64,000 nt of DNA, taken from positions 651,237 through 715,236 of the forward strand of contig JAHCID010000001.1 in assembly GCA_026129405.1 (NCBI GenBank), written 5' to 3'. The position numbers were made by a program, and so were the translations under genes. Positions 1 to 64,000 of the stretch are shown piece by piece. The stretch's first letter is position 1. Each line of letters begins with the position of its first letter. This DNA comes from a bacterium. Its GTDB lineage: Bacteria; Desulfobacterota; Binatia; DP-6. Under the pieces are notes generated by a model, which ran no database searches, had not been told where the DNA came from, and saw only the letters and a program-made list of their open reading frames with translations.

Positions 1-1488
1 CCAGCGCTGCACCGGCCGCGGCGCGTAGAAGCGCATCCCCGGGTCGGGCTTGTAGAAGGCGTGCAGCGTGGCGGCGGGCGGCACGCGGCGGTCGATCTGG
101 CGCATGAACGCGGCGAGGCTGCGCGTCCGGGCGACCGGCGGGTGCACGAAGGCGTCGAACGCCATCGTCCAGCCGAGCGCCAGCACGGCGAGGATGGTGA
201 CGACGCGACGCCAGTCCGCCGCCCGCGCGGCGCGCGCGAGAAAGACGCTCGCGATGCCGGCCGCGATCGCGAGCGGCCCCAACAGGGAGCCGACGGCGGA
301 GATCGCATCCTCGACCACGTCGGCGCCGATCGCGTCGCGCGGATCGAGCCACGGACGGAACGGCGCGACGACGTCGACACCCGCCGCGAGCGCGACCACC
401 GCCGCGGCGAGCACGAGCAGCACGGGCGCGTAGAGCGCCGTCGTGAAGCGCAGTGCCGTCGCCACGCGCCCCGTCGGCGGCGGCCCCGCGAGCGCCGCAC
501 CGACGAGCAGCGCGAACGCGGGGAACGCGGGCAGCAGGTAGACGCTGCGCTTCGCGTCGGCGAGCGAGAAGAAGACGAGCGTCACGACCGCCCACGCGAG
601 CGCGAACGCCGCGGCCCGGGCCGCCGGCGTGTCGCCCCGGCGCGGCGGCACCGCGGCGAGCGGCAGCAGCGGGGTCCATGGCAGGAGGCCGACGAGGCCG
701 AGCAGCGGGAGGTAGAGGATGCCGTGCGCGTGGCCGGTCTTGGCGTCGTCGGTGTCGATGAAGCGGAGCCAGTTCTCCTTCGCGACCACCTCGAAGAAGG
801 CGGCCCCGTACTTCATCAGCGCGGCGCCGTACCAGAGCGCCGCGACCGCGCCGGCGACGCCGAGCACGTGGATCGGGCGCAGCCACGCGAGCAGCGAACG
901 GTCCCGGCGCACGGCCATGAGCGCGCCGATCGCGAGCGCCGGAAGCGCGAGCCCCACGGGACCCTTCGCGAGCGCGGCCAACGCGGCGCCGGCGGTGGCG
1001 AGCACGAGCGGCCCGCGCCCGCGGCGGACGAGCGCGAGCGTGAAGCCGGCGAACGTGATCGCGAGGGCGCCGCCGAGGACCATGTCGACGCGGGCCGAGG
1101 TCGCCGCACGCACCCACTCGAACGACGTCGCCAGGACGGCGGCCGCCGGCAGCGCGGCAGCGGGACCGAAGGCCGCCCGCGCGGCGGTCCACGTCGCCGC
1201 GACGCCGGCCGTCGCGGCGATCGCGGACGGCAGGCGCAGCGCTAACTCGGCGCGCTCCGGCAGCACGGCCAGCGCGACGGCCCCGAGCCAGTAGTAGAGC
1301 GGCGGCTTGCGGGCGAGGTCGCCGTCGGGTCGGGCGGGCACGAGCCATTCGCCCGTCCGCTGCATCTCCTGGACCACCATCCCCTCGCGGGGCTCGCCGC
1401 GGGTATAGAAGGGGACCTCGCCGACGCCCGTCAGGTAGAGCATCAGGCAGACGCCGACCAGCAGCATTCCCTCGCGGCGGGCGCTCAT
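1..1488 (-). CDS. GT39/ArnT-like membrane glycosyltransferase (3' end outside window)
   Basis: An open frame runs without a stop from an ATG at 1488 to the left edge, giving 496 residues and lacking the C-terminus. The N-terminus has a hydrophobic segment (residues 8-20), then GEPREGMVVQEM (31-42) and RKPPLYYW (60-67). These are the acidic first loop and following motif of the PMT/ArnT family, which transfers sugars from polyprenyl-phosphate carriers to lipid A, protein or other acceptors at the outer face of the inner membrane. The rest is rich in hydrophobic helices and ends in a soluble segment. Family members are near 550 residues, so roughly 50 are missing. The acceptor cannot be told from sequence. 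The start lies 59 bases from a divergent methyltransferase gene. Confidence 0.85.
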   Translation of the reverse strand, partial: MSARREGMLLVGVCLMLYLTGVGEVPFYTRGEPREGMVVQEMQRTGEWLVPARPDGDLARKPPLYYWLGAVALAVLPERAELALRLPSAIAATAGVAATWTAARAAFGPAAALPAAAVLATSFEWVRAATSARVDMVLGGALAITFAGFTLALVRRGRGPLVLATAGAALAALAKGPVGLALPALAIGALMAVRRDRSLLAWLRPIHVLGVAGAVAALWYGAALMKYGAAFFEVVAKENWLRFIDTDDAKTGHAHGILYLPLLGLVGLLPWTPLLPLAAVPPRRGDTPAARAAAFALAWAVVTLVFFSLADAKRSVYLLPAFPAFALLVGAALAGPPPTGRVATALRFTTALYAPVLLVLAAAVVALAAGVDVVAPFRPWLDPRDAIGADVVEDAISAVGSLLGPLAIAAGIASVFLARAARAADWRRVVTILAVLALGWTMAFDAFVHPPVARTRSLAAFMRQIDRRVPPAATLHAFYKPDPGMRFYAPRPVQRW

Positions 1489-1547
1489 GCCGCAGGGCCC
1501 CACGCTGGACGCGGTGCCCCGCGGAGCGGTAGGGTCCGCGATCCCGC

Positions 1548-2204
1548 ATGGCCCGCCCGGATGCGCCGACCTATGACGCCCATTGGGGTTACCGGACGCT
1601 CGACGCCGAACGCTACGAGCGCCGCCGGTACGGCAGCCCCCTGCGGCGCTGGAACCTGCGCATGCTCGAGCGCACGCTGGCCCGCGCGCTCGAGGGCGTG
1701 ACCCCCGGCGGGCTGGTGCTCGACGCGCCCTGCGGCACGGGCATCCTGGCGCCGTTCCTGCGCAGCCGCGGCTTCCGCGTCGTCGGCGCCGACATCTCGC
1801 CGAACATGCTCGCGGTGGCGCGCGGACGCGCGCAGCCGGTCGACGTCCTGCTCGGCGACGTCGAGCTGCTGCCGGTGCGTGCGAAGAGCGTCGACGCCGT
1901 GGTCGTGAGCCGCTTCCTGATGCACCTGCCGCCGGACCGCCGCGTCGCGGTGCTGCGCACGTTCGCGGCGGCCACGCGCGGCCCCGTGATCGGAATGGTC
2001 TGCCATCCCTACACGTTCAAGACGATGTCGCGCGCCGTGCGCCGCTTCCTGGGGCTCACGAAGAAGACCACCAACCGTCTCACCCGCAAGCAGCTCGAAG
2101 CCGAGGTGGCCGCCGCCGGCCTGCGGCTCGAGCGCGTGCTCGGCGTCAGCCCCGGGTTCTCGGAGAAGTGGATCATCGTGGTCCGCACCGCGGGCCCGCA
2201 GTAA
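1548..2204 (+). CDS. Class I SAM-dependent methyltransferase
   Basis: 218 residues. The SAM-binding motif I VLDAPCGTG lies at residues 57-65, followed by an acidic residue at the end of strand beta2 (VVGADIS) and a motif resembling post II (VEDAV-like VDAVVVSRFLMHL). This is the Methyltransf_11/25 fold, cytoplasmic, with no sign of a membrane segment. A basic C-terminal part (RRFLGLTKKTTNRLTRKQ) may contact the substrate. Methyl acceptor unknown. It sits alone between a divergent glycosyltransferase and enolase, 39 bases upstream of the latter, so cotranscription with eno is possible. Confidence 0.8.
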   Translation: MARPDAPTYDAHWGYRTLDAERYERRRYGSPLRRWNLRMLERTLARALEGVTPGGLVLDAPCGTGILAPFLRSRGFRVVGADISPNMLAVARGRAQPVDVLLGDVELLPVRAKSVDAVVVSRFLMHLPPDRRVAVLRTFAAATRGPVIGMVCHPYTFKTMSRAVRRFLGLTKKTTNRLTRKQLEAEVAAAGLRLERVLGVSPGFSEKWIIVVRTAGPQ

Positions 2205-3515
<1,311 letters not shown>

Positions 3516-3530
3516 GACGGTCGGGTGCGC

Positions 3531-4346
3531 TCACGCCCAGCGGATGCGCCGGTAGTCGAACCGCGTCTCGATCGCCCCCAGCTTCACGATCGCGAAGTAC
3601 GGCGACAGGTCGAAGTCGCGCGGCGTGATCAGCTGGGGGCGGTTGCGGTGGAACAACGCCGGGTAGGGCGCGCGGCGGAGGCCGAGGCGGTGCAGCCAGC
3701 CGTCGGGCGACGGACCGTCGACGGGCGTCACTTGCGGCAGGATCGGATAGCCGACGTTCTGCAGCGCGCGCGCGATCATCGACGAGCAGATCACTTCCTT
3801 GGTGAGCTGATTGCCCATTTCGAGGGCCCGACGGCGGAAGCGGCTCGGGATCAGCGAGACGGGGAAGAAGTAGCGCGCGAGCTCGAGGAAGTTGTCGACG
3901 TCGTAGCGCTCGCCGAGCTGCGCGATGAGCTCGTCGACGACCCGCTGCCGGTGCTCGTCGCTGAGACCGACCGGGCGACAGATGCGCAGGTTCAGGTGCA
4001 CGTACTTGGTGACCGGCGACGCGATGACGCCGCTCTCCATGAGCGCTTCGACCATGAGGTGCCGCGCGTCGGCGCCGTATTGCAGCTCGAGCTCCGCGCG
4101 CCGGCTCGGGAAGCGCTTCCACAGCTCGTCGCCGACGTAGAGCGCCGCGTGCGACCACGAGCTTTGCGTCATGTACTTGATGACCTGGCTGACGCGCTGA
4201 TCGCCGTCGACGAGGATGACGTCGCCCTTGTGCGCCGTCGCCCGCAGCTGCTCGGCGTTGGTCGGCAGGATGCGCAGGTAGGTGCGTCGCGGCTTGGTGA
4301 GGTGCCGCGCGGCCCACTCGATCAACCCGTCGCGAAGCCGACCCAT
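3531..4346 (-). CDS. YiiX/YebB-like permuted NlpC/P60 cysteine hydrolase
   Basis: 271 residues. GDVILV (41-46) and SHAALYVGD with His66 form the first half of a circularly permuted papain-like active site; Glu100 (LMVEAL) and Cys187 in EVICSSMIARAL supply the second half. This His-first, Cys-last order is characteristic of the YiiX/LRAT-like group, whose members cleave or transfer amide or ester bonds in lipids or peptides. No signal peptide is evident, but the N-terminus is basic and amphipathic. Substrate unknown. Its ATG is separated by only two bases from the divergent MutY start. Confidence 0.75.
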   Translation of the reverse strand: MGRLRDGLIEWAARHLTKPRRTYLRILPTNAEQLRATAHKGDVILVDGDQRVSQVIKYMTQSSWSHAALYVGDELWKRFPSRRAELELQYGADARHLMVEALMESGVIASPVTKYVHLNLRICRPVGLSDEHRQRVVDELIAQLGERYDVDNFLELARYFFPVSLIPSRFRRRALEMGNQLTKEVICSSMIARALQNVGYPILPQVTPVDGPSPDGWLHRLGLRRAPYPALFHRNRPQLITPRDFDLSPYFAIVKLGAIETRFDYRRIRWA

Positions 4347-4348
4347 CG

Positions 4349-5050
4349 ATGGCCCGTAGTGTAACGCGTCGCCGAGCGAGTCCCCAGCGCAAACCCGTTG
4401 CGCTCTCGGATACGGCGAAGGCGTTCCGTCGCCGGCTCCTGCGCTGGTACGGCCGCCACAAGCGCGACCTCCCCTGGCGCGGCTCGACCGATCCCTACGC
4501 GGTGCTGGTCTCGGAGATCATGCTCCAGCAAACCCAGGTCGTCCGGGTAGCCGAGTATTTCCCGCGCTTTCTGGCGGCCTATCCGACCCTCGAGGACCTC
4601 GCCGCCGCCCCCGCCGACGCCGTGCGCGACAGCTGGGCCGGCCTCGGCTACTACGCCCGCGCGCGGAATCTCCACGCCGCAGCGCAGCACGTGGTCGCGG
4701 AGCTGGACGGCGTGTTCCCGTCGGAGGCGCGCGACCTGCGACGCCTGCCCGGCATCGGGCGCTACACCGCCGCGGCGGTGGCGAGCCTCGCGTTCGGCCG
4801 CGACGTGGCGACGGTCGACACCAACATCGACCGCGTCATCGGTCGCGTGTTCCGCGTGCGCGGGAAGGCGAAGTCGTCGCGGCGCGCGAAGCGCATCTGG
4901 GGGTTGGCCGAGGCGCTGGTGCCGCGCGGGCGGTCGTCGGACTGGAACCAGGCACTGATGGACCTCGGGGCGACCGTCTGCGTGGCGCGCGCGCCCCGCT
5001 GCCCGGCGTGCCCGGTGCGACGGGCGTGCGGGACGGCGGCGGTGGAGTGA
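4349..5050 (+). CDS. MutY-family DNA glycosylase without C-terminal domain
   Basis: 233 residues. The HhH-GPD fold is clear: SEIMLQQTQV with catalytic Glu56, the hairpin LPGIGRYTAAA with Tyr139, Asp157 in VDTN, and a [4Fe-4S] loop of four cysteines (211, 218, 221, 227; C-X6-C-X2-C-X5-C). Typical MutY (about 350 residues) removes adenine opposite 8-oxoguanine and has a C-terminal Nudix-like domain that reads 8-oxoG; this protein stops straight after the cluster. The QQTQ motif and Tyr in the hairpin favour adenine glycosylase, but length and tail resemble the archaeal T/G glycosylase Mig, so substrate is uncertain. Weak or no ribosome-binding site. Confidence 0.85.
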   Translation: MARSVTRRRASPQRKPVALSDTAKAFRRRLLRWYGRHKRDLPWRGSTDPYAVLVSEIMLQQTQVVRVAEYFPRFLAAYPTLEDLAAAPADAVRDSWAGLGYYARARNLHAAAQHVVAELDGVFPSEARDLRRLPGIGRYTAAAVASLAFGRDVATVDTNIDRVIGRVFRVRGKAKSSRRAKRIWGLAEALVPRGRSSDWNQALMDLGATVCVARAPRCPACPVRRACGTAAVE

Positions 5051-5152
5051 CGCCTGCCGCCGACGGCGTGCAGGGCCGCGACGGCATCGGGCCGGCCGCG
5101 ACGTCGCCGTCTCCGTCCGCATCGCCGAGAGGGCCCATGCTACCCTCATCCC

Positions 5153-5575
5153 ATGCACCCCCACGTCACCCTCATCACGCTCGCCGTCGACGACCTCGAG
5201 CGCGCCGTCGGCTTCTACCGCGACGGCCTCGGTCTCCCGACGAAGGGGATCGTCGGCACCGAGATCGAAAACGGTGCCGCGGCGTTCTTCGAGCTCCACG
5301 CCGGGCTGCGGCTCGGGCTGTGGCCGCGGCGGAGCCTGGCCGCCGACACCGGCCTGCCCGTCGGGCCGCGGAGCGCGACGGAGTTCTCGATCGCGCACAA
5401 CGTCGACTCGCAGGCGGAGGTCGACGCGGTGATGGCGCAGGCGGAGCGCGCCGGGGCGCGCGTCGTCACGCCGGCGCGGGCGACGTTCTACGGCGGCTAC
5501 GCCGGCTACTTCCAGGATCCGGACGGACACCTCTGGGAAGTCGCGTTCAACCCCGACCTCGCGTCGCTCGGCTGA
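5153..5575 (+). CDS. VOC-family (glyoxalase/bleomycin-resistance fold) protein
   Basis: 140 residues. Two beta-alpha-beta-beta-beta modules: the first starts with HVTLITLAVDDLERAVGFYRDGLGL, the second ends with GGYAGYFQDPDGHLWEVAFNP. The latter Glu (HLWEV) is the usual metal ligand of the family. Members include metal-dependent lyases, isomerases and dioxygenases as well as binding proteins, so a reaction cannot be assigned. It lies about 100 bases after mutY and 53 bases before the alcohol dehydrogenase. Confidence 0.8.
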   Translation: MHPHVTLITLAVDDLERAVGFYRDGLGLPTKGIVGTEIENGAAAFFELHAGLRLGLWPRRSLAADTGLPVGPRSATEFSIAHNVDSQAEVDAVMAQAERAGARVVTPARATFYGGYAGYFQDPDGHLWEVAFNPDLASLG

Positions 5576-5628
5576 ATTCGGCCCCGATCCGATTGCCTCT
5601 TTCCGGAGGATCGGTATGCAGAACCATC

Positions 5629-6681
5629 ATGCGCGCCGCTCGGATGCACGCCTACGACCAGCCCCTCGTGCTCGAAGACGTGCCGATCCCGGATCTCGCC
5701 GCCGACGAGGTGCTGGTGAAGGTCGGCGCCGCGGGCATGTGCCGCACCGACGTGCAGCTCGTCGACGGCTACTTCCGGAAGTATGCCGAGATGACGTTCC
5801 CGGTGACGCCCGGGCACGAGATCGCCGGCACGGTGGAGAAGGTCGGCAGCCTGGTGAAGGGGTTCCAGGAGGGGGCTCAGGTGGTCGTCGTCGGCGGCTG
5901 GGGCGACGAGACGTGCCGCCACTGCCATCGCGGCGACACGCACATCTGCGCGCACGGGCGCTGGCCCGGCTTCGGTCCGTACGGCGGCTACGGCGAGTAC
6001 GTGCCGGTCCCCGCGCGCTACGCGATCGAGGTCGATGCGCGCTTCGGTCTTTCGGCCGAGGAGCTCGCGCCGCTCACCGACGCCGGTCTCACGCCCTATC
6101 GCGGCATCAAGAAGCTGCGCGACGCCGGGGCGCTCGGGCCGAATCGCGTCCTCGCCGTGTTCGGCGTCGGCGGGCTGGGCTCGTACGCCGTGCAGTACGC
6201 GAAGCTGCTCGGCGGCGGCGCCACCGTCGTCGCCTTCGCGCGCAACGAGGAGAAGCTCGCCATCGCCCGGGATTTCGGCGCCGATCACGTCGTCGGCACG
6301 CGGGGGCGGTCGCTCGACGACGTGCGCAGGGAGCTGACCCGGCTGGCGGGGCAGGGCGAGGTCGACGCGGTGATCGACTGCGCCGGCGCGACGGAGATGC
6401 TGCAGCTCGGGTTCGGCCTGCTCGCCATCGCCGGCCACTACGCATCGGTCGGGCTCGTCGGCGATCGCATCGACATACCGCTCTTCCCGTTCGTCGCGCG
6501 CGAGTACACCTACCACGGCTCGTTCTGGGGCAACTACAACGACCTCGCCGAGGTGGTCGCACTCGCGCGGCAGGGGAAGGTCCGGCACGCGGTGAAGGTC
6601 ATCCGCTTCGAGGACATCAACGCGAACCTCGAGCTGCTCCGCACCGGCGCCGTCGTCGGTCGCGCCGTCGTCAAGTACTGA
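5629..6681 (+). CDS. Zinc-dependent NAD(P) alcohol dehydrogenase, Sulfolobus-type zinc site
   Basis: 350 residues in the medium-chain dehydrogenase family. Catalytic zinc ligands appear to be Cys38 (GMCRTD), His63 (PGHE) and Asp151 (LTDAG). The structural zinc loop has Asp93, Cys96, Cys99 and Cys107, the same 3-3-8 spacing as Sulfolobus solfataricus ADH, where a Glu holds the first position. The Rossmann motif is GVGGLG. Substrate is probably a primary or secondary alcohol. The start MRAARMHAYDQP was chosen for homology and frame; a strong GGAGGA at 5605-5610 is placed ideally for an out-of-frame ATG at 5616, not for this ATG. Confidence 0.9.
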   Translation: MRAARMHAYDQPLVLEDVPIPDLAADEVLVKVGAAGMCRTDVQLVDGYFRKYAEMTFPVTPGHEIAGTVEKVGSLVKGFQEGAQVVVVGGWGDETCRHCHRGDTHICAHGRWPGFGPYGGYGEYVPVPARYAIEVDARFGLSAEELAPLTDAGLTPYRGIKKLRDAGALGPNRVLAVFGVGGLGSYAVQYAKLLGGGATVVAFARNEEKLAIARDFGADHVVGTRGRSLDDVRRELTRLAGQGEVDAVIDCAGATEMLQLGFGLLAIAGHYASVGLVGDRIDIPLFPFVAREYTYHGSFWGNYNDLAEVVALARQGKVRHAVKVIRFEDINANLELLRTGAVVGRAVVKY

Positions 6682-6699
6682 GCGCCGCCGGCGGGGCGG

Positions 6700-6954
6700 T
6701 CACAGCAGCGCCCGGATGCGCTGGTAGCCCCGCTGGATCTCTTCGAGGAGGAGTCGGGTCGCGGCGCCGACGTCACCGGCGGCGTGGCCTGCCTCGCGCC
6801 CGACGACGGCCGTCTCGGCGCGCAGATGCTCCCAGCGCTTCTCGAGCGCCTCCCACTCGTCGCGGGCGTCGGCCTTCGCCAGATGCAGGCGGACGCGCAG
6901 CTCGTCCCGCTGCGTCTTCAGCTGCTCCACGATCTTCGCAAGCTCTCCGGCCAT
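6700..6954 (-). CDS. Small coiled-coil protein
   Basis: 84 residues. The start at 6954 is preceded by a near-perfect ribosome-binding site (GGAAGGAGG, six bases before ATG), which is better than the longer frame starting at 6999. The sequence is almost all helical with heptad-like spacing (KIVEQLKTQRDELRVRLHLA, then WEALEKRWEHLRAE), highly charged in the middle and hydrophobic at the C-terminus. No family recognised. It resembles short helical or coiled-coil proteins often seen as standalone genes. It converges on the alcohol dehydrogenase with an 18-base gap. Confidence 0.7.
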   Translation of the reverse strand: MAGELAKIVEQLKTQRDELRVRLHLAKADARDEWEALEKRWEHLRAETAVVGREAGHAAGDVGAATRLLLEEIQRGYQRIRALL

Positions 6955-7136
6955 GACGGTCCTCCTTCCACTCGATCCGCGAAGCCAGCGGCGTGCCATC
7001 GAGAAGACGCCGCCGCGCCGGGGCTGCGTGGCAGGCGCGCGACGCTGCGAGCGGCGCCGTCCGACGGCTGGGAATACCCGCTCGCATCAGAGGGAGCCTG
7101 GACAGCGGCGCGAAGGCTGGTACGACCACGCTGCGG

Positions 7137-8624
7137 ATGGGACGCGAGATCGATCGTGAGAGCTTCACCGAGGCGGAGTTCGAGCGCTTCTCCGCCCGGC
7201 TTCGCGCCGGCGTCGCGGCTCTCGACGCCCTGCTGGGTCGCCCCGGTTTCGGCGAGGGACCGACCACCGTGGGGGCGGAGCTCGAGCTGTGCCTGATCGA
7301 CGCCGCCGGACGGCCGCTGCCGCGCAATCGTGCGGTCCTCGATGCCGCCGCGCATCCCCGCCTGACGCTCGAGGCGGACCGCTTCAACATCGAGTGCAAC
7401 ACCGCACCGGTGCCGCTCCGCGGGCGGCCCTTCGCGGCCCTCCGCCGCGACCTCGACGACGTGCTCGGAGCGCTCGAGGTGGCCGCCGCCGCGCAGGGCG
7501 CAGGCCCGGTCGCGATCGGCATCCTGCCCACCTTGCGTCCCGACGACCTGACGCCCGCCGCGATCACCGAGAGCCCGCGCTACCGGGCGCTCTCGCACGG
7601 TCTGCGACGCCTGCGCCAGGAGGCGTTCACGATCGCGATCGACGGACCCGAGCCGCTGACGACGACGTACGACGACGTCACCGCCGAGGGGGCGAACACC
7701 TCGTGGCAGGTGCATCTGCGCGTGTCGCCCGCAGCGTTCGCCCGCACCTACAACGCGGCGCAGATCGCCACCGCACCGGTGCTCGCCGTCGCCGGGAACT
7801 CGCCCACGTTCCTCGGGCACCGCCTGTGGGACGAGACGCGCGTGGCGCTCTACCGGCAGTCGGTCGACGATCGCGTCGACGCCGAGCCCGAGGATTGGCG
7901 CCCGGCGCGCGTCACCTTCGGGCACGGCTGGGTGCGGCGTGGCGCTGCGGAGCTGTTCGCGGAGAGCGTGGCGCTGCACGCACCGTTGCTCGCCGCGGTC
8001 GACGCCGAGGATCCGGACGCGGTGCGCGCTGCCGGCGGTGTGCCGCAGCTGTGGGAGCTGCGCCTGCATCACGGCACGGTCTGGCGCTGGAATCGCGCCG
8101 TCTACGACGCCGCCGGCGGCGGCCACCTGCGCATCGAGTTCCGCGCCCTGCCCGCCGGCCCGACCGTGATCGACATGCTCGCCAACACGGCCTTCCTCCT
8201 CGGCCTGACGCTGGCGCTCGCGCCCGATGCGGATCGGCTGGTGACCCGCCTGACGTTCGGGCAGGCGCGTCGCAACTTCTACGCGGCCGCCCGCCACGGC
8301 GTCGACGCCGAGCTGCTGTGGCCGCACGACGAGGCGCCGTCGCCGCGCCGCTGCTCGGTGGCGACGCTGGTGCCGGAGCTCCTGCCGCTGGCGCGCACGG
8401 CGCTGTGCGACGCCGGAGTCGCACCCGACGAGGTCGATCCCCTGCTCGCGGCGATCGCGGCGCGCACGGCGCGACGTCGCACCGGAGCGCGCTGGCAGAC
8501 CGCGGCGCTCGCGGCCTTCGAGGGCACGGCGGATCGGCCGACGGCTCTCAGGCGGATGCTGGCACGCTATCGTGCGCTCGCTGCGACCGGCGCGCCCGTG
8601 CACGACTGGCCGCTGCCGGTGTAG
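7137..8624 (+). CDS. Glutamate-cysteine ligase family 2 (GCS2/YbdK-like) protein
   Basis: 495 residues from ATG 7137 (MGREIDRESF). An open frame extends to 6993, but the extra residues are low-complexity. The GCS2 ATP-grasp-like fold is indicated by TVGAELELCLIDAAG, then LEADRFNIECNTAPV with conserved acidic residues, NTSWQVHLRV, and HLRIEFRALPAGPT. GCS2 members join an amino acid to glutamate or a similar carboxylate (for example YbdK) and act in the cytosol. This protein is longer than YbdK (about 370 residues), with an extra C-terminal helical domain from about residue 390. The actual substrate pair is unknown. Between genes 6 to 8 and this gene lies a featureless 180-base gap. Confidence 0.7.
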   Translation: MGREIDRESFTEAEFERFSARLRAGVAALDALLGRPGFGEGPTTVGAELELCLIDAAGRPLPRNRAVLDAAAHPRLTLEADRFNIECNTAPVPLRGRPFAALRRDLDDVLGALEVAAAAQGAGPVAIGILPTLRPDDLTPAAITESPRYRALSHGLRRLRQEAFTIAIDGPEPLTTTYDDVTAEGANTSWQVHLRVSPAAFARTYNAAQIATAPVLAVAGNSPTFLGHRLWDETRVALYRQSVDDRVDAEPEDWRPARVTFGHGWVRRGAAELFAESVALHAPLLAAVDAEDPDAVRAAGGVPQLWELRLHHGTVWRWNRAVYDAAGGGHLRIEFRALPAGPTVIDMLANTAFLLGLTLALAPDADRLVTRLTFGQARRNFYAAARHGVDAELLWPHDEAPSPRRCSVATLVPELLPLARTALCDAGVAPDEVDPLLAAIAARTARRRTGARWQTAALAAFEGTADRPTALRRMLARYRALAATGAPVHDWPLPV

Positions 8625-8665
8625 GGCCGTGCACCGGCGCGACGGTCGGTGGTAGGGATCGGGAC

Positions 8666-9214
8666 ATGTGGCGAGCCGTCGCGCTGCTGCTTCTGGCCGG
8701 CTTCGCGTCCGAGGGCAGCGCCGCTGCCGGCGGCGGGATCGAGGAGATGATCCGCCGGGACCCTGCGCTCGCCGCGCTCGATCGCCGCATGGCCGAGGTC
8801 TACGCCGCCGCCTCGAAGAAGACGCCGCCAGCGGCGAAGGCCGAGCAGCACGGCTGGGTGAAGCGGCGCGACGACTGCTGGAAGGCCGAGGACGAGGTCG
8901 CCTGCGTCCGCGACGCCTACCGCCGGCGCATCGCCGAGCTCCAGGCGCGCTTCCGGCTCGTGCCGTCGAAAGGGCCCTTCACCTGGCAGTGCGACGACAA
9001 CGCCGCCAGCGAGTTCGCGGTCACGTTCTTCGAGACCGATCCGGCGACGCTGATCGCCGAGCACGCCGGCGAGACGTCGCTCATGTACCAGGCGCCGAGC
9101 GGCAGCGGCGCGCGCTACGAGGGACGCAACGAGAGCTACTGGGAGCACCGAGGCGAGGCGACGATCCGGTGGGGGGACGATGCCCCCGAGCTGCGCTGCC
9201 GATCGCTGCGATGA
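8666..9214 (+). CDS. Secreted LprI-MliC fusion (predicted lysozyme inhibitor)
   Basis: 182 residues. A signal peptide (MWRAVALLLLAGFASEGSAA) is followed by an LprI-like module (about residues 25-95: RDPALAALDRRMAEVY, two cysteines in DDCWKAEDEVACV, YRRRIAEL) and an MliC-like module (about 105-180: FTWQCDDNAASEFAVTFFE, ending ELRC). LprI and MliC domains both inhibit lysozymes in characterised proteins, LprI in Mycobacterium and MliC as the membrane-bound inhibitor of c-type lysozyme. Location is predicted periplasmic; no lipobox is seen. The protein probably guards peptidoglycan against host or predator lysozyme. Confidence 0.75.
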   Translation: MWRAVALLLLAGFASEGSAAAGGGIEEMIRRDPALAALDRRMAEVYAAASKKTPPAAKAEQHGWVKRRDDCWKAEDEVACVRDAYRRRIAELQARFRLVPSKGPFTWQCDDNAASEFAVTFFETDPATLIAEHAGETSLMYQAPSGSGARYEGRNESYWEHRGEATIRWGDDAPELRCRSLR

Positions 9215-9280
9215 GACGAGGCTGCCGCGGCGAGCTCGAGCCGTTGCGGTGCGCCGCCCGCGCGAGGCAGAACGGCGGGC

Positions 9281-9649
9281 ATGGCCGTCTTCCGCGGAGC
9301 GCAGAATCGGGTCCACAGCCTGGAGGGCAACCACGTCGCCGGCGTCGCCACGCCGACCTCGGGGGCGCGTCAGGTCGAGATGTGGCGCGGCCGCATGGAC
9401 GCGGGATCGGCGACGCCGCCGCACAGCCATGACACCGAGGAGGTCGTGCTGTTCCTCAGCGGCAGCGGCCGCGCGACCGTGAGCGATCGCGCGGTCCGCT
9501 GGGCCGCGGGAGACACGCTCGTCCTGCCGCCCGGCGAGGTGCATCAGCTCTTTGCCGAGACGGCGAGCGAGTTCGTCTCCGCCATGCCGGGCGGCGGCAC
9601 GGTGAAGCTGCCGGACGGCGAGGTGATCGAGCTGCCGTGGCGGACGTGA
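9281..9649 (+). CDS. Cupin-domain protein
   Basis: 122 residues, a single cupin barrel. Motif 1 reads TPPHSHDTEEVVLFLSGSG, with the metal-binding HxH and Glu, and motif 2 PPGEVHQLF, with the last His. Such small cupins are metal-dependent isomerases, dioxygenases or sensors; no reaction is assignable. It precedes a second, longer cupin by 64 bases, and a 6-bp GC hairpin lies between them. Confidence 0.8.
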   Translation: MAVFRGAQNRVHSLEGNHVAGVATPTSGARQVEMWRGRMDAGSATPPHSHDTEEVVLFLSGSGRATVSDRAVRWAAGDTLVLPPGEVHQLFAETASEFVSAMPGGGTVKLPDGEVIELPWRT

Positions 9650-9713
9650 CGCCCGCCGACGGGCGGCTTCCGTGCGATCGTCGCACCGTCCCATGACGTG
9701 AAGGGAGACCCGC

Positions 9714-10154
9714 ATGGCTGCCAGGCCGATCGTCGTCGCTCCAGAGGACTACCCGCCCGCGCTCGATCTCGTGGGCGAGCATCTGACCATCCTGGCGTCG
9801 GGTGAAGCGACGGGAAGCTACGAGATCTTCCACCAGCAGGGACCCGAGGGCAGCGGCCCGCCGCCGCACAGCCATCCCTGGGACGAGGCGTTCTTCGTGC
9901 TCCGCGGCGAGATCGAGTTCGGCATCGACGCCGAGGCGAGGACCGCGCCGCCCGGGACGCTGGTGCACGTCCCCGCGGGGACCGCGCACTGGTTCCGCTT
10001 CGGGAAGGGCGACGCCGCGATGGTCTCGCTGACGTCGCGCCTCGGCGCCTCGAGGATGTTCACGGACATGGCGCGCGAGGTGGCGCCGGTGGATCCGGAC
10101 CTCGACCAGCTGGCCGAGGTCGGCGGGCGCCACGGGCTGAAGATCGAGGTGTGA
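9714..10154 (+). CDS. Cupin-domain protein
   Basis: 146 residues. Cupin motif 1: PPPHSHPWDEAFFVLRGE (HxH, then Glu); motif 2: VPAGTAHWFRFG. The N-terminus (VVAPEDYPPALDLVGEHLTILASGE) is an extra strand pair. A GAAGGGAGA ribosome-binding site precedes the ATG. Not closely similar in sequence to the preceding cupin despite adjacency. Function unknown. Confidence 0.8.
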   Translation: MAARPIVVAPEDYPPALDLVGEHLTILASGEATGSYEIFHQQGPEGSGPPPHSHPWDEAFFVLRGEIEFGIDAEARTAPPGTLVHVPAGTAHWFRFGKGDAAMVSLTSRLGASRMFTDMAREVAPVDPDLDQLAEVGGRHGLKIEV

Positions 10155-10184
10155 TCGCGCGCCCCGGTCACGATGCGGGGGAGC

Positions 10185-11219
10185 TCACCCCACCGGCTCG
10201 CCCTCGATCACGCACACCGGCGCCATCGTCGGCACGACGCGCGTCAGCCGGAATCCGGAGGCGTCGTAGAGGGCGCGAAACTCGGCTTCCGAGCGCTGCC
10301 GCCCGCCGGTGCACACCAGCATGTTGACGTCGTTGGCCGCGGCGCCGCGGCTCGCGAGCGAGGTGTCGACCCGCACCGGGTAGACGCCCTCGACGATCAG
10401 CAGGCGCCCGCCTGCGGGCACGACCTCGCGGACGTTGCGCAGGATCGCGGTCGCACGCTCGTCGTTCCAGTCGTGGATCACGTGCTTCAGCAGGTAGGCG
10501 TCGGCGCCGGCCGGCACGGCGTCGAAGAAGCTGCCGCCGGCGACGCGCAGGCGATCTCCGAGGTCCGCGGCGGCGACGCCGGCGCGCGCGACGACGTGGG
10601 GTTGATCGAAGAGCAGGCCGCGCAGCGCCGGGTTGGCGGCGAGGATGCCCGCGAGCAGCGCGCCGTTGCCGCCGCCGACGTCGGCGAGGGTACCGAAGCG
10701 CGAGAAGTCGTACGCCGCGGCCACCGCGGCGGCGGTCATCGGCGCGAACGTCGCCATGGCCTCGTCGAACACCGCCATCTGCTCCGGGTCCTTGGCGATG
10801 GCGGCGAACGCGTCGCCGTCGGGGTCGGTGCGCTTGAACGCCGGCTCGCCGGTGCGCACGCACCACTCGAGCTCCTTCCAGCTGTCCTGGATGCGCGTGC
10901 CGGCGAAGAGCAGCACCATCGCGCGCATCGAGCCGGGGACGCCCGTGCGCAGCGCCTCGCCGAGCGGCGTCAGGGCGAAGCGCCCGTCGGCATCCTCGGT
11001 GAAGAGGCCGCCGCTCGCCAGCAGCCGCAGCACGCGGTGCAACGCCGCGGCGTGGGCGCCGACCTCGGCGGCGAGCGTGCCGGCGTCGCGCGGCCCGTCG
11101 GCCAGGCGGTCGGCGATGCCGAGCTTCGCCGCGAGATGGAGCGCGCGCGACACGTAGTGCCCGATCGACATCTGGTAGAGCAGCATCCCCGGGGGCAGCG
11201 TCGGTTCGGTGTTCGACAT
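10185..11219 (-). CDS. O-methyltransferase (CrtF/hydroxyneurosporene-type, winged-helix plus SAM domain)
   Basis: 344 residues. The first 100 form a winged-helix dimerisation domain (ALHLAAKLGIADRLADGP, then ALHRVLRLLASGGLF). The second half is a SAM fold with LADVGGGNGALLAGIL and the post-motif LLIVEGVYPV. Catalytic His is likely in LLKHVIHDWNDE. This Methyltransf_2 family methylates hydroxyl groups of polyketides, carotenoids or flavonoids. Start MSNTEPTLPP chosen for family fit; the open frame upstream is out-of-family. Acceptor unknown; the gene stands alone. Confidence 0.85.
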   Translation of the reverse strand: MSNTEPTLPPGMLLYQMSIGHYVSRALHLAAKLGIADRLADGPRDAGTLAAEVGAHAAALHRVLRLLASGGLFTEDADGRFALTPLGEALRTGVPGSMRAMVLLFAGTRIQDSWKELEWCVRTGEPAFKRTDPDGDAFAAIAKDPEQMAVFDEAMATFAPMTAAAVAAAYDFSRFGTLADVGGGNGALLAGILAANPALRGLLFDQPHVVARAGVAAADLGDRLRVAGGSFFDAVPAGADAYLLKHVIHDWNDERATAILRNVREVVPAGGRLLIVEGVYPVRVDTSLASRGAAANDVNMLVCTGGRQRSEAEFRALYDASGFRLTRVVPTMAPVCVIEGEPVG

Positions 11220-11296
11220 GGAGCCCCTGTAGCGGTTCCGGGGACGGGGGTCTTGGGAAAAAGTCCGCGGCGGCGCCGCCACGGGCGCGCGCGCCG

Positions 11297-12205
11297 TCAG
11301 CGCGTCCCGAGGAAGTCGAGCACGACGCGGGCCAGCTCCTCCCCGCGATCCTCCTGGAGGAAGTGACCGCCGCCCGCGATCGTCGTGTGGGGCTGGCCCT
11401 GCGCACCCGGGATGCGCTCGCGCAGCATGCGGTCGCCGCCGCGGTTCGCCGGGTCCTTGTCGCTGAAGGCACACAGCAGCGGGCGCGAGAACGTCTCGAG
11501 GACCGTCCAGGCCGCGAGCTGATCGGGCACCGCCGGATCGTCCGGCGTGAGCGGGATCAGGGCGGGAAAGCTGCGGGCGCCGGCCTTGTACGTCTCGTCG
11601 GGAAAGGGGGCGTCGTAGGCCGCGGCGATCTCGTCCGTCAGGCCGTCCGCGCAGCCGGAGCGCACGAGGGTCCCGACCGGAAACTCCGGCATCGCCTTCG
11701 CCATCGCCGGCCACTCGCGCAGGAACCGGCTGAACGGGCCCTGGCCCGTCGGCATGCCCGTGTTCGCCGCGCTGACGGTGCGGAACCGGTCCGGCAGCTC
11801 GGCGACGAGGCGCAGGCCGACGATGCCGCCCCAGTCCTGCGCGACGAGATCGACCGACGACAGCGCGAGGGCGTCGAAGAGCGCGCTCCGCATCCACGCC
11901 ACGTGGCGCGCCACGGTGTAGTCCTCGTAGCGCACCGGCTTGTCCGAGCGCCCGAGGCCGACGAGGTCGGGCGCGATGCAGCGGTAGCCGGCGGCGACGA
12001 AGGGCGGGACGACCTTGCGCCAGAGGTACGACCAGGACGGGTTGCCGTGCAGGAAGACGACGGTGCGGCCCTCGCGCGGGCCTTCGTCGAGGTGGTGCAC
12101 GCGCAGCGTGCCGCCTTCGCCGTCGGGCACCTGCACGTAGTGCGGGGCGAAGGCGAAGTCGGGGAGGCCTGCGAAGCGTTCGTCCGGGGTGCGGAGGAAC
12201 TGCAT
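11297..12205 (-). CDS. Haloalkane dehalogenase-like alpha/beta hydrolase
   Basis: 302 residues. HGNPSWSYLWR (53-63), DLVGLGRSDKP (80-90) and AQDWGG with nucleophile Asp124 next to Trp125 match the haloalkane dehalogenase group, where the HGN Asn and this Trp stabilise the leaving halide. His281 (GGGHFLQED) completes the triad. Such enzymes hydrolyse carbon-halogen bonds of alkyl halides to alcohols. Some relatives lack dehalogenase activity, so the natural substrate is uncertain. Divergent from an SDR gene across an 84-base space that contains two copies of the TTGGCA motif. Confidence 0.8.
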   Translation of the reverse strand: MQFLRTPDERFAGLPDFAFAPHYVQVPDGEGGTLRVHHLDEGPREGRTVVFLHGNPSWSYLWRKVVPPFVAAGYRCIAPDLVGLGRSDKPVRYEDYTVARHVAWMRSALFDALALSSVDLVAQDWGGIVGLRLVAELPDRFRTVSAANTGMPTGQGPFSRFLREWPAMAKAMPEFPVGTLVRSGCADGLTDEIAAAYDAPFPDETYKAGARSFPALIPLTPDDPAVPDQLAAWTVLETFSRPLLCAFSDKDPANRGGDRMLRERIPGAQGQPHTTIAGGGHFLQEDRGEELARVVLDFLGTR

Positions 12206-12223
12206 GGCTCGCCCGTCTACCTG

Positions 12224-12242
12224 TATTGGCACAACGCACGCA
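12224..12242 (+). promoter_or_regulatory. TTGGCA motif, copy 1; sigma-54-like candidate
   Basis: The sequence TATTGGCACAACGCACGCA lies between the divergent dehalogenase and SDR genes. GG at 12228-12229 and GC at 12240-12241 are ten bases apart, as in -24/-12 promoters, although the -12 half (ACGCA) is poor. It overlaps the presumed minus-strand promoter. Either a sigma-54 promoter or an operator; see the two sister copies at 12270 and 13765. Confidence 0.4.
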
Positions 12243-12269
12243 ATAACACGGTGGACTCCGCGGCGCCGC

Positions 12270-12281
12270 TGTTGGCATAAA
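12270..12281 (+). promoter_or_regulatory. TTGGCA motif, copy 2
   Basis: TGTTGGCATAAA, nine bases upstream of the SDR start codon. It matches copies 1 and 3 over TRTTGGCAYWA, but lacks the GG-N10-GC spacing, which argues that the conserved element may be an operator rather than a promoter. Confidence 0.35.
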
Positions 12282-12289
12282 GCGCCGGC

Positions 12290-13105
12290 ATGGAGCTGAA
12301 CGGTCGAACGGCGGTCGTCACGGGTGCGGCGTCCGGCATCGGGCTCGGGCTCGCGGAGCGCTTCGTCGCCGAGGGCATGGCGGTCGTCATGGCCGACGTC
12401 GATCCCGCGGCGCTGGACGCGGAGGTCGCGCGGCTGCAGGCGCGGGGCGCGAAGGTGCTGGGCGTGCGCTGCGACGTCGGCGATCCCGCCCAGGTGACGC
12501 TGCTGCGCGACCGCGCGCTGGAGGCGTTCGGCGCCGTGCACCTCCTCTGCAACAACGCGGGCGTCGCCGTCGGCCGGCCGAACCTGAAGACGCGGCCCGA
12601 GCTGTGGCGCTGGGTGGTCGACGTGAACCTCCTCGGCGTCGCCTACGGCGTGCACGCGTTCGCGCCGCTCATGGTGCGGCAGGGCGAGGGGCACATCGTC
12701 AACACCGCGTCCGAGGCGGGGTTGGTGCCGTCGCCGCTCCTCGGCTCGTACCACGCCACCAAGTATGCGGTGGTGGGCCTGTCCGAGTCGCTCTACCTCG
12801 AGCTGAAGGGCACGGGCGTCGGGGTCACGTGCGTCTGCCCGGAGCTGGTGGCGACGCGCATCTTCGAGTCCACCCGCAACGCGCCGGCGGCGCTCGGCCT
12901 GAAGCCGCCGCCGAGCCTGCCGATCGAGCAGATCGCCGCGATGATGGGCACGGTGCCGCTGCCGCCGGCGGACCTCGCCGGCATGGTCGCGTATGCCGTG
13001 CGCGCGAACCGCTTCTGGCTGCTGACGCACCAGGCGTCGTTCGACCGCATCCGCCGTCGCAACGCCGACCTCGAGGCGGCGCGCAATCCGTCGGACCCGG
13101 CGTGA
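12290..13105 (+). CDS. Short-chain dehydrogenase/reductase
   Basis: 271 residues, classical SDR. The cofactor loop TGAASGIG is at 11-18, CNNAG near 87-91, catalytic Ser141, Tyr154 and Lys158 (YHATK). The Asp at the end of strand beta2 (VMADVD) favours NAD(H). It oxidises or reduces an alcohol/ketone; substrate unknown. The dehalogenase opposite would yield an alcohol, so the pair could work sequentially, but that is inference. No clear ribosome-binding site. Confidence 0.88.
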   Translation: MELNGRTAVVTGAASGIGLGLAERFVAEGMAVVMADVDPAALDAEVARLQARGAKVLGVRCDVGDPAQVTLLRDRALEAFGAVHLLCNNAGVAVGRPNLKTRPELWRWVVDVNLLGVAYGVHAFAPLMVRQGEGHIVNTASEAGLVPSPLLGSYHATKYAVVGLSESLYLELKGTGVGVTCVCPELVATRIFESTRNAPAALGLKPPPSLPIEQIAAMMGTVPLPPADLAGMVAYAVRANRFWLLTHQASFDRIRRRNADLEAARNPSDPA

Positions 13106-13110
13106 GAGGC

Positions 13111-13716
13111 TCAGCGTCCCAGGCGGACCGGGCCCTGGAACGAGTCGCCGCTCGTGAAGAACGTGACCCGCGTCGGGCAGGGCAGATCGACGACGAGGTC
13201 GGCGTCGAGCGCGACCTCGCGCACTACCCAGCCGTCCGGCAGGACGCGCGGACGGCCGTCCATGTCGCTCGCCGCCATGCGGGCGCCCGCGACGAGCGGG
13301 AGGTAGTCGCCGCCGTCGTCGGCACGCAGCACCTCGATCGTGCGGCCGGCCCGGTAGAGGACGCGGTGGTGCTTGTGCACGGGCAGCACGAAGAGGCCCT
13401 CGCGCGGCGGCTCGGGGCGTCCCGGGCGCGCCACGCGTGCGAAGCGCACGCCGTCGACCTCCATCGTCTCGACCGGGCCGTCGGCGTCGGCGTCGGGCGA
13501 GCGGGCGAAGTACGCCGCGTCGGCGACCGCGCGGCCGATGCCGGTGCGCATGAAGCCCTCCGGCAGCGCGAGCCGCTCGTACTGCTCGACGGAGCACGCG
13601 CCCTGGGCCAGCCAGACGTAGCGGCCGGACATGATCTCCATGTGCAGGACGTGGCCGCCGGTCGTCCAGTTGTCGGTCCAATCCGGATTCCCCAGCCCGG
13701 GTGAACGGGTCTCCAT
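13111..13716 (-). CDS. Conserved-looking hypothetical protein
   Basis: 201 residues from the ATG at 13716; a longer start at 13773 would add 19 poor residues and would overlap the presumed promoter. No family recognised. The sequence is beta-rich with many aromatic residues (HVLHMEIMSGRYVWLAQG, then LFVLPVHKHHRVLYRAGR), suggesting a soluble beta-barrel or sandwich. No signal peptide. It lies between the SDR and DUF2855 genes, opposite strand, with a motif-bearing space upstream, so it may share their regulation. Confidence 0.65.
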   Translation of the reverse strand: METRSPGLGNPDWTDNWTTGGHVLHMEIMSGRYVWLAQGACSVEQYERLALPEGFMRTGIGRAVADAAYFARSPDADADGPVETMEVDGVRFARVARPGRPEPPREGLFVLPVHKHHRVLYRAGRTIEVLRADDGGDYLPLVAGARMAASDMDGRPRVLPDGWVVREVALDADLVVDLPCPTRVTFFTSGDSFQGPVRLGR

Positions 13717-13764
13717 GCGCGCGATGACCTCCCGTGGCGCGCCGGGTTGACGCGACCAGCACCA

Positions 13765-13783
13765 TATTGGCATTAGCGCTGCC
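13765..13783 (+). promoter_or_regulatory. TTGGCA motif, copy 3; sigma-54-like promoter candidate
   Basis: TATTGGCATTAGCGCTGCC. GG at 13769-13770 and GC at 13781-13782 are ten bases apart, with TTGGCA and CTGC close to the -24 and -12 consensus. A start about 12 bases on would leave a leader of some 18 bases including the GGAAGGAGG of the DUF2855 gene. It also forms a TGGCA-N7-TGCCA inverted repeat, so an operator reading is equally possible. Confidence 0.45.
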
Positions 13784-13811
13784 AGAAAGCGACCTGGAAG
13801 GAGGCCCCGAG

Positions 13812-14903
13812 ATGAGCTCCGATTTCCTCGTGGATCGTGCCGAGTGGCGTCGTTGCCGCGTGATCGACGCGGCGCCCGAGCCGGCGCCGGGCCCCGGGCA
13901 GGTGCTGCTGCGCGTCGATCGGTTCGCGCTCACCGCCAACAACGTCACCTACGCCGTCATCGGCGACATGCTCGGCTACTGGCGCTTCTTCCCGGCGGAC
14001 GACGGCTGGGGCCGCATTCCCGTCATGGGCTTCGGCGACGTGCTCGCGTCGCGCCACGCCGACGTCCGCGCGGGCGAGCGCGTGTTCGGCTTCTTCCCCA
14101 TGGCGACGCACCTCCTAGTCGACGCCGGCGACGCCGACGCCGCCAAGTTCGCCGACCTGGCTCCGCACCGCGCCGACACGGCGCCGGTCTACCGCCAGTA
14201 CCTGCGCACGACGACCGACGCCCTCTACGACCCGGCCCGCGAGGATCAGCTCCTGCTGCTGCGGGGCCTCTTCATGACCTCGTTCCTGGTCGACGACTTC
14301 CTCGGCGACAACGGCGGGTTCGGCGCGCGCACGTTCGTCGTCTCCAGCGCGTCGAGCAAGACCGCCATCGCGCTGGCGGCGCAGCTCCGTCGCCACCGGC
14401 GCGGCCGGGTGATCGGGCTCACCTCGGCGCGCAACGCCGACTTCGTCCGGGGCCTGCCGTACTACGATGGCGTCGTCGAGTACGACGCCATCGCGACGCT
14501 GCCGGCGGACGAGCCGATCGTCTTCGTCGACCACTCCGGCGACCGGGCGGTCGTCGACACGCTGCATCGCCACGTCGGCGACAACCTGCGTCACAGCGCC
14601 GTCGTCGGCGCCACGCACTGGCAGGGACGCCGCCCGTCGCGCGATCTGCCGGGCGCCCCGCCCACGTTCTTCTTCGCTCCGGCGCAGATCGAGAAGCGCA
14701 CGCGGGAGTGGGGGCCTGCCGGGCTCGAGGAGCGTCTCGGCGACGCCTGGCGCGCCTTCGTCGCCTCGAGCGACGCCTGGTTGGAGGTCGTGCGCGGGTA
14801 CGGCCCCGCCGCCGTGGAGCGCGCCTACCGCGAGGTCCTCGAGGGGCAGGCCCGACCGGAGCAGGGACACGTGCTCTCGATGTGGGACGAGGGCACGCGA
14901 TGA
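13812..14903 (+). CDS. DUF2855 family protein
   Basis: 363 residues from ATG 13812, with GGAAGGAGG upstream. The architecture looks like a quinone-oxidoreductase-type MDR fold without zinc: N-terminal GroES-like barrel (PGPGQVLLRVDRFALTANNVTYAV, then GDVLASRHADVRAGERVFGFFP) and a Rossmann-like half (TFVVSSASSKTAIALAAQL). Family function is unknown. Overlaps the DUF1330 gene by four bases (ATGA), showing translational coupling. Confidence 0.8.
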   Translation: MSSDFLVDRAEWRRCRVIDAAPEPAPGPGQVLLRVDRFALTANNVTYAVIGDMLGYWRFFPADDGWGRIPVMGFGDVLASRHADVRAGERVFGFFPMATHLLVDAGDADAAKFADLAPHRADTAPVYRQYLRTTTDALYDPAREDQLLLLRGLFMTSFLVDDFLGDNGGFGARTFVVSSASSKTAIALAAQLRRHRRGRVIGLTSARNADFVRGLPYYDGVVEYDAIATLPADEPIVFVDHSGDRAVVDTLHRHVGDNLRHSAVVGATHWQGRRPSRDLPGAPPTFFFAPAQIEKRTREWGPAGLEERLGDAWRAFVASSDAWLEVVRGYGPAAVERAYREVLEGQARPEQGHVLSMWDEGTR

Positions 14904-15334
14904 CGATCCGCATCGAGAACCGCCTGCACCCCGACGACGCGCAGATCGCGGCGCTGAAGGAGCCTGGATACGAGGGGCCGATCGCGATGCTGAACCTGCT
15001 CAAGTTCCGCGAGCGGGCGGCCTATCCCGACGGGCGCGACGCGGAGCTGTCCGGCCGCGAGGCGTTCCAGCGCTACGGCATGGCGTTCGCGCCGCTGCTC
15101 GAGGCCGCCGGCGGTCGCCTGATCTACGGCGGCAGGGTCTCGCTGCTCGCACTGGGCGCGGCCGAGGAGTTGTGGGACGCGGTCGTCGTCGTCGCGTACC
15201 CGAGCCGCCCGGCCTTCTTCCGCCTGACGCAGTCGCCGGAGTACCAGGCCGCCGCCGTCCACCGCGACGCCGGGCTCGCCGGACAGCTCCTCGTCGAGAC
15301 GGTGGGCTTCGGCGCGCACCCCGCGGCGGGCTGA
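14900..15334 (+). CDS. DUF1330 family protein
   Basis: 144 residues. GPIAMLNLLKFRERAAYPDG followed by a conserved Ser/Gly region (ELSGREAFQRYG) and a second strand set (LWDAVVVVAYPSRPAFFRLTQSPEYQ) mark the DUF1330 dimeric alpha-beta barrel. The reaction is unknown. The ATG overlaps the stop of the DUF2855 gene. A 92-base space follows before the DUF3604 operon. Confidence 0.8.
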   Translation: MTIRIENRLHPDDAQIAALKEPGYEGPIAMLNLLKFRERAAYPDGRDAELSGREAFQRYGMAFAPLLEAAGGRLIYGGRVSLLALGAAEELWDAVVVVAYPSRPAFFRLTQSPEYQAAAVHRDAGLAGQLLVETVGFGAHPAAG

Positions 15335-15426
15335 ATGCCGCGCCGCGCCGGATTATGGCAGCAGGTCTGCAAGAATCTGCTTGATCCGGCGGGGCGCTCC
15401 GCGCGAAGGTGCGCGCGGGGGGAGAC

Positions 15427-17850
15427 ATGATGGCTGCACGCGCCGCCCGTCTCGTCGTCGCATCCGCTCTGGGGCTCGTTTGGGGGCTCGTTTGGGGGAC
15501 CGTGCCGCCGGCCGCCCGGCCGGCGCTCGCTGCGCCGTTCCCGTGGAAACGCACGGAGGTACGTCAGCCCTGCGCCAACGCCGATCCGTTCCGACAGCCG
15601 TTCTTCGGCGAGACGCACATCCACACCGCCTACTCGTCGGACGCGGTCTTCGCCGGCACGCAGGAGACGCCGCGCGGCGCCTACCGCTTCGCGCGCGGCG
15701 AGGCCGTGGGCCTGCCGCCCTACGACGGGATGGGACAGCCGACGCGCACGGCGCAGCTGCGCCGGCCGCTCGACTTCGTCGCCGTCACCGATCACGCGGA
15801 GCAGTTCGGCGAGATCCATATCTGCCTCACCCCCGGCCTGCCGGGTTACGACTCCGCCGAGTGCGTCGGCGCGCGCAACCAGCTGGCGACGCCGCCCCCG
15901 CCGCTGCCGTCGCTCCTGCCGCCGATCGGCGTGATCCAGTTCCTCCTCGGCTACGGCGTCGCGACGCCGCCGCAGCGCTTCTCGTGGTGCGGACCGGGCG
16001 GCGTCGACTGCCTCGCGCAGGCGTCGCTCGTCTGGGACGACACCCAGGCCGCGGCCGAGGAGTTCTACGATCGCACCGACGCCTGCTCGCTGACGACGTT
16101 CGTCGCCTACGAGTGGAGCGCGCAGCCGGGCGGCAACAACCTTCACCGCAACGTCGTCTTTCGCAACGCCGTCGTGCCCGCGCTGCCGACGAGCTTCATG
16201 GAGGAGTACACCGCGACGGGCCTGTGGAACGCGCTGCGCACGCAGTGCCTCGACGGCCTGCCCGGCTGCGACGTGCTGGCGATCCCGCACAACCCGAACG
16301 TCAGCGGCGGCCTCATGTTCGCGCCGGTCGGCGAAGGGGGTGCACCGCTCACGCCGGACGAGGCGGCGTTCCGCGCCGGCATGGAGCCGGTCGTCGAGAT
16401 GAACCAGCACAAGGGCGACTCCGAGTGCCGCACCGGGATCGGCGGCAGCACCGACGAGGAGTGCGGTTTCGAGAAGCTGAACCGCCTCCAGCTCTTCGCC
16501 CCCGTATCCGATCCGAACCAGGCGTTCCCGCCGCTCAACTATGTCCGCAACGTCCTCGAGCAGGGGCTGCTCGAGGACGAGCGCATGGGCGTCAACCCGT
16601 TCCAGTTCGGCTTCGTCGGCAGCACCGACGGCCACAACGCCACGCCCGGCAGCACGGAGGAGGCCGACTTCGGCGACTTCGGCCACGTCGGTCTGCGTGA
16701 CCATGCGCAGCCCCTCTACATGGTGCAGCGGGTGACGCCGGCGGGCATCGAGGCGACGCCCGGCGGGCTCGCCGTCGTCTGGGCCGAGGAGAACTCGCGC
16801 GACGCCATCTTCGCCGCCATGCGCCGCCGCGAGGTGTACGGCACGAGCGGCGGGCGGCCGGTCGTGCGCTTCTTCGCCGGCCGCGAGAGCGGTCTGCGCT
16901 GCGGTGATCCCGACTTCGTGGAGAAGGCATACGCCGGCGGCGTGCCGATGGGCGGCGAGATCGGACCCGTGCGCGGCAAGACGAGCCCGCGCTTCGGGGT
17001 GCTGGCCTTCCGCGATCCCGGCGCGCCGGGCGTCGTGTCCGCGCCGCTCCAGCGCGTGCAGATCGTGAAGGGCTGGGTCGGCGCCGACGGCCAGTCGCGC
17101 GAGCGCGTGTTCGAGGTCGCGGGATCGAGGACCGGTGCGACCGTCGACACGCAGACGTGCACGCCGTCGGGGCCCGGCTACGATTCCCTCTGCGCGGTGT
17201 GGAGCGATCCCGACTTCGATCCGTCGCAGCGCGCCTTCTACTACGCCCGCGTGCTCGACAACCCGACCTGCCGCTGGAGCACGTATCTCTGCAACGCGCA
17301 GGGGATCGACTGTGCGAATCCCGGTGGGGTCCCGTCCGCGTGGAGCGAGTGCTGCAACCCGGCGGTGGCGAAGACGATCCAGGAGCGCGCCTGGTCGTCG
17401 CCGATCTGGTACCGGCCCGAGGGCGTCGTCCGCCTGCGCGGCGGCGTGAAGCAGCATCGGCGCAGCGGCCGGCAGCTCGTCGACCTCCGCCTCCAGCTCG
17501 GCGGTACGCCCGTCGGCTTCGATCCCGCGGCGCACGACCTCACCATCGCGCTGCGCGACGACGACGACGTCTTCACCGTCACCATCCCCGCCGGGACGAT
17601 GCGGGCGGCGGGCAACGGCTCGTTCCGCTACCAGGACGCCGCCGGCGGCCTCGGCGGCGTGCGCACGCTGCGGCTCGATCGCGTCGGCGGCGGCACCACG
17701 AAGCTGCGCCTGCGCACCGTGCCGGTCGCGCTGCCGGGCGCCGATTTCACCGATCACTTCATGGAGGTGTCGGTCGCGGCCGGGCCGAGCCGTGTGGTGG
17801 TGACGCCGTACTGGCGCGTCGCCGGGGCGAAGCTGAAGACGAGCTTCTGA
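15427..17850 (+). CDS. Secreted DUF3604 (PHP-like) metalloprotein
   Basis: 807 residues. A signal peptide (MMAARAARLVVASALGLVWG) leads to the DUF3604 domain, whose FFGETHIHTAYSS (residues 59-71, His64, His66) and VTDHAEQ (Asp122, His123) are the metal-binding motifs of PHP-type hydrolases. Further His/Asp residues are in IPHNPN and GSTDGHN. A C-terminal beta domain (about 640-807) follows, with many cysteines between 580 and 660. Predicted periplasmic or surface; substrate unknown. First gene of a four-gene operon. ATG 15427 has GGGGGGAG upstream. Confidence 0.85.
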   Translation: MMAARAARLVVASALGLVWGLVWGTVPPAARPALAAPFPWKRTEVRQPCANADPFRQPFFGETHIHTAYSSDAVFAGTQETPRGAYRFARGEAVGLPPYDGMGQPTRTAQLRRPLDFVAVTDHAEQFGEIHICLTPGLPGYDSAECVGARNQLATPPPPLPSLLPPIGVIQFLLGYGVATPPQRFSWCGPGGVDCLAQASLVWDDTQAAAEEFYDRTDACSLTTFVAYEWSAQPGGNNLHRNVVFRNAVVPALPTSFMEEYTATGLWNALRTQCLDGLPGCDVLAIPHNPNVSGGLMFAPVGEGGAPLTPDEAAFRAGMEPVVEMNQHKGDSECRTGIGGSTDEECGFEKLNRLQLFAPVSDPNQAFPPLNYVRNVLEQGLLEDERMGVNPFQFGFVGSTDGHNATPGSTEEADFGDFGHVGLRDHAQPLYMVQRVTPAGIEATPGGLAVVWAEENSRDAIFAAMRRREVYGTSGGRPVVRFFAGRESGLRCGDPDFVEKAYAGGVPMGGEIGPVRGKTSPRFGVLAFRDPGAPGVVSAPLQRVQIVKGWVGADGQSRERVFEVAGSRTGATVDTQTCTPSGPGYDSLCAVWSDPDFDPSQRAFYYARVLDNPTCRWSTYLCNAQGIDCANPGGVPSAWSECCNPAVAKTIQERAWSSPIWYRPEGVVRLRGGVKQHRRSGRQLVDLRLQLGGTPVGFDPAAHDLTIALRDDDDVFTVTIPAGTMRAAGNGSFRYQDAAGGLGGVRTLRLDRVGGGTTKLRLRTVPVALPGADFTDHFMEVSVAAGPSRVVVTPYWRVAGAKLKTSF
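15471..15498 (+). repeat. 12-bp tandem repeat in the DUF3604 signal region
   Basis: GGGGCTCGTTTG occurs twice back to back (15471-15482, 15483-15494), then GGGG. It codes for GLVWGLVWG in the hydrophobic core of the signal peptide. Slippage here would add or remove four residues. Confidence 0.9.
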
Positions 17851-17856
17851 CGGTCG

Positions 17857-18810
17857 ATGCGCCGGCTCCTGCGCCAGCCCCTGCTCCACTTCCTCGCCGG
17901 GGGCGCCGTCCTCTTCGTGCTCGTGCGCGGGCCTGCGGCGCCGGCGCCGGCGACACCCGACGTCGTCCCCATCGTCGTCAGCGCCGGCGACGTCGAGCGG
18001 CTGCGGCGCGCGCACACGCGCGAGGCCGGTCTGGTCGCCACCGCCGCCGACGAGGCCGGACTGATCGAGCGCGCGATCGACGACGAGGTGCTCTACCGCG
18101 AGGCCCTGGCGCGCGGTCTCGATCGCGACCGCAGCGTGCGCAACTGGCTCGTCGAGCAGATGCACGTGCTCGAGCCGGACGCCGCCGCGGACGACGACGC
18201 CCTCCTGGCGAAGGCCCGGGCGCTCGGGCTCGACCGCACCGACCTCGTCGTGCGGCGCATGCTCGTCCAGAAGATGCGTCTCCTCGCCTCGCGCGAGGGC
18301 GAGCAGCCCCCGACCGACGCCGACCTGGCGACGTTCTGGAGCCGCCACGCCGACGACTACCGCCTGCCCGAGCGCGTGACGCTGTGGCAGGTGTTCGTGC
18401 CCGACTACGCCGACGCCGAGGCGCTGCTGGCGACGCTGCGCCGCGGGGGCACGCCGCCCGCGGAGGGCGCACGGCGCGGGCAGACGTTCGCCGCGCCGCC
18501 CTACCTCCGCGAGCAATCCCCCGCCGATCTACGGCGCCGCTTCGGTCCCGGCGCCGCCGAGCGGGTTGCCGCCGCGCCGATCGGCGCCTGGAGCGCGCCG
18601 ATCGGCTCCGCGTACGGCTGGCATCTCGTGTGGGTCGCGTCGCGCACGCCGGGCACGCTGCCGGCGATCGAGACGGTGCGCGGCAGGCTCGCCGAACGCT
18701 GGCTCGACGAGCAGCGGACGCAGCGCTTCGCGGCGACGCTGCGGGCGCTGCGCGACCGCCACCCGCTGCAGATCGAGTCCGCCGCCTGGCACGCGCGGAG
18801 CCGCTCGTGA
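17857..18810 (+). CDS. Membrane-anchored parvulin-type peptidyl-prolyl isomerase (PpiC)
   Basis: 317 residues. One N-terminal anchor (about residues 8-25) then a helical linker with SurA-like features (AGLIERAIDDEVLYREALARG) and a PpiC-like rotamase domain in about residues 150-290 (SAPIGSAYGWHLVWVASR matches the C-terminal rotamase strand). Predicted to face the periplasm and assist folding of exported proteins. The rotamase core is divergent, so a pure chaperone role is possible. Starts six bases after DUF3604; its TGA overlaps the GTG of the next gene. Confidence 0.75.
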   Translation: MRRLLRQPLLHFLAGGAVLFVLVRGPAAPAPATPDVVPIVVSAGDVERLRRAHTREAGLVATAADEAGLIERAIDDEVLYREALARGLDRDRSVRNWLVEQMHVLEPDAAADDDALLAKARALGLDRTDLVVRRMLVQKMRLLASREGEQPPTDADLATFWSRHADDYRLPERVTLWQVFVPDYADAEALLATLRRGGTPPAEGARRGQTFAAPPYLREQSPADLRRRFGPGAAERVAAAPIGAWSAPIGSAYGWHLVWVASRTPGTLPAIETVRGRLAERWLDEQRTQRFAATLRALRDRHPLQIESAAWHARSRS

Positions 18811-19787
18811 GGGGGCTCCTGCTCCTCCTCTGCCTCCTGCCCGTGCGCGCGGCGTTCGGGCACGGGCTCGACCCCGCCCTGCTCTCGCTCGACGGCACCG
18901 GCGACGGCCGCTTCGCGGTGACCTGGCGCACGTCGGCCCAGCGTCTTCCGGGCGCCGACGTGCGGCCCATCCTACCCGCGCATTGCCGCCCCGGCGACGC
19001 GAGCCCGCCGGAGGCGACGCTCGAGCACGTGACCCTGCGCTGGACGATCGACTGCGGCGCCGCCGGCCTCGTCGGCGAGACGATCCGCGTGCAGGATCTC
19101 GACGCCGCGCGCATCAACGCGCTCCTGCGCATCGAGCAGCCGAGTGCGCCGACGATCCAGGTCGTGCTCTCGCCGCGTCACGACGCGTTCGTCGTGCCGG
19201 CGCAGCCGACGGCGTGGGACGTCGTGCGCGGCTACGTGGGGCTCGGCGTCGAGCACATCCTCTCGGGCCCCGACCATCTCCTCTTCGTCTTCGGGCTTCT
19301 CCTTTTGCTCGCGACGCCGCGCGCCCTGCTCGCCGCGGTGACGGCGTTCACGGTGGGACACAGCCTCACGCTGTCGGCGGCGGCGCTCGGCCTGGCGACG
19401 GTGCCGTCGCGTCCGATCGAGGTGCTGATCGCGGCCAGCGTGCTGGCGCTGGCGGTGGAGCTCACCCGCGACGGCGGCGACACGGCGATGCGGCGCTTCC
19501 CCTGGATCGTCGCGCTCGGCTTCGGCCTGCTGCACGGCTTCGGCTTCGCCGGCGCCCTCGCCGAGACCGGGCTGCCGCCGGGCGACATCCCGCTCGCGCT
19601 TCTTGCGTTCAACACCGGCATCGAGCTCGGCCAGCTGGCGTTCATCGCGGCGGTGCTGGCGTCGGGCGCCCTGGCGTGGCGCGCGCTGCCGGCGGCCGCC
19701 GCCTGGGCGCGCCGGCCCGCGATCTACGCGATGGGCATCCTGGCCGCGTTCTGGTGCTTCGAGCGCACGGCGGTCTGGCTCGGCTGA
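18807..19787 (+). CDS. HupE/UreJ-type membrane protein (predicted metal permease)
   Basis: 326 residues from GTG 18807, overlapping the parvulin stop. A signal-like segment (to residue 18, AFGHG) precedes a ~110-residue exported domain, then six or seven membrane helices. GVEHILSGPDHLLF (His150, Asp156, His157) is the HxxxxxDH-type metal motif of HupE/UreJ proteins, repeated in spirit by FTVGHS and LHGFGFAG. HupE and UreJ carry nickel or related metals; here the metal is unknown. Context suggests metal supply to the DUF3604 enzyme. Confidence 0.8.
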   Translation: MRGLLLLLCLLPVRAAFGHGLDPALLSLDGTGDGRFAVTWRTSAQRLPGADVRPILPAHCRPGDASPPEATLEHVTLRWTIDCGAAGLVGETIRVQDLDAARINALLRIEQPSAPTIQVVLSPRHDAFVVPAQPTAWDVVRGYVGLGVEHILSGPDHLLFVFGLLLLLATPRALLAAVTAFTVGHSLTLSAAALGLATVPSRPIEVLIAASVLALAVELTRDGGDTAMRRFPWIVALGFGLLHGFGFAGALAETGLPPGDIPLALLAFNTGIELGQLAFIAAVLASGALAWRALPAAAAWARRPAIYAMGILAAFWCFERTAVWLG

Positions 19788-20392
19788 TGGTCTGGCTCGT
19801 CGCGCTGCTGCTCTACGCCGGCTTCCTCGGCTGGTACCAGAACTGGCGCGGGCCGCTCACGCCCGCGGAGGTCGAGCGCTTCATGGGCCAGCTCGAAGCC
19901 AAGAGCCTCGGCACGCCGGCGGAGCGCAGCCACATCCGCGCCTTCCTCGCGGCCGACGACGGCGGCGAGTTCCACATGCTGAACCTCGTGCGCCTGCACG
20001 CGGAGCAGGTGCCGAACCCGGTCACGGGCGAGCTGCAGACCGGGCGCCAGCTGCTCGAGGGCTACACGGCGCCGTTCGTGCGCGCGCTCTTCCGGCGCGG
20101 GGGACACCCGGCCTTCCTCGGCTTCCCGATCGGCGACGTGGTCGACACCTGGGGCGTCGAGCCGCCGCCGCGCTGGTCGCTCGTCGGCATGATGCGCTAC
20201 CGCAGCCGCCGCGACATGATCGAGCTCGTCGTCTCCGACCGGTTCTCGTCCGTGCACGTGCTGAAGCACGCCGCGATGCCGGCGACGACGTCGTTCCCGA
20301 TGAGCCGCACGCGCTTCATGATGGGCCCGCGCGTGTGGGTCGCGCTGCTCCTGCTGCTCGGCGCGGCGCTCGTGAAGCTGGCGCTGCGCTAG
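19787..20392 (+). CDS. Membrane-anchored DUF1330-like protein
   Basis: 201 residues. Hydrophobic segments lie at both ends (residues 2-14 and about 182-200), the middle is soluble. The core carries EFHMLNLVRLH, GFPIGDVVDTWG and RWSLVGMMRYRSRRDM, a layout very like the DUF1330 protein at 14900 (AMLNLLKF, LIYGGRV, WDAVVVVAYPS). Function unknown. Its ATG overlaps the permease stop by one base and its TAG shares four bases with the convergent isomerase gene stop. Probable fourth operon member. Confidence 0.7.
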   Translation: MVWLVALLLYAGFLGWYQNWRGPLTPAEVERFMGQLEAKSLGTPAERSHIRAFLAADDGGEFHMLNLVRLHAEQVPNPVTGELQTGRQLLEGYTAPFVRALFRRGGHPAFLGFPIGDVVDTWGVEPPPRWSLVGMMRYRSRRDMIELVVSDRFSSVHVLKHAAMPATTSFPMSRTRFMMGPRVWVALLLLLGAALVKLALR

Positions 20393-21039
20393 GCGCGCTC
20401 GCGCAGGCCGCGCTGGCGCAGGCGCCACAGCAGCAGCTCGATGCGGTCCTGCCCGAAGAACGCCTCGTCCTCGAACACCATCGTCGGCACGCCCCAGTGG
20501 CCGGCGGCGGTGAGCGCCTCCTGGTTGGCGGCGATGATCGCGTCGTAGCGGGCGGGTTCGGCCTCGATCGCCGCGTCCATGACGGCGAGGTCGCAGCCGG
20601 CGCGGGCGGCGGCGTCGGCGAGGCGTGTCCCTTCGTTCCAGTCCGGCTCGCCGCCCCAGATGAGGCGCGACACCTGGTCGACGAACGCGAGCCCGCGGCC
20701 GCGCAGCGTCGCGTCGACGCCGAGCCGCGTCAGGCGGTAGATGTACGGCTGCTCGGGCGAGACCTGGCGCGTGGCGTAGTCCTGCACGATCGGGTCGGGC
20801 TGCGGCCAGCCGTAGGGCAGGCCGAGAAACTGCGCGATGCGGTAGGTGTCGCGCATCAGGTAGGGCGGCCAGAGCGGGTTCACGTTGGTGAAGAAGTCCT
20901 TGATGCGCACCGCGATCGGCAGCACCGGGCGGACGCGGACGTCGACCTCGTAGCGAGCGGCGATGTCCACCAGGCGCGGCGTGGCCAGGTACGAGTACGG
21001 GCTGCGGAAGGACCAGAAGACGTCGACGGCGAGGGACAT
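20389..21039 (-). CDS. 2-hydroxychromene-2-carboxylate isomerase-like (DsbA-fold) protein
   Basis: 216 residues. DVFWSFRSPYSYLATPRL at the N-terminus and GHWGVPTMVFEDEAFFGQDRI near the C-terminus are marks of the HCCA isomerase/kappa-class GST group, which has a thioredoxin fold with an inserted helical domain and uses glutathione in aromatic breakdown. The Ser of the SPYSY motif is the likely catalytic residue. The true substrate is unknown. Converges with the DUF1330-like gene; the CTAG at 20389-20392 supplies both stops. Confidence 0.8.
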   Translation of the reverse strand: MSLAVDVFWSFRSPYSYLATPRLVDIAARYEVDVRVRPVLPIAVRIKDFFTNVNPLWPPYLMRDTYRIAQFLGLPYGWPQPDPIVQDYATRQVSPEQPYIYRLTRLGVDATLRGRGLAFVDQVSRLIWGGEPDWNEGTRLADAAARAGCDLAVMDAAIEAEPARYDAIIAANQEALTAAGHWGVPTMVFEDEAFFGQDRIELLLWRLRQRGLRERA

Positions 21040-21086
21040 GCCGGCGGTGTAGCACGGGCGGATCGTCCGGCGTGCGCGCCTCTGCT

Positions 21087-22658
21087 ATGGCCACGCGCGT
21101 GCGGCGGCCCGCGACGGCGTTCCTTGTCCTCGTCCTGGTCGCGGCGGGCGCGGCGGCCGCAGCGGCGCCGGAGGTGCGCATCGAGGCCGGGGTGCTCCGC
21201 GGCATGACGGCCGGCGGCGTCGATGCCTTCAAGGGCATCCCCTACGCCGCCCCGCCCGTCGGCGACCTGCGCTGGCGCGCGCCGCAGCCGGCGGTCCCGT
21301 GGCCCGGCGTGCGCGACGCGACCGCCTACGGCCACGACTGCGTGCAGTTGCCGGCTCCCGGCGACGCCGGGGCGTCCGGCTCGTCGCGCGCCGAGGACTG
21401 CCTCGTCCTCAACGTCTGGCGTCCCGCCTCCGCCGGCCCCGGGCGGCGGCTGCCGGTGCTGGTCTGGATCCACGGCGGGGGCTTCGTCAGCGGCGCGGCG
21501 TCGGTGCCGCTCTTCGACGGCAGCGCCTTCGCGCGCGACGGCGTCGTGCTGGTCGGCATCAACTACCGTCTCGGCCGCCTCGGGTTCTTCGCCCATCCGG
21601 CGCTCACCGCCGCCCACGAGGGGCCGCTCGCGAACTATGGGCTCATGGACCAGCTCGCCGCGCTCCAGTGGGTCCGGCGCAACGTCGCGGCGTTCGGCGG
21701 CGATCCCGACGCGGTGACCGTCGCCGGCGAGTCGGCAGGCGGCATCGCGGTGATCCATCTGCTGACGTCGCCCGCGGCGCGCGGGCTCTTCCGGCGCGCC
21801 GCCGTGCTGTCGGGCGGCGGACGGACGTACCTGCTGCCGCAGCGCGCGCTCTCGGCGACGACGGGCTCGCTGCCGTCCGCCGAGGCCAGCGGCCTCGCCT
21901 TCGCCGCGAGCGCCGGCATCACGGGCACCGACGCCGCCGCGCTCCGTGCCCTGCGCGCGCTGCCCGCCGAGCGCGTCAGCGGCGATCTCGGCATGGCGGC
22001 GCTGCTCGACCTGCCGGCGACGTACACGGGCGGCCCGGTCCGCGACGGCGTCATCGTCACCGCGCAGCCCGAGGCGGCGTTTCGTCGCGGCGCGTTCGCG
22101 CCCGTGCCGCTCGTCATCGGCACGACCCAGGACGACCTCGGCGCCGGCCCGCCCCCCGCGGACTTCTTCGGCCCCGACGCCGAGCAGGCGCGCCGCGCCT
22201 ACGATCCGGGCGGGAGCCTCGGGACGGCCATGGTCGCGGCGCTCGTCGCCGAGGACCTGACCATGCACGAGCCGGCCCGCTTCGTCGCACGCGCGATGAC
22301 GCAGGCCGGGGCGCCGGCCTGGCTCTATCGCTTCGACTACGTGGCCGAGGCGCTGCGCGCGCAGACGGACAGCGCCGGCCACGCGAGCGAGCTGGCCTAC
22401 GTGTTCGCTCGCCTCGACGCCCGCTACGGATCGGCCGTGACCGACGCCGATCGCCGTATGGCGGCGCTCGTCCATGGCTATTTCGCCAACTTCGTCCGCC
22501 ACGGCGACCCGAACGGTCCGGGCCTGCCGGCCTGGCCGCGCTTCGATCCCGCGGGCTTCGACCTGATGCTGTTCACGGCGACGGGCGCGCGCGTCACGCC
22601 CGATCCCTGGCGGGGGCGGCTCGCCCTGGTCGAGCGTGCCCTCGCCCGTCGGCAGTAG
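21087..22658 (+). CDS. Secreted type-B carboxylesterase
   Basis: 523 residues from ATG 21087 (GTG 21072 is an alternative). A signal peptide is followed by FKGIPYAAPPVGDLRW, EDCLVLNVWRP, WIHGGGF (oxyanion hole) and GESAGG with nucleophile Ser216. These are type-B carboxylesterase/lipase marks; acts on carboxylic esters in the periplasm or outside. The catalytic acid is likely in the segment with ELAYVF, and the His in VHGYFANFVRHGDPN. Natural substrate unknown. Stands alone, 48 bases from the divergent isomerase. Confidence 0.88.
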   Translation: MATRVRRPATAFLVLVLVAAGAAAAAAPEVRIEAGVLRGMTAGGVDAFKGIPYAAPPVGDLRWRAPQPAVPWPGVRDATAYGHDCVQLPAPGDAGASGSSRAEDCLVLNVWRPASAGPGRRLPVLVWIHGGGFVSGAASVPLFDGSAFARDGVVLVGINYRLGRLGFFAHPALTAAHEGPLANYGLMDQLAALQWVRRNVAAFGGDPDAVTVAGESAGGIAVIHLLTSPAARGLFRRAAVLSGGGRTYLLPQRALSATTGSLPSAEASGLAFAASAGITGTDAAALRALRALPAERVSGDLGMAALLDLPATYTGGPVRDGVIVTAQPEAAFRRGAFAPVPLVIGTTQDDLGAGPPPADFFGPDAEQARRAYDPGGSLGTAMVAALVAEDLTMHEPARFVARAMTQAGAPAWLYRFDYVAEALRAQTDSAGHASELAYVFARLDARYGSAVTDADRRMAALVHGYFANFVRHGDPNGPGLPAWPRFDPAGFDLMLFTATGARVTPDPWRGRLALVERALARRQ

Positions 22659-22690
22659 CTCCTGCCCGGCGTGCCGACTAAGGACCTCCC

Positions 22691-23593
22691 GTGCCCGCAA
22701 GCGCGTTCGGCGCCGCCGGTGTCGCCCTCACGCTGGCGATGTTCCTGCCCTACCTGCGCCTCGTCTGGCGCGGGACGGCGAAGCCGCACGTCTTCTCGTG
22801 GGTGATCTGGGCGCTCGGCACCTTCGTCGTGTTCTTCGCCCAGCTCGCGGGTGGCGCCGGCGTCGGGGCGTGGCCGATCGGGGTGTCGGCGGCGATCACG
22901 ACCGCCGTCGCGCTGCTCGCCTGGGTGCGGCACGCCGACACGGGCGCCACCCGCACCGACTGGGCCTTCTTCCTGGCGGCGGTGTCCGCGCTGCCGTGCT
23001 GGCTGGTGACGGCCGATCCGCTCTCGGCCGTCGTCATCCTGACCCTCGTCGACCTCCTCGGGTTCGGTCCGACGGTGCGCCGCGGCTGGGCACGCCCGCA
23101 CGAGGAGAGCGCGGGGTTCTTCGCGCTGGCCGCGCTGCGCAATCTGCTCGTCGTCCTGGCGCTCGAGCGCGTCGACGCGACGACCGTCCTCTTCCCCGCG
23201 GCGGTGGGGCTCGGCTGCGCGCTCCTGGCGACGCTGCTCGCGGTGCGCCGCCGCGCGCTCGCGACGGGAGCGGGCGGATCGCCGATGCCGTTGCGAGACG
23301 CCGACTTCGACCGCGCCTTCTGCGAGTGGCAGGAGTTCGGCCCGCGGCGCGGGGTGCCGATCGTCGAGCGCTGGCGCGCCATGTTCCCCCACGCGACGCC
23401 CGCCGTCCTCGAGGACGCGGAGCGCCGCTGCCGCGAGATCGAGGCCGCCGCCTGGCAGCTCTCCGAAGCGGTGCAGGCGGGGCGGATGGGGGAGGCGGAA
23501 GGCCAGCGCCGGCTCGCCGCGCAGTACCCGCGGCTGACGGCGGCGCGCGTCGGCCGCATCTGGATCCAGGCCATGTACTTCGTGGCCAAATAG
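22691..23593 (+). CDS. PQ-loop-type membrane protein with soluble C-terminal domain
   Basis: 300 residues from a GTG with AAGGAC upstream. The first 195 residues hold five or six membrane helices; PYLRLVWRGTAKPHVFSWVIW has the Pro-rich turn of the PQ-loop/SWEET fold. Residues 200-300 are a soluble helical domain with FDRAFCEWQEF and VERWRAMFPHATPAV of no recognised family. A transport role is likely by fold; the substrate is unknown and the tail could be a second function. Confidence 0.65.
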   Translation: MPASAFGAAGVALTLAMFLPYLRLVWRGTAKPHVFSWVIWALGTFVVFFAQLAGGAGVGAWPIGVSAAITTAVALLAWVRHADTGATRTDWAFFLAAVSALPCWLVTADPLSAVVILTLVDLLGFGPTVRRGWARPHEESAGFFALAALRNLLVVLALERVDATTVLFPAAVGLGCALLATLLAVRRRALATGAGGSPMPLRDADFDRAFCEWQEFGPRRGVPIVERWRAMFPHATPAVLEDAERRCREIEAAAWQLSEAVQAGRMGEAEGQRRLAAQYPRLTAARVGRIWIQAMYFVAK

Positions 23594-23644
23594 ACCCCGC
23601 TCGGGTCGACGCCGAGCCCGTGGGTGTGGCACATGGCGGCCGGT

Positions 23645-24229
23645 ATGCCGCCCTCCGAAGAAGCGACGTCCGACGACGATCGCCGCGAAGCCGAAGCCGT
23701 CGCGGGCATGCGGGCCCTGGTCGGCCAGGTCATCGGCACGCCCTCGGTGGCGCCCGACCCGGTGAACCAGCCGATGATCCGCCACTGGGCCACGGCGATG
23801 GAGGACCACGATCCCGTCTACGTCGACCCGGCCTTCGCCGCGACGACGCGCTTCGGCGGCATCGTCGCGCCGCCGATGATGCTCCAGACCTGGACCATGG
23901 CCACGCCGAAGATCACCGGCATCGCCGCCCGCGGCGGCGCGCCGGTCGAGTTCGGCAAGAACCCGCTGACGCCGCTCGACGAGGCCGGCTTCATCGCCAC
24001 GCTGGCGACGAACTCGGAGTTCGAGATCGTCCGCTACCTCCGCCTCGGCGAGACGCTCACCTCGACCATGGTCATCGAGTCGATCTCGGAGCGGAAGAGC
24101 ACGCGGCTCGGACCGGGCTACTTCGTCACCTGGGTGACGACCTTCCGCGACGCCGCCGGCGAGGTCGTCGGCCGGCAGATGTTCCGCATCCTCAAGTTCA
24201 AGCCCGATCTGGAGAAGCTGCTCGGATGA
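23645..24229 (+). CDS. MaoC-N-type hotdog subunit (ChsH2 N-terminal-domain-like)
   Basis: 194 residues from ATG 23645 (GTG 23624 and ATG 23633 are alternatives). MIRHWATAMEDHDPVYVD and FGGIVAPPMML mark a FAS1/MaoC-N-like dehydratase hotdog domain. The catalytic His of the HxD step is replaced by Tyr (DPVYVD), so on its own it may be inactive. In Mycobacterium ChsH2 this domain is fused to a DUF35 domain. Here the DUF35 is a separate gene that starts in the stop codon (ATGA) of this one. Acts with the partner hotdog at 24627. Confidence 0.8.
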   Translation: MPPSEEATSDDDRREAEAVAGMRALVGQVIGTPSVAPDPVNQPMIRHWATAMEDHDPVYVDPAFAATTRFGGIVAPPMMLQTWTMATPKITGIAARGGAPVEFGKNPLTPLDEAGFIATLATNSEFEIVRYLRLGETLTSTMVIESISERKSTRLGPGYFVTWVTTFRDAAGEVVGRQMFRILKFKPDLEKLLG

Positions 24230-24630
24230 GCTATCGGGTCCCGCCGGCGACGACGCCGGACACGAAGTGGTTCTGGGACGCGCTCGCGGACGGCAAGCTG
24301 CTGATCCAGCGTTGCACCGGCTGCGCGCGCCTGCGCCATCCGCCGCGTCCGATGTGCCCGCACTGCAACGCCCTCGCCTGGGACGCGGTCGAGGCCAGCG
24401 GGCGCGGCACGGTCTACAGCTTCGTGCTGCCGCGCCACCCGCCGTGGCCGTGGTTCGAGGGCACGTACGTGGTCGCGCTCATCGAGCTCGACGAAGGCAC
24501 GCGCATCGTCTCGAACCTCACCGACGTCGATCCCGCCGACGTCACCATCGGCATGCCGGTCGAGGCGTACGTCGCGCACTTCGACGGCGTCTCGCTGCCG
24601 CAGTTCCGCCCCCTCGGGAGCACCGCGTGA
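24226..24630 (+). CDS. DUF35 zinc-ribbon OB-fold protein (ChsH2 C-terminal-domain-like)
   Basis: 134 residues. A zinc ribbon CTGCARLRHPPRPMCPHC (C-X2-C-X10-C-X2-C) is followed by an OB fold with GTVYSFVLPRHPPWP. DUF35 proteins bind acyl-CoA or thiolase partners; in the Mtb igr system the DUF35 part of ChsH2 binds the aldolase Ltp2. Overlap by four bases with both neighbours shows tight coupling. Confidence 0.85.
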   Translation: MSYRVPPATTPDTKWFWDALADGKLLIQRCTGCARLRHPPRPMCPHCNALAWDAVEASGRGTVYSFVLPRHPPWPWFEGTYVVALIELDEGTRIVSNLTDVDPADVTIGMPVEAYVAHFDGVSLPQFRPLGSTA

Positions 24631-25049
24631 AGACCCTCGACTGGAACGCCGTCCAGGTCGGCGACGCCGTCACCCCCATGACGATCGACGTCACCGCCAC
24701 CGTGGTCGTCGCCGGCGCGATCGCGACGCGCGACTTCATGCCCGTGCACCACGACCGCGACTACGCGGCGACGCAGGGCTCGCCCAACATCTTCATGAAC
24801 ATCATGACCGACAACGGCTACGCGAGCCGCTTCCTCACCGACTGGGCCGGCCCCGAGACGATGGTGCGGAAGATCGCCATCCGCCTCGGCGTGCCGGCCT
24901 ATGCGGGCTCCACGCTGGCGTTCACCGGCGAGGTCACGGGGAAGTCGCAGGAGGGTACGGAGGGCATCGTCGAGATCGCGTTCCGCGCCGCCACCGCCGA
25001 GGGCGACCACATGGCCGGCACGGCCGTGATCGGGCTGCCGCTGCGATGA
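24627..25049 (+). CDS. MaoC-type enoyl-CoA hydratase subunit (ChsH1-like)
   Basis: 140 residues from GTG 24627, overlapping the preceding stop. The hydratase motif DFMPVHHDRDYA (Asp, then His five residues on) is intact, and GSPNIFMNIMTDNGY supplies the overhanging helix. Paired with the 23645 product it would form a heteromeric enoyl-CoA hydratase. In the Mtb model this hydrates a steroid side-chain enoyl-CoA. Confidence 0.82.
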   Translation: MKTLDWNAVQVGDAVTPMTIDVTATVVVAGAIATRDFMPVHHDRDYAATQGSPNIFMNIMTDNGYASRFLTDWAGPETMVRKIAIRLGVPAYAGSTLAFTGEVTGKSQEGTEGIVEIAFRAATAEGDHMAGTAVIGLPLR

Positions 25050-26212
25050 CGCGCACGCTGCGGGGCCGCGCCGCCATCGCCGGCATCGGCGCGACGGAGT
25101 TCTCGAAGGCGTCGGGGCGCAGCGAGCTGCAGCTCGCCTGCGAGGCGATCAAAGCGGCGCTGGACGACGCCGGGCTCGTGCCGCGCGAGGTCGACGGCCT
25201 CGTCACCTTCACCATGGATACGAGCGAGGAGTGCGAGGTCGCGCGCAGCCTCGGCATCCCGAAGCTGTCGCTGTTCTCGCGCATCCCGTACGGCGGCGGC
25301 GGCGCGTGCGCCGTCGTGATGCAGGCGGCGATGGCGGTGGCCACCGGCGCCGCCGACGTCGTCGTGTGCTGGCGGGCGATGAACGAGCGCTCCGGCATGC
25401 GCTTCGGCGGTCCCGGCATGGAGAGCGCGAAGCTGCCGTCGTTCCTCGACATGTACGGCCCCTACGGCCTGCTCTCGCCGGCCAGCTGGGTGGCGATCGC
25501 CGCGCGCCGCTACATGCACGAGTACGGCGTCACCAACGCCGACTTCGGTCGCATCGCGGTCGTCGACCGCAAGCACGCCGCCAACAATCCCGCCGCCTGG
25601 TTCCACCAGCGCCCGATCACGCTCGAGGATCACCAGGCGTCGCGCTGGATCGTCGAGCCCGTGCTGCGCCTCCTCGACTGCTGCCAGGAGAGCGACGGCG
25701 GCGTCGCCCTCGTCGTCACCACCCCCGAGCGTGCGCGCGATCTCCGCCGGCGTCCCGCGACCATCCTCGCCGCCGCACAGGGCGCGTCGGACGACGGCGA
25801 GATGATGACGAGCTACTATCGCCCCGAGATCACCGGCCTCCCCGAGATGGGCGTCGTCGCCGCGAAGCTCTGGGCCGACTCCGGCCTGCGCCCGGCGGAT
25901 ATCCAGACGGCCTTCCTCTACGACCACTTCACCCCGTTCGTGCTCGTGCAGCTCGAGGAGCTCGGCTTCTGCAAGCGCGGCGAGGCGAAGGACTTCGCGA
26001 CCGTCGAGAACCTCTCGATCGGCGGCACGCTGCCCATCAACACCAGCGGCGGCCTCCTCGGCGAGGCCTACATCCACGGCATGAACGGCATCGCCGAGGC
26101 GGTGCGGCAGATCCGTGGGACGTCGGTGAACCAGGTGCCGGACGTGGAGCACGTGCTGGTGACGGCCGGGACCGGCTGCCCGACCAGCGGGCTCATTCTG
26201 GGGACGCCGTAG
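25046..26212 (+). CDS. Lipid-transfer-protein thiolase (Ltp2-like aldolase)
   Basis: 388 residues, close to Mtb Ltp2 (386). The thiolase fold is clear (IAGIGATEFSKASGRSE, GGGGACAVVMQAAMAVATG, GTLPINTSGGLLGEAYIHG), but the segment around the usual active-site Cys reads GGGG, so thiolytic chemistry is unlikely. Ltp2 cleaves 17-hydroxy-steroid side-chain CoA esters by retro-aldol. By neighbourhood this gene would act next to the hydratase. The compound degraded here may be a sterol, hopanoid or other branched acyl chain. Confidence 0.85.
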   Translation: MTRTLRGRAAIAGIGATEFSKASGRSELQLACEAIKAALDDAGLVPREVDGLVTFTMDTSEECEVARSLGIPKLSLFSRIPYGGGGACAVVMQAAMAVATGAADVVVCWRAMNERSGMRFGGPGMESAKLPSFLDMYGPYGLLSPASWVAIAARRYMHEYGVTNADFGRIAVVDRKHAANNPAAWFHQRPITLEDHQASRWIVEPVLRLLDCCQESDGGVALVVTTPERARDLRRRPATILAAAQGASDDGEMMTSYYRPEITGLPEMGVVAAKLWADSGLRPADIQTAFLYDHFTPFVLVQLEELGFCKRGEAKDFATVENLSIGGTLPINTSGGLLGEAYIHGMNGIAEAVRQIRGTSVNQVPDVEHVLVTAGTGCPTSGLILGTP

Positions 26213-26390
26213 GGTGATCCGATCCGTCGCCGCTCCGCATGGACGCCGGCGGCGCACGGCTGCCGCGCCAGTCCGGCGACACGTTCGACGCCGCGGCGAC
26301 GAAGCCGCTCGGGCCCGGCCCTACGGCTCGATGCCTCGCCCGTGTCGAATGCCGGCCCGCTGGATCGTCGTCCCGTCGAAGGAGGACACC

Positions 26391-26837
26391 ATGCGATTCG
26401 TCATCACCGCCGGGCGCGGCGAGGGCCCGAGCGATTCCGAGCGGCCGCTCGACGAGGCCATGCTCGTCGCCTACATGCGCTTCAACGAGGAGATGCACCG
26501 GGCCGGCATCCTGGTCGCGTCCGAGGGGCTCAACCCGGCGGCGTCGGGGGCGCGGGTCGTGGCCTCGGGCGGGACGCGCCGCGTCCTCGACGGGCCGTTC
26601 GCCGAGTCGAAGGAGCTGGTCGGCGGGTTCTACGTCGTCGACGTCGACTCGCTCGACGAGGCGATCGCGTGGGCGCTGCGCTGCCCGGTGGGGATGGGCA
26701 CGGACGACGTGCTCGACGTGCGGCCGCTCACGGGCGCGTCGGACATCCCGCCCGAGGTGATGCGCATCATCCGGGAGGCGGCGCCGACGTGGAGCGCGTC
26801 GATGGAAGCGGAGCGCGGCCGGGGGGCAGGCGGATGA
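26391..26837 (+). CDS. YciI family protein
   Basis: 148 residues, with GAAGGAGGAC before ATG 26391. DGPFAESKELVGGFYVVDV followed by SLDEAIAWALRCP is the YCII/DGPF motif. The fold is a small dimeric alpha-beta barrel; function is mostly unknown, some act as lactonases or accompany sigma factors. A 178-base non-coding gap precedes it and holds no clear feature. Overlaps the GST start. Confidence 0.85.
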   Translation: MRFVITAGRGEGPSDSERPLDEAMLVAYMRFNEEMHRAGILVASEGLNPAASGARVVASGGTRRVLDGPFAESKELVGGFYVVDVDSLDEAIAWALRCPVGMGTDDVLDVRPLTGASDIPPEVMRIIREAAPTWSASMEAERGRGAGG

Positions 26838-27490
26838 CGCTCGCGCTCTATGCCCACCCCTTCTCGTCGTACTGCCAGAAGGTGCTGATCGCCCTCTACG
26901 AGAACGCCCTGCCCTTCGAGCTGCGGCTGCTCTCCGGCGCCGAGGACGAGATCCTCGCCGACTTCGCGGCCCGCTGGCCCCTCCAGCGCATGCCCATTCT
27001 CGTCGACGGCGACCGCACGGTCGTCGAGTCGTCGATCATCGTCGAGCACCTGGGCCTGCATCACCCCGGGCCGGTGCGCCTCGTGCCCGACGACGCGAAG
27101 GCCGCGCTGCTCGTGCGCACGATGGACCGCGTCTTCGACGACTACGTGATGACGCCGATGCAGCGCATCGTGTTCGACTTCATCCGTCCCGAGGACGCGC
27201 GCGATCCGCGCGGCGTCGCCGAGGCGCGCGCCCTGCTCGACACGGCCTACGCCTGGCTCGACGGCCACATGGCGGAGCGCGAGTGGGCGGCGGGCGGGTT
27301 CAGCCTGGCCGAGTGCGCGGCGGCGCCGGCGCTGCTCTACGCCGACTGGGTGCATCCCATCCCGGCGTCGCACGTGCACGCGCAGGCGTACCGGCGGCGG
27401 CTGCTGGCGCGGCCGTCGTTCGCGCGTGCGGTCGACGAGGCGCGGCCCTATCGCGGGTTCTTCCCGCCGGGCGCGCCGGACCGCGACTGA
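26834..27490 (+). CDS. Glutathione S-transferase
   Basis: 218 residues from ATG 26834 in the YciI stop. N-terminal thioredoxin fold YAHPFSSYCQKVLIALYEN, then MPILVDGDRTVVESSIIVEHL, with the GSH-binding Pro and Ser, and an all-alpha C-terminal half. The Ser/Cys in the first loop is the likely catalytic residue. It conjugates glutathione to electrophiles or shields against oxidants; the partner substrate is unknown. Coupled with YciI, so the two may act together. Confidence 0.85.
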   Translation: MTLALYAHPFSSYCQKVLIALYENALPFELRLLSGAEDEILADFAARWPLQRMPILVDGDRTVVESSIIVEHLGLHHPGPVRLVPDDAKAALLVRTMDRVFDDYVMTPMQRIVFDFIRPEDARDPRGVAEARALLDTAYAWLDGHMAEREWAAGGFSLAECAAAPALLYADWVHPIPASHVHAQAYRRRLLARPSFARAVDEARPYRGFFPPGAPDRD

Positions 27491-27495
27491 CGTCG

Positions 27496-28617
27496 CTACC
27501 GCCGGGCGAGGTCGGCGAACGGCACGACCTCTGCCTGCGGCGTCTCGACCGGCCCCTCGGCCAGCATGAAGCGCCAGAAGACGATGCCGTAGGTGCGCCC
27601 CTCGGTGTCGAGCCAGTTCGGGTGGCCGGGGTCGCGGTGCGCCAGCACGATGCGGAAGCTGCCGTCGGGCTCGAGCGCCGTCTGGGCACGGTTCCGCGAC
27701 GCGGGGCGGTTCGCGTAGTCGAGCGTCTGGAGGAAGCGGTTCCACAAGGAGACGTTCGCGCAGCGGCACGTCGGCCAGCGGCCGGTCATCACCAGGGCGT
27801 CGTCGGGACCGATGACGAAGGGCGCCATCGAATAGGTGACGTCGAAGGCGGCGAGGCCGAAGTTGCCGGGCGGCACCGGCGGCGGGAACTGGTTGGGGAC
27901 GAGCGACACGAACGGCGGCGGCGTCGAGTTGGCCATCGGCGGCTGGCCCAGGGTGCGGGCGCGCACGAACGTCGCCACGCGGCGGATGGCGCGCGCGATC
28001 GCGGCGTCGTCGGGCGGCGGCGGCGTGGGGCCGGGCTCGAGGCGGACGATCTCCATAGCCGCGTTGCGCGCGGGGTCGGCCGCCGCCGGTGTCGGGTTCT
28101 CGTAGTAGTGGCGCGTCGTGATGCGCGTCGCGCCTGGCTCGAGGCCGAGCCAGCCCCGCGCCTGGGGCGGGCCGCCCAGGCGGACCTCGAAGCGACCCTC
28201 GGCGTCGACGTCGAAGCCCGACTCGTTGATCACGCCGGCGGTGCGGCTCGCCATGCCGCCGTCCTCGGCGTCGCACTCGACGGTGATCGACACGTAGACC
28301 GCGCCGTCCATGCGGCCGCGCACGACGTAGACGTGCTCGGGGCTGACGGCGGCGTCGTGGTAGATCGCGTCGGCGTTGTCGCCGGTGAACTTCCGCGTCG
28401 GCGAGACGATGCGCTGGAAGCGCGGGCGCGCCGGGTCGGACTCGAAGAAGGTGGCGATGCCGCCTTCGAGCAGGTGCAGGATCGCGCGGTGGGCGCCGGT
28501 GACGTCCGCCTCGCCCATGAGGTTCCACTCGGCGCTGGCCCAGCGGCGGTCGACCTCGGCGAGCGTGTCCAGCAGCGCGCGGAAGGCGACGCGGGTCTCG
28601 GTCTGGATGTCGCTCAT
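27496..28617 (-). CDS. DUF1214 domain protein
   Basis: 373 residues. The start MSDIQTETRVAFRALLDTLAEVDRRW lies in the stop codon of the upstream sulfotransferase (TGATG). The C-terminal half (about residues 230-360) has the DUF1214 pattern: FDVTYSMAPFVIGPDDALVMTG, CRCANVSLWNRFLQTLDY and RIVLAHRDPGHPNWLDTEG. No signal peptide. Function unknown. Such proteins are often beside sulfotransferases or steroid-acting enzymes in actinobacteria and uncultured delta-like bacteria. Confidence 0.8.
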   Translation of the reverse strand: MSDIQTETRVAFRALLDTLAEVDRRWASAEWNLMGEADVTGAHRAILHLLEGGIATFFESDPARPRFQRIVSPTRKFTGDNADAIYHDAAVSPEHVYVVRGRMDGAVYVSITVECDAEDGGMASRTAGVINESGFDVDAEGRFEVRLGGPPQARGWLGLEPGATRITTRHYYENPTPAAADPARNAAMEIVRLEPGPTPPPPDDAAIARAIRRVATFVRARTLGQPPMANSTPPPFVSLVPNQFPPPVPPGNFGLAAFDVTYSMAPFVIGPDDALVMTGRWPTCRCANVSLWNRFLQTLDYANRPASRNRAQTALEPDGSFRIVLAHRDPGHPNWLDTEGRTYGIVFWRFMLAEGPVETPQAEVVPFADLARR

Positions 28618-29870
28618 CAGGAGCCCTCGAGCGCGACGCCGAAGTGCTCGACGTACGGTGCCAGGTCGGCGCGCAGCCCCGCCGCCGTCATGCCCCAGTC
28701 CTCGGGCGCGTACTGGTGCGTGCCGAACTTCCCCTTCGGCTTGTGGCGCAGGTAGGCGCGGACGCGCTCCGCGTGCTCGGGAGTGAGCGCGCGCCCCATG
28801 CCGGCGTAGGCGCGGGTCAGGGCGTCGACGGGGTCGCGCAGCAGGTGGCCGAAGTGGACGTCGACGAAGCGCTCCCGCCACGGGCTCGCCCGGCGCAGCT
28901 CGACGCTGTGATTGAGGCCGTAGAAGAACGCGGAGGCGATGGCCTGCACCAGTAGCGCGAGGTCGACGTGGTCGGTGCGCATCCACTGCACGAGCGCGGT
29001 GATGCTGGCCGTCGACGGCATCGTCTTCGCGGGATCGCGATGCGTCTGCACGATCCACGCGTCGGGATAGGTGGCGAACAGCGCCTCCAGCGTCATCAGG
29101 TGCCCGGGCGTCTTGAGGAGCCAGGTGCGCGCCGGCGCGCCGTGCTGGAGGACCTGGAGCAGGCGGCGGTGGAAGGCGTAGTTGACCTCGACGTCGGGCA
29201 TCCACGTGCCGACCGGCTGCGCGACCATCAGCCAGTGCGGGCCCGCGAACGAGGGCATGGTCAGCGTCACGCACTCGACGGGCAGGTCCGAGCGCAGCTC
29301 GTGCATCGCGGCGAACTCGGGCTGCACGTCGGTCCACAGCTCCTGCTCGCACTCGCTCCACGCCGGCCGCTCGGCCGCGTCGCGCGGCAGCGGGTGGAGG
29401 CCCTCCCAGGCGAGCGGCGCGCGCAGCGCCGGGTCGAGCGCGAGCAGCTCGAAGAGGATCGTGGTGCCCGAGCGGGCGGGGCCGGTGACGATCGTCGGCG
29501 CGACGATGCGCTCGCCGGCGATGGCGGGCTGCGCGACGAGCTCGCGACCGAGCAGCAGGCGCGTGCGTGCGGCGCGCACCAGCTCCTGGCGCGTCATCAG
29601 GCGACCGACGACGTGCATCGGCGCGGCGTCGAGCGCGCCGGCGAGCTGGGCGAAGCGCTCGCGCCACAGCGGGTCGCCGAAGTCGCCGGCGGGGCCGGGG
29701 CCGATCGACGCCTCGGCGTCGGCGAGCAGCGCGCCGGGATCGAACGGCACGATGCGTCGCGCGTCGCCGCCGACGGAGTCGGCCATGGCGTTCAGCCGTC
29801 GCACCCAGTCCGGGCGCCGGTAGCGCTCCGCCATCGCGCGGAGGCGCCCGCCATCGTGCTCCGCCAGCAT
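28617..29870 (-). CDS. Sulfotransferase family protein
   Basis: 417 residues. The P-loop-like 5'-phosphosulfate-binding element GPARSGTTILFELL (130-143) and the downstream 3'-phosphate motif THRDPAKTMPS identify a PAPS-type sulfotransferase (Sulfotransfer_3). It transfers sulfate to alcohols or amines. The ATG at 29870 or a later one at 29834 is the start. Translationally coupled to the DUF1214 gene, which likely acts on the same substrate. Confidence 0.85.
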   Translation of the reverse strand: MLAEHDGGRLRAMAERYRRPDWVRRLNAMADSVGGDARRIVPFDPGALLADAEASIGPGPAGDFGDPLWRERFAQLAGALDAAPMHVVGRLMTRQELVRAARTRLLLGRELVAQPAIAGERIVAPTIVTGPARSGTTILFELLALDPALRAPLAWEGLHPLPRDAAERPAWSECEQELWTDVQPEFAAMHELRSDLPVECVTLTMPSFAGPHWLMVAQPVGTWMPDVEVNYAFHRRLLQVLQHGAPARTWLLKTPGHLMTLEALFATYPDAWIVQTHRDPAKTMPSTASITALVQWMRTDHVDLALLVQAIASAFFYGLNHSVELRRASPWRERFVDVHFGHLLRDPVDALTRAYAGMGRALTPEHAERVRAYLRHKPKGKFGTHQYAPEDWGMTAAGLRADLAPYVEHFGVALEGS

Positions 29871-29935
29871 GGGCCGTCGCTACGCCAGTGGTCGGCGCAG
29901 CGTCAACCGCGGACGTCACGCGTCATCGCCGGGCG

Positions 29936-30919
29936 TCAGTCGTTGGCTGCGCCCTGCGCGATCCAGGTCGCGATCAGCGCCTGCTGGTGCGGCGGCAGCG
30001 GCGAGCGGTGCAGCGGCATCGGCGAGCCGACGAAGCACGGACCGCTGCCGGCGAGCTTGTGCATCAGGTAGCTGGTTTCCGGGCTGCCCGGAGCGACGCG
30101 CTGGGTGCCGGGGCACTCGCCGCTGCCGACGCCGACGAGATGGACCCACGACGACCCCGGGGAGAGGTCCAGGCCGACGGGCGCGAAGGCGCCGGTGTGA
30201 CAGACGGTGCAGTCGGCGTCGAAGATCGGCTGCACGTCGGCGGCGAAGCGCACCGTCCCCGCTATCGTCGTGCTGGTCGTCGAGGTCCCGGGAAGGGTCG
30301 ACGACGTCGTGCTCGTCGTGCTCGTGGTCGGCGGCGGCGAGAGCGCCGCGACGACCCCGGCGGCGACGGCGTTCATGGCTGCGCGGGTCGCCGGCGCGTC
30401 GGCGCTGGTGGCGCAGCTCCCCGGAGCGCCGGACTTGGCGAAGGCGCGTGCGAGCTTCGCGTCCGCGCGATCGAGACAGGCCGCGTCGGGCGGGCTTCCG
30501 GCCTGCACGCGAACGGCGCGGCAGCGCAGCGTCGCGCCGAGGTGGGCGCCGGCGGCCGTGCGCCGGCTGGAGGCGCACCGTCGGCCGGCGGCCGTGCCGC
30601 CGTCGCCGAGCTCCGTGTCGGCGAACGCGACCAGGCCGCCCAGGATGCCGGCGATCGCGGCCGTGTCACGGATCGTCGGACAGCCGCCGCGCGCCTCAGC
30701 CTTGGCGAACGTCTGCGCCTGCTTCGCCGTCGCCCGCGCGAGACAGGTCGCGTCCACGGACGTGCCGTTGCCCACGGCTCGTGCGCTGCATCTGGCGAAG
30801 GCGGCCGCCGTGCGGGCGGCCGCCTTCAGCTTCGCGGCCGTGCACTGCTGGTCCGGCGAGGCGGCGGCCACCTCGCCGGCCAGCACCAGCAGGAGGGCGA
30901 GACCCACTGGACCGTGCAC
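29936..30919 (-). CDS. Secreted Cys-repeat protein with c-type heme-like domain
   Basis: 327 residues from GTG 30919 (GTG 30907 is also possible), eight bases after the PhoX-type gene. Signal peptide, then two copies of an about 85-residue helical domain with paired cysteines (QQCTAAKLKAAAR...FARC, then RRCASSRRTAAGAH...CLDRAD), a Thr/Ser linker (PTTSTTSTTSS) and a cytochrome-like domain with CTVCH. The heme could bind to CTVCH; the distal ligand is not clear (SYLMHKL contains a Met). Likely an electron-transfer or surface protein. Confidence 0.75.
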   Translation of the reverse strand: MHGPVGLALLLVLAGEVAAASPDQQCTAAKLKAAARTAAAFARCSARAVGNGTSVDATCLARATAKQAQTFAKAEARGGCPTIRDTAAIAGILGGLVAFADTELGDGGTAAGRRCASSRRTAAGAHLGATLRCRAVRVQAGSPPDAACLDRADAKLARAFAKSGAPGSCATSADAPATRAAMNAVAAGVVAALSPPPTTSTTSTTSSTLPGTSTTSTTIAGTVRFAADVQPIFDADCTVCHTGAFAPVGLDLSPGSSWVHLVGVGSGECPGTQRVAPGSPETSYLMHKLAGSGPCFVGSPMPLHRSPLPPHQQALIATWIAQGAAND

Positions 30920-30927
30920 GGCGGGCC

Positions 30928-32547
30928 TCAGCCGAGCTTCGGATCGACGTAGAGCGCGAGCAGCTGCCCGCCCTCGACCAGCTCCGCGTCGGCGCTCACC
31001 TTGTGGACCTGGACGTCGAACAGGAACCAGCCCTTGCCGAGGAGATCCTCGGCGTCGATGAGGCCCGACGATTCCTCGTCCTGGGTGAGGAAGTCGGGGT
31101 TGCTCGGGATGCTGGCGTCGAAGAACCTCGGGTCGTGCTCCGCCACCTGGGTCAGCTTCGCCTTGGCGATGTCGTACATCCAGAGCTTCGCGAGACGCCC
31201 GTTGTTGCCCGGGTCCTCGTCCATCAGGATGCGGCCGCGGCGATCGATGGTGACGTTGTCGAGCATGCGATGGCCCTCGTCGCCCTTCAGCATGATCGTG
31301 AGCGTGCCGCCCTTCTCGGGTTTCTCGACGTTGTCGAAGCGGACCCGCCACAGCCGGCAGTTGGTCGTGAGGCTGGCGGTGGTGACGAAGTAGAAGTCGT
31401 GTTTCTTGCGCGGGTCCCAGGCGCCGTCCTCGACGCGCTGGAAGCGGCAGACCTTCTTGTCGATCGACTCCTGCTCGAGCTGGGCGGCGTTGGCGAAGCC
31501 GGAGACGTCGCCGCCCGGCCCGACCTCGACCAGCGTGAAGCGAGCCGAGCCGACGAAGCTCGTCGTGCCGAGGCCGTGGTCGTTGTGCTCGCCGAGGACG
31601 GTCGAGCCGTCGGTGCGCGTCACCCGGAGGCCGTAGAGCTTGCCGTTGGTGAGGCCGGCGGCCTCGACCGGGTGCCCGCCCTTCTGCTTCTCGCCGATGT
31701 AGACGTAGACCTCGCTCGGGTAGTCGGTCGCGTTCGGCGTCGAGGTCGGGAAGCCGTTGGCGCTCGAGTCGTCCAGGCACATGACGATCGTCTTGCGTTG
31801 GGCGCTGGGGCTCGCGACCGCGTTCTCCCACGCGAGGCGGCCGAAGCGCGGCAGCTCCCAGCTCTCGCCGGCGTGGGCGCCGGTGACGACGTGGGCCCAG
31901 GCGCGACCGTCGGTGGTCTCCTCGCCGTTCAGGAAGATGCGCTCGCGGGTGCCGTGGCTCTGGCTGCCGAACGCCTTCGCGCTCGCCAGGTCGGCGGAGC
32001 AGAACCGCTCCCACCGCGTGGTGCCCTGGAACCACCTCTTCTGCGTGCGGTCCCAGCGGTAGACGTGGTTCGGCGAGGGCGTGAGATCCGCGCCGGACGT
32101 GACCGCGAGCGTCTTCTTGTCGATCGTCCAGCGCGACACGAAGGCGCCGTTCGAGCCGTGCGCCCGGACCGCGCCCGGCGCGCCGCTGCTGATCTCGTGG
32201 TTCATGAGCAGGGTGATCTCGCCGCGCTTGCTCTGAAACGCGCCGAGGCCGTCGGGGATGCCGACCATGCGGTATCCGCCGACGCCGTCGCCGACTGTCA
32301 GGAGCGAGACGATCCGCACGCCGGCGACGCTCGGGATCATGTACGGCTCGGTGGTCGTGCTCGGGCCGACGTTGCCCGCGGCGTATGCCCTACGGGGTTG
32401 GAGCAGGGACGGGCCGAGCAGGAGCAGCGGCGCCGTCGCCATCGCACCCTTCAGGACGGTGCGGCGCGCGATGCCGGTTTGGGAAGTGGGTTCGTCGTCG
32501 GTCGTCTCCGTGGCAGAGTGGGCGTTGCCGGGAGTGTCGTCGTTCAT
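30928..32547 (-). CDS. PhoX-type (DUF839) secreted protein
   Basis: 539 residues with a twin-arginine signal (IARRTVLKGAMATAP) and a DUF839 beta-propeller. PhoX members are Ca/Fe-dependent alkaline phosphatases, but the family also includes proteins of unknown use. ITLLMNHEI, FLNGEETTDG and MLDNVTIDRRGRILMDEDPG are family motifs. GGAGGA precedes the ATG. Its stop is followed by the heme-domain protein, so the two are probably cotranscribed. A phosphatase role is likely, though the iron-sulfur/Ca ligands were not checked one by one. Confidence 0.82.
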   Translation of the reverse strand: MNDDTPGNAHSATETTDDEPTSQTGIARRTVLKGAMATAPLLLLGPSLLQPRRAYAAGNVGPSTTTEPYMIPSVAGVRIVSLLTVGDGVGGYRMVGIPDGLGAFQSKRGEITLLMNHEISSGAPGAVRAHGSNGAFVSRWTIDKKTLAVTSGADLTPSPNHVYRWDRTQKRWFQGTTRWERFCSADLASAKAFGSQSHGTRERIFLNGEETTDGRAWAHVVTGAHAGESWELPRFGRLAWENAVASPSAQRKTIVMCLDDSSANGFPTSTPNATDYPSEVYVYIGEKQKGGHPVEAAGLTNGKLYGLRVTRTDGSTVLGEHNDHGLGTTSFVGSARFTLVEVGPGGDVSGFANAAQLEQESIDKKVCRFQRVEDGAWDPRKKHDFYFVTTASLTTNCRLWRVRFDNVEKPEKGGTLTIMLKGDEGHRMLDNVTIDRRGRILMDEDPGNNGRLAKLWMYDIAKAKLTQVAEHDPRFFDASIPSNPDFLTQDEESSGLIDAEDLLGKGWFLFDVQVHKVSADAELVEGGQLLALYVDPKLG

Positions 32548-32596
32548 CTGTGCGTCCTCCTCGCACTCGCAGAGCGCGTGTCGCTGGCACGCAGAG

Positions 32597-32641
32597 ATGA
32601 CACACGGCGTTTACGTCCATGCGGTCGACGTCGTAAACGTC
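32597..32641. promoter_or_regulatory. Inverted repeat in PhoX/DUF2277 intergenic space
   Basis: CGTTTACG (32608-32615) and CGTAAACG (32632-32639) are inverted copies 16 bases apart, and GACGT/ACGTC flank the second arm. On the minus strand GTGTCAT (32603-32597) resembles a PhoB half-site, but the second half is missing. The whole 295-base gap (32548-32842) has no gene. Probably an operator for the PhoX-type gene, the DUF2277 gene, or both. Confidence 0.4.
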
Positions 32642-32842
32642 TCGTGACGATCGCCCGAGCGCTGCTCCGCCACGCGCGTCGGTCTGGCGAGCCCGGTCGC
32701 GAAGGCGCCGCCGATCGAGCCGCACGTCCGCCGCGATGCCCGGATCGGCGTTGCGGACGATCGTGGGTGTTTCGTCGATCCGCGCCGTCGCCGAACGACG
32801 TCTGATCGGAGAGACGATCCCGCAAACCGATAGGAGTCGCCC

Positions 32843-33115
32843 ATGTGTCGCAACATCCGGACCCTGTACAACTTCCAGCCGCCTGCCACCGACGGGGAGA
32901 TCCACGCGTCGGCGCTCCAGTTCGTGCGCAAGCTGAGCGGCTTCACGCACCCGTCGAAGGCGAACGAGGCGGCGTTCGAGCACGCCGTCCACGAGGTGAC
33001 ACGGGCCGCGCACCGGCTGCTCGACTCGCTGGTCACGACGTCGCCGCCGCGCGACCGCGAGGTCGAAGCCGCCAAGGCCCGCGCCCGCGCCACCGAGCGT
33101 TTTCGCACCCCGTGA
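32843..33115 (+). CDS. DUF2277 family protein
   Basis: 90 residues. MCRNIRTLYNFQPPATDGEI and LQFVRKLSGFTHPSKANE are the highly conserved DUF2277 sequence, and TTSPPRDREVEAAKARARA the C-terminus. Function unknown. A TAGGAG ribosome-binding site stands seven bases before ATG. Small cytosolic protein. The conserved Cys2 may be functional. Confidence 0.92.
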   Translation: MCRNIRTLYNFQPPATDGEIHASALQFVRKLSGFTHPSKANEAAFEHAVHEVTRAAHRLLDSLVTTSPPRDREVEAAKARARATERFRTP

Positions 33116-33160
33116 CCGCCGGCGCGCCCGTGGACTAGTCTCCCGCGCGTGGGAGACGCC

Positions 33161-33544
33161 ATGGGCCAGCCGAACGCGTTCACGTTCACGGGGCGCCTGC
33201 GCAGCCTGAAGTGCGCCCTCACCGGCATCCAGGTGATGATCCGCTCGCAACGCAACGCCTGGATCCACGCGGTGGCGACCGTGGTCGTGACCGCGCTCGG
33301 TCTCTGGCTCGGGCTGGGCGCCGGCGAGTGGTGCTGGATCGTCCTGGCGATCGTGTCGGTGTGGACGGCGGAGGCGCTCAACACGGCCTTCGAGTTCCTC
33401 ACCGACGTCGCCTCGCCCACCTTCCACCCGATCGCGGCGCACGCGAAGGACGTCGCCGCCGGCGCCGTGCTCCTGGCGGCGGCCGGCGCGCTCGTCATCG
33501 CGGTCCTGGTGCTCGGGCCGCACGTGCTGCACGCACTCGGGTGA
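33161..33544 (+). CDS. dgkA: Diacylglycerol kinase (undecaprenol kinase-type)
   Basis: 127 residues from ATG 33161 (GGGAGA upstream; GTG 33149 is possible). Three membrane helices, with the DgkA signature EALNTAFEFLTDV and the AKDVAAGAVLL motif on the third helix. It phosphorylates diacylglycerol or undecaprenol using ATP at the inner membrane. The N-terminal amphipathic helix (RLRSLKCALTGIQVMIRSQRN) is typical. Confidence 0.93.
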   Translation: MGQPNAFTFTGRLRSLKCALTGIQVMIRSQRNAWIHAVATVVVTALGLWLGLGAGEWCWIVLAIVSVWTAEALNTAFEFLTDVASPTFHPIAAHAKDVAAGAVLLAAAGALVIAVLVLGPHVLHALG

Positions 33545-33638
33545 CGGCGCCGGCGGCGTGACGGCGAGCGGGGCACGGCACCGGCGCGGTTGGCGTGCGT
33601 CGGCGGTCCGGCTACGACTCGGGGCCAGGAGGTTCCCC

Positions 33639-34046
33639 ATGGGCATGCAAGGCGGATGCTACTGCGGCGCGCTGCGCTACGAGGCGAGCGGCGCGGCGCT
33701 CTTCAAGGGCCAGTGTCACTGTCGCGAGTGCCAGTACATCTCGGGCGGCCATCCCAACGTCGTCATGGGCTTCACGGACGACGGCTTCGCCTACACGAAG
33801 GGGGCACCGAAGCAGTTCACGCGCCGCGACATCCCGAACGCCGTGACGCGCGACTTCTGCGGCGACTGCGGCACGCACATCATGACGCGCTCGCCGGGCT
33901 TCCCGGGCGTCACCATCCTGAAGGTCGGGACGCTCGACGATCCCGGCGTCTTCGGGGCACCCGAGATGGTGATCTTCACCGTCGACAAGCAGAGCTTCCA
34001 CCACGTCCCCGACGGCATCCCGGCGTTCGAGCGGACGCCCGGCTGA
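33639..34046 (+). CDS. GFA (glutathione-dependent formaldehyde-activating) family protein
   Basis: 135 residues from ATG 33639 with AGGAGG seven bases upstream. Zinc-binding cysteines are GGCYCGALRY, GQCHCRECQY and DFCGDCGTHI; this is the CENP-V/GFA fold. In Paracoccus it was tied to formaldehyde-glutathione adduct formation; other members have no proven role. A strong hairpin (34061-34088) lies after the stop. Confidence 0.9.
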   Translation: MGMQGGCYCGALRYEASGAALFKGQCHCRECQYISGGHPNVVMGFTDDGFAYTKGAPKQFTRRDIPNAVTRDFCGDCGTHIMTRSPGFPGVTILKVGTLDDPGVFGAPEMVIFTVDKQSFHHVPDGIPAFERTPG

Positions 34047-34060
34047 GCCACGGCGGTCGA

Positions 34061-34088
34061 CCCCTCGGGCGCGCGCTCGCCCGGGGGG
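34061..34088 (+). terminator. GC-rich hairpin after the GFA gene
   Basis: CCCCTCGGGCG (34061-34071), a 6-base loop and CGCCCGGGGGG (34078-34088) pair over 11 positions with one G-T wobble. No T-tract follows, so it may be a factor-independent terminator of the high-GC type or just a barrier to transcription. Confidence 0.45.
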
Positions 34089-34106
34089 ACCCCAAGGGGA
34101 GCCGAA

Positions 34107-34580
34107 ATGCAGCGGCCGATCACCGGCTTCACGACCGACGCGGAGGGCGACTGGGTCGCGCTCCTCGCCTGCGGGCATCCGCAGCACGTCCGGCATCGGC
34201 CGCCGTTCACCCTCCGTCCCTGGGTCGTCACCGAGGAGGGCCGTCGCAGCCGGCTCGGCGTCCCGCTCGACTGCGCGCGCTGCGACGCCTTCGAGATCCC
34301 CGCCGGCTTCGCGCCCTACAGGGAGACGCCGGTCTTCACCGAGGCGACGGTACCCGACGCCCTGCGCAGGGATCACACGACGCGGCCGGGCGTGTGGGCG
34401 CGGATCGTCGTGCACGAGGGGCGGCTGCGTTACGTGGTGGACGCGCTGGGCGTCGCGCGCGAGCTGTCGCCGGCGCAGCCGGGCGTCGTGCTGCCCGAGG
34501 TCGCGCATCACGTCGAGCCGCTCGGACCGGTGCGCTTCCAGGTCGAGTTCTGGCGTGCCTCCCGCAGAGAGCCCCGATGA
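34107..34580 (+). CDS. DUF3565-DUF1971 fusion protein
   Basis: 157 residues. The first 65 match DUF3565 (MQRPITGFTTDAEGDWVALL, CGHPQHVRHRPP, LDCARCD), the rest matches the DUF1971/TehB-like cupin-like domain (TPVFTEATVPDALRRDHTT, GVWARIVVHEGRLRYVV, HHVEPLGPVRFQVEF). DUF1971 proteins (YeaR-like) are linked to nitrate/nitrite response. The Cys/His residues of the first half may bind zinc. Function unknown. Confidence 0.82.
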   Translation: MQRPITGFTTDAEGDWVALLACGHPQHVRHRPPFTLRPWVVTEEGRRSRLGVPLDCARCDAFEIPAGFAPYRETPVFTEATVPDALRRDHTTRPGVWARIVVHEGRLRYVVDALGVARELSPAQPGVVLPEVAHHVEPLGPVRFQVEFWRASRREPR

Positions 34581-34659
34581 GGGCCCTCGCGCTGGCCTCG
34601 GGCTTCTGTGTCGCGGCGCCGCCGCATCCCGTGGCCTGGAGACGGTGGAGGCTGCCGGC

Positions 34660-35196
34660 ATGAGCGTCCGCCTCCGGTTCGCGACCCGCGCCGACGTCCC
34701 CGCGCTCGAGGCGCTGATCGCGCGTTCGGCACGGGCGCTGGGCGCTGCCGACTACACCCCGGCGCAGGTCGAGGGCGCGCTGCGCGGCGCGTTCGGCGTC
34801 GACACCCAGCTCCTCGACGACGGCACCTACTTCGTGGCTGCCGAGGGCGAGCGGCTCGTCGCCTGTGGGGGCTGGAGCCGCCGCCGGACGCTGTTCGGCG
34901 GCGACGCCGCTGTCGACCGCGATGCCGGGCTGCTCGATCCAGCCGTCGACGCCGCCCGCGTCCGCGCGTTCTTCGTCGACCCGGACCATGCGCGCCGGGG
35001 TCTCGGACGCGCCATCCTCGCGCACTGCGAGGCCGCGGCCCGCACGGAGGGATTCACGCGCCTGGCGCTGATGGCGACGCTGCCCGGCGTGCGCCTCTAC
35101 GCGGCGCACGGATGGATCGCCGGGACGCCGATCGAGCATCCCGTCGGCGACGGCGTCACGATCACCTTCGTGCCCATGACGAAGACGATCCCGTGA
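34660..35196 (+). CDS. GNAT family N-acetyltransferase
   Basis: 178 residues from ATG 34660. GNAT strands are visible in the centre (VRAFFVDPDHARRGLGRAIL, with the acetyl-CoA pyrophosphate loop) and LYAAHGW near the end. Acyl acceptor unknown. GGAGG lies nine bases upstream. Confidence 0.85.
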   Translation: MSVRLRFATRADVPALEALIARSARALGAADYTPAQVEGALRGAFGVDTQLLDDGTYFVAAEGERLVACGGWSRRRTLFGGDAAVDRDAGLLDPAVDAARVRAFFVDPDHARRGLGRAILAHCEAAARTEGFTRLALMATLPGVRLYAAHGWIAGTPIEHPVGDGVTITFVPMTKTIP

Positions 35197-35248
35197 GCGA
35201 GCGGTCGGGGCGTGACGCCGCTTGCCGGCCGATGCTACGGTCGCGGCC

Positions 35249-35710
35249 ATGCTGGAAGCCATCCCCACGGCCGTCCATCGCGACGACGCGAGCCTGCCCT
35301 ACCTGACGATCGACCAGGGCATCGAAATCAAGGTCCTGCAGATCAAGGTGAAGGAGGGCCTGTGGGTCATCCGGAACCGCTTCGCGCCGGGCGCAACGGT
35401 GCAGACGCACAAGCACACCGGCGGCGTGTTCGCCTTCACGACCCGCGGCGCCTGGCGCTACCGCGAGTCGGACTTCGTCAACACCGCGGGCTCCTATCTC
35501 TACGAGCCCGCCGGCTCGGTGCACACGCTCGTGGTTCCCGAGCAGAACACGGAGCCCACCGAGGTGTGGTTCGCGATCACCGGCGCCAACCTGAACCTCA
35601 CCGCCGACGGCAGCGTCGAGATGGTGATCGACGCGGGGCTCGTCCTCGACTTCTACCTCGCGGGCTGCGAGGCAGCGGGGCTCGGGCGGCCGAACGTGAT
35701 CGTCGACTGA
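35249..35710 (+). CDS. Cupin protein of the 2,4'-dihydroxyacetophenone dioxygenase type
   Basis: 153 residues from ATG 35249. Cupin strands with ATVQTHKHTGGVFAFTTRG (HxH) and GSYLYEPAGSVHTLVVPE (His) match the DAD group, which cleaves aromatic ketones with iron and oxygen; many members have other roles. The metal ligands are present, so an iron-dependent dioxygenase is plausible. The true substrate is not known. Confidence 0.75.
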   Translation: MLEAIPTAVHRDDASLPYLTIDQGIEIKVLQIKVKEGLWVIRNRFAPGATVQTHKHTGGVFAFTTRGAWRYRESDFVNTAGSYLYEPAGSVHTLVVPEQNTEPTEVWFAITGANLNLTADGSVEMVIDAGLVLDFYLAGCEAAGLGRPNVIVD

Positions 35711-35797
35711 GCCCCGAGCCGATACGAGCGCGACGTCCCGCCCGGTTCGACTTCTGCCGGATCGCTACCTAGTATCTGGGCTTCGAGGCGCACCTCC

Positions 35798-37093
35798 ATG
35801 CGGTCCGACGGCAGCGCTCCCCACCACGACGGCGACGCTCGCATCCTCGCCGAGGAGGTGGCGCTCGCCTACGGTCAGGGCGTCGCGTCGCAGGTCGTCG
35901 GGCTGTTCAACGTCGCGCTCGTGGCCGTCGTCCTCTGGTCGGTCGCGCCGCACGCGGTGCTCCTCGGGTGGGTGGCGCTGATGGTGGGCGTGTCGGTCGG
36001 GCGAGCCCTCCTCGCCTGGGCGTATCGCCGCACCGGCCCGGGGGTCGCCGCCGCCGGCGCGTGGCGCCGCCGGTTCGTCGCCGGCGCCTTCGCGAGCGGC
36101 GTCGGCTGGGGCGTCGCCGGCGTCCTCCTCTTTCCGGTGGTGCCGCTCGTCCATCAGGTCTTCCTCACCTACGTCCTCGGCGGCATGGCGGTGGGCGCGG
36201 CGGCGGTGATGGCGCCCGTGGTGACGGCCTACTGGGTGTTCCTGCCGCCCATCACGCTGCCGGTCATCGTCCAGCTCCTCCTGCGCGGCGACGCCATGGG
36301 GATGTCGATGGCGCTCATGTTCACCGCCTGCACGGCGATGTTCATGAACTCGGCACGGCAGATGCACCAGTCGATCGCCGAGTCGATCCGCCTGCGCTTC
36401 GAGAACCTCGACCTGGTCGACGATCTCTCCGCCGCCAAGGAACAGGCCGAGGTGCTGCTCACCGAGATCCACCATCGCGTGAAGAACAACCTGCAGGTGA
36501 TATCGAGCCTCCTGAGCCTCCAGTCCCGGGCCCTCCCGAGTCCGGAGGCGCGATCGCTGTTCACCGACAGCCAGAACCGCGTCCGCTCGATGGCGCTGGT
36601 GCACGAGAAGCTCTACCAGTCGCAGGATCTCGCCCGCGTCGACTTCGGCGCGTATGCGCGCGAGCTGGTGAGCCATCTCGCCAAGGTCTACCAGCGCGAC
36701 GCCGGGGCCGTGCGCGTGCGCGTCGATGCCGGCGCCGTCGCCCTGCCGATCGAGCAGGCCGTGCCGTGCGGCCTCATCGTCAGCGAGCTGCTCTCGAACG
36801 CCCTCAAGTACGCCTTTCCCGACGGGCGTGCGGGGTGCGTCGAGGTGACGCTGGCGCAGGAGCCCGACGGCCGTCACCGGCTCGCGGTGCGCGACGACGG
36901 GGTCGGGCTTCCCACCGGCTTCGACGTACGCACCGGCCGCACGCTCGGGTTGCGCATCGTCGCCACGCTCACCGACCAGCTGGGCGGCGCGCTCACCGCG
37001 ACCACGGACGGTGGCACGGCCTTCGTGCTCACCCTGCCCCTGGAGGACCCTGATGCCCGAGAGCCGAAGTTCCGGACGGCTGCTCGTCGTTGA
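35798..37093 (+). CDS. Membrane sensor histidine kinase (HisKA_2 type)
   Basis: 431 residues. Five or six membrane helices (about residues 30-185) form the sensor, with no extracytoplasmic domain of size. A short coiled coil leads to EIHHRVKNNLQ (His225/226 is the phosphoacceptor), then LIVSELLSNALKYAFP (N box), RDDGVGLP (G1) and TLGLRIV (G2). Unusual long G1/G2 spacing is normal in this group. Signals to a partner receiver; the next gene, overlapping by 41 bases, starts with one. Confidence 0.9.
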   Translation: MRSDGSAPHHDGDARILAEEVALAYGQGVASQVVGLFNVALVAVVLWSVAPHAVLLGWVALMVGVSVGRALLAWAYRRTGPGVAAAGAWRRRFVAGAFASGVGWGVAGVLLFPVVPLVHQVFLTYVLGGMAVGAAAVMAPVVTAYWVFLPPITLPVIVQLLLRGDAMGMSMALMFTACTAMFMNSARQMHQSIAESIRLRFENLDLVDDLSAAKEQAEVLLTEIHHRVKNNLQVISSLLSLQSRALPSPEARSLFTDSQNRVRSMALVHEKLYQSQDLARVDFGAYARELVSHLAKVYQRDAGAVRVRVDAGAVALPIEQAVPCGLIVSELLSNALKYAFPDGRAGCVEVTLAQEPDGRHRLAVRDDGVGLPTGFDVRTGRTLGLRIVATLTDQLGGALTATTDGGTAFVLTLPLEDPDAREPKFRTAARR

Positions 37094-38147
37094 GGACGAA
37101 GGCATCACCGCGATCGACACCGGAGACCTGCTGCGCGGTCTCGGCTACGAGATCGCGGGCGTCGCCTACTCCGGGGAGGACGCGATCCGCCGCGCCGACG
37201 AGCTGCGTCCCGACCTCGTCCTGATGGACATCCGTCTCCGCGGCGCGATGGACGGCGTGGCCGCGGCCCGCGCCATCCACACGCGCTTCGGCATCCCGGT
37301 GGTCTTCGCGACCGCCTACGCCGACGACGCCACGCTCGCCCGCGCCCGGCTCGCCGAGCCGTTCGGCTACGTCCTGAAGCCGTTCCACGAGCGCGAGCTG
37401 CGCTCCACCGTGGAGGTGGCGCTCTTCAAGCACCGCATGGAGCGCCAGCGCGCCGACGTCCTCGCGATGCTGAGCCACGACATCCGCAATCCCCTCGGCG
37501 TCATCCTCGCCTACAGCGAGATGCTGGCCGAGGAGCTCGCCCGCGGTCCGGGCCCGCAGGCCGAGGATCTCGTGCGCCGCGTGACGGCGACCGCGCGCGC
37601 AATCCACGGGCTGCTGACGAACTATCTCGACGCCTCGCGCATCGAGACCGGACGCCTCTGCCTCGCCCGCGACGCCGTCGCGGTGAACGAGGTCGTGGCG
37701 CGGGTCTGCCAGCAATACGACACGGAGGCCCGGCGTCGCGGGGTGTCGCTGGTGATGCAGCTCGCGCCGTCGCTTCCGCCGGCGGCTGCCGACGGCGTTG
37801 CCTGCGAGCGGATCGTCACGAATCTGCTCCACAACGCCCTCAAGTTCACGCCGCGCGCCGGTGCGGTGACCCTCCGCTCGACGCTGCGCGCGGGGATGCT
37901 CACGATCGAGGTGGCCGACACCGGCCCCGGCATCCCGGCGTCACGGCTGCCGCACCTCTTCGATCGCTACCAGCAGACCGCCGCCGCCCGCGACGGCGGC
38001 GGCACCGGTCTCGGCCTCTTCATCGTGAAGACGCTGGCCGAGGCGCAGGGCGGTCGCGTCGGGGTCGACAGCGCTCCGGGACGGGGAACCTGCTTCACGT
38101 TGTCCCTGCCCCTCGCATCGGGCGCCGCCGCCGCCGCGGGGGATTAG
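37053..38147 (+). CDS. Receiver-first hybrid histidine kinase
   Basis: 364 residues from ATG 37053, with GGAGG seven bases before it. Receiver domain (about 9-125) with acidic pair ED near 14-16, phospho-acceptor Asp59 (LVLMDI) and Lys109 (YVLKPF), then a HisKA helix MLSHDIRNPLGV with His142, and HATPase motifs NLLHNALKFTP, DTGPGIP and GGGTGLGL. No transmembrane helix or output domain, so it probably relays phosphate from the upstream kinase and feeds another regulator. Converges on the GNAT gene with a shared TTAG. Confidence 0.9.
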   Translation: MPESRSSGRLLVVEDEGITAIDTGDLLRGLGYEIAGVAYSGEDAIRRADELRPDLVLMDIRLRGAMDGVAAARAIHTRFGIPVVFATAYADDATLARARLAEPFGYVLKPFHERELRSTVEVALFKHRMERQRADVLAMLSHDIRNPLGVILAYSEMLAEELARGPGPQAEDLVRRVTATARAIHGLLTNYLDASRIETGRLCLARDAVAVNEVVARVCQQYDTEARRRGVSLVMQLAPSLPPAAADGVACERIVTNLLHNALKFTPRAGAVTLRSTLRAGMLTIEVADTGPGIPASRLPHLFDRYQQTAAARDGGGTGLGLFIVKTLAEAQGGRVGVDSAPGRGTCFTLSLPLASGAAAAAGD

Positions 38148-38599
38148 GTCAGCCGCAGTACCCAGCGCACGCGGTCGTGACGCTGGAAACCGCGCCGCGC
38201 GTACAGATTCGCGGCGCGCGCATGGTCGGCCGTCACCTCGAGGTCGAGCGCACGGGCGCCGCGCCGCTGCGCCTCGGCGACGACCGCGTCGAGCAGGCGC
38301 GCGCCGATGCCGCCGCCGCGGTGCGCGGGCTCGATGTACAGCTCGTCGAGCCACATGGCGGTGCCGCCGTGCTCGACGGTCCAGGTCTGCGACATGACCG
38401 CGAGGCCGATCGGCGCGCCGTCGCGCAGGGCCAGCAGGATGGCGCCGCGCTCCTCGCGGGCGAGCATGCCGTCGATGGCCTTCTCGAGCTGCGGGCGCGG
38501 AGCCGGGATGTCGTGCTCCGCGAGCTGCGCGGCGAGGAGCCGCACGGCGGCCTCGCGGTCGCCCGCCGTCGCGCGACGGATCTCGAGCGCCTCGCCCAT
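38144..38599 (-). CDS. GNAT family N-acetyltransferase
   Basis: 151 residues from ATG 38599. LDELYIEPAHRGGGIGARLLDAV has the acetyl-CoA loop, and YARRGFQRHDRVRWVLRL ends the domain. Substrate unknown. Upstream of it, in the same direction, lies the aspartate-semialdehyde dehydrogenase gene, 32 bases away. Confidence 0.85.
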   Translation of the reverse strand: MGEALEIRRATAGDREAAVRLLAAQLAEHDIPAPRPQLEKAIDGMLAREERGAILLALRDGAPIGLAVMSQTWTVEHGGTAMWLDELYIEPAHRGGGIGARLLDAVVAEAQRRGARALDLEVTADHARAANLYARRGFQRHDRVRWVLRLT

Positions 38600-38631
38600 G
38601 GGCTCGCCGGTGCCGGGCACGGCATCCGGCG

Positions 38632-39714
38632 TTACAGCATGCCGGCGTGCTTCAGGTACTCGGCGACGAGCACGAGGCCCTTCGCCGCGCCGATCTGCGT
38701 GTTGTGCGAGAGGGCGACGTACTTGAGGCCGTTCTGCAGCGCCGGCTCCGGGCGCAGCCGCCCGACGCTGGTCGCCATGCCGCCCTGGAGGTCGCGGTCG
38801 AGCCGCGGCTGCGGCCGGAACGGATCGTCGTGGACGACGATCGGGTTCGCCGGCGCGGAGGGCAGGCCGAGGCCGCCGTAGTCGCCGCGGAACGCGCGCA
38901 TGGCCTCGGCCGCCTGCTCGGGCGTGCACGGCGTCTCGGTCTCGACCGAGACCGCGGCCGTGTGGCCGTCGAGCACCGCGGCGCGGGTGCAGGTGGCGCC
39001 GACCGGCGCCGGGTGGGGCTTGATGCCGCCCTCGCCGAGGATGCCGAGGATCTTCCCCGTCTCCTTGGCGACCTTCTCCTCCTCCTTCGGGATGTACGGG
39101 ACGAAGTTGTCGACCATGTCGAGGCCGAGGACGCCGCCGGCGCGGCCGGCGCCGGAGATCGCCTGCATGGTGGTGAGGAGGACGCGGCGGACGCCGAAGG
39201 CATCGACGAGCGGCTTCAGGGAGATGACGAGGCCGACGGTCGTGCAGTTCGACTGCGGCAGCACGTAGGCCTTCCAGCCGCGCTGCTTGCGCTGCCGCTC
39301 GATGAGCGGCAGGTGCGAGATCATGTTGACGCCGGGCACGAGGATCGGGACGTCGTCCTCGTAACGGAACGCCGAGGCGCTCGAGAGCGTCGGCACGACG
39401 GCCGCGTATCTCGGCTCGAGCTCGCGGGCGGCGTCGGCCTCGATCAGGCTCAGGACGAGGTCGACCGAGCCCGGATCGAGCTTGGACGCGTCCTGGACGA
39501 CGAGGTCGAGCACCTTCGGCGAGGGCTCCTCGCGGCACCACCAGAGACGGGCCCCGTTCTGGTCGCGGATGGCGTCGCGATAGGGCTTGCCGGCGGTCCG
39601 CGTCGACGCCGCCACCGTGGTCACCGCGAACCAGGGGTGATCGGCGAGAGCGACCAGGGCCTGCTGTCCGGCGATGCCGGTGGCCCCTACGACGGCGACA
39701 CGAACCTTGGACAT
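38632..39714 (-). CDS. asd: Aspartate-semialdehyde dehydrogenase
   Basis: 360 residues. NADP-binding GATGIAGQQ (10-18), active-site Cys157 in PQSNCTTVGL, and the region DGHTAAVSVE with the catalytic His. It makes aspartate semialdehyde from aspartyl phosphate for lysine, threonine and methionine synthesis and for diaminopimelate. The length and QSNCTT motif are nearer the archaeal/fungal-type enzyme than to the E. coli type. A 120-base non-coding gap separates it from the PhoX-type gene. Confidence 0.93.
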   Translation of the reverse strand: MSKVRVAVVGATGIAGQQALVALADHPWFAVTTVAASTRTAGKPYRDAIRDQNGARLWWCREEPSPKVLDLVVQDASKLDPGSVDLVLSLIEADAARELEPRYAAVVPTLSSASAFRYEDDVPILVPGVNMISHLPLIERQRKQRGWKAYVLPQSNCTTVGLVISLKPLVDAFGVRRVLLTTMQAISGAGRAGGVLGLDMVDNFVPYIPKEEEKVAKETGKILGILGEGGIKPHPAPVGATCTRAAVLDGHTAAVSVETETPCTPEQAAEAMRAFRGDYGGLGLPSAPANPIVVHDDPFRPQPRLDRDLQGGMATSVGRLRPEPALQNGLKYVALSHNTQIGAAKGLVLVAEYLKHAGML

Positions 39715-39834
39715 GGCCGGCGGACTATCGCGGGGGCCCTCCCGGGAGTCAACGGGGAGTGCGCGGGGGCGGGGCGGCGGGGCAGCGGCCGACGGCGGCG
39801 GGGCGGCAACCGTCGACCGCTGCCCCGGCCGGGA

Positions 39835-41829
39835 TCACGAGCCGATCGGGCCGCCGTCGTCCTTGGTGATGATGACGGTCGCCGAGCGCGGGCGCTGCCC
39901 GGCGTCGAAGTCCGGCCAGGCGCTGTAGCGCTTCGGGTTGGCCGCGTCGTTGGCGCCCACCGGCGCCTCGCCCGGATGCTGGATGCCGACGAACATGGTG
40001 CGCTCGTCGGGCGTGACGAAGACGCCGGTGATCTCGCAGACGTTGGGGCCGGTGAGGAAGCGACGCACCTCGCCGGTGGTGGGATCGGAGCAGAGCATCT
40101 GGTTGTTGCCGAACGCGGCGTAGGTGGCGCCGCGGGCCTCGGGGTTGATGGCGCTGCCGGAGACGTCGGTCTGGATCCAGAGTCGGCCGCTCGGTGCCAC
40201 GTAGATGCCGTCGGGCGACCCGAACGCGTCGCCGGTGAAGTTCGAGCCGTCGGATACTGCCGCCGCCGGGTTGCCGGCGAGCGCGTAGATGTCCCACCTG
40301 AAGGTGTTCTCGGTCCAGTCCCGTCGGTAGCTCCAGGTGAGCAGGTGGCCGTACTGATTGCCGCTGCCGGGAGGATTCGTGGCCGACGGGCCGCCGCGCG
40401 GGTTGGTCGCGTCGATGCCCGCGTTGGGCAGGCCGGTGCGCGGGTTGGTGCCCGGCATGCCGCGGGCGCTGTTGTTGGTGAGCGTAGCGATGCCGGTCAG
40501 CGTACGCGGGAAGGTGTCGATCCACTCGGGCCGGTCCATCGGCGTCGCGCCGACCAGATCGGCGGCGGAGCGGGTGTCGATGGCGATCTGGGCCGCGGTC
40601 CAGCCGGCCAGCGCCGGGTGCTCGGGGGTCAGCGGGATCCACTCCCCGAGGCCGTTGCTGTCGAAGCGGGCGACGTACAGCGTGCCGCGATCGAGCGGGC
40701 TCTCGCCGAGGCGGCGCATGCGACGCCAGGGCTCGGCCGAGACGAAGCGGTAGATGTACTCGAACTGCTCGTCGTCGCCCGAGTAGACCACCACGCGGCC
40801 GTCACGCGCCTGCTGCACCCACGCGCCCTCGTGCTTGAAGCGTCCGAGCGCCGTGCGCTTCTGCGGCGTCGAGGTCGGGTCGAACGGATCGATCTCCACC
40901 ACCCAGCCGAAGCGGTTCGGCTCGTTCGGCTCGTCGTCGACGCTGAAGCGGGTGTCGGTGGTGTGCCAGAGGTAGCCGAAGCCCGCGGCGGTGATGCCGT
41001 AGCGGCGCTCCATCGGCGTCTGCGGCCCCACCTTGCGGAAGTAGCCGTTGAAGTTCTCTTCGCACGTCAGGTAGGTGCCCCACGGCGTCCAGCCCATGGC
41101 GCAGTTGTTGAGCGTGCCGAGGACGTGCGTGCCGGTGGGATCGGCGCTCGTCTTCAGCAGGGCATGTCCGGCGGCGGGCCCGGTGACCCCGCACGGGGTG
41201 GCGCCGGTGATGCGCCGCCCGTAGTACGACGGACGCACGACCCGCCACTCGCGCCGGCGGCCGACCTTCACGCTCGCGAGCTCGACGATGCCGACGCCGT
41301 GGGCCGCGATCGACTTCGCGGTCTTCGCCGCGTCCCAGCCCTCCGTGCCGTCGGGGAACAACAGGACGTCGTCGGTGTACTCGTGGTTCTGCACGAGCAG
41401 GCCGCGCCGCTTGCCCTTGCCGCCGTACTTCCCGTTGCCCTTCATCGGGAAGAAGACGAGGCCGTCGTTGTTCATGCCCCACTGCTGGGCCTGATCGGCC
41501 GCGGTGTTGCTGGCGTCCTGCGCGAACGCCGGTCCGTCGGAGACGGGGTCGCCCCAGGCGATCAGCACCCTGGCGCTGTAGCCCGGCGGGACGACCAGGG
41601 TGTCGGCGGTCGAGATCGGAATGCTCTCGAAGCCCAGGAGCCGTCCCGGCCGATTCGCTTTGGCCTCCGCCGGCACGGCGCGTACGAGCGCGTCCATGCC
41701 GAGCAGTCCCGCGCCTGCGACGGCGAGCCCGCCGCGCAGCACGTCGCGCCGCGACAGGCGGGCGGCGATCACGTCGTGGATGGTGTCGTTCCCCGAGTCG
41801 TTGCTGATGCGATCCTCATGAGATTCCAT
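39835..41829 (-). CDS. PhoX-type (DUF839) Tat-exported protein
   Basis: 664 residues from ATG 41829 (GAGGGAG upstream). Tat motif SRRDVLRGG, then VQNHEYTDD, CEENFNGYF and GYLWHTTDTRF marks of PhoX, where Glu and Cys/His residues hold the Fe/Ca cluster. Ends with PDERTMFVGIQHPGE. It is the closer match to classical PhoX (about 650 residues) of the two family members in this window, so alkaline phosphatase in the periplasm is likely. Confidence 0.88.
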   Translation of the reverse strand: MESHEDRISNDSGNDTIHDVIAARLSRRDVLRGGLAVAGAGLLGMDALVRAVPAEAKANRPGRLLGFESIPISTADTLVVPPGYSARVLIAWGDPVSDGPAFAQDASNTAADQAQQWGMNNDGLVFFPMKGNGKYGGKGKRRGLLVQNHEYTDDVLLFPDGTEGWDAAKTAKSIAAHGVGIVELASVKVGRRREWRVVRPSYYGRRITGATPCGVTGPAAGHALLKTSADPTGTHVLGTLNNCAMGWTPWGTYLTCEENFNGYFRKVGPQTPMERRYGITAAGFGYLWHTTDTRFSVDDEPNEPNRFGWVVEIDPFDPTSTPQKRTALGRFKHEGAWVQQARDGRVVVYSGDDEQFEYIYRFVSAEPWRRMRRLGESPLDRGTLYVARFDSNGLGEWIPLTPEHPALAGWTAAQIAIDTRSAADLVGATPMDRPEWIDTFPRTLTGIATLTNNSARGMPGTNPRTGLPNAGIDATNPRGGPSATNPPGSGNQYGHLLTWSYRRDWTENTFRWDIYALAGNPAAAVSDGSNFTGDAFGSPDGIYVAPSGRLWIQTDVSGSAINPEARGATYAAFGNNQMLCSDPTTGEVRRFLTGPNVCEITGVFVTPDERTMFVGIQHPGEAPVGANDAANPKRYSAWPDFDAGQRPRSATVIITKDDGGPIGS

Positions 41830-41955
41830 GCTGACTCCCTCGTCCTCGTGTGTTCTCCGGAGGCAGCGCGCGATCGCCGCGGCGCGGTCGATCGGCACTG
41901 CGCCCTGCGTCGGCGGCAGGGAGCCATGGGGACGCCGCGGGCGCGATCACGACGT

Positions 41956-41973
41956 GGTCACGATCGTGTGACC
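41956..41973. promoter_or_regulatory. Inverted repeat upstream of the second PhoX-type gene
   Basis: GGTCAC-N6-GTGACC (41956-41973), an exact 6-bp inverted repeat in the 191-base gap between the PhoX-type start and the end of the esterase gene. It could be an operator for the PhoX-type gene or a terminator of the LysR-esterase transcript. No other feature is seen in this gap. Confidence 0.35.
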
Positions 41974-42020
41974 GTCACGGGACACGAGGTACCGCGGGCG
42001 CGCCGGCGGCGACGCGCGAG

Positions 42021-43142
42021 CTATCGCTGCGCGGCGGGCGTCGCGTCGGACGGTGCGGTGATCCACCGCCGGGTCGGCTCGTAGACCTCTTCGGCGGAGA
42101 GCCTGCCGGCGAGGACGTCGAGATGCCCGTGCAGCGGCAGCGTGCGTACGGTCGCACGTTCGGCGCCGAACGCCACCGCGCCGGCGCGCACGCGCTCGAC
42201 CCATTCGGCGCCTTCGTTCTCGCCCGCGAACGCGAGCACGCGGATCGGCTGGCGCGGCTTCGGCGGCGACCCGCCGAGGGTGCCGCGCGGCCACCAGCGG
42301 TCGTAGGTGTCGAGGAGGCGGGCGAGGACCTGGACGTTGCTCACCCCGTCGCGGGCGGCGCTGAGGCCGCCGGGAGCGCCGAAGCCGGGGGCGTTCCACA
42401 GCTCGTCGGCGAGGGCCGCGCCCGCGGTCCGGTAGCCGGGAACGGGCGACGGGTTCTGGGGCGCCGCGATCACCGCCCGCAGCAGCCGCTCGCGCTGATC
42501 CCAGGGCAGGCCGCCGATCTCCATGGCCGCCGGGGCGCCGGCCGGTGCGCCGATCGACGCGGGGGTGCCGTCGAGGATCACCAGGCCGGCGAGCGCCTCG
42601 TCGCCGCGGGCGGCGAGCGTGTAGGCGGCGCGGGCCCCCCAGCTGAACCCGGCGACGAAGAGCGGGCCGCGGTCGGTGCCGCGCACGAAGCCGGCGGCCC
42701 AGGCGGCGTCTTCGGTGAAGGTGTCGTCGGTCCAGCGGCCGAGGACGGCGAGGTCCTCGGGCGTGGCCTGCGGTGAGACGGCGTGCGTGCGCCAGTCGAG
42801 CCCCCAGGTCGGGATGCCGGCCTGGGCGAGGTACAGGCGGATGTCGGTGTTGGCGTCGGTGCCGCCGACCTCGCCGTTCATGTACATGCCGGGAAGGTAG
42901 AGGACGACCGGGCCCATCGACGGCTCGCACGGGCCGATGCGCCGCAGGCCGATGCGGTCGAGCGGGCCGAACGGCGGCCGGTAGCAGGACCAGGCGTCCT
43001 CGCACAGGACCTCGCCGCGGATCTGGCGCTCGCCGGCGAGCCGCACGCACGCCGTCTCGCCGCCCTTCACCGGTTTCGGCCCGCTGCGGGCGCAGGACGC
43101 GGCGGCGGCGAGGACGAGGAGCAGCGCGACGGCGCGTCTCAC
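42021..43142 (-). CDS. Lipoprotein alpha/beta hydrolase (esterase)
   Basis: 373 residues from GTG 43142 which overlaps the LysR stop (GTGA). A lipoprotein-like signal (LLLVLAAAASC) precedes an alpha/beta-hydrolase core: VVLYLPGMYMNG (oxyanion region), GFSWGARAAYT with nucleophile Ser, and ATVRTLPLHGHLDV with His. Targeted to the membrane surface; the ester substrate is unknown. Coupling to lysR suggests shared control. Confidence 0.78.
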   Translation of the reverse strand: MRRAVALLLVLAAAASCARSGPKPVKGGETACVRLAGERQIRGEVLCEDAWSCYRPPFGPLDRIGLRRIGPCEPSMGPVVLYLPGMYMNGEVGGTDANTDIRLYLAQAGIPTWGLDWRTHAVSPQATPEDLAVLGRWTDDTFTEDAAWAAGFVRGTDRGPLFVAGFSWGARAAYTLAARGDEALAGLVILDGTPASIGAPAGAPAAMEIGGLPWDQRERLLRAVIAAPQNPSPVPGYRTAGAALADELWNAPGFGAPGGLSAARDGVSNVQVLARLLDTYDRWWPRGTLGGSPPKPRQPIRVLAFAGENEGAEWVERVRAGAVAFGAERATVRTLPLHGHLDVLAGRLSAEEVYEPTRRWITAPSDATPAAQR

Positions 43143-44023
43143 TGCTCCCCCACGCGCAGGAACTCGATGAACTTCTCCGCCGCCGGCGAGAAGTGCTTCC
43201 CCTGGCGGTGGATGATGCCGATGGGACGGAAGAACGTCTCGTCGGCGATGTGCACGGCGACCAGCGTACGCGCCTTCACCTCGGGCCGGATCGCCGGCTC
43301 GGGCAGGACGGCGACGCCGTGCCCGATCTCGACCACGCGCTTGATGGTCTCGATGTTGTCGAGCTCCATGACGTAGCGCACCTCGCAGCCGTAGCGCCGC
43401 AGGATGCGGTCGGTTTCGCGCCGGGTCGGGATGTCGCGCTCGTATCCCACCAGCGGCTCGCCGGAAACCTTCCGCAGCGAGACCGTCCGATGCTTCGCGA
43501 GCGGATGGCCCGGCGGACAGACGAGCACGAGCCGATCCTGGCGCCACGGGATCACCGACACGCCCGGCTTCTTGCTCGGGTAGGCGACGATGCCGAGGTC
43601 GATCTTCCCGCGCAGCGCGTCCTCGTAGATCTTGCTGGAGCGGCTGTACTCGAGGTGCAGGTGCACCTGGGGGTGCGCCTTCATGTACGCCTTCATCGGC
43701 GCCGACAGCTCGTAGAGGCCGATCGAGTGCACCGTGCCGATGCGGACCTGGCCGGCGACGACGTTGCTCGCGGCCTGGAGGCGGGTCTCCATGTCCTGGT
43801 AGCGCTGCACGATCTCCTTGCTCGCCTGGTAGAGGATCTGCCCGGCGGGCGTGAGCTGGACGTTGCCGCGCGTGCGCTCGAGCAGCCGCCGCCCGTAGCG
43901 CTCCTCGAGCATGCGCACCTGTTGACTGACGGCGGACTGCGTGACGAAGTTCTGCGACGCCGCCGTGGAGAAGCTCTTGGTCTCCACCACGTCGCAAAAA
44001 ACCTTCAGGGTCTCCAGGTGCAT
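43139..44023 (-). CDS. LysR family transcriptional regulator
   Basis: 294 residues. N-terminal winged-helix domain (TLKVFCDVVETKSFSTAAS, SAVSQQVRMLEERYG) and a substrate-binding domain with IGTVHSIGLYEL and GVAVLPEPAI. It is divergent from gcdH across 86 bases, which suggests it senses glutaryl-CoA pathway intermediates, as GcdR does in Pseudomonas. Candidate operator at 44053-44065. The downstream esterase overlaps its stop. Confidence 0.9.
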   Translation of the reverse strand: MHLETLKVFCDVVETKSFSTAASQNFVTQSAVSQQVRMLEERYGRRLLERTRGNVQLTPAGQILYQASKEIVQRYQDMETRLQAASNVVAGQVRIGTVHSIGLYELSAPMKAYMKAHPQVHLHLEYSRSSKIYEDALRGKIDLGIVAYPSKKPGVSVIPWRQDRLVLVCPPGHPLAKHRTVSLRKVSGEPLVGYERDIPTRRETDRILRRYGCEVRYVMELDNIETIKRVVEIGHGVAVLPEPAIRPEVKARTLVAVHIADETFFRPIGIIHRQGKHFSPAAEKFIEFLRVGEQ

Positions 44024-44065
44024 TGCTAATGCGTTGCCGTCCGAAGTTCAGTATTGCTTCTAGCA
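44022..44065. promoter_or_regulatory. Candidate LysR operator pair between lysR and gcdH
   Basis: ATTGCT occurs at 44022-44027 and again at 44053-44058, 31 bases apart, about three helical turns. The second is part of TGCT-TCT-AGCA (44055-44065), an exact inverted repeat with the T-N-A spacing used by LysR proteins. No good sigma-70 match was seen for gcdH. Confidence 0.45.
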
Positions 44066-44109
44066 GTCGGGCGCCGGCGCTCCAACCCTGAGGCCATCGG
44101 GAGACGCAC

Positions 44110-45279
44110 ATGCTCGCCACCGGAGACGTCGACTACTACGGGATCGCGGACCTGCTCACCGAGGAGGAGCGCATGACGGCGGCGTCGGTGCGCCAGTTCG
44201 TCGAGCGCGAGGCCTGGCCCCTCCTGGAGGAAGCACACGCCAAGGAGCAGTTCCCGCGCCAGCTCATCCCGAAGATGGCCGAGCTCGGCATGTTCGGCGC
44301 GCACCTGAAGGGCTACGGCTGTGCCGGCATGTCGGCCGTCGCCTACGGGCTCATCTGCCAGGAGCTCGAGGCGGGCGACTCGGGGCTGCGCTCGATGGCG
44401 TCGGTACAGGGGTCGCTGGCGATGTACTCGATCTGGCGCTGGGGCTCCGAGGAGCAGAAGCAGCGCTGGCTCCCCGAGATGGCCGCGGGCCGCGCGATCG
44501 GCTGCTTCGGCCTCACCGAGCCCGACCACGGCTCCGATCCGGGCGGCATGGAGACACGGGCGCGCCGCGACGGTGCCGGCTTCGTGCTGAACGGCACCAA
44601 GCGCTGGATCACGAACGGCTCGATCGCCGACGTCGCCACCGTCTGGGCGAAGGACGACGACGGCGTCATCCGCGGCTTCCTCGTCGAGAAGGGCACGCCG
44701 GGATTCTCGGCGCCGGACATCAAGGGCAAGTTCTCGCTGCGCGCGTCGATCACCTCGGAGCTGGTGCTGGAAGACGTCCGCGTGCCGGCGTCGGCGATGT
44801 TCCCGGAGGCGCGCGGGCTCAGCGGCCCGTTCTCGTGTCTCAACCAGGCGCGCTACGGCATCGTCTGGGGCGCCGTCGGCGCGGCGCGCACCTGCTACCT
44901 GACGGCGCTGCGCTACGCGCAGGGGCGGACGCAGTTCGACAAGCCGCTGGCGAGCTTCCAGCTCGTGCAGGCGAAGCTCGTGCACATGCTGAGCGAGATC
45001 ACGAAGGCGCAGCTGCTCGCGTGGCGGCTCGGCAGCTTGAAGGACGCCGGCAGCGCGCGCCCGCAGCAGGTGTCGCTCGCCAAGCGCAACAACGTGCAGC
45101 AGGCGCTCGACATCGCGCGCCTCGCGCGCGACGTCCTCGGCGCCAACGGCATCGTCAACGAGTATCCCGTCATCCGGCACATGATGAATCTCGAAACCGT
45201 GAACACGTACGAGGGGACCCACGACATGCATACGTTGATCGTGGGGCGCGACGTGACGGGTTTCGACGCGGTTCGCTGA
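44110..45279 (+). CDS. gcdH: Glutaryl-CoA dehydrogenase
   Basis: 389 residues. Acyl-CoA dehydrogenase fold with FAD motifs (CFGLTEPDHGSDPGGM, KRWITNGSIAD), and YEGTHDMHTLIVGRDVTG with catalytic base Glu368. The SVQGSL segment supplies a family-specific region. It oxidises and decarboxylates glutaryl-CoA to crotonyl-CoA at the end of lysine, tryptophan and some aromatic breakdown. A pimeloyl-type substrate cannot be excluded. Confidence 0.9.
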   Translation: MLATGDVDYYGIADLLTEEERMTAASVRQFVEREAWPLLEEAHAKEQFPRQLIPKMAELGMFGAHLKGYGCAGMSAVAYGLICQELEAGDSGLRSMASVQGSLAMYSIWRWGSEEQKQRWLPEMAAGRAIGCFGLTEPDHGSDPGGMETRARRDGAGFVLNGTKRWITNGSIADVATVWAKDDDGVIRGFLVEKGTPGFSAPDIKGKFSLRASITSELVLEDVRVPASAMFPEARGLSGPFSCLNQARYGIVWGAVGAARTCYLTALRYAQGRTQFDKPLASFQLVQAKLVHMLSEITKAQLLAWRLGSLKDAGSARPQQVSLAKRNNVQQALDIARLARDVLGANGIVNEYPVIRHMMNLETVNTYEGTHDMHTLIVGRDVTGFDAVR

Positions 45280-45404
45280 CCGCCGCCCGGCCGCATTTCT
45301 TGCATTTCGGCGCTCGTGCGATCGCACCTGCGCGGTCGAAGTCGCCGTTCGCGCCGTCGGCACTTGTCGACGTACATCAACCTGGCTAACACGGGCGCGA
45401 CGCC

Positions 45405-46178
45405 ATGTTGCAGTCGTCCGAGAGCGGTGATGCGAGGGAGGTCCGGCTCGAGCCCGATTGGGATGCGCTCGTCGATGCGTGCGGTGACCTCGCGTACGCC
45501 GTCGATCTCGAGGGACGCTTCACCTACGTGAACCCGGGCGGCGCGCAGCAGCTCGGCCTGTCGGCCGATCGGCTGCTCGGTCGCCACTTCTCCGCGATCG
45601 TGGCGCCGCATGCGTTGCCGGCGGCGCAGGCCGTGTTCGACAGCATGTGCCGCGATCCCGAGCAGACGGTGACGGTGCGCACCGAGGTGCTGCGCGCCGA
45701 CGGGACGTCGCTGCTTCTCGAGGATCGCCCGCGCGGCGTCCATCGCGACGGGCGTCTCGTCGGCATCCAGGGCATCGCGCGCGACGTCACCTCGGTGGCG
45801 CGGCTCGAGGCGCAGAACCAGGAGCAGGCGGGGCGTCTGGTGCTGCTCGAGGAGCGCACGCGGCTCGCGCACGCGCTGCACGACGCCGTCGCACGCGTCA
45901 TCTTCAGCACCTCCGTCGAGGGCAAGAGCCCCGGTGCGTTCCTCGCCGACGTGCGGCGCGCGCTGGTGGCCGACGTCACGCGTCGTCTCGGTCTCTCGGA
46001 CACCGACGTCGCGATCCTGCGCGGCATCACCGAAGGCCTCTCGAACGGCGAGATCGGCAAGCGCGTGCATCTCAGCGCCGATGCGGTGAAGGACCGCATC
46101 CGGCGCATGATGAACCGCATCGGCGCGCACCGGCGTGCCGAGCTCGGCGCCGAGGCCGTGCGTCTCGGCCTCGTCTGA
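45405..46178 (+). CDS. PAS domain, H-box helix and LuxR-type HTH protein
   Basis: 257 residues. PAS domain about 17-130 (ALVDACGDLAYAVDLEGRF, YVNPGGAQQLGLSADRLLG). Then a coiled coil and EERTRLAHALHDAVARVIFS, with His159, which looks like the dimerisation/phosphoacceptor (HisKA_3) helix of NarX-type kinases. No HATPase follows; instead a LuxR HTH (197-257, LGLSDTDVAILRGITEGLSNGEIGKRV) ends the protein. So a sensor-like input is tied straight to DNA binding. A weak promoter (TTGTCG, 17 bases, TAACAC at 45364-45392) precedes it. Confidence 0.82.
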   Translation: MLQSSESGDAREVRLEPDWDALVDACGDLAYAVDLEGRFTYVNPGGAQQLGLSADRLLGRHFSAIVAPHALPAAQAVFDSMCRDPEQTVTVRTEVLRADGTSLLLEDRPRGVHRDGRLVGIQGIARDVTSVARLEAQNQEQAGRLVLLEERTRLAHALHDAVARVIFSTSVEGKSPGAFLADVRRALVADVTRRLGLSDTDVAILRGITEGLSNGEIGKRVHLSADAVKDRIRRMMNRIGAHRRAELGAEAVRLGLV

Positions 46179-46209
46179 GCCACTCGACCGCGTCGCGTGG
46201 CGGTCGTGC

Positions 46210-47925
46210 TCAGGCCGCGGCGGTCGCCGCCGTGCGCGGGCGCTGCAGCGCCGCGACCGCCTCGGCGACGACCAGCCCCGCGAGCGCGAGCAGCGCCAGC
46301 GCGACGACGCCGTTCATGAGCGACAGCCAGGCGAGGCTGCCGTCCGGCTGGCGGAACGTCGTCAGCCCCGTGTGCGCCTGCACGAGCAGGGCCCACACGG
46401 TGACGACGAGCAGGAACGCCGTCGGCCCCCAGGTGAACCACGACGGACGGCCGGTCCGCTTCAGCCACACCGTCACGCCGATCAGCGTCAGCGCGGCGAG
46501 CAGCTGGTTCGACGTGCCGAAGAGCGTCCAGAACGCCATGTACGCGGCCGGGCGGCCCGGCGCCGGCGGCGGCGCCGACAGCACGAACAAGAGCGGCACG
46601 CCGACGGTGGCCGCGGTCGCGAGCACCGCGCTGGCGCGCCCGCGCGTGCCGAACAGCTCCTGGAGGATGTAGCGGCCGAGGCGGGTCGCGACGTCGAGGG
46701 TGTCGAAGATGAAGGTCGAGAACGCCATCGTTCCGAACACGGTCGCGACGAGGAGGTGCTCGCGGCCGATCAGCACCGCCGTGAACTGGCCGATGCCCTG
46801 GCCGTAGATGGCGCCCGGCGGCCCCGGGCGGTCGGGCAGCGCGATCATCACCGTCACCAGCGCGATCAGCGCGACGAACGTCTCGCACAGCATCGCCCCG
46901 TAGCCGACCGGGCGGCAGTGCGACTCGCGCGCGATCTGCTTCGACGTCGTGCCGCCGCACACGAGCCCGTGGAAGCCGCTGCACGCGCCGCACGCGATGG
47001 TCACGAAGAGGAACGGCATCAGCGATCCGGTCATGCCGCCCACCTCGAAGCCCTTGAACGCCGGCTGCGCGACGGTGAAGTCGCCGAAGAAGATGCCGAT
47101 CACGCCGGCGGCGAGCACCAGGTAGAGGACGAAGCCGCCGAGGTAGCCGCGGGGCTGGAGCAGCAGCCACACCGGCAGCAGCGAGGCGACGAAGCAGTAT
47201 GCGAGGAGCACGACGCCCCACACCTTCTGCGGGTTCTCCACCGCGAGGACGCCGATCGACGCCCACTGCGTGCCGAGCCACACCACGCCGAGCGTCGCCG
47301 GGACGAAGACCAGCGTCAGCAGCCACAGCGGCGGGCGCAGGAAGCGCTGGAGCAGGCCCATCGCGATGGCCAGCATGAGATACGACGTGCTCGCGAAGGC
47401 GACCGCGCCGCCGGCGTCGAAGGTCACCGGCACGCCGTCGAGCTCCTCGATGCGCCCGACGAAGGTGCCGGCGGTGACGTCGGTGAACGCGACGATGACG
47501 TAGATGAGCGCGAGCCAGATGAAGCACATGAGCGCCACCCACGCGCGCGGGCTGAGGTGCTCCCGGACGATCTCGGCGATCGAGCGCGCTTGGTGGCGGA
47601 CGCTGGCGACGAGCGCGCTGAAGTCGTGTACGGCGCCGATGAAGATGCCGCCGAGCACGAGCCAGAGGAGGCACGGCAGCCAGCCGAACTGCAGGCAGGC
47701 GGCGATCGGCCCGACGATCGGGCCGGCGGCGGCGATGGCGCTGAAGTGCTGGCCGAAGAGGTAGAAGGGCGGCGTCGGGACGAAGTCGTCGCCGTCCTCG
47801 AGGCGCACGGCGGGCGTCTCGGTGGCGTCGTCGAGGCGGTAGGGCCCGGCCACGAGCCGCCCGTAGGCGGCGTAGGCGACCACGAGCGTGGCGATGAACG
47901 CGCCCGCGAGCAGGGGAAGGCTCAT
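46210..47925 (-). CDS. cstA: CstA-family carbon starvation/peptide or pyruvate transporter
   Basis: 571 residues with about 16 hydrophobic segments. Family marks: QFGWLPCLLWLVLGGIFIGAV, DFSALVASVRHQARSIAEI, and GACSGFHGLVCGGTTSKQI. CstA and its paralogue BtsT import peptides or pyruvate. Shorter than E. coli CstA (about 700), closer to the short clade. An 88-base gap separates it from the 48013 gene; its promoter should lie there. Confidence 0.9.
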   Translation of the reverse strand: MSLPLLAGAFIATLVVAYAAYGRLVAGPYRLDDATETPAVRLEDGDDFVPTPPFYLFGQHFSAIAAAGPIVGPIAACLQFGWLPCLLWLVLGGIFIGAVHDFSALVASVRHQARSIAEIVREHLSPRAWVALMCFIWLALIYVIVAFTDVTAGTFVGRIEELDGVPVTFDAGGAVAFASTSYLMLAIAMGLLQRFLRPPLWLLTLVFVPATLGVVWLGTQWASIGVLAVENPQKVWGVVLLAYCFVASLLPVWLLLQPRGYLGGFVLYLVLAAGVIGIFFGDFTVAQPAFKGFEVGGMTGSLMPFLFVTIACGACSGFHGLVCGGTTSKQIARESHCRPVGYGAMLCETFVALIALVTVMIALPDRPGPPGAIYGQGIGQFTAVLIGREHLLVATVFGTMAFSTFIFDTLDVATRLGRYILQELFGTRGRASAVLATAATVGVPLLFVLSAPPPAPGRPAAYMAFWTLFGTSNQLLAALTLIGVTVWLKRTGRPSWFTWGPTAFLLVVTVWALLVQAHTGLTTFRQPDGSLAWLSLMNGVVALALLALAGLVVAEAVAALQRPRTAATAAA

Positions 47926-48012
47926 GCGGGGTTCGATCTGCGGTCCGGGCCGGCGGGATGTCAAACCGCGCGGGCGCTTGAGGCGCCGGCGGCGAGCCGC
48001 TAGCTCCGCGGC

Positions 48013-48249
48013 ATGTCTCTCACGGCCGTCACCCTGCCGGTCATCGAGCGCATCTTCGAGGTGCTCGAGCGGCTGGGCATCCACCGCGAGCACGTCGTCA
48101 TCCCCCTGAAGCCGGCACACCCGGGCACGGTGCGGAAGCTGCCGAACGGCAAGCTCGAGATCCGCGTCGAGTCGGAGGGCGAGCTCGAAGCCTGGCTGCC
48201 CGAGATGGAGCGGCTGCTCGCAGCGGCGCGTGGCGGCGGTGCGACCTGA
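48013..48249 (+). CDS. Small conserved-looking hypothetical protein
   Basis: 78 residues. VTLPVIERIFEVLERLGIHREHVVIPLKP followed by a short beta hairpin and a helix (LPEMERLLAAARG). Predicted alpha-beta fold, cytosolic. The codon choice is like that of its neighbours and the length fits a single domain. No family recognised. Precedes the CAP-domain gene by 44 bases. Confidence 0.6.
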   Translation: MSLTAVTLPVIERIFEVLERLGIHREHVVIPLKPAHPGTVRKLPNGKLEIRVESEGELEAWLPEMERLLAAARGGGAT

Positions 48250-48293
48250 GATCGCGCTTTAGACTCGGCATCGAGCGTGCCAGGCTTTGCCGC

Positions 48294-49403
48294 ATGCACG
48301 CCGCCGTCGCTGCGCTCGCCGCCGTGCTCGTCCTCACGCTCGCCCCGGGCGACGCGCCGGCCGCCGATCCCTGCAAAGCCGCGTGCAAGAGCACGCGCAA
48401 GGGCTGCCTGCGGGAGGCGGCGGAGACGTTCGCGGCGGCGCGCAAGGGCTGTCGCGGCCTCGAGCCGTCTCCGCGCAAGACCTGCCGCGGCACCGCTTTC
48501 GTCGACCGCAGCAACGGCCGCGCCGCCTGTCGGACGGCCTTCCGTTCCTGCCGCGCGACCTGCGACGGCGGGGGTGGCGGCGGGGATCGCTGCAGGGGCT
48601 CGTCGTTCGGCGACTGGCGGGCGACGGTGAACGGCTTCCGCGGGCTCGCCGGGCTGCCGCCGGTCGCGGAGAACCCCGACTGGTCCGCCGGCGCCGCCGC
48701 GCACGCGAAGTACGCCGTGAAGGAGGACGTCGTCGGGCACTCCGAGAACCCGATCAGCCCGTTCTTCAGCGAGGCGGGCCTGCTCGCCGCCCAGAACGGC
48801 AACGTCGCCGGCACGAGCGACGCCCACCCGCCGGTGGCGTGGGCCGTCGACCTGTGGATGACCGGTCCCTTCCACGCCATCGGCGTCCTCGACCCCGTGC
48901 TCGCGACGAGCGGCTACGGCGCCTACAGTGAGGCGGACGGGGGCGACGTGCAGAGCGCGGCGGTGCTCGACGTGATCCGCGGCCGCACCGGCGGCGACCT
49001 CGGCCTGCCCTTCCCCGTCGTGTTCCCGGGCAACGGGACGACGCTGCCGCTCGGGCGCTACGCCGGCGGCGAGTTCCCCGATCCGCTGGCGAGCTGTCCC
49101 GGCTACACGCCCCCGACCGGACCGCCGCTCCTCGTTCTGGCCGGCCCGTCGGGCACCCTGACCGCCCTCGGCGTGACCTCGCTCCTCCGCGACGGCACGC
49201 CCGTCGCGCACTGCGTGTACGACGGCGGGACGTACGTGAACCCGGACGCCGGCAGCCAGTCGACCGCCCGCAACGTGCTCGCCGCCCGCTCCGCCGTGGT
49301 CGTGCTCCCCCGCGAGCCGCTCGTGCAGGGAGCCGTGTACGACGTGTCGGTGGTGATGAACGGGGCGGTCGTCGGCTGGCGCTTCACCCACGACTGCCCC
49401 TGA
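48294..49403 (+). CDS. Secreted CAP-domain protein with Cys-rich N-terminus
   Basis: 369 residues. Signal peptide, then a Cys-rich segment (about residues 25-92, CKAACKSTRKGCL, GCRGLE, TCRGTAF, CRTAFRSCRATC), a Gly linker, and a CAP/SCP domain (about 105-215: VNGFRGLAGLPPV, HAKYAVKE, DLWMTGPFHAIGVLD). The CAP domain may bind lipids or act as a protease-like fold; family function unclear. A C-terminal beta domain follows (about 270-369). Secreted or surface-bound. Confidence 0.75.
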   Translation: MHAAVAALAAVLVLTLAPGDAPAADPCKAACKSTRKGCLREAAETFAAARKGCRGLEPSPRKTCRGTAFVDRSNGRAACRTAFRSCRATCDGGGGGGDRCRGSSFGDWRATVNGFRGLAGLPPVAENPDWSAGAAAHAKYAVKEDVVGHSENPISPFFSEAGLLAAQNGNVAGTSDAHPPVAWAVDLWMTGPFHAIGVLDPVLATSGYGAYSEADGGDVQSAAVLDVIRGRTGGDLGLPFPVVFPGNGTTLPLGRYAGGEFPDPLASCPGYTPPTGPPLLVLAGPSGTLTALGVTSLLRDGTPVAHCVYDGGTYVNPDAGSQSTARNVLAARSAVVVLPREPLVQGAVYDVSVVMNGAVVGWRFTHDCP

Positions 49404-49412
49404 GCCTTGCGG

Positions 49413-49463
49413 GGGGCCGTTCGGGGGCGGCCCCTGGCCGCTCGCGCGCGGGCGGTTGCCCGC
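49413..49463 (+). terminator. Tandem GC hairpins after the CAP gene
   Basis: Hairpin one: GGGGCCG (49413-49419), 8-base loop, CGGCCCC (49428-49434). Hairpin two: GCGGGC (49448-49453), GGTT loop, GCCCGC (49458-49463). No T-tract. They separate the CAP gene from the SCP2 transcription unit. Confidence 0.4.
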
Positions 49464-49523
49464 CGCGCCGTGTCGTGGCAGCGAAGTCCCTTCCAGCCAT
49501 CTTTCAACGGAGGAGTCAGAGCC

Positions 49524-50093
49524 ATGGCCGATCAGCCCGCAGTCCCCGAGAACGTCACCCCTGCCCAGTTCTTCAGCGACCTCCTGCCGATGGGCTTCGA
49601 GGCCCAGCGCGCGAGCGGGGGCGCCGTGCCGCAGGATTTCGCCATCCAGTACAACCTGACCGGCGACGGCGGCGGGTCGTGGAACGTCCAGATCAAGGAA
49701 GGAAAGATGACCACCACCGAGGGCACCGGGCCGTCGGTGCTCACGTTCACGCTGTCCGTCGAGGACTTCAAGGACTGCATCCTCGGCCGCAACGGTGGCG
49801 ATCTCGCGATCCTGCTGCCGCAGAGCCGTCCCGGGCGCCCCGACAACAGCGGCCGCGCCAAGGGCATCAAGGGCACGATCGTCGAGGAGCTGGCGCGTGA
49901 CGGCGAGCCGCTCAGGGTCGAGATGATGTTCAACGGCGCCGACAAGCCGCGCGCCGTCCTCAAGGTGAAGCTGTCCGACTTCGTCGCCATGCAGCAGGGC
50001 AAGCTGAACGGGCAGGAAGCCTTCATGACCGGCCGGCTGCGCATCGAGGGCGACATGGCCCTCATGATGCAGGTCGCCGCGCTCACCGCCTGA
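49524..50093 (+). CDS. SCP2 sterol-binding domain protein
   Basis: 189 residues from ATG 49524 with GGAGGAG upstream. The SCP2 fold is shown by FAIQYNLTGDGGGSWNVQIKEG, LTFTLSVEDFKDCILG and GQEAFMTGRLRIEGDMALMM. It would bind lipids or acyl-CoAs in the cytosol. An N-terminal helical extension (about 25 residues, PAQFFSDLLPMGF) is present, and a longer insertion before the last helix. No signal peptide. Hydrolase follows by seven bases. Confidence 0.88.
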   Translation: MADQPAVPENVTPAQFFSDLLPMGFEAQRASGGAVPQDFAIQYNLTGDGGGSWNVQIKEGKMTTTEGTGPSVLTFTLSVEDFKDCILGRNGGDLAILLPQSRPGRPDNSGRAKGIKGTIVEELARDGEPLRVEMMFNGADKPRAVLKVKLSDFVAMQQGKLNGQEAFMTGRLRIEGDMALMMQVAALTA

Positions 50094-50100
50094 GTCCGCG

Positions 50101-50730
50101 ATGACGGTCGCGGAGCGGGCGATCCGCATCGGCGCGTCGCCGCGCCGGCTGGACGCCCGCCTCGCGATCCCCGCGGGCGCCACGACGGGAGCCGTCGTGT
50201 GCCACCCGCACCCCGAGTACGGCGGGACGATGGACGGCAGCGTCGTCGTCGCCGTCGCGCGCGCGCTGGCTGCGGCCGGCGTCGCGACGCTGCGCTTCGA
50301 CTTCGGCGGGGTCGGCGAGAGCGAGGGCCGCTACGACGACGGCGTCGCCGAGGTCGACGACGTGCTCGCCGCCGTCGCCGCGCTGGGCGATGCGCTGCCG
50401 GCGGACGTGCCGCTGGCCGTCGCCGGCTACTCGTTCGGGGCGCTGGTGGGGACGCGGGCGGCGACGCGAGCGGCGCGCGTCGCGCACGTCGTGGCGATCG
50501 CGCCGCCGGCGAGCCTGGCGGCGTGGGACTTCGCCGGCGGGCTGCGCGCGCCGCTGACGATCGTCGTCGGCGACTGCGACACCTACTGTCCGCCGGATGC
50601 GCGACGGGCGCTGGAAGCGGCGGCGGGGGGCGGCGCCCGTACCGTCGTCCTTGCCGGCGCCGATCACTTCTTCGCCGGCCGCGAGCGCGAGGTGGCGGCG
50701 GCGGTGGTCGCGACGCTCACGGCGGGCTGA
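50101..50730 (+). CDS. Alpha/beta hydrolase
   Basis: 209 residues. CHPHPEYGGTMDG and RFDFGGVGESEG, nucleophile elbow GYSFGA, Asp in GDCDTY and His in ADHFFAGRE make the full triad. The short form resembles the DUF2920/YqiA-type or dienelactone-like hydrolases with no lid. Substrate unknown. In an operon with SCP2. Confidence 0.85.
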   Translation: MTVAERAIRIGASPRRLDARLAIPAGATTGAVVCHPHPEYGGTMDGSVVVAVARALAAAGVATLRFDFGGVGESEGRYDDGVAEVDDVLAAVAALGDALPADVPLAVAGYSFGALVGTRAATRAARVAHVVAIAPPASLAAWDFAGGLRAPLTIVVGDCDTYCPPDARRALEAAAGGGARTVVLAGADHFFAGREREVAAAVVATLTAG

Positions 50731-50790
50731 CGCGGGACGGTGTTGCCCGGGGTCGGTGCCCGTGTCATCCGGACGGGCCCGTTTTTCCGC

Positions 50791-51528
50791 ATGGATGCCC
50801 CCGAGCCGTCGTCGTCGATCCGCAAGCGCCGTTCGCTCGGCGTCCGCCTGCTGCGCTGGTCGGTGCCGCGGGCGCTCTTCCTGCTCTCGCACGTCCTCTT
50901 CCGCTCGTGTCGCATCCGCTTCGTGGACAAGGAGCACGAGGACCAGTTCCTCCGCGTCGGACACCCCATCATCTTCGCCGGGCTGCACGAGGGGCTGCTC
51001 TACCTGCCCTTCCACTTCCGCGACCGCGACGGCGTCGTCATGGTGAGCGCCAGCCGCGACGGCGACCTCATCGCCGACACGATGGCGCGCTTCGGCCTGC
51101 GGGCCGCGCGCGGCTCCAGCACGCGCGGCGGCCGCGCGGCGCTCGATGCGATGATCGAGGAGATTCGCGGCCACGCCGGGTGCAGCGCCGGCATCATCGT
51201 CGACGGGCCGCGGGGGCCGGCTCGGGTCGCGAAGCTCGGCGCCGTGCTGCTCGCCCGCGAGACCGGCCTGCCGATCGTGCCGGGTGCCTGGTGGTCGACG
51301 CCCGCGCTCCACAACCGCTCCTGGGACGAGACGATCCTGCCGTTGCCGTTCGCGCGTCTCGTCGTCGCCTTCGAGGAGGCGATGCTCGTACCGCCCGACG
51401 CGAGCGCGGCGACCATGGAGGCCTGTCGTGTCGAGCTGAGCGCGCGTCTCGGCCGCGCGCGCGCCCGGGCGCAGGCGGCGGCGCGGGGCGAGCGACCCCC
51501 CATCGACGCGCGTGCCGCGTTGGTCTAG
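50791..51528 (+). CDS. DUF374 lysophospholipid acyltransferase-like protein
   Basis: 245 residues. SASRDGDLIADTMARFG, RGSSTRGGRAALDAMI and VDGPRGPARVAKLG are the conserved blocks of DUF374, related to LpxL/PlsC acyltransferases. The His-x4-Asp of PlsC corresponds to HEGLLYLPFHFRD. An N-terminal hydrophobic stretch (LLRWSVPRALFLLSHVLF) suits membrane attachment. Acyl acceptor unknown, probably a lipid A or phospholipid precursor. Confidence 0.82.
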   Translation: MDAPEPSSSIRKRRSLGVRLLRWSVPRALFLLSHVLFRSCRIRFVDKEHEDQFLRVGHPIIFAGLHEGLLYLPFHFRDRDGVVMVSASRDGDLIADTMARFGLRAARGSSTRGGRAALDAMIEEIRGHAGCSAGIIVDGPRGPARVAKLGAVLLARETGLPIVPGAWWSTPALHNRSWDETILPLPFARLVVAFEEAMLVPPDASAATMEACRVELSARLGRARARAQAAARGERPPIDARAALV

Positions 51529-51537
51529 TCGCGGATC

Positions 51538-51840
51538 ATGCGGCTCGAACGCATCGCCTGGGCGGGTGGGGGTGCCCCCACGGAAGCGGCGTTGCGGCGG
51601 ACGCTCGAGGCCGAGGGGTTTCGCGTCTGGGGCTGGACCGACGGGCCGGGCGCGTCCTACGCGCCCCACAGCCACGACCACGACGAGAGCCTGTGGGTGG
51701 TCGCGGGCGAGATCACCTTCGGCGCCGAGGGGCAGTCGCTGCGTCTCGGTCCCGGCGACCGGCTCATGCTGCCGTGCGGGACGGTGCACACGGCGCTCGC
51801 CGGCCCGGCCGGGGCCACCTACCTCGTCGGCGAACGCTGA
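51538..51840 (+). CDS. Small cupin protein
   Basis: 100 residues. Cupin strands with YAPHSHDHDESLWVVAGE (His cluster) and LPCGTVHTALAG. Metal-binding His and Glu are intact. The function is unknown. Nine bases after the acyltransferase. It is the third of four small cupins in the window. Confidence 0.8.
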   Translation: MRLERIAWAGGGAPTEAALRRTLEAEGFRVWGWTDGPGASYAPHSHDHDESLWVVAGEITFGAEGQSLRLGPGDRLMLPCGTVHTALAGPAGATYLVGER

Positions 51841-51849
51841 GCGTCGTCG

Positions 51850-52425
51850 CTACGGCTCGATCAGCACCGGGGTGCCGACCGGGATCAGCGCGTTCAGGTC
51901 CTCGACGTCGGCGTTGGCGATCGAGATGCATCCCCACGTCCAGTCGACGTTCAGCCGGTTGAGGTTCGGCTTGTCGGTGCCGTGGATGCCGACCGCGCCG
52001 CCGACGCCGGCGCCGGCGGGCACCGCGCCCTCGCTCAGCGCCACCCAATACCGCCGGTTGTCACGCTCGTTCGGGTAGTCGAGCAGGAAGAAGTGGCCCC
52101 AGCGGGGGTGCCGGCGCTTCTCGACGATGCTGTAGAGACCCACGGGCGTGCGCCGGTCGCCTTCGTAGAGCTTCGGGTCGCGAATGCCGCCCATGCCGAA
52201 GACGGCCGAGTAGCTGCGGACGCGCGCGCCCATCCGGTAGACGTCGAGGGTCCGGCAGGACTTGCGAATGACGACGAACCAGGGCTCGTCCGCTGCCCAG
52301 GGGAGACGATCCTCGTCGGCCACGAGCGGCGGAGCGCTCTGGACCTCGGGTCGCTTCGGCGCCTTGCATCCCGTCGCCGCCACCACCGCCATCATCACCG
52401 CCGCCGCCAGCAGACCGTGCTTCAT
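51850..52425 (-). CDS. L,D-transpeptidase (YkuD) lipoprotein
   Basis: 191 residues. Lipoprotein signal with VAATGC, then a YkuD domain; the catalytic pair is in IHGTD (His) and WGCISIANADV (Cys). It links peptidoglycan 3-3 or attaches lipoproteins to peptidoglycan in the periplasm. A short N-terminal spacer (about 40 residues) lies between lipid anchor and domain. Confidence 0.9.
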   Translation of the reverse strand: MKHGLLAAAVMMAVVAATGCKAPKRPEVQSAPPLVADEDRLPWAADEPWFVVIRKSCRTLDVYRMGARVRSYSAVFGMGGIRDPKLYEGDRRTPVGLYSIVEKRRHPRWGHFFLLDYPNERDNRRYWVALSEGAVPAGAGVGGAVGIHGTDKPNLNRLNVDWTWGCISIANADVEDLNALIPVGTPVLIEP

Positions 52426-52521
52426 CGTTCCACCCTCGCTTTAGGCCCGGTCGCGCCGGCGAGCAAGTCGCCGGCGTCTGCGGCATGCACGGGGAGGGCG
52501 AAATGTGATACCGCCGCGCCC

Positions 52522-54228
52522 GTGGCGGACGGGGATCGGCTGGGGGCCATCGTACTGGCGGCGGGGCTCGGCACCCGCATGCGTTCGGAGCGGGCGAAGG
52601 TCCTGCACGAGCTGGGCGGGTGGACCCTCCTGCGCTGGGTGCTCGATGCGCTCGGCTCGCTCGACCCGGACCGGGTCGCGGTCGTGGTCGGGCATCAAGC
52701 CGACGCCGTCCGCGCCGAGGCGGCGCGCGCGGGCCTGCGCGGCCTCGCATTCGCGCACCAGGCGGAGCAGCGCGGAACCGGGCACGCCGTCCAGTGCGCG
52801 GTGCCGGCGCTGGAGGGCTTCGCGGGCGACGTCCTCATCCTCTATGGCGACGCCCCGCGCATCCGCCGCGAGACGCTCGCCCGCCTGGTCGAGACGCACC
52901 GGCGCGAGCGCGCCGACCTCACGCTGCTCACGGTGCGTTTCCCAGATCCGAAGGGCTATGGCAGGATCGTTCGCGAGCCTGATGGGCGGGTGCTCGGCAT
53001 CGTCGAGGAACGCGATGCGACGCTGGCCGAGAAGGCGATCACCGAGGTCAATCCGGGTTTCTACTGTGTTCGCACCGACGTCCTGCTCCCGCTCCTTGGT
53101 GAGCTGCGGTCGGACAACGCGCAGGGGGAGTTCTACTTGACCGACGTCGTGGGCCTGGCGGCACGCGGCGGCAAGCGCGTCGTCGCGGTCGAGAGCGATC
53201 GGCCGGACGAGGTCGCGGGCATCAACACCCGCTCCGAGCTGGCACGCCTCGAGACCCAGCGCCGGGACGAGGTCGCCCTGCGTTGGATGGACGCGGGCGT
53301 GACGTTCGAGGATCCGGCCACCGCCTACGTCGGGCCCGAGGTCGAGATCGGCGCCGACACCGTGATCGGTCCGAACGTGACCCTGCGCGGGCGCACCCGC
53401 ATCGGGCGCAACTGCCGCCTCGACGGCAACGCCTGGATCACCGACGCCGTGCTCGCCGACGGCGTCCACCTGCGCTTCTCCTGCGTCATCGAGGAGGCCG
53501 AGGTCGGTGCCGGCGCGATCATCGGGCCGTTCGCGCGCCTGCGCCCGGGAACGCGGCTCGCGGAGCAGGTGCACATCGGCAACTTCGTCGAGTGCAAGAA
53601 GGCCGACGTCGGCCCGCGCACCAAGGCGAACCACCTGACCTACCTCGGCGACTGCGAGATCGGGCCCGACACCAACGTCGGTGCCGGCACGATCACCTGC
53701 AACTACGACGGCTTCGAGAAGCACCGCACGCGCATCGGGGCGCGCGTGCAGATCGGCAGCGACACGCAGCTGGTCGCGCCCGTGACGGTGGGCGACGACG
53801 CCTACGTCGGCGCCGGCACCACGGTGACGAAGGACGTCCCGCCGGGCGCGCTGGTCGTGAGCCGCGTTCCCCCGCGCTTCGTGGAGGGCTGGGTCGCGCG
53901 CTTTCGTGCGCGCGCCACCGGCGCGGAGCCGGCGGCCGCGCGCCCGAAGGCGGGCGCCACGAAGCCGGTGGCCACGACGTCGGTGGCGACGAAGCCGGTG
54001 AAGACGAAGCCGGTGAAGACGACGTCGACGAAGAAGACGTCGGCGAAAAAGCCGGCCGGGAAGACGCAGGCCGGGAGCACGAAGGCCGGCGCCGCGAAGA
54101 CCGCGGCCAAGCGTGTCGCGATGCAGGCGAAGGACGCCCGCAAGCGACGCAAGCCCGCCGGCACGGCCGGCGGCCGGAAGACCGCGGTCGGGCGCAAGCG
54201 AAGGCCCCGCCCGCGGCGAGGACGTTAG
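52522..54228 (+). CDS. glmU: Bifunctional GlmU with Lys/Ala/Pro-rich C-terminal tail
   Basis: 568 residues from GTG 52522. Uridylyltransferase half: LAAGLGTRMRSERAKVLHE. Left-handed beta-helix acetyltransferase half with KANHLTYLGD (catalytic His), TNVGAGTITCNYDG. It acetylates glucosamine-1-phosphate and makes UDP-GlcNAc. The normal GlmU end (GALVVSRVPPRFVEGW) is at about residue 460; a tail of about 100 residues rich in Lys, Thr, Ala and Pro follows (KPVKTKPVKTTSTKKTS), like histone H1 or AlgP. Four bases before glmS. Confidence 0.95.
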   Translation: MADGDRLGAIVLAAGLGTRMRSERAKVLHELGGWTLLRWVLDALGSLDPDRVAVVVGHQADAVRAEAARAGLRGLAFAHQAEQRGTGHAVQCAVPALEGFAGDVLILYGDAPRIRRETLARLVETHRRERADLTLLTVRFPDPKGYGRIVREPDGRVLGIVEERDATLAEKAITEVNPGFYCVRTDVLLPLLGELRSDNAQGEFYLTDVVGLAARGGKRVVAVESDRPDEVAGINTRSELARLETQRRDEVALRWMDAGVTFEDPATAYVGPEVEIGADTVIGPNVTLRGRTRIGRNCRLDGNAWITDAVLADGVHLRFSCVIEEAEVGAGAIIGPFARLRPGTRLAEQVHIGNFVECKKADVGPRTKANHLTYLGDCEIGPDTNVGAGTITCNYDGFEKHRTRIGARVQIGSDTQLVAPVTVGDDAYVGAGTTVTKDVPPGALVVSRVPPRFVEGWVARFRARATGAEPAAARPKAGATKPVATTSVATKPVKTKPVKTTSTKKTSAKKPAGKTQAGSTKAGAAKTAAKRVAMQAKDARKRRKPAGTAGGRKTAVGRKRRPRPRRGR

Positions 54229-54232
54229 AACC

Positions 54233-56059
54233 ATGTGCGGCATCGTCGGATACATCGGCCCGCGGGAGGCCACCCCCGTCCTGCTCTCCGGGCTGCGCAA
54301 GCTCGAGTACCGCGGCTACGACTCGGCAGGCCTCGCCGCGTTCACGAACGGTCACATCGAGGTGCGCCGCTCGGTCGGCAAGCTCGACAATCTGGAGACC
54401 CTGCTGCGCGACCAGCCCCTCGGCGGCACGCCGGGCATCGGCCACACGCGCTGGGCGACGCACGGGCGGCCCTCGGAGCAGAACGCGCATCCGCATCGCG
54501 CCGGCCGCATCGTCGTCATCCACAACGGCATCATCGAGAACTTCCTCGACCTGCGGCACGCGCTCGCGAAGCGGGGCCGCAAGATGGCGTCGGAGACCGA
54601 TACCGAGGTGATCTCGCACCTGATCGACGAGCTCGTCGAGCAGGGGCTCGGCCTCGCCGAGGCCACGCGGCGCGCGATCAGGCAGCTCGAGGGCTCGTAC
54701 TCGATCGTCGTGCTCTCCGAGGACGAGCCGAACCACATGATGGCCGCGAAGAGCGCGACGCCGATCGTGCTCGGGCTCGGCGAGGGCGAGAACTTCGTCG
54801 CCTCCGACATCCCGGCGCTGCTCGAGTACACGCGCCGGGTCGTGTTCCTCGAGGACGGCGAGGTCGCCGACGTCTCGCGCGCGGGCGTCGAGATCACGAC
54901 CTTCGACGGCACGCCCGTCGAGCGCGAGCCGAAGGTGGTCGCGTGGGACGCCGTCACCGCACAGAAGGGCGGCTTCAAGCACTTCCTCCTGAAGGAGATC
55001 CACGAGCAGCCGCAGGCCATCATCGACACCATGCGCGGCCGCCTCCTGCAGGAAGAGGGCGACGTGCAGCTCGACGTCGAGGTCACCGCGAAGCTGCCGA
55101 CCAACGTCGAGCGCTGCGTGCTGGTCGCGTGCGGCACGGCGTGGCACGCCTGCCTGGTCGGCAAGTTCCTGATCGAGCGCCTCGCCGGCATCCCGTGCGA
55201 GGTCGACTACGGCAGCGAGTTCCGTTACCGCGACCCGATCCTCGACGAGAAGACGCTGCTCATGGTGGTGTCGCAGTCGGGCGAGACGGCCGACACGCTG
55301 GCCGCGGTCGAGACGGGCCGCGAGCACGGCACGCCGGTGCTGGCCATCTGCAACGTCGTCGACTCGTCGATCGCGCGTCGCGCGACGGCGACGCTCTACA
55401 CGCACGCCGGGCCCGAGATCAGCGTCGCCAGCACGAAGGCGTTCACCACGCAGCTGACGGCGCTCTACCTCCTCGCGCTGCACCTCGGCCGCCGCCGCGG
55501 CGTCATCGACGCCGAGCGCGGGCGCCAGCTGGTGAGCGATCTCGTCGCGCTCCCGCATCACGTGCGCGACGTGCTGGCGCGCGAGAAGCTGCTCGAGCGG
55601 GTCGCGAAGAAGTACGGCCAGTCGCAGGACTTCCTCTACATCGGCCGCGGCGTGAACTACCCGGTGGCGCTCGAGGGCGCCCTCAAGCTGAAGGAGATCT
55701 CCTACATCCACGCCGAGGGCTACCCGGCGGGCGAGATGAAGCACGGCCCGATCGCGCTCATCAACGAGGAGATGCCCGTCGTCGTGCTGATTCCGCACGA
55801 CGCGGTCTTCCAGAAGACGCTCTCCAACCTGAAGGAGGTCGAGTCGCGCGGCGGGCGCATCATCGTGGTCACCGACGAGCGCAGCGAGGAGCTGGAGGAC
55901 GTCGCCTGGGAGGTGCTCACGGTGCCGCGTACCAACGAGCTGCTGATGCCGATCCTGCTGACGATCCCGCTCCAGCTGCTCGCCTACCACGTCGCGGTCT
56001 ACCGCGGCACGGACGTCGATCAGCCGCGCAACCTCGCGAAGAGCGTCACGGTCGAGTAG
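54233..56059 (+). CDS. glmS: Glutamine-fructose-6-phosphate aminotransferase
   Basis: 608 residues. The N-terminal glutaminase starts MCGIVGYIG with Cys2 as nucleophile, then LEYRGYDSAGLA and GHTRWATHG. Two SIS domains follow (VSQSGETADTLAA, TKAFTTQLTAL) and the end is DQPRNLAKSVTVE. Makes glucosamine-6-phosphate for cell-wall synthesis. Coupled with glmU. No GlmS ribozyme is visible, the gap being four bases. Confidence 0.97.
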   Translation: MCGIVGYIGPREATPVLLSGLRKLEYRGYDSAGLAAFTNGHIEVRRSVGKLDNLETLLRDQPLGGTPGIGHTRWATHGRPSEQNAHPHRAGRIVVIHNGIIENFLDLRHALAKRGRKMASETDTEVISHLIDELVEQGLGLAEATRRAIRQLEGSYSIVVLSEDEPNHMMAAKSATPIVLGLGEGENFVASDIPALLEYTRRVVFLEDGEVADVSRAGVEITTFDGTPVEREPKVVAWDAVTAQKGGFKHFLLKEIHEQPQAIIDTMRGRLLQEEGDVQLDVEVTAKLPTNVERCVLVACGTAWHACLVGKFLIERLAGIPCEVDYGSEFRYRDPILDEKTLLMVVSQSGETADTLAAVETGREHGTPVLAICNVVDSSIARRATATLYTHAGPEISVASTKAFTTQLTALYLLALHLGRRRGVIDAERGRQLVSDLVALPHHVRDVLAREKLLERVAKKYGQSQDFLYIGRGVNYPVALEGALKLKEISYIHAEGYPAGEMKHGPIALINEEMPVVVLIPHDAVFQKTLSNLKEVESRGGRIIVVTDERSEELEDVAWEVLTVPRTNELLMPILLTIPLQLLAYHVAVYRGTDVDQPRNLAKSVTVE

Positions 56060-56087
56060 CCGTCGGGCGGTCGCCCGCGCCGCCGGG

Positions 56088-57344
56088 TCACCGCCGGCGC
56101 ACGGAGAACGCGCCGCAGGGGATGCGGCCGATCGCGGCGATGCCCTGGAGGGCCGCGTTCGCGGTGACGCCGATGGCCGTGCCGTCGAACGCCGCGGGAC
56201 CCGCACCGACGACGCCGGCCAGGTCGGCCTGGATCCGGCGCAGCAGCAGCTGGTCCGCGGGGGTGAAGTAGACGGGGACGTCCGGGTCGGCGCGGCGGAA
56301 GACGCGCTCGATCGAGACGGCGTCGGCGTAGGTCACGGGCGGGATGGTGGCGGGGTCGACGAACGGCGGGCGCTCGTCCGCCTCCGCGATCGCCATCACC
56401 GTGCGGAAGCCGACGCGGCTCTGCAGGCGCAGCTTGGCGAAGTCGACGTTCTCGATGGTGTCGCCGACGTGGTGGTAGCAGGGGCCCGACGAGTCGCCGA
56501 AGAAGACCGTGGGCACGCGCCCGTACTGCACGAGATTCGCGTAGTCGCTGCGCAGCTCGCCGAAGAGGTAGCTGACCGGCGCGGTGTCGATGTCCTCCTT
56601 CGCCACCGCGCCGGCGACGAAGCCGCCGAGCGCGCTGCCGCCGGTCTCGGCGCCGACCGCGAAGCTCGTGCGCGCGAGCGAGGGCAGCAGGTTCGAGCCC
56701 TGGAGATCGAAGTTCACGTAGGCGACGGTCTGCGCGAGCGGGATGAGCGGCTCGTCCGACACCCAGTAGCGCGAGCCGACGAGACCGTCCTCCTCGCTGT
56801 CCCACAGGACCAGCGCGACGGTGCGGCGCGGCGGCTCGGGCAGCGAGCGGATGGCCTTCCCGATGGCGAGGACGATCGCCGTGCCGGCGGCGTTGTCGGT
56901 CGCCCCGGGGCAGCGCACCCCGCCGGGGACGCCGCGCGAGCGGCAGTCGCCGTTGGCGTCGCTGCGCGTGCCGAGGTGGTCGTAGTGGCCGCCGACGAGG
57001 ACCACCTCGTTCGGCAGCTCGCGGCCGGGGATCACGGCGACGAGGTTGGTCCCCATGTTGTCCCCGCGCACGAACGGCTGCCGGTAGGCGTCGTAGGCAC
57101 GGCCCCCGTGGACGCCCTCCCCCAGCCGTCGCAGCTTGCGGATCAGGTAGCGCTGCGCCTTCGAGGACTCGGGGGTGGCGTTGTCCCGGCCCATGTAGCC
57201 CGGCCCGGCCAGGCGTTTCGTGATGGCCTTGAGCCCCCGGGTGGCCTCGGACCGGGCGGCCTTCTCGACGGCCGACGGCTCCAACGCGAGGGCGGGTATC
57301 GCGACGGCCAGAGCGGCTGCGCAGAGGAAAGCCGGGGTCCGCAT
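56088..57344 (-). CDS. Secreted M28 family zinc peptidase
   Basis: 418 residues with a signal peptide. Zinc-ligand motifs VVLVGGHYDHLGT (His, Asp), PGATDNAAGTA (Asp), LWDSEEDGLVGS (Glu pair), VNFDLQGS (Asp) and CYHHVGDT (His) are all present. Aminopeptidase or related, in periplasm or outside. It converges on glmS; a small GC hairpin CGGGCG-GT-CGCCCG lies at 56064-56077 in between. Confidence 0.88.
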   Translation of the reverse strand: MRTPAFLCAAALAVAIPALALEPSAVEKAARSEATRGLKAITKRLAGPGYMGRDNATPESSKAQRYLIRKLRRLGEGVHGGRAYDAYRQPFVRGDNMGTNLVAVIPGRELPNEVVLVGGHYDHLGTRSDANGDCRSRGVPGGVRCPGATDNAAGTAIVLAIGKAIRSLPEPPRRTVALVLWDSEEDGLVGSRYWVSDEPLIPLAQTVAYVNFDLQGSNLLPSLARTSFAVGAETGGSALGGFVAGAVAKEDIDTAPVSYLFGELRSDYANLVQYGRVPTVFFGDSSGPCYHHVGDTIENVDFAKLRLQSRVGFRTVMAIAEADERPPFVDPATIPPVTYADAVSIERVFRRADPDVPVYFTPADQLLLRRIQADLAGVVGAGPAAFDGTAIGVTANAALQGIAAIGRIPCGAFSVRRR

Positions 57345-57434
57345 GGGCCGGGGCTAACATGCGGGATTCGCGGGCGGCAACGAAAAACCGCCTCGCTGGC
57401 CTCGCCGGGGGCCCGTGGCTATCATCCGACCCCG

Positions 57435-58634
<1,200 letters not shown>

Positions 58635-58638
58635 CGGC

Positions 58639-60369
58639 GTGCGCGCGCTCGGATCCGTCGTCCGCCGGCGCCCGGCCGGCCTCTTCGCGGTAGGCGGCGG
58701 GGCCGCCCTGGCGGTCGCGCTGCTGCTCGGCGTCGCCCACGCGGACGAGCAGGTCCGTGCCTCGTTGCGGGCGACCGCCGCCGAGGCGACCGTCGAGCTC
58801 GTCATCGCACCCGGCTGGCACGTCAACGCGACGAAGCCGCGCGACGAGTTCCTGATCCCGACCTCGCTGGCGCTCGCGCCGCCCGACGGCGTCACGGCAG
58901 GTCCGGTGCGCTGGCCCGAGCCCGTCGATCGTCCCCTCGCCTTCTCCGGCGGCAAGCCGATGCTGCTCTTCGAGGGCACCGTGCGTGCGACGGCGCCGCT
59001 TTCCGGCAGCGCGGCGCCGGGCGCGGGTCCCCTGCGCGCGACGCTGCGCTATCAGGCGTGCAGCGACACCACCTGTCTGCCGCCGCAGACCGTCGAGCTC
59101 GAGGCCGCGCCGCCCGACGCCGCGGCGGTCGGCACGCCGGGCGGCACGGTGCACGGCGGACAGGAGATCGCCGATCTCGTCGCCCGCTTCGGTTGGGGCC
59201 TCACGTTCCTGTGGATCGCCATGGTCGGTCTGGCGCTGAACCTCACGCCCTGCGTCTACCCGCTCATCTCGGTGACCGTCGCTTTCTTCGGCGGCCGCAC
59301 GGGCACCGACAGCACCCGCGCCGTGCCCCACGCGGTCGTGTACGTGCTGGGCATCTGCCTCACGTTCTCGGGGCTCGGCGTCGCGGCGGCGCTCACCGGT
59401 TCGCTCTTCGGTGCGGCGATGCAGCAGCCGGCGGTCCTCGGCGGCATCGCGCTCCTCATGGCCGCGCTCGCGCTCGGCAACTTCGGGCTCTACCAGATCC
59501 GCATGCCCTCGGCCGTGCTGCAGTGGGCCGGACGCGCCGGCGAAGGCTATCTCGGCGCGCTCTTCATGGGGCTCACGATGGGCGTCGTCGGCGCGCCCTG
59601 CATCGGCCCCATCGTCGCCGCCCTGCTCCTCTTCGTCGGCGCGCAGCAGTCGGCGGCGCTCGGCTTCACGCTCTTCTTCGTGCTCGGGCTCGGCATGGGG
59701 CTGCCCTACGTCGCGCTCGCGGCGCTGGCCGGACGCCTGCGCCGCCTGCCGCGCAGCGGCGCGTGGCTGGCGTGGGTCGAGTGGCTCTTCGGCTTCCTGC
59801 TCCTGGGCCTCGCGATCCACTTCGCGACGCCGCTCCTGCCGCCCTGGGCCGTGCGCCTGGCGTGGGCGGCGCTCTTCGTGGCGGCCGGCGTGGTCCAGGG
59901 GTTCGTCGGCAGCCGCGGCTCGGCGCTGGGCTGGGCGCGTCGTGCGGCCGGCGTCGCGGTGATCGTCTTCGGGCTCGTCGGGCTTGGCTCGGCCGAGCGG
60001 GAGAGTGCGATCGTGTGGACGCCGTTCTCGGAGGCGGCGCTGGCGAGCGCCGTATCGGCGGGTCGTCCGGTGCTCATCGACTTCCAGGCCGCGTGGTGTC
60101 TGCCCTGCCGCGAGATGGAGCGTACGACCTTCCGCGATCCCGGCGTGGTGCGCGCCGCCGAGGCGTACGCGTCGCTGAAGGCCGACGTCACCGAGCAGGA
60201 CGCCGCGACCGAGGCGCTCATGCGACGCTGGGAGGTCCCCGGCGTGCCGACGTACGTGCTGCTCGGCCCCGACGGCAAGGAGCGCAAGCGCTTCATCGGC
60301 TACGTCGACGCGGGCACCTTCGCCGCCGAGCTGGTCGCCGCGGCCGAGACCGGTTCGCGCGGTGGCTGA
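58639..60369 (+). CDS. dsbD: Thiol:disulfide interchange protein DsbD
   Basis: 576 residues from GTG 58639. A signal is followed by an N-terminal DsbD-alpha domain (YQACSDTTCLPP, Cys about 141 and 146), an eight-helix membrane domain with NLTPCVYPLIS (Cys about 204) and GAPCIGPIV (Cys about 320), and a thioredoxin domain with AWCLPCREME (Cys487, Cys490). It moves electrons from cytosolic thioredoxin to periplasmic DsbC, DsbG or CcmG. Starts four bases after ribBX, and overlaps hslO by eight bases. Confidence 0.93.
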   Translation: MRALGSVVRRRPAGLFAVGGGAALAVALLLGVAHADEQVRASLRATAAEATVELVIAPGWHVNATKPRDEFLIPTSLALAPPDGVTAGPVRWPEPVDRPLAFSGGKPMLLFEGTVRATAPLSGSAAPGAGPLRATLRYQACSDTTCLPPQTVELEAAPPDAAAVGTPGGTVHGGQEIADLVARFGWGLTFLWIAMVGLALNLTPCVYPLISVTVAFFGGRTGTDSTRAVPHAVVYVLGICLTFSGLGVAAALTGSLFGAAMQQPAVLGGIALLMAALALGNFGLYQIRMPSAVLQWAGRAGEGYLGALFMGLTMGVVGAPCIGPIVAALLLFVGAQQSAALGFTLFFVLGLGMGLPYVALAALAGRLRRLPRSGAWLAWVEWLFGFLLLGLAIHFATPLLPPWAVRLAWAALFVAAGVVQGFVGSRGSALGWARRAAGVAVIVFGLVGLGSAERESAIVWTPFSEAALASAVSAGRPVLIDFQAAWCLPCREMERTTFRDPGVVRAAEAYASLKADVTEQDAATEALMRRWEVPGVPTYVLLGPDGKERKRFIGYVDAGTFAAELVAAAETGSRGG

Positions 60370-61237
60370 CGAGCTGGTCCGTGCCCTCGTGGCCGGGGGC
60401 GCGGTGCGCGTGCTCGCCGCCGAGACGACCGCGCTCGTCGACGAGGCACGCCGGCGGCACGGCACCCTGCCGACCGCGACCGCGGCGCTCGGCCGCGCCC
60501 TCACCGGCGCGATGCTTCTGGCCGGCACGCTGAAGCGCGACGAGCGGCTCTCGCTCGAGTGGAGCGGCGACGGGCCGCTGCGCGGCGTCCTCGCCGACGC
60601 CACGCCCGACGGCGACGTGCGCGGCTACGTCGGCCGGCCGCAGATCCACCTCCCACCCCGCGCCGGCAAGCTCGACGTCGGCGGCGCGGTCGGGCGCGGC
60701 GTCCTCTGCGTGATGCGGCTGCCGCTCGCGGGCGGCACGCTCTACCGCAGCATCGTCCCGATCGTCTCCGGCGAGATCGGCGACGACCTCGCCTCGTATC
60801 TCGACCAGTCCGAGCAGACGCCCTCGGCCGTGGCCGTCGGCGTGTGGATCGAGGCGGACGGGCGGGTCGGTGCGGCGGGCGGGTACCTGCTCCAGGCCCT
60901 GCCCGACGCGCCGGACGACGTGCTCGAGCGCCTGGCGTCCCGGGTCGAGAACGCCCCGGCCCCGAGCGAGCTCGTCCGCGCCGGGCTCGGCGCCGCGGGA
61001 ATGCTCGGGGCGCTTCTCGGCGAGACGGTGCCCACGCTCGAGCGCCTGCCGGTCCGGTTCCGCTGCCGCTGCAATCGCGAGCGAGTGGTGGGTGCGATGG
61101 CCGCGCTCGGCCCGCAGGGTCTCGCCGAGCTCGTGGCGGAGGCGCCGGCCGCCGAGGTCGTGTGCGACTTCTGCGCGACCCGCTACACGTTCGGTCGCGA
61201 CGATCTCGGCGCGCTCCTGGGCTCGGGAAGCACATAA
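60362..61237 (+). CDS. hslO: Redox-regulated chaperone Hsp33
   Basis: 291 residues from GTG 60362. The fold is typical (MLLAGTLKRDERLSLEWSGDGPL, GYVGRP, SIVPIVSGEIGDDLASYL), and the C-terminal zinc centre has RCRCNRERV and VCDFCATRY (CxC plus CxxC). Cytosolic; switches to a holdase on oxidation. The overlap with dsbD ties thiol-redox functions in one transcript. Confidence 0.93.
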   Translation: MADELVRALVAGGAVRVLAAETTALVDEARRRHGTLPTATAALGRALTGAMLLAGTLKRDERLSLEWSGDGPLRGVLADATPDGDVRGYVGRPQIHLPPRAGKLDVGGAVGRGVLCVMRLPLAGGTLYRSIVPIVSGEIGDDLASYLDQSEQTPSAVAVGVWIEADGRVGAAGGYLLQALPDAPDDVLERLASRVENAPAPSELVRAGLGAAGMLGALLGETVPTLERLPVRFRCRCNRERVVGAMAALGPQGLAELVAEAPAAEVVCDFCATRYTFGRDDLGALLGSGST

Positions 61238-61391
61238 CGTCTTTCTCGATCGCGCGTCTTCTGGTGACCTAGGCAGACGGGCTGGTGCGTGCTACGGGCA
61301 CGGGTGTCGGTCCTCGGAGCGGGTGGCTGACGGGGCGTGGTGGCGGGCTCCGTGGCAATCACTCTTCTCGCACTGCGGAAGGAGGGCTCCG

Positions 61392-62612
61392 ATGAACTCG
61401 TCGCGTGACCGCATGGGTTGGCTCGCCGCACTGGCTCTCTCGCTCGTGCCGGCCTGGGCCATGGCGCAGCCGCTGCGAACGGATCTCAACTCGTACTTCA
61501 TCTTCGCCATGCGCAGCGTGAGCCTGAAGAACATGGACGTGCTGTCGCCGTGCAACACGGGGGTGAACTGCAAGCAGCCGGCGACGAACTCCGGCTGCGG
61601 GGTCGCGATCCATGAGAACTCGTTCTACGCCGACAACTCGCAGATCGCGGCCGACGTCACGCGCTGGCCGAAGGCAGGCGCGAACATCTACCAGCTGTTC
61701 AGCAACTTCCTCGTCAGCCCGCAGAACGTGAGCATCCGGCAGCCTGGCCCCGGGCCGAACGGCGAGAACCCGCTGTCGCTGCCGATCCTCGGTGACCTCG
61801 ACGGCGACGGGGTCCCGAGCTGTCAGACGGTCGGCCAGCAGTGCGTTCCCGACTTCGGCGACATCGAGGCGTTCTGCGGCCTGCCGAAGCCGTTCCCGGC
61901 CTGCGCCCCCGCGAAGACGGTCCTCGTGCAGCCGGGCAAGGACTGCATCGGCGCGCCCGACTCGATTCCCGGGAACGGCCAGTGCGACCTGCCGCCGGAC
62001 ACCTACGGCAATCTCAACGTGAACAACGGCGCCAGCATCAGTTTCGACGGCGGCACCTACCAATTCTGCGGCGTCAACATCGGCAAGAACACCAACAGCA
62101 CCGCGAAGTCGGCCGCGACGCTGAACATCGGCGGCAACGTCTCCGTCAACAACGGCTCGACGTTCGGCGCGCAGTGCGGCGACTTCACCGTGAACGCGGC
62201 AGGCGGCGGCTCGGTGGCGTTCGGCCGCAACGCCTCGGTGACCATGTTCCTGTGCGCGCCGCAGCGCAACGTCAGCCTCGGGCACAACAACGATCTGCTC
62301 GGGCGCTTCGTCGGCGACGTCGTCAACGCCGACTCGAACAATCGCGGGCGCTGCTGCGGCGGGCGCTGCGCCTGCTTCGACGAGTTCACGCCGACGCACG
62401 CGCCGGTCGGCGGGATCGTCACGCTGAAGAGCGGCTGCTCGCTGGCGAGCGTCACCGAGGTGCGCATCTGCGGCATCCCGGCGGTGATCGTTTCGCCGGG
62501 GGTCAACGAGATCCAGGTCCAGGTTCCCGCCGGCGCCGCCGGCGCGTGCACGGTCGAGGTCGACAGCTCGGCCGGTACCTTCATCGCGACCCTGAAGCTC
62601 ACCGTGCCCTGA
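61392..62612 (+). CDS. Secreted Cys-rich protein with C-terminal IPT/TIG-like domain, copy 1
   Basis: 406 residues from ATG 61392 (GGAGGG upstream). Signal peptide ends near AWAMAQ. The body (about 25-330) has a beta-solenoid-like stretch with Asn/Gly turns (GNLNVNNGASISFDGGTY, NVSVNNGSTFG, VAFGRNASVTMFLC), a Ca-binding-like LGDLDGDGVPSC, and 18 or so cysteines. CCGGRCACFDEF closes it. The last 75 residues are IPT/TIG-like (VGGIVTLKSGCS, GVNEIQVQVPAG). Function unknown; likely a surface or extracellular protein. The second copy follows. Confidence 0.75.
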   Translation: MNSSRDRMGWLAALALSLVPAWAMAQPLRTDLNSYFIFAMRSVSLKNMDVLSPCNTGVNCKQPATNSGCGVAIHENSFYADNSQIAADVTRWPKAGANIYQLFSNFLVSPQNVSIRQPGPGPNGENPLSLPILGDLDGDGVPSCQTVGQQCVPDFGDIEAFCGLPKPFPACAPAKTVLVQPGKDCIGAPDSIPGNGQCDLPPDTYGNLNVNNGASISFDGGTYQFCGVNIGKNTNSTAKSAATLNIGGNVSVNNGSTFGAQCGDFTVNAAGGGSVAFGRNASVTMFLCAPQRNVSLGHNNDLLGRFVGDVVNADSNNRGRCCGGRCACFDEFTPTHAPVGGIVTLKSGCSLASVTEVRICGIPAVIVSPGVNEIQVQVPAGAAGACTVEVDSSAGTFIATLKLTVP

Positions 62613-62634
62613 GCGGCCACGGCGCATCGCACGC

Positions 62635-62670
62635 CACGGGGCGGGGTCCTTCGCGGATCCCCGCCCCGTG
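62635..62670 (+). terminator. 12-bp GC hairpin between the two paralogues
   Basis: CACGGGGCGGGG (62635-62646) pairs exactly with CCCCGCCCCGTG (62659-62670) around a 12-base loop that itself contains TCC/GGA. There is no T-tract, and the palindrome CACATGTG follows at 62672-62679. Terminator or attenuator. Confidence 0.55.
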
Positions 62671-62845
62671 ACACATGTGCCAATCTGCGAACGTCGTCCT
62701 CGGCGGAAACATGCCCGTCGAGGGCGACCCCGGCGATGTCCGGACGTCGTTCGATCCCGTGCTGGTGGGTACGGGGCTCCTCGCTCCGGGAGGGGCGTGG
62801 TCGGGGCGGATCTCGGCGGCACCTACTTCCTGAAGGAGGGCTGCC

Positions 62846-64000
62846 ATGAACCGTTCGACGATCCGTGTTCCGAATCCGGTCCGAAGCCTGGGCGTTGGCC
62901 TGCTCGGCCTCGTGATGCCGGCGTTGGCGGAGGCACAACCGCTACGCACCGACCTCGACTCGTACTTCATCTTCGCGATGCGCAACGCGAGCTTGAAGAA
63001 CATGGACGTGCTGTCGCCGTGCAACACGGGGGTGAACTGCGCCCAGCCGTCGACCAACTCGAGCTGTGGCTCGGCGACGCACGAGAACTCGTTCTACGCC
63101 GACGGCTCGCAGATCGCCGCCGACTTCACGCGCTGGCCGAAGAACGGTGCCAACATCTTCCAGCTCTTCAGCAACCGGGTGAACAGCCCGCAGAACGTGA
63201 CCATCCGCCAGCCTGGTCCCGGGCCGAACGGGGCGAACCCGCTGTCGCTGCCGATCCTCGGTGACCTCGACGGCGACGGGGTCCCGAGCTGCCAGACCGT
63301 CGGCCAGCAGTGCGTGCCGGACTTCGGCGACCTCGAGGCGTTCTGCGGCCTGCCGAATCCGTTCCCGGCGTGTGACCTCACGAAGACCGTGGTGGTCAGC
63401 TCCGGCGGCGACTGCGTCGGCGTGCCCGACTCGAGCCCGGGGAACCGGCAGTGCGATCTACCCGCCGGCACCTACGGCAACCTGACCGTGCAGAACGGCG
63501 CCAGCATCAGCTTCGACGGCGGCACCTACCAGTTCTGCAGCGTCAACATGGGCAAGAACACGAACTCGACCGTGAAGGCGCTCTCGACCGTGAACGTCTC
63601 CGGCAACATGAGCGTCAACAACGGCTCGACGTTCGGCGCGCAGTGCGGCGACTTCACCGTCAACGCCGCGGGCGGCGGTGCGGTGAGCTTCGGCCGCAAC
63701 GCCTCGGTGTCGATGTTCCTGTGTGCCCCGCAGCGCAACGTCAGCCTCGGGCACAACAACGACCTGCTCGGGCGTTTCGTCGGCGACGTCGTGAACTCCG
63801 ACTCGAACAACCGCGGGCGCTGCTGCGGCAGCCGCTGCGCCTGCTTCGACGACTTCACGCCGACGACGGCGTCCGTCGGCGGGGTCATCACGCTGACGAG
63901 CGGCTGCTCGCTCTCGAGCGTCAGCGGCGTCAAGATCTGCGCGATCCCGGCGACCATCGTCGCGCAGGGCGTGAACGAGATCCAGGTCCGGGTCCCCGCC
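62846..64000 (+). CDS. Secreted Cys-rich protein, copy 2 (3' end outside window)
   Basis: 385 residues without a stop at the right edge; the start ATG 62846 has GAAGGAGGG upstream. Very close to copy 1, both in protein and in parts of the DNA (62998-63040 against 61531-61573). The same blocks are LKNMDVLSPCNTGVNC, LGDLDGDGVPSC, GQQCVPDFGDLEAFCGLP, and CCGSRCACFDDF, and the TIG-like domain begins at about residue 335. Sequence differences are mostly in the N-terminus and in the linker after DLTKTVVVSS. Only about 20 residues are missing. Confidence 0.75.
   Translation, partial: MNRSTIRVPNPVRSLGVGLLGLVMPALAEAQPLRTDLDSYFIFAMRNASLKNMDVLSPCNTGVNCAQPSTNSSCGSATHENSFYADGSQIAADFTRWPKNGANIFQLFSNRVNSPQNVTIRQPGPGPNGANPLSLPILGDLDGDGVPSCQTVGQQCVPDFGDLEAFCGLPNPFPACDLTKTVVVSSGGDCVGVPDSSPGNRQCDLPAGTYGNLTVQNGASISFDGGTYQFCSVNMGKNTNSTVKALSTVNVSGNMSVNNGSTFGAQCGDFTVNAAGGGAVSFGRNASVSMFLCAPQRNVSLGHNNDLLGRFVGDVVNSDSNNRGRCCGSRCACFDDFTPTTASVGGVITLTSGCSLSSVSGVKICAIPATIVAQGVNEIQVRVPA

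Follow-up and report, generated by a model that had tools for sequence, protein, structure and literature searches.

Within the window, i.e. the whole 64,000-nucleotide stretch of DNA analysed here, four genes follow one another on the plus strand and code for a DUF3604 protein, a PpiC-type parvulin, a HupE_UreJ_2 protein and a 201-aa protein (Table 1). All four open reading frames are present as placed in an earlier sequence-only reading of this DNA, with intergenic gaps of +6 bases between DUF3604 and PpiC, −4 between PpiC and HupE (GTGA) and −1 between HupE and the 201-aa gene. The unit begins 92 bases past the DUF1330 gene and ends where the 201-aa gene meets the DsbA-like gene on the opposite strand. 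The 92-base leader is predicted to fold with an MFE of −54.7 kcal/mol (z = −3.67; 0 of 200 shuffles were equally stable). No Rfam family matched its hairpins with a meaningful score, and a promoter/terminator consensus scan gave no match. The DUF1330 gene itself overlaps a DUF2855 gene by 4 bases.

Table 1. Genes and features at the locus, in window coordinates
Feature	Position	Strand	Profile match or remark
DUF1330 gene, directly upstream of the DUF3604-PpiC-HupE unit	14900-15334		Pfam E=1e-8
Two strong RNA hairpins in the leader between DUF1330 gene and DUF3604	15340-15419	+	
DUF3604 protein, 807 aa	15427-17850	+	PF12228 (Pfam) E=2e-163, match positions 4-591/591
PpiC/Rotamase_2 parvulin, 317 aa	17857-18810	+	PF13145 Rotamase_2 E=4.2e-17
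HupE_UreJ_2 protein, 326 aa, GTG start	18807-19787	+	PF13795 E=3.5e-44, 150.7 bits (cut-off 24.5)
201-aa protein	19787-20392	+	ORF without Pfam/NCBIfam family
DsbA-like gene, convergent to the 201-aa gene	20389-21039	-	

The sequence-only reading had taken the four genes as one unit with a shared role, to be kept together in related genomes. For the fourth gene this did not hold. The 201-aa protein carries a membrane segment at each terminus, its gene being co-directional with HupE, and it matched none of the Pfam and NCBIfam profiles; the description as 'DUF1330-like' is thus a resemblance only, and the real DUF1330 gene is the upstream neighbour. The 201-aa gene is absent from the other four DUF3604/PpiC/HupE loci of the same genome and was not found adjacent to such cassettes in other genomes, while its homologues, present in 18 of the 58 genomes of the class, lie away from the cassette in G018 and G056, the genomes checked. 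As it does not travel with DUF3604, PpiC and HupE, the four-gene unit was rejected: the 201-aa gene is a local passenger outside the conserved unit.

For the other three genes the expectation was borne out across phyla. In the source genome (5.63 Mb) the five DUF3604 loci occupy the same five places as all five HupE_UreJ_2 genes, and PpiC is found at each of them; the gene order is DUF3604-PpiC-HupE in four (including the divergent L041) and HupE-DUF3604-PpiC in L043. Such complete pairing indicates that the arrangement is more than chance. Scanning species genomes with the HupE alignment yielded 80 named loci; 74 of them have PpiC immediately upstream of HupE, with the 4-base overlap in 33 of these 74. 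Among the six loci lacking PpiC in this position, three are contig edges and one (L068) has PpiC one small ORF off. DUF3604 is present in 47 of the 80 loci, mostly upstream of PpiC-HupE and at times downstream, and tandem copies can surround a single PpiC-HupE pair (six in L073; three each in L080, L106 and L113). Going by the titles of their records, the phyla with PpiC-HupE are Pseudomonadota, Myxococcota, Bacteroidota, Cyanobacteriota, Acidobacteriota, Verrucomicrobiota, Thermodesulfobacteriota and Gemmatimonadota. Our data hence show DUF3604, PpiC and a distinct HupE_UreJ_2 clade kept together in at least eight phyla, a genuine conserved three-gene unit. We also scanned 120 flanking genes for a recurrent fourth partner and found none, save one shared Halieaceae synteny (enoyl-CoA hydratase). 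DUF1254, sulfatase, TonB, CDF and COG0523 genes are sporadic neighbours of PpiC-HupE, hydrogenase or urease genes were not seen among the annotated or Pfam-scanned neighbours, and a search for relatives of the unit among viral contigs found none.

How strongly the three genes depend on each other was assessed in 299 evenly sampled Pseudomonadota genomes, of which 19 are DUF3604-positive (E<1e-15). PpiC is coupled to HupE in 17 of these 19 (16 read directly from genome DNA; the other, G299, is the genome of L067), and in 1 of the 280 DUF3604-negative genomes (Fisher exact p ~1e-24, uncorrected for shared ancestry). One of the two exceptions, G442, has no HupE; the other, G351, carries a single ORF (L232) in which the start of DUF3604 is joined to the end of HupE, the pattern expected of a deletion. 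HupE_UreJ_2 as such also occurs without DUF3604: 41 of the 280 negative genomes carry a clear copy. All 41 were inspected, and PpiC stands beside HupE only in G561 (L243), where it is divergent. In the DUF3604-positive Pseudomonadota genomes, too, there are HupE_UreJ_2 paralogues without PpiC. In a tree of 175 HupE rows built from the membrane domain only, one branch (SH-aLRT 98) holds all 104 PpiC-linked HupEs together with 4 unlinked and 3 not assessable ones; the remaining 64 rows include no PpiC-linked HupE.

In 24 genomes PpiC-HupE has no adjacent DUF3604, and every one of them carries DUF3604 elsewhere, 23 with a strong match. These genomes contain 1-3 full-length cassette HupEs compared to 1-32 DUF3604 matches (fragments counted). 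Conversely, DUF3604 occurs without any HupE_UreJ_2 in four genomes (G011, G085, G049 and G236), so that a PpiC-HupE helper is not strictly required. In one genome (G095) PpiC-HupE was found and DUF3604 was not, the pair lying on a 4.9-kb contig. The dependence is clearly asymmetric: the PpiC-linked HupE clade implies DUF3604, while DUF3604 can stand without HupE. The sequence-only reading was right in grouping a predicted exported metalloenzyme with a foldase and a metal protein; its proposal that they serve one such enzyme is not supported, since PpiC and HupE form a tight pair and a genome may hold up to ~30 DUF3604 matches. One or two pairs serving that many matches point to a shared helper, and PpiC-HupE looks like a maturation and metal-handling helper held in common, not like part of a one-enzyme operon.

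To see what such a helper may act on, we turn to the proteins themselves. The DUF3604 protein starts with a signal-like segment, followed by a PHP-fold domain (~53-563, including an Ig-like part) and a C-terminal beta-sandwich region. Foldseek alone was dominated by Ig-like matches and uninformative; VIA-align resolved both the DUF3604 and the HupE models. The AlphaFold model of DUF3604 (pLDDT 86.7) aligns with the PHP-like phosphoesterase 3e38_A at Z 16.1 (rmsd 3.4 over 236 residues); the second-best match reaches Z 6.0. Nine residues (H64, H66, D116, H123, E229, H240, H288, D401 and H403) are the same in all 55 DUF3604 sequences compared. An hhalign comparison with three PHP sequences of its own genome was weak (47.5% probability, 61 columns), with the HxH and TDH motifs aligned. 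The PHP-type metal motifs named earlier are backed by the fold prediction and by these invariant residues, the presumed metal ligands. DUF3604 would share with PHP phosphoesterases such as BVU_3505 (PDB 3e38) the fold and the HxH...TDH...E...H...DxH ligand set, but differs from them in its large insertions, extra beta domains and predicted export. Export is suggested by the signal-like N-terminus and by some homologues that, as read from their sequences, look like lipoproteins. DUF3604 is thus probably an exported PHP-fold, metal-dependent hydrolase. A sequence search of solved structures gave no match for it or for PpiC.

The HupE protein consists of a signal peptide, a periplasmic beta-sandwich that begins with the mature N-terminal His, and a six-helix membrane domain (model pLDDT 92.6). 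Among 71 cassette HupEs, His19 is found in 66 and an Ala before it in 62, the cleavage site being judged by eye; both cysteines of the Cys60-Cys83 pair occur in 56. The HX5DH signature and the membrane residues H150, D156, H157, H185, E205, E218, H243 and E273 are present in all 71. We infer a His1-bearing, Ig-like beta-sandwich in the periplasm, seated on a membrane domain with many invariant His, Asp and Glu residues. The closest solved folds to the N-domain are the periplasmic zinc-binding proteins ZrgA (Z 10.3) and PA4063 (Z 9.6), which unlike it are stand-alone and soluble (~13% identity); it also superposes on the copper-bound domain of Ang-1 (9gce; Z 8.3, rmsd 3.0 over 104 residues by VIA-align). 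Among structures the membrane domain comes closest to Tic214, from the import machinery of chloroplasts (Z 10.4). The cassette HupE shares the HX5DH signature and the membrane domain family with the HupE/UreJ nickel permeases of hydrogenase and urease operons, from which it differs by the extra periplasmic domain and the PpiC partner. A relative has been published: anglerases (Ang-1 and Ang-2) are described as Cu- and Ni-binding domains with an N-terminal His, carried by HupE/UreJ-2 proteins (PMC12537917, 2025), and the cassette HupE likewise combines a His-first periplasmic beta-sandwich with a HupE_UreJ_2 membrane domain. Its N-domain is shorter, however (~115 residues versus 168), and unlike Ang-1 it has the conserved Cys pair and the ties to PpiC and DUF3604. 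By sequence the cassette HupE found no match among solved structures, 9GCE included, at E<=1 or E<=10, while the PpiC-less HupE L189 matches 9GCE at E=8e-8.

Conserved near the N-terminus of PpiC is an anchor motif, PLxHFxxxG; the protein is predicted to sit in the inner membrane with its parvulin domain in the periplasm. The C-terminal parvulin His, His256, is conserved in 81 of 84 family members. The first parvulin His position is Gln in the protein of the window, and the family is divided here (40 His and 41 Gln among the 84), which makes prolyl isomerase activity doubtful and limits our claim to a parvulin fold or chaperone; going by these residues, the role of PpiC may be closer to that of a chaperone than to that of an isomerase. 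Some parvulins, among them NifM, PrsA and SurA, are dedicated to maturing specific clients. By analogy PpiC could likewise be devoted to particular clients, but it differs from them in its membrane anchor and its coupling to HupE. Its match to the NifM profile is weak (E=0.0018, below the NifM cut-off).

The most economical reading of these data is that PpiC and HupE would give periplasmic folding and metal handling to DUF3604 enzymes. PpiC would help to fold the exported DUF3604 and/or the disulfide-bearing HupE domain, HupE would catch a periplasmic transition metal and control its supply, and one shared pair would fold and metal-load the DUF3604 enzymes wherever in the genome they are encoded. 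The tie between DUF3604 and this helper is shown by their co-occurrence; the predicted PHP fold, the metal ligands and the metal-protein-like N-domain of HupE all count in support of this reading. Proteins of the HupE type are generally regarded as importers, and import alone would not put metal into an enzyme of the periplasm, which we count against the helper reading. We therefore give about even chances to an extracytoplasmic DUF3604 enzyme with a dedicated two-protein helper for folding and metal loading. More tentatively, the PpiC-linked HupE clade and its parvulin could be a periplasmic maturation machine not recognised before, which would deliver metal to a whole family of secreted PHP-fold enzymes and fold them, instead of or besides importing metal; we regard this as possible and somewhat unlikely.

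The strongest competing explanation is a system for acquiring metal, or a metal ligand, with the aid of DUF3604. Here hydrolysis of an extracellular or periplasmic compound by DUF3604 would free a metal or a phosphoester-type product, the HupE sandwich would catch the metal for import through the membrane domain, and PpiC would fold only the HupE domain. The only characterised N-domain relatives, binding Cu and Ni, have indeed been proposed to feed the permease, i.e. to capture metal for uptake (PMC12537917). PpiC is also tied more tightly to HupE (74/80) than to DUF3604 (47/80), and metal or TonB genes do appear nearby: two cyanobacteria have a CDF exporter gene ahead of PpiC, plasmid pSC52_1 carries COG0523-type GTPases and DUF1826, and Ruegeria THAF33 has ExbBD-TonB. 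However, metal genes are not recurrent neighbours, and up to ~30 DUF3604 matches per genome fit metal scavenging poorly. Moreover, the 41 DUF3604-negative genomes carry other HupE_UreJ_2 proteins without PpiC or DUF3604; as these work without either partner, uptake alone leaves the tracking of this one clade with DUF3604 unexplained. We consider the uptake reading doubtful.

In a still less probable reading, the target of PpiC and HupE is a product or substrate of DUF3604 and not metal, with HupE as a transporter of an organic product or a membrane enzyme and PpiC as chaperone of an outer-membrane or secreted partner. The invariant His, Asp and Glu of the membrane domain could be catalytic, Tic214 is not a known metal transporter, and TonB-dependent receptors adjoin PpiC-HupE in L095 and L138. 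Yet helical-bundle matches at such a Z-score can be fortuitous, and metal is indicated by the conserved N-terminal His and by the structural likeness of the N-domain to proteins that bind Zn and Cu, so this explanation appears improbable to us. Mere coincidence of gene order or hitch-hiking without a shared role is highly implausible: DUF3604 can occur alone, and the 201-aa gene illustrates that co-directional overlap need not mean a shared role, but the order and 4-base overlap kept across phyla, the skew between DUF3604-positive and -negative genomes and the single HupE clade speak against it.

The claim that no system with this set had been described has stood so far, as we found no description of DUF3604/PpiC/HupE in the literature searched. 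Work on DUF3604 is scarce, being found only for a Chlamydia gene and not at all under PF12228; nothing relevant was found that joins HupE/UreJ with a peptidyl-prolyl isomerase, and the main text of PMC12537917 mentions neither an isomerase nor DUF3604. While the architecture of HupE has a published relative, the three-gene system and its HupE clade appear undescribed in the literature searched. Taken together, three vaguely annotated families (DUF3604, 'peptidylprolyl isomerase' and 'HupE/UreJ family protein') become one testable system in at least eight phyla. HupE_UreJ_2 splits into a clade linked to PpiC and DUF3604 and a stand-alone group, the latter including a relative of the only solved anglerase, and DUF3604 gains a predicted fold, a putative metal site, a likely location and candidate helper proteins. 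If the helper does metallate enzymes outside the cytoplasm, this would constitute a new route of metalloenzyme maturation.

For the membrane domain of the HupE protein encoded in the window (residues 133-326), the top structural neighbours come from the TOC-TIC complex, which imports proteins into chloroplasts: chain 7vcf_A matches at Z 10.4 over 185 residues and 8z9y_A at Z 8.3. The entries themselves name only the complex, and we take the matched chains to be Tic214. At such Z scores the likeness can be a chance match, as is possible for helical bundles, but the head of the neighbour list consists of these two entries, both from one complex.

In the window the unit of DUF3604, PpiC and HupE genes is immediately preceded by a gene for a DUF1330 protein and immediately followed by one for a DUF1330-like membrane protein (see table). 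The leader before DUF3604 contains two very stable RNA hairpins, for which an Rfam search returned no match.

Coordinates of features in the window and at loci carrying cassette genes
Locus	Position	Strand	Feature
Window	14900-15334		DUF1330 protein
Window	15340-15419		two RNA hairpins in the leader (z = -3.67)
Window	18807-19787	+	HupE
Window	19787-20392	+	DUF1330-like membrane protein
L068	4128-6464		cytochrome c554/c7-type CxxCH protein
L073	1834-14928		PpiC-HupE pair and six DUF3604 genes
L080	2668-3642		cation diffusion facilitator
L091	154-846		cation diffusion facilitator
L133	7957-9909		cytochrome c554/c7-type CxxCH protein
L146	3816-12148		cassette genes, GTP-binding proteins, DUF1826
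L232	3040-4038	minus	fused DUF3604-HupE ORF

A possible remnant of the cassette is found in genome G351 (contig C2), where a single ORF begins as DUF3604 and ends as the final portion of HupE; it looks as if one deletion had taken most of DUF3604, PpiC and the N-domain of HupE. The cassette is also present in bins titled Klebsiella pneumoniae (L071) and Akkermansia muciniphila (L132), but these species titles are doubtful for the sequences concerned and should not be taken as host records.

DUF3604 can be far more numerous than its partners: a Vicinamibacteria MAG (L073) has one PpiC-HupE pair amid a row of six DUF3604 genes, and Candidatus Litorirhabdus singularis (G314, the genome of locus L125) has about 32 DUF3604 matches versus one or two cassette HupEs.

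Genes for cytochrome c554/c7-type CxxCH proteins adjoin PpiC-HupE at two unrelated loci (L068 and L133), and in two cyanobacteria (L080 and L091) the gene directly 5' of the pair encodes a cation diffusion facilitator. On plasmid pSC52_1 (L146), DUF3604, a short HupE, PpiC, HupE, two GTP-binding proteins and DUF1826 form one run, which resembles a zinc-starvation gene set.

Follow-up and report, generated by a model that had tools for sequence, protein, structure and literature searches.

An igr-like four-gene module in a Binatia genome with the two domains of ChsH2 encoded by separate genes

The ChsH1-ChsH2-Ltp2 enzyme set of Mycobacterium tuberculosis clips the final piece of the cholesterol side chain. 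In this set the MaoC and DUF35 domains of ChsH2 form a single chain, and the available text of PMC11321319 holds that this fusion ties the hydratase to the aldolase because hydration alone is unfavourable. A relative of this set, by sequence, is found in a genome of the class Binatia (assembly GCA_026129405.1, contig JAHCID010000001.1), where MaoC and DUF35 are two proteins. This locus raises the question of how such an untethered module arose, what it does, and on which substrate. We analyzed it within a stretch of 64,000 nucleotides, referred to below as the window.

The module spans positions 23645-26212 of the window, on the + strand. Gene A (23645..24229) encodes a ChsH2-MaoC-like hotdog protein, gene B (24226..24630) a free-standing DUF35 protein corresponding to the zinc ribbon and OB fold of the ChsH2 C-terminus, gene C (24627..25049, with a GTG start) a ChsH1-like hotdog protein, and gene D (25046..26212) an Ltp2-like aldolase of the thiolase superfamily. 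The A/B, B/C and C/D junctions are 4-nt overlaps (ATGA, GTGA and ATGA, respectively). The first-pass annotation had read this stretch as successively overlapping genes for MaoC-N, DUF35, MaoC and a lipid-transfer thiolase, with ChsH2 split at an ATGA and the proteins assigned to the ChsH1/ChsH2/Ltp2 families. This observation was correct: the open reading frames, the Pfam and PDB matches and the conserved residues described below all agree with it, and A and B lie in different frames joined at the ATGA instead of forming the single chain of ChsH2. Two alternative start candidates exist for A (ATG 23633 or GTG 23624). The overlaps themselves are unremarkable, since 7 of the 43 same-strand neighbour pairs in the window share them, three of these seven being in the module. 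A chance split or a frameshift artefact was ruled out, as the same split recurs in other genomes, at 38 of 80 loci. The four proteins had no match among the defence genes of PADLOC, and a promoter and terminator scan of 23300-26600 returned none of either, being uninformative at the window's GC-content of 73%. Downstream of the module, on the - strand, are a sulfotransferase-family gene (PF13469; 28617-29870) and an uncharacterised gene with a sub-threshold DUF1214 match (27496-28617), which overlap by 1 nt.

Each of the four proteins has its closest solved relative in the igr-type complex. Protein A matches Pfam PF13452 (FAS1_DH_region, 1.6e-17) and its nearest PDB sequence is the ChsH2 MaoC domain of 4w78/4wnb (E 1.7e-26; the molecule names of 4w78 are swapped relative to 4wnb). 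A structural model built from 14 sequences, with a mean pLDDT of 75 and a weak central part, retrieved the ChsH2 chains of 4w78 and 4wnb as best Foldseek hits (TM-scores by query of 0.67-0.69). The replacement of the catalytic His by Tyr in the first hotdog, which had been pointed out at the outset, is confirmed as Tyr59 within DHDPVYVD. This position is Tyr in 43 of the 45 split rows of the alignment and a gap in the other two; A is thus predicted to be a non-catalytic, substrate-binding half of a hydratase. The substitution is no novelty, since ChsH2 itself is already known to have Tyr there (PMC11321319, available text). Protein B matches both ChsH2 C-terminal families (PF01796 and PF12172) and is nearest to the DUF35 domain of ChsH2 in 6ok1_B (E 1.1e-37). 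Its zinc site (Cys30/33/44/47) is kept entirely in 45/45 split rows; among the fused rows, by comparison, Cys33 is kept in only 29 of 61 and missing in 32.

Protein C scores 26 bits against PF01575 (MaoC), 1 bit below the cut-off, and is nearest to ChsH1 of 4w78/4wnb (E 1.8e-30). The hydratase dyad Asp36/His41 is present in all 44 split rows, and C is predicted to be the catalytic half of the hydratase. Protein D matches the thiolase families of Pfam as well as the NCBIfam lipid-transfer protein PRK07855 (661.9 bits for a cut-off of 469), and its nearest PDB sequence is Ltp2 (6ok1_A; E 3.4e-171). The absence of Ltp2-type residues had been set beforehand as grounds for rejecting the assignment, and these residues were found: Tyr292 and His294 (in YDHF) and Tyr342 align with positions 294, 296 and 344 of TcLtp2 (6ok1_A) and are conserved in 45/45 split rows. 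The roles of the two tyrosines of TcLtp2, Tyr294 as the YDHF base and Tyr344 as the second Tyr, follow the available text of PMC12329534. The 45 split rows include one class relative (locus L222, 7031-9163, genome G683) whose DUF35 and Ltp2 genes are whole but whose A has an internal gap and whose C is truncated. The hydratase half may therefore be dispensable or decaying in that genome, or the assembly may be at fault.

We then asked how widespread the split form is. In a scan of named genomes, the best 80 loci of at least 589 relatives were kept: A and B are on separate open reading frames in 38 (L009-L046) and fused at the match in 39. The other three are a locus cut by a contig end (L064), one with a lone DUF35 (L067), and one (L065) where a lone DUF35 adjoins a 69% Ltp2 copy and a second copy on the same contig (L065b) is fused. 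Among these best 80, the 38 split loci belong to Mycobacteriaceae (33), to two other actinobacterial MAGs and to three MAGs titled Delta-, Alpha- and Proteobacteria. The split is therefore not unique to the window and is common to many mycobacteria and uncultured bacteria. It also coexists with the fused form: one copy of each type occurs in M. vulneris (G151), and M. colombiense GF76 (G154) and M. asiaticum DSM 44297 (G155) each combine two split copies with a single fused one. Nine of the 98 genomes of the window's class, its own included, encode a D relative with at least 75% identity; the eight examined are all split and the ninth (G691) is a partial match. A sample of the phylum yielded a D match at E 1e-140 in 1 of 148 genomes, which is the window's own. 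In the phylum of G156, 21 of 246 genomes had a match at E 1e-105, and one (G504) was split among the loci examined. Transfer from another phylum, considered on the basis of this single phylum genome and of the three MAG titles, is weakened: the matches in these MAGs (G148, G149 and G152; loci L009, L010 and L014) lie at the same contig coordinates as in G729, G705 and G740, which are listed in the window's class, so that their titles are probably wrong. The open-licence literature that we searched describes neither a naturally split ChsH2 nor a paralogous igr operon. Two further loci present unusual gene structures. In Pseudomaricurvus (L178, 1464-2936; G158:C11:40366-46829), a single 490-aa frame adjoining an Ltp2-like gene combines MaoC-N, DUF35 and a ChsH1-like hotdog, which is the opposite extreme to the split form, and in L148 (298-2070 and 1461-1616; G448) the ChsH1-like domain is partly in the Ltp2 frame and partly in another, as if frameshifted.

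The genes surrounding the module differ between lineages. Among the 38 split loci of the best 80 (of at least 589), 25 have about 1.1 kb of additional sequence between B and C, labelled as an acyl-CoA dehydrogenase gene, and 13 are compact like the window. We compared one split mycobacterial locus (L012) with the PDB: the closest entries to its two dehydrogenases are 4x28 and 6wy8, which we take to be steroid enzymes, and its P450 is nearest to a reconstructed CYP125 ancestor, then to CYP124 and CYP142. Two class relatives also have such genes nearby: G668 has a P450 gene ~280 bp upstream of A, and G699 a pair of acyl-CoA dehydrogenases ~5.5 kb downstream of D. In the window, neither paired dehydrogenases nor a P450 flank the module, so the linked ChsE1/ChsE2 dehydrogenases and CYP125 of the igr operon have no counterpart beside it. 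The listed matches to the acyl-CoA dehydrogenase query ACADa (45) and to the P450 family (22) in the window's genome are all elsewhere. They include several unlinked dehydrogenase pairs that are 52-53% like the mycobacterial ACADa, and a pair on contig C4 whose ACADa is 60% identical to that of G699. This pair, similar to that found close to the G699 split module, and the second of two squalene-hopene cyclase places of this genome lie ~17 kb apart (C4:304641-305591 and C4:322086-323255). The genome also has 20 matches to the Ltp2 query which, together with the 45 dehydrogenase matches, characterize it as rich in unusual lipid breakdown.

The first-pass annotation had left it between an ancestral form and a fission, to be settled by phylogenies of each domain. 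These phylogenies recovered the split rows as one clade in each gene tree (SH-aLRT of 99 for A, 86 for B, 97 for C and 98-100 for D) but left the direction of change undecided. This clade, which takes in mycobacteria that additionally have the fused igr type and eight genomes of the window's class (its own among them), is either the sister of the fused igr type or nested in it. The group closest to the split clade in the B+D tree is made up of DUF35-thiolase pairs without A (SH-aLRT 98), and the outgroups also have a free DUF35; since both thus have an unfused B, a history in which the split lineage was never fused requires two changes by our count and fission requires three. AU tests did not reject a single fused clade for D with four further rows (p = 0.715), for B (p = 0.278) or for B+D with two further rows (p = 0.503). 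In the D test, L065 and L178 were both placed on the fused side. L065 was labelled fused in the trees and in the residue and spacing counts although its 69% Ltp2 copy adjoins a lone DUF35, L178 was labelled BD in the trees and residue counts although it is a triple fusion of A, B and C, and the B row is the same for L065 and L065b. The later re-examination of gene structures covered 10 loci in one round and four in another. Overall, these results tilt slightly toward a primitive split state.

A secondary fission, in which a fused ChsH2 would have been split once in the ancestor of the split clade by a stop and start within the linker, has somewhat less than an even chance in our estimation. 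The junction itself is in line with such an event: the 13 fused loci that we printed have 6-27 residues between the end of the A alignment and the start of the B alignment, and in 38/38 split loci the A stop and B start are located at this linker position, where the two genes overlap by 4 or 1 nt or are 0-1 nt apart. (A short PDLEALLK-like tail closes the A proteins of the window and its class relatives but is missing from the mycobacterial split A proteins.) Fission would also agree with the paraphyly of the fused rows in the free D trees and with the gene order ACADa-AB-ACADb-C-D, which several fused loci (L047, L065b, L075, L086, L148, L158, L160 and others) share with the split mycobacterial loci. 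However, the unfused B of the sister pairs and outgroups, the count of changes and the compatibility of the AU tests with one fused clade all stand against it.

We infer from homology, conserved residues, gene order and clade membership how the chains would pair, what chemistry they would perform, and that the substrate would be a branched, probably polycyclic isoprenoid acyl-CoA. At a probability of about 0.75, we consider the module to be an unfused two-enzyme hydratase-aldolase whose product is propionyl-CoA, taken from the branched side chain of a bulky, probably polycyclic isoprenoid. Against this reading weigh the missing dehydrogenase pair and P450 beside the module and the gapped A and truncated C of L222. 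By transfer from the known chemistry of ChsH1-ChsH2-Ltp2, A and C would pair as a heteromeric enoyl-CoA hydratase in which A accommodates the bulky part of the substrate and C contributes the Asp and His for the addition of water, converting a 2-methyl-enoyl-CoA to the alcohol (a beta-hydroxy, alpha-methyl acyl-CoA). B and D would then pair as the aldolase, with D cleaving the C-C bond by retro-aldol reaction into propionyl-CoA and a ketone on the remaining molecule. The acyl-CoA dehydrogenase step would be supplied from elsewhere in the genome. Hydratase and aldolase are held together by the A-B link in the fused relatives, whereas here the two are expected as separate chains from tightly spaced and probably coupled genes; any contact between hydratase and aldolase must therefore be non-covalent. 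According to the available text of PMC12502768, the MaoC and DUF35 domains of Comamonas testosteroni retained hydratase and aldolase activity when expressed separately, and by analogy the unfused form is expected to be functional.

The substrate had been proposed to be a steroid, a hopanoid or a branched lipid. The family assignment was right, but the steroid part of this proposal is not supported by this genome. We searched 16 genomes for KshA (PF19298) and obtained matches in eight: 3-7 each in four mycobacteria (G151, G154, G155 and G504), in Pseudomaricurvus (G158) and in a member of the Myxococcota (G157), together with the Acidimicrobiia genome G150 and one weaker match in G683. There were none in the window's genome, in six class carriers of the split form (G671, G699, G668, G148, G149 and G152) or in G153. 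HsaD exceeded its cut-off of 400 bits in 4 of the 16 genomes, all mycobacteria, and its best score in the window's genome was 100.8 bits; beyond actinobacteria the test says little, as G158 and G157 fail it as well. The KshA and HsaD pair indicative of 9,10-seco steroid degraders was accordingly not found in the window's genome, so the host is unlikely to break down steroid rings in the known way, and for lack of these ring markers a steroid substrate is doubtful. We therefore regard canonical removal of a steroid C17 side chain within steroid catabolism, acting as igr does on the 17-ene-20-carboxyl-CoA of a cholesterol-like or bile-acid-like steroid, as a minority prospect, even though the closest solved relatives of A-D are all steroid enzymes, the mycobacterial relative L012 adjoins a CYP125-like P450 and dehydrogenases nearest to 4x28 and 6wy8, and the genome could draw on its many ACADa and P450 matches.

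Removal of an isopropyl-derived side chain from a hopanoid or another cyclic terpenoid, instead of from a steroid, is also unlikely when taken on its own. The chemistry should suit any ring bearing CH(CH3)COOH. Among the 16 genomes, the C-terminal family of squalene-hopene cyclase was found at two places in the window's genome and at one each in G671, G699 and G148, all of which are devoid of KshA. G683 has a 33-bit fragment, and the other 11 genomes had none. The cyclase does not strictly co-occur with the split module, however, as the carriers G668, G149 and G152 are among those without it; we saw no gene link between cyclase and module, and the titles and abstract openings of the three papers found describe no hopanoid catabolic enzyme. 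The host thus probably makes hopanoids, to go by its gene content, but neither hopanoid synthesis nor the missing steroid-ring route names the substrate.

Comparison with known systems places the module nearest to the igr type. All four domains are homologous to those of M. tuberculosis igr and Thermomonospora curvata (4w78, 4wnb and 6ok1), the order MaoC-DUF35-MaoC-Ltp2 is the same, and the catalytic residues of ChsH1 and Ltp2 and the Tyr of ChsH2 are shared; the window module differs by its separate MaoC and DUF35 proteins, by the four zinc Cys of its DUF35, and by having no linked CYP125 or ChsE1/ChsE2. ORF40-44 of C. testosteroni TA441 (ChsH2, ChsE1, ChsH1, Ltp2 and ChsE2) form the same enzyme set, but the available text of PMC12502768 presents the native ChsH2 as fused, the working separation being made by the experimenters. 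The bile-acid hydratase-aldolase Shy-Sal of proteobacteria likewise joins a MaoC hydratase to a thiolase-like aldolase via DUF35. As far as the available texts of PMC11321319 and PMC12329534 go, Shy is without an inert partner and has a Cys3His zinc site in its DUF35, and Sal has YDCY with Cys, whereas the window module has YDHF, the second Tyr and Cys4. Finally, Atf1-ChsH4 of the HBC operon of Mycolicibacterium neoaurum also places a free-standing DUF35 beside a thiolase-like aldolase for sterol side-chain work, but the operon acts at C22-23 and the available text of PMC10398937 gives no MaoC among its four named genes.

More speculatively, and with rather long odds, the split modules may constitute a second, uncharacterised igr-like pathway in which ChsH2 was never fused. 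One or two copies of it would accompany canonical igr in non-tuberculous mycobacteria. In a class of uncultured bacteria, several of them hopanoid-making and without steroid-ring enzymes, it would occur by itself and take the side chain off a polycyclic isoprenoid other than a steroid; the M. tuberculosis complex would then derive from this primitive, untethered source. In the mycobacteria that we examined, a split operon accompanies the fused igr type and could lead to genes being misassigned in work on sterols. The interest of the module is that it shows the outcome when hydratase and aldolase are untethered, and a natural clade without the A-B link allows a test of whether tethering matters. 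In uncultured bacteria without steroid-ring markers, the split module points to side-chain chemistry.
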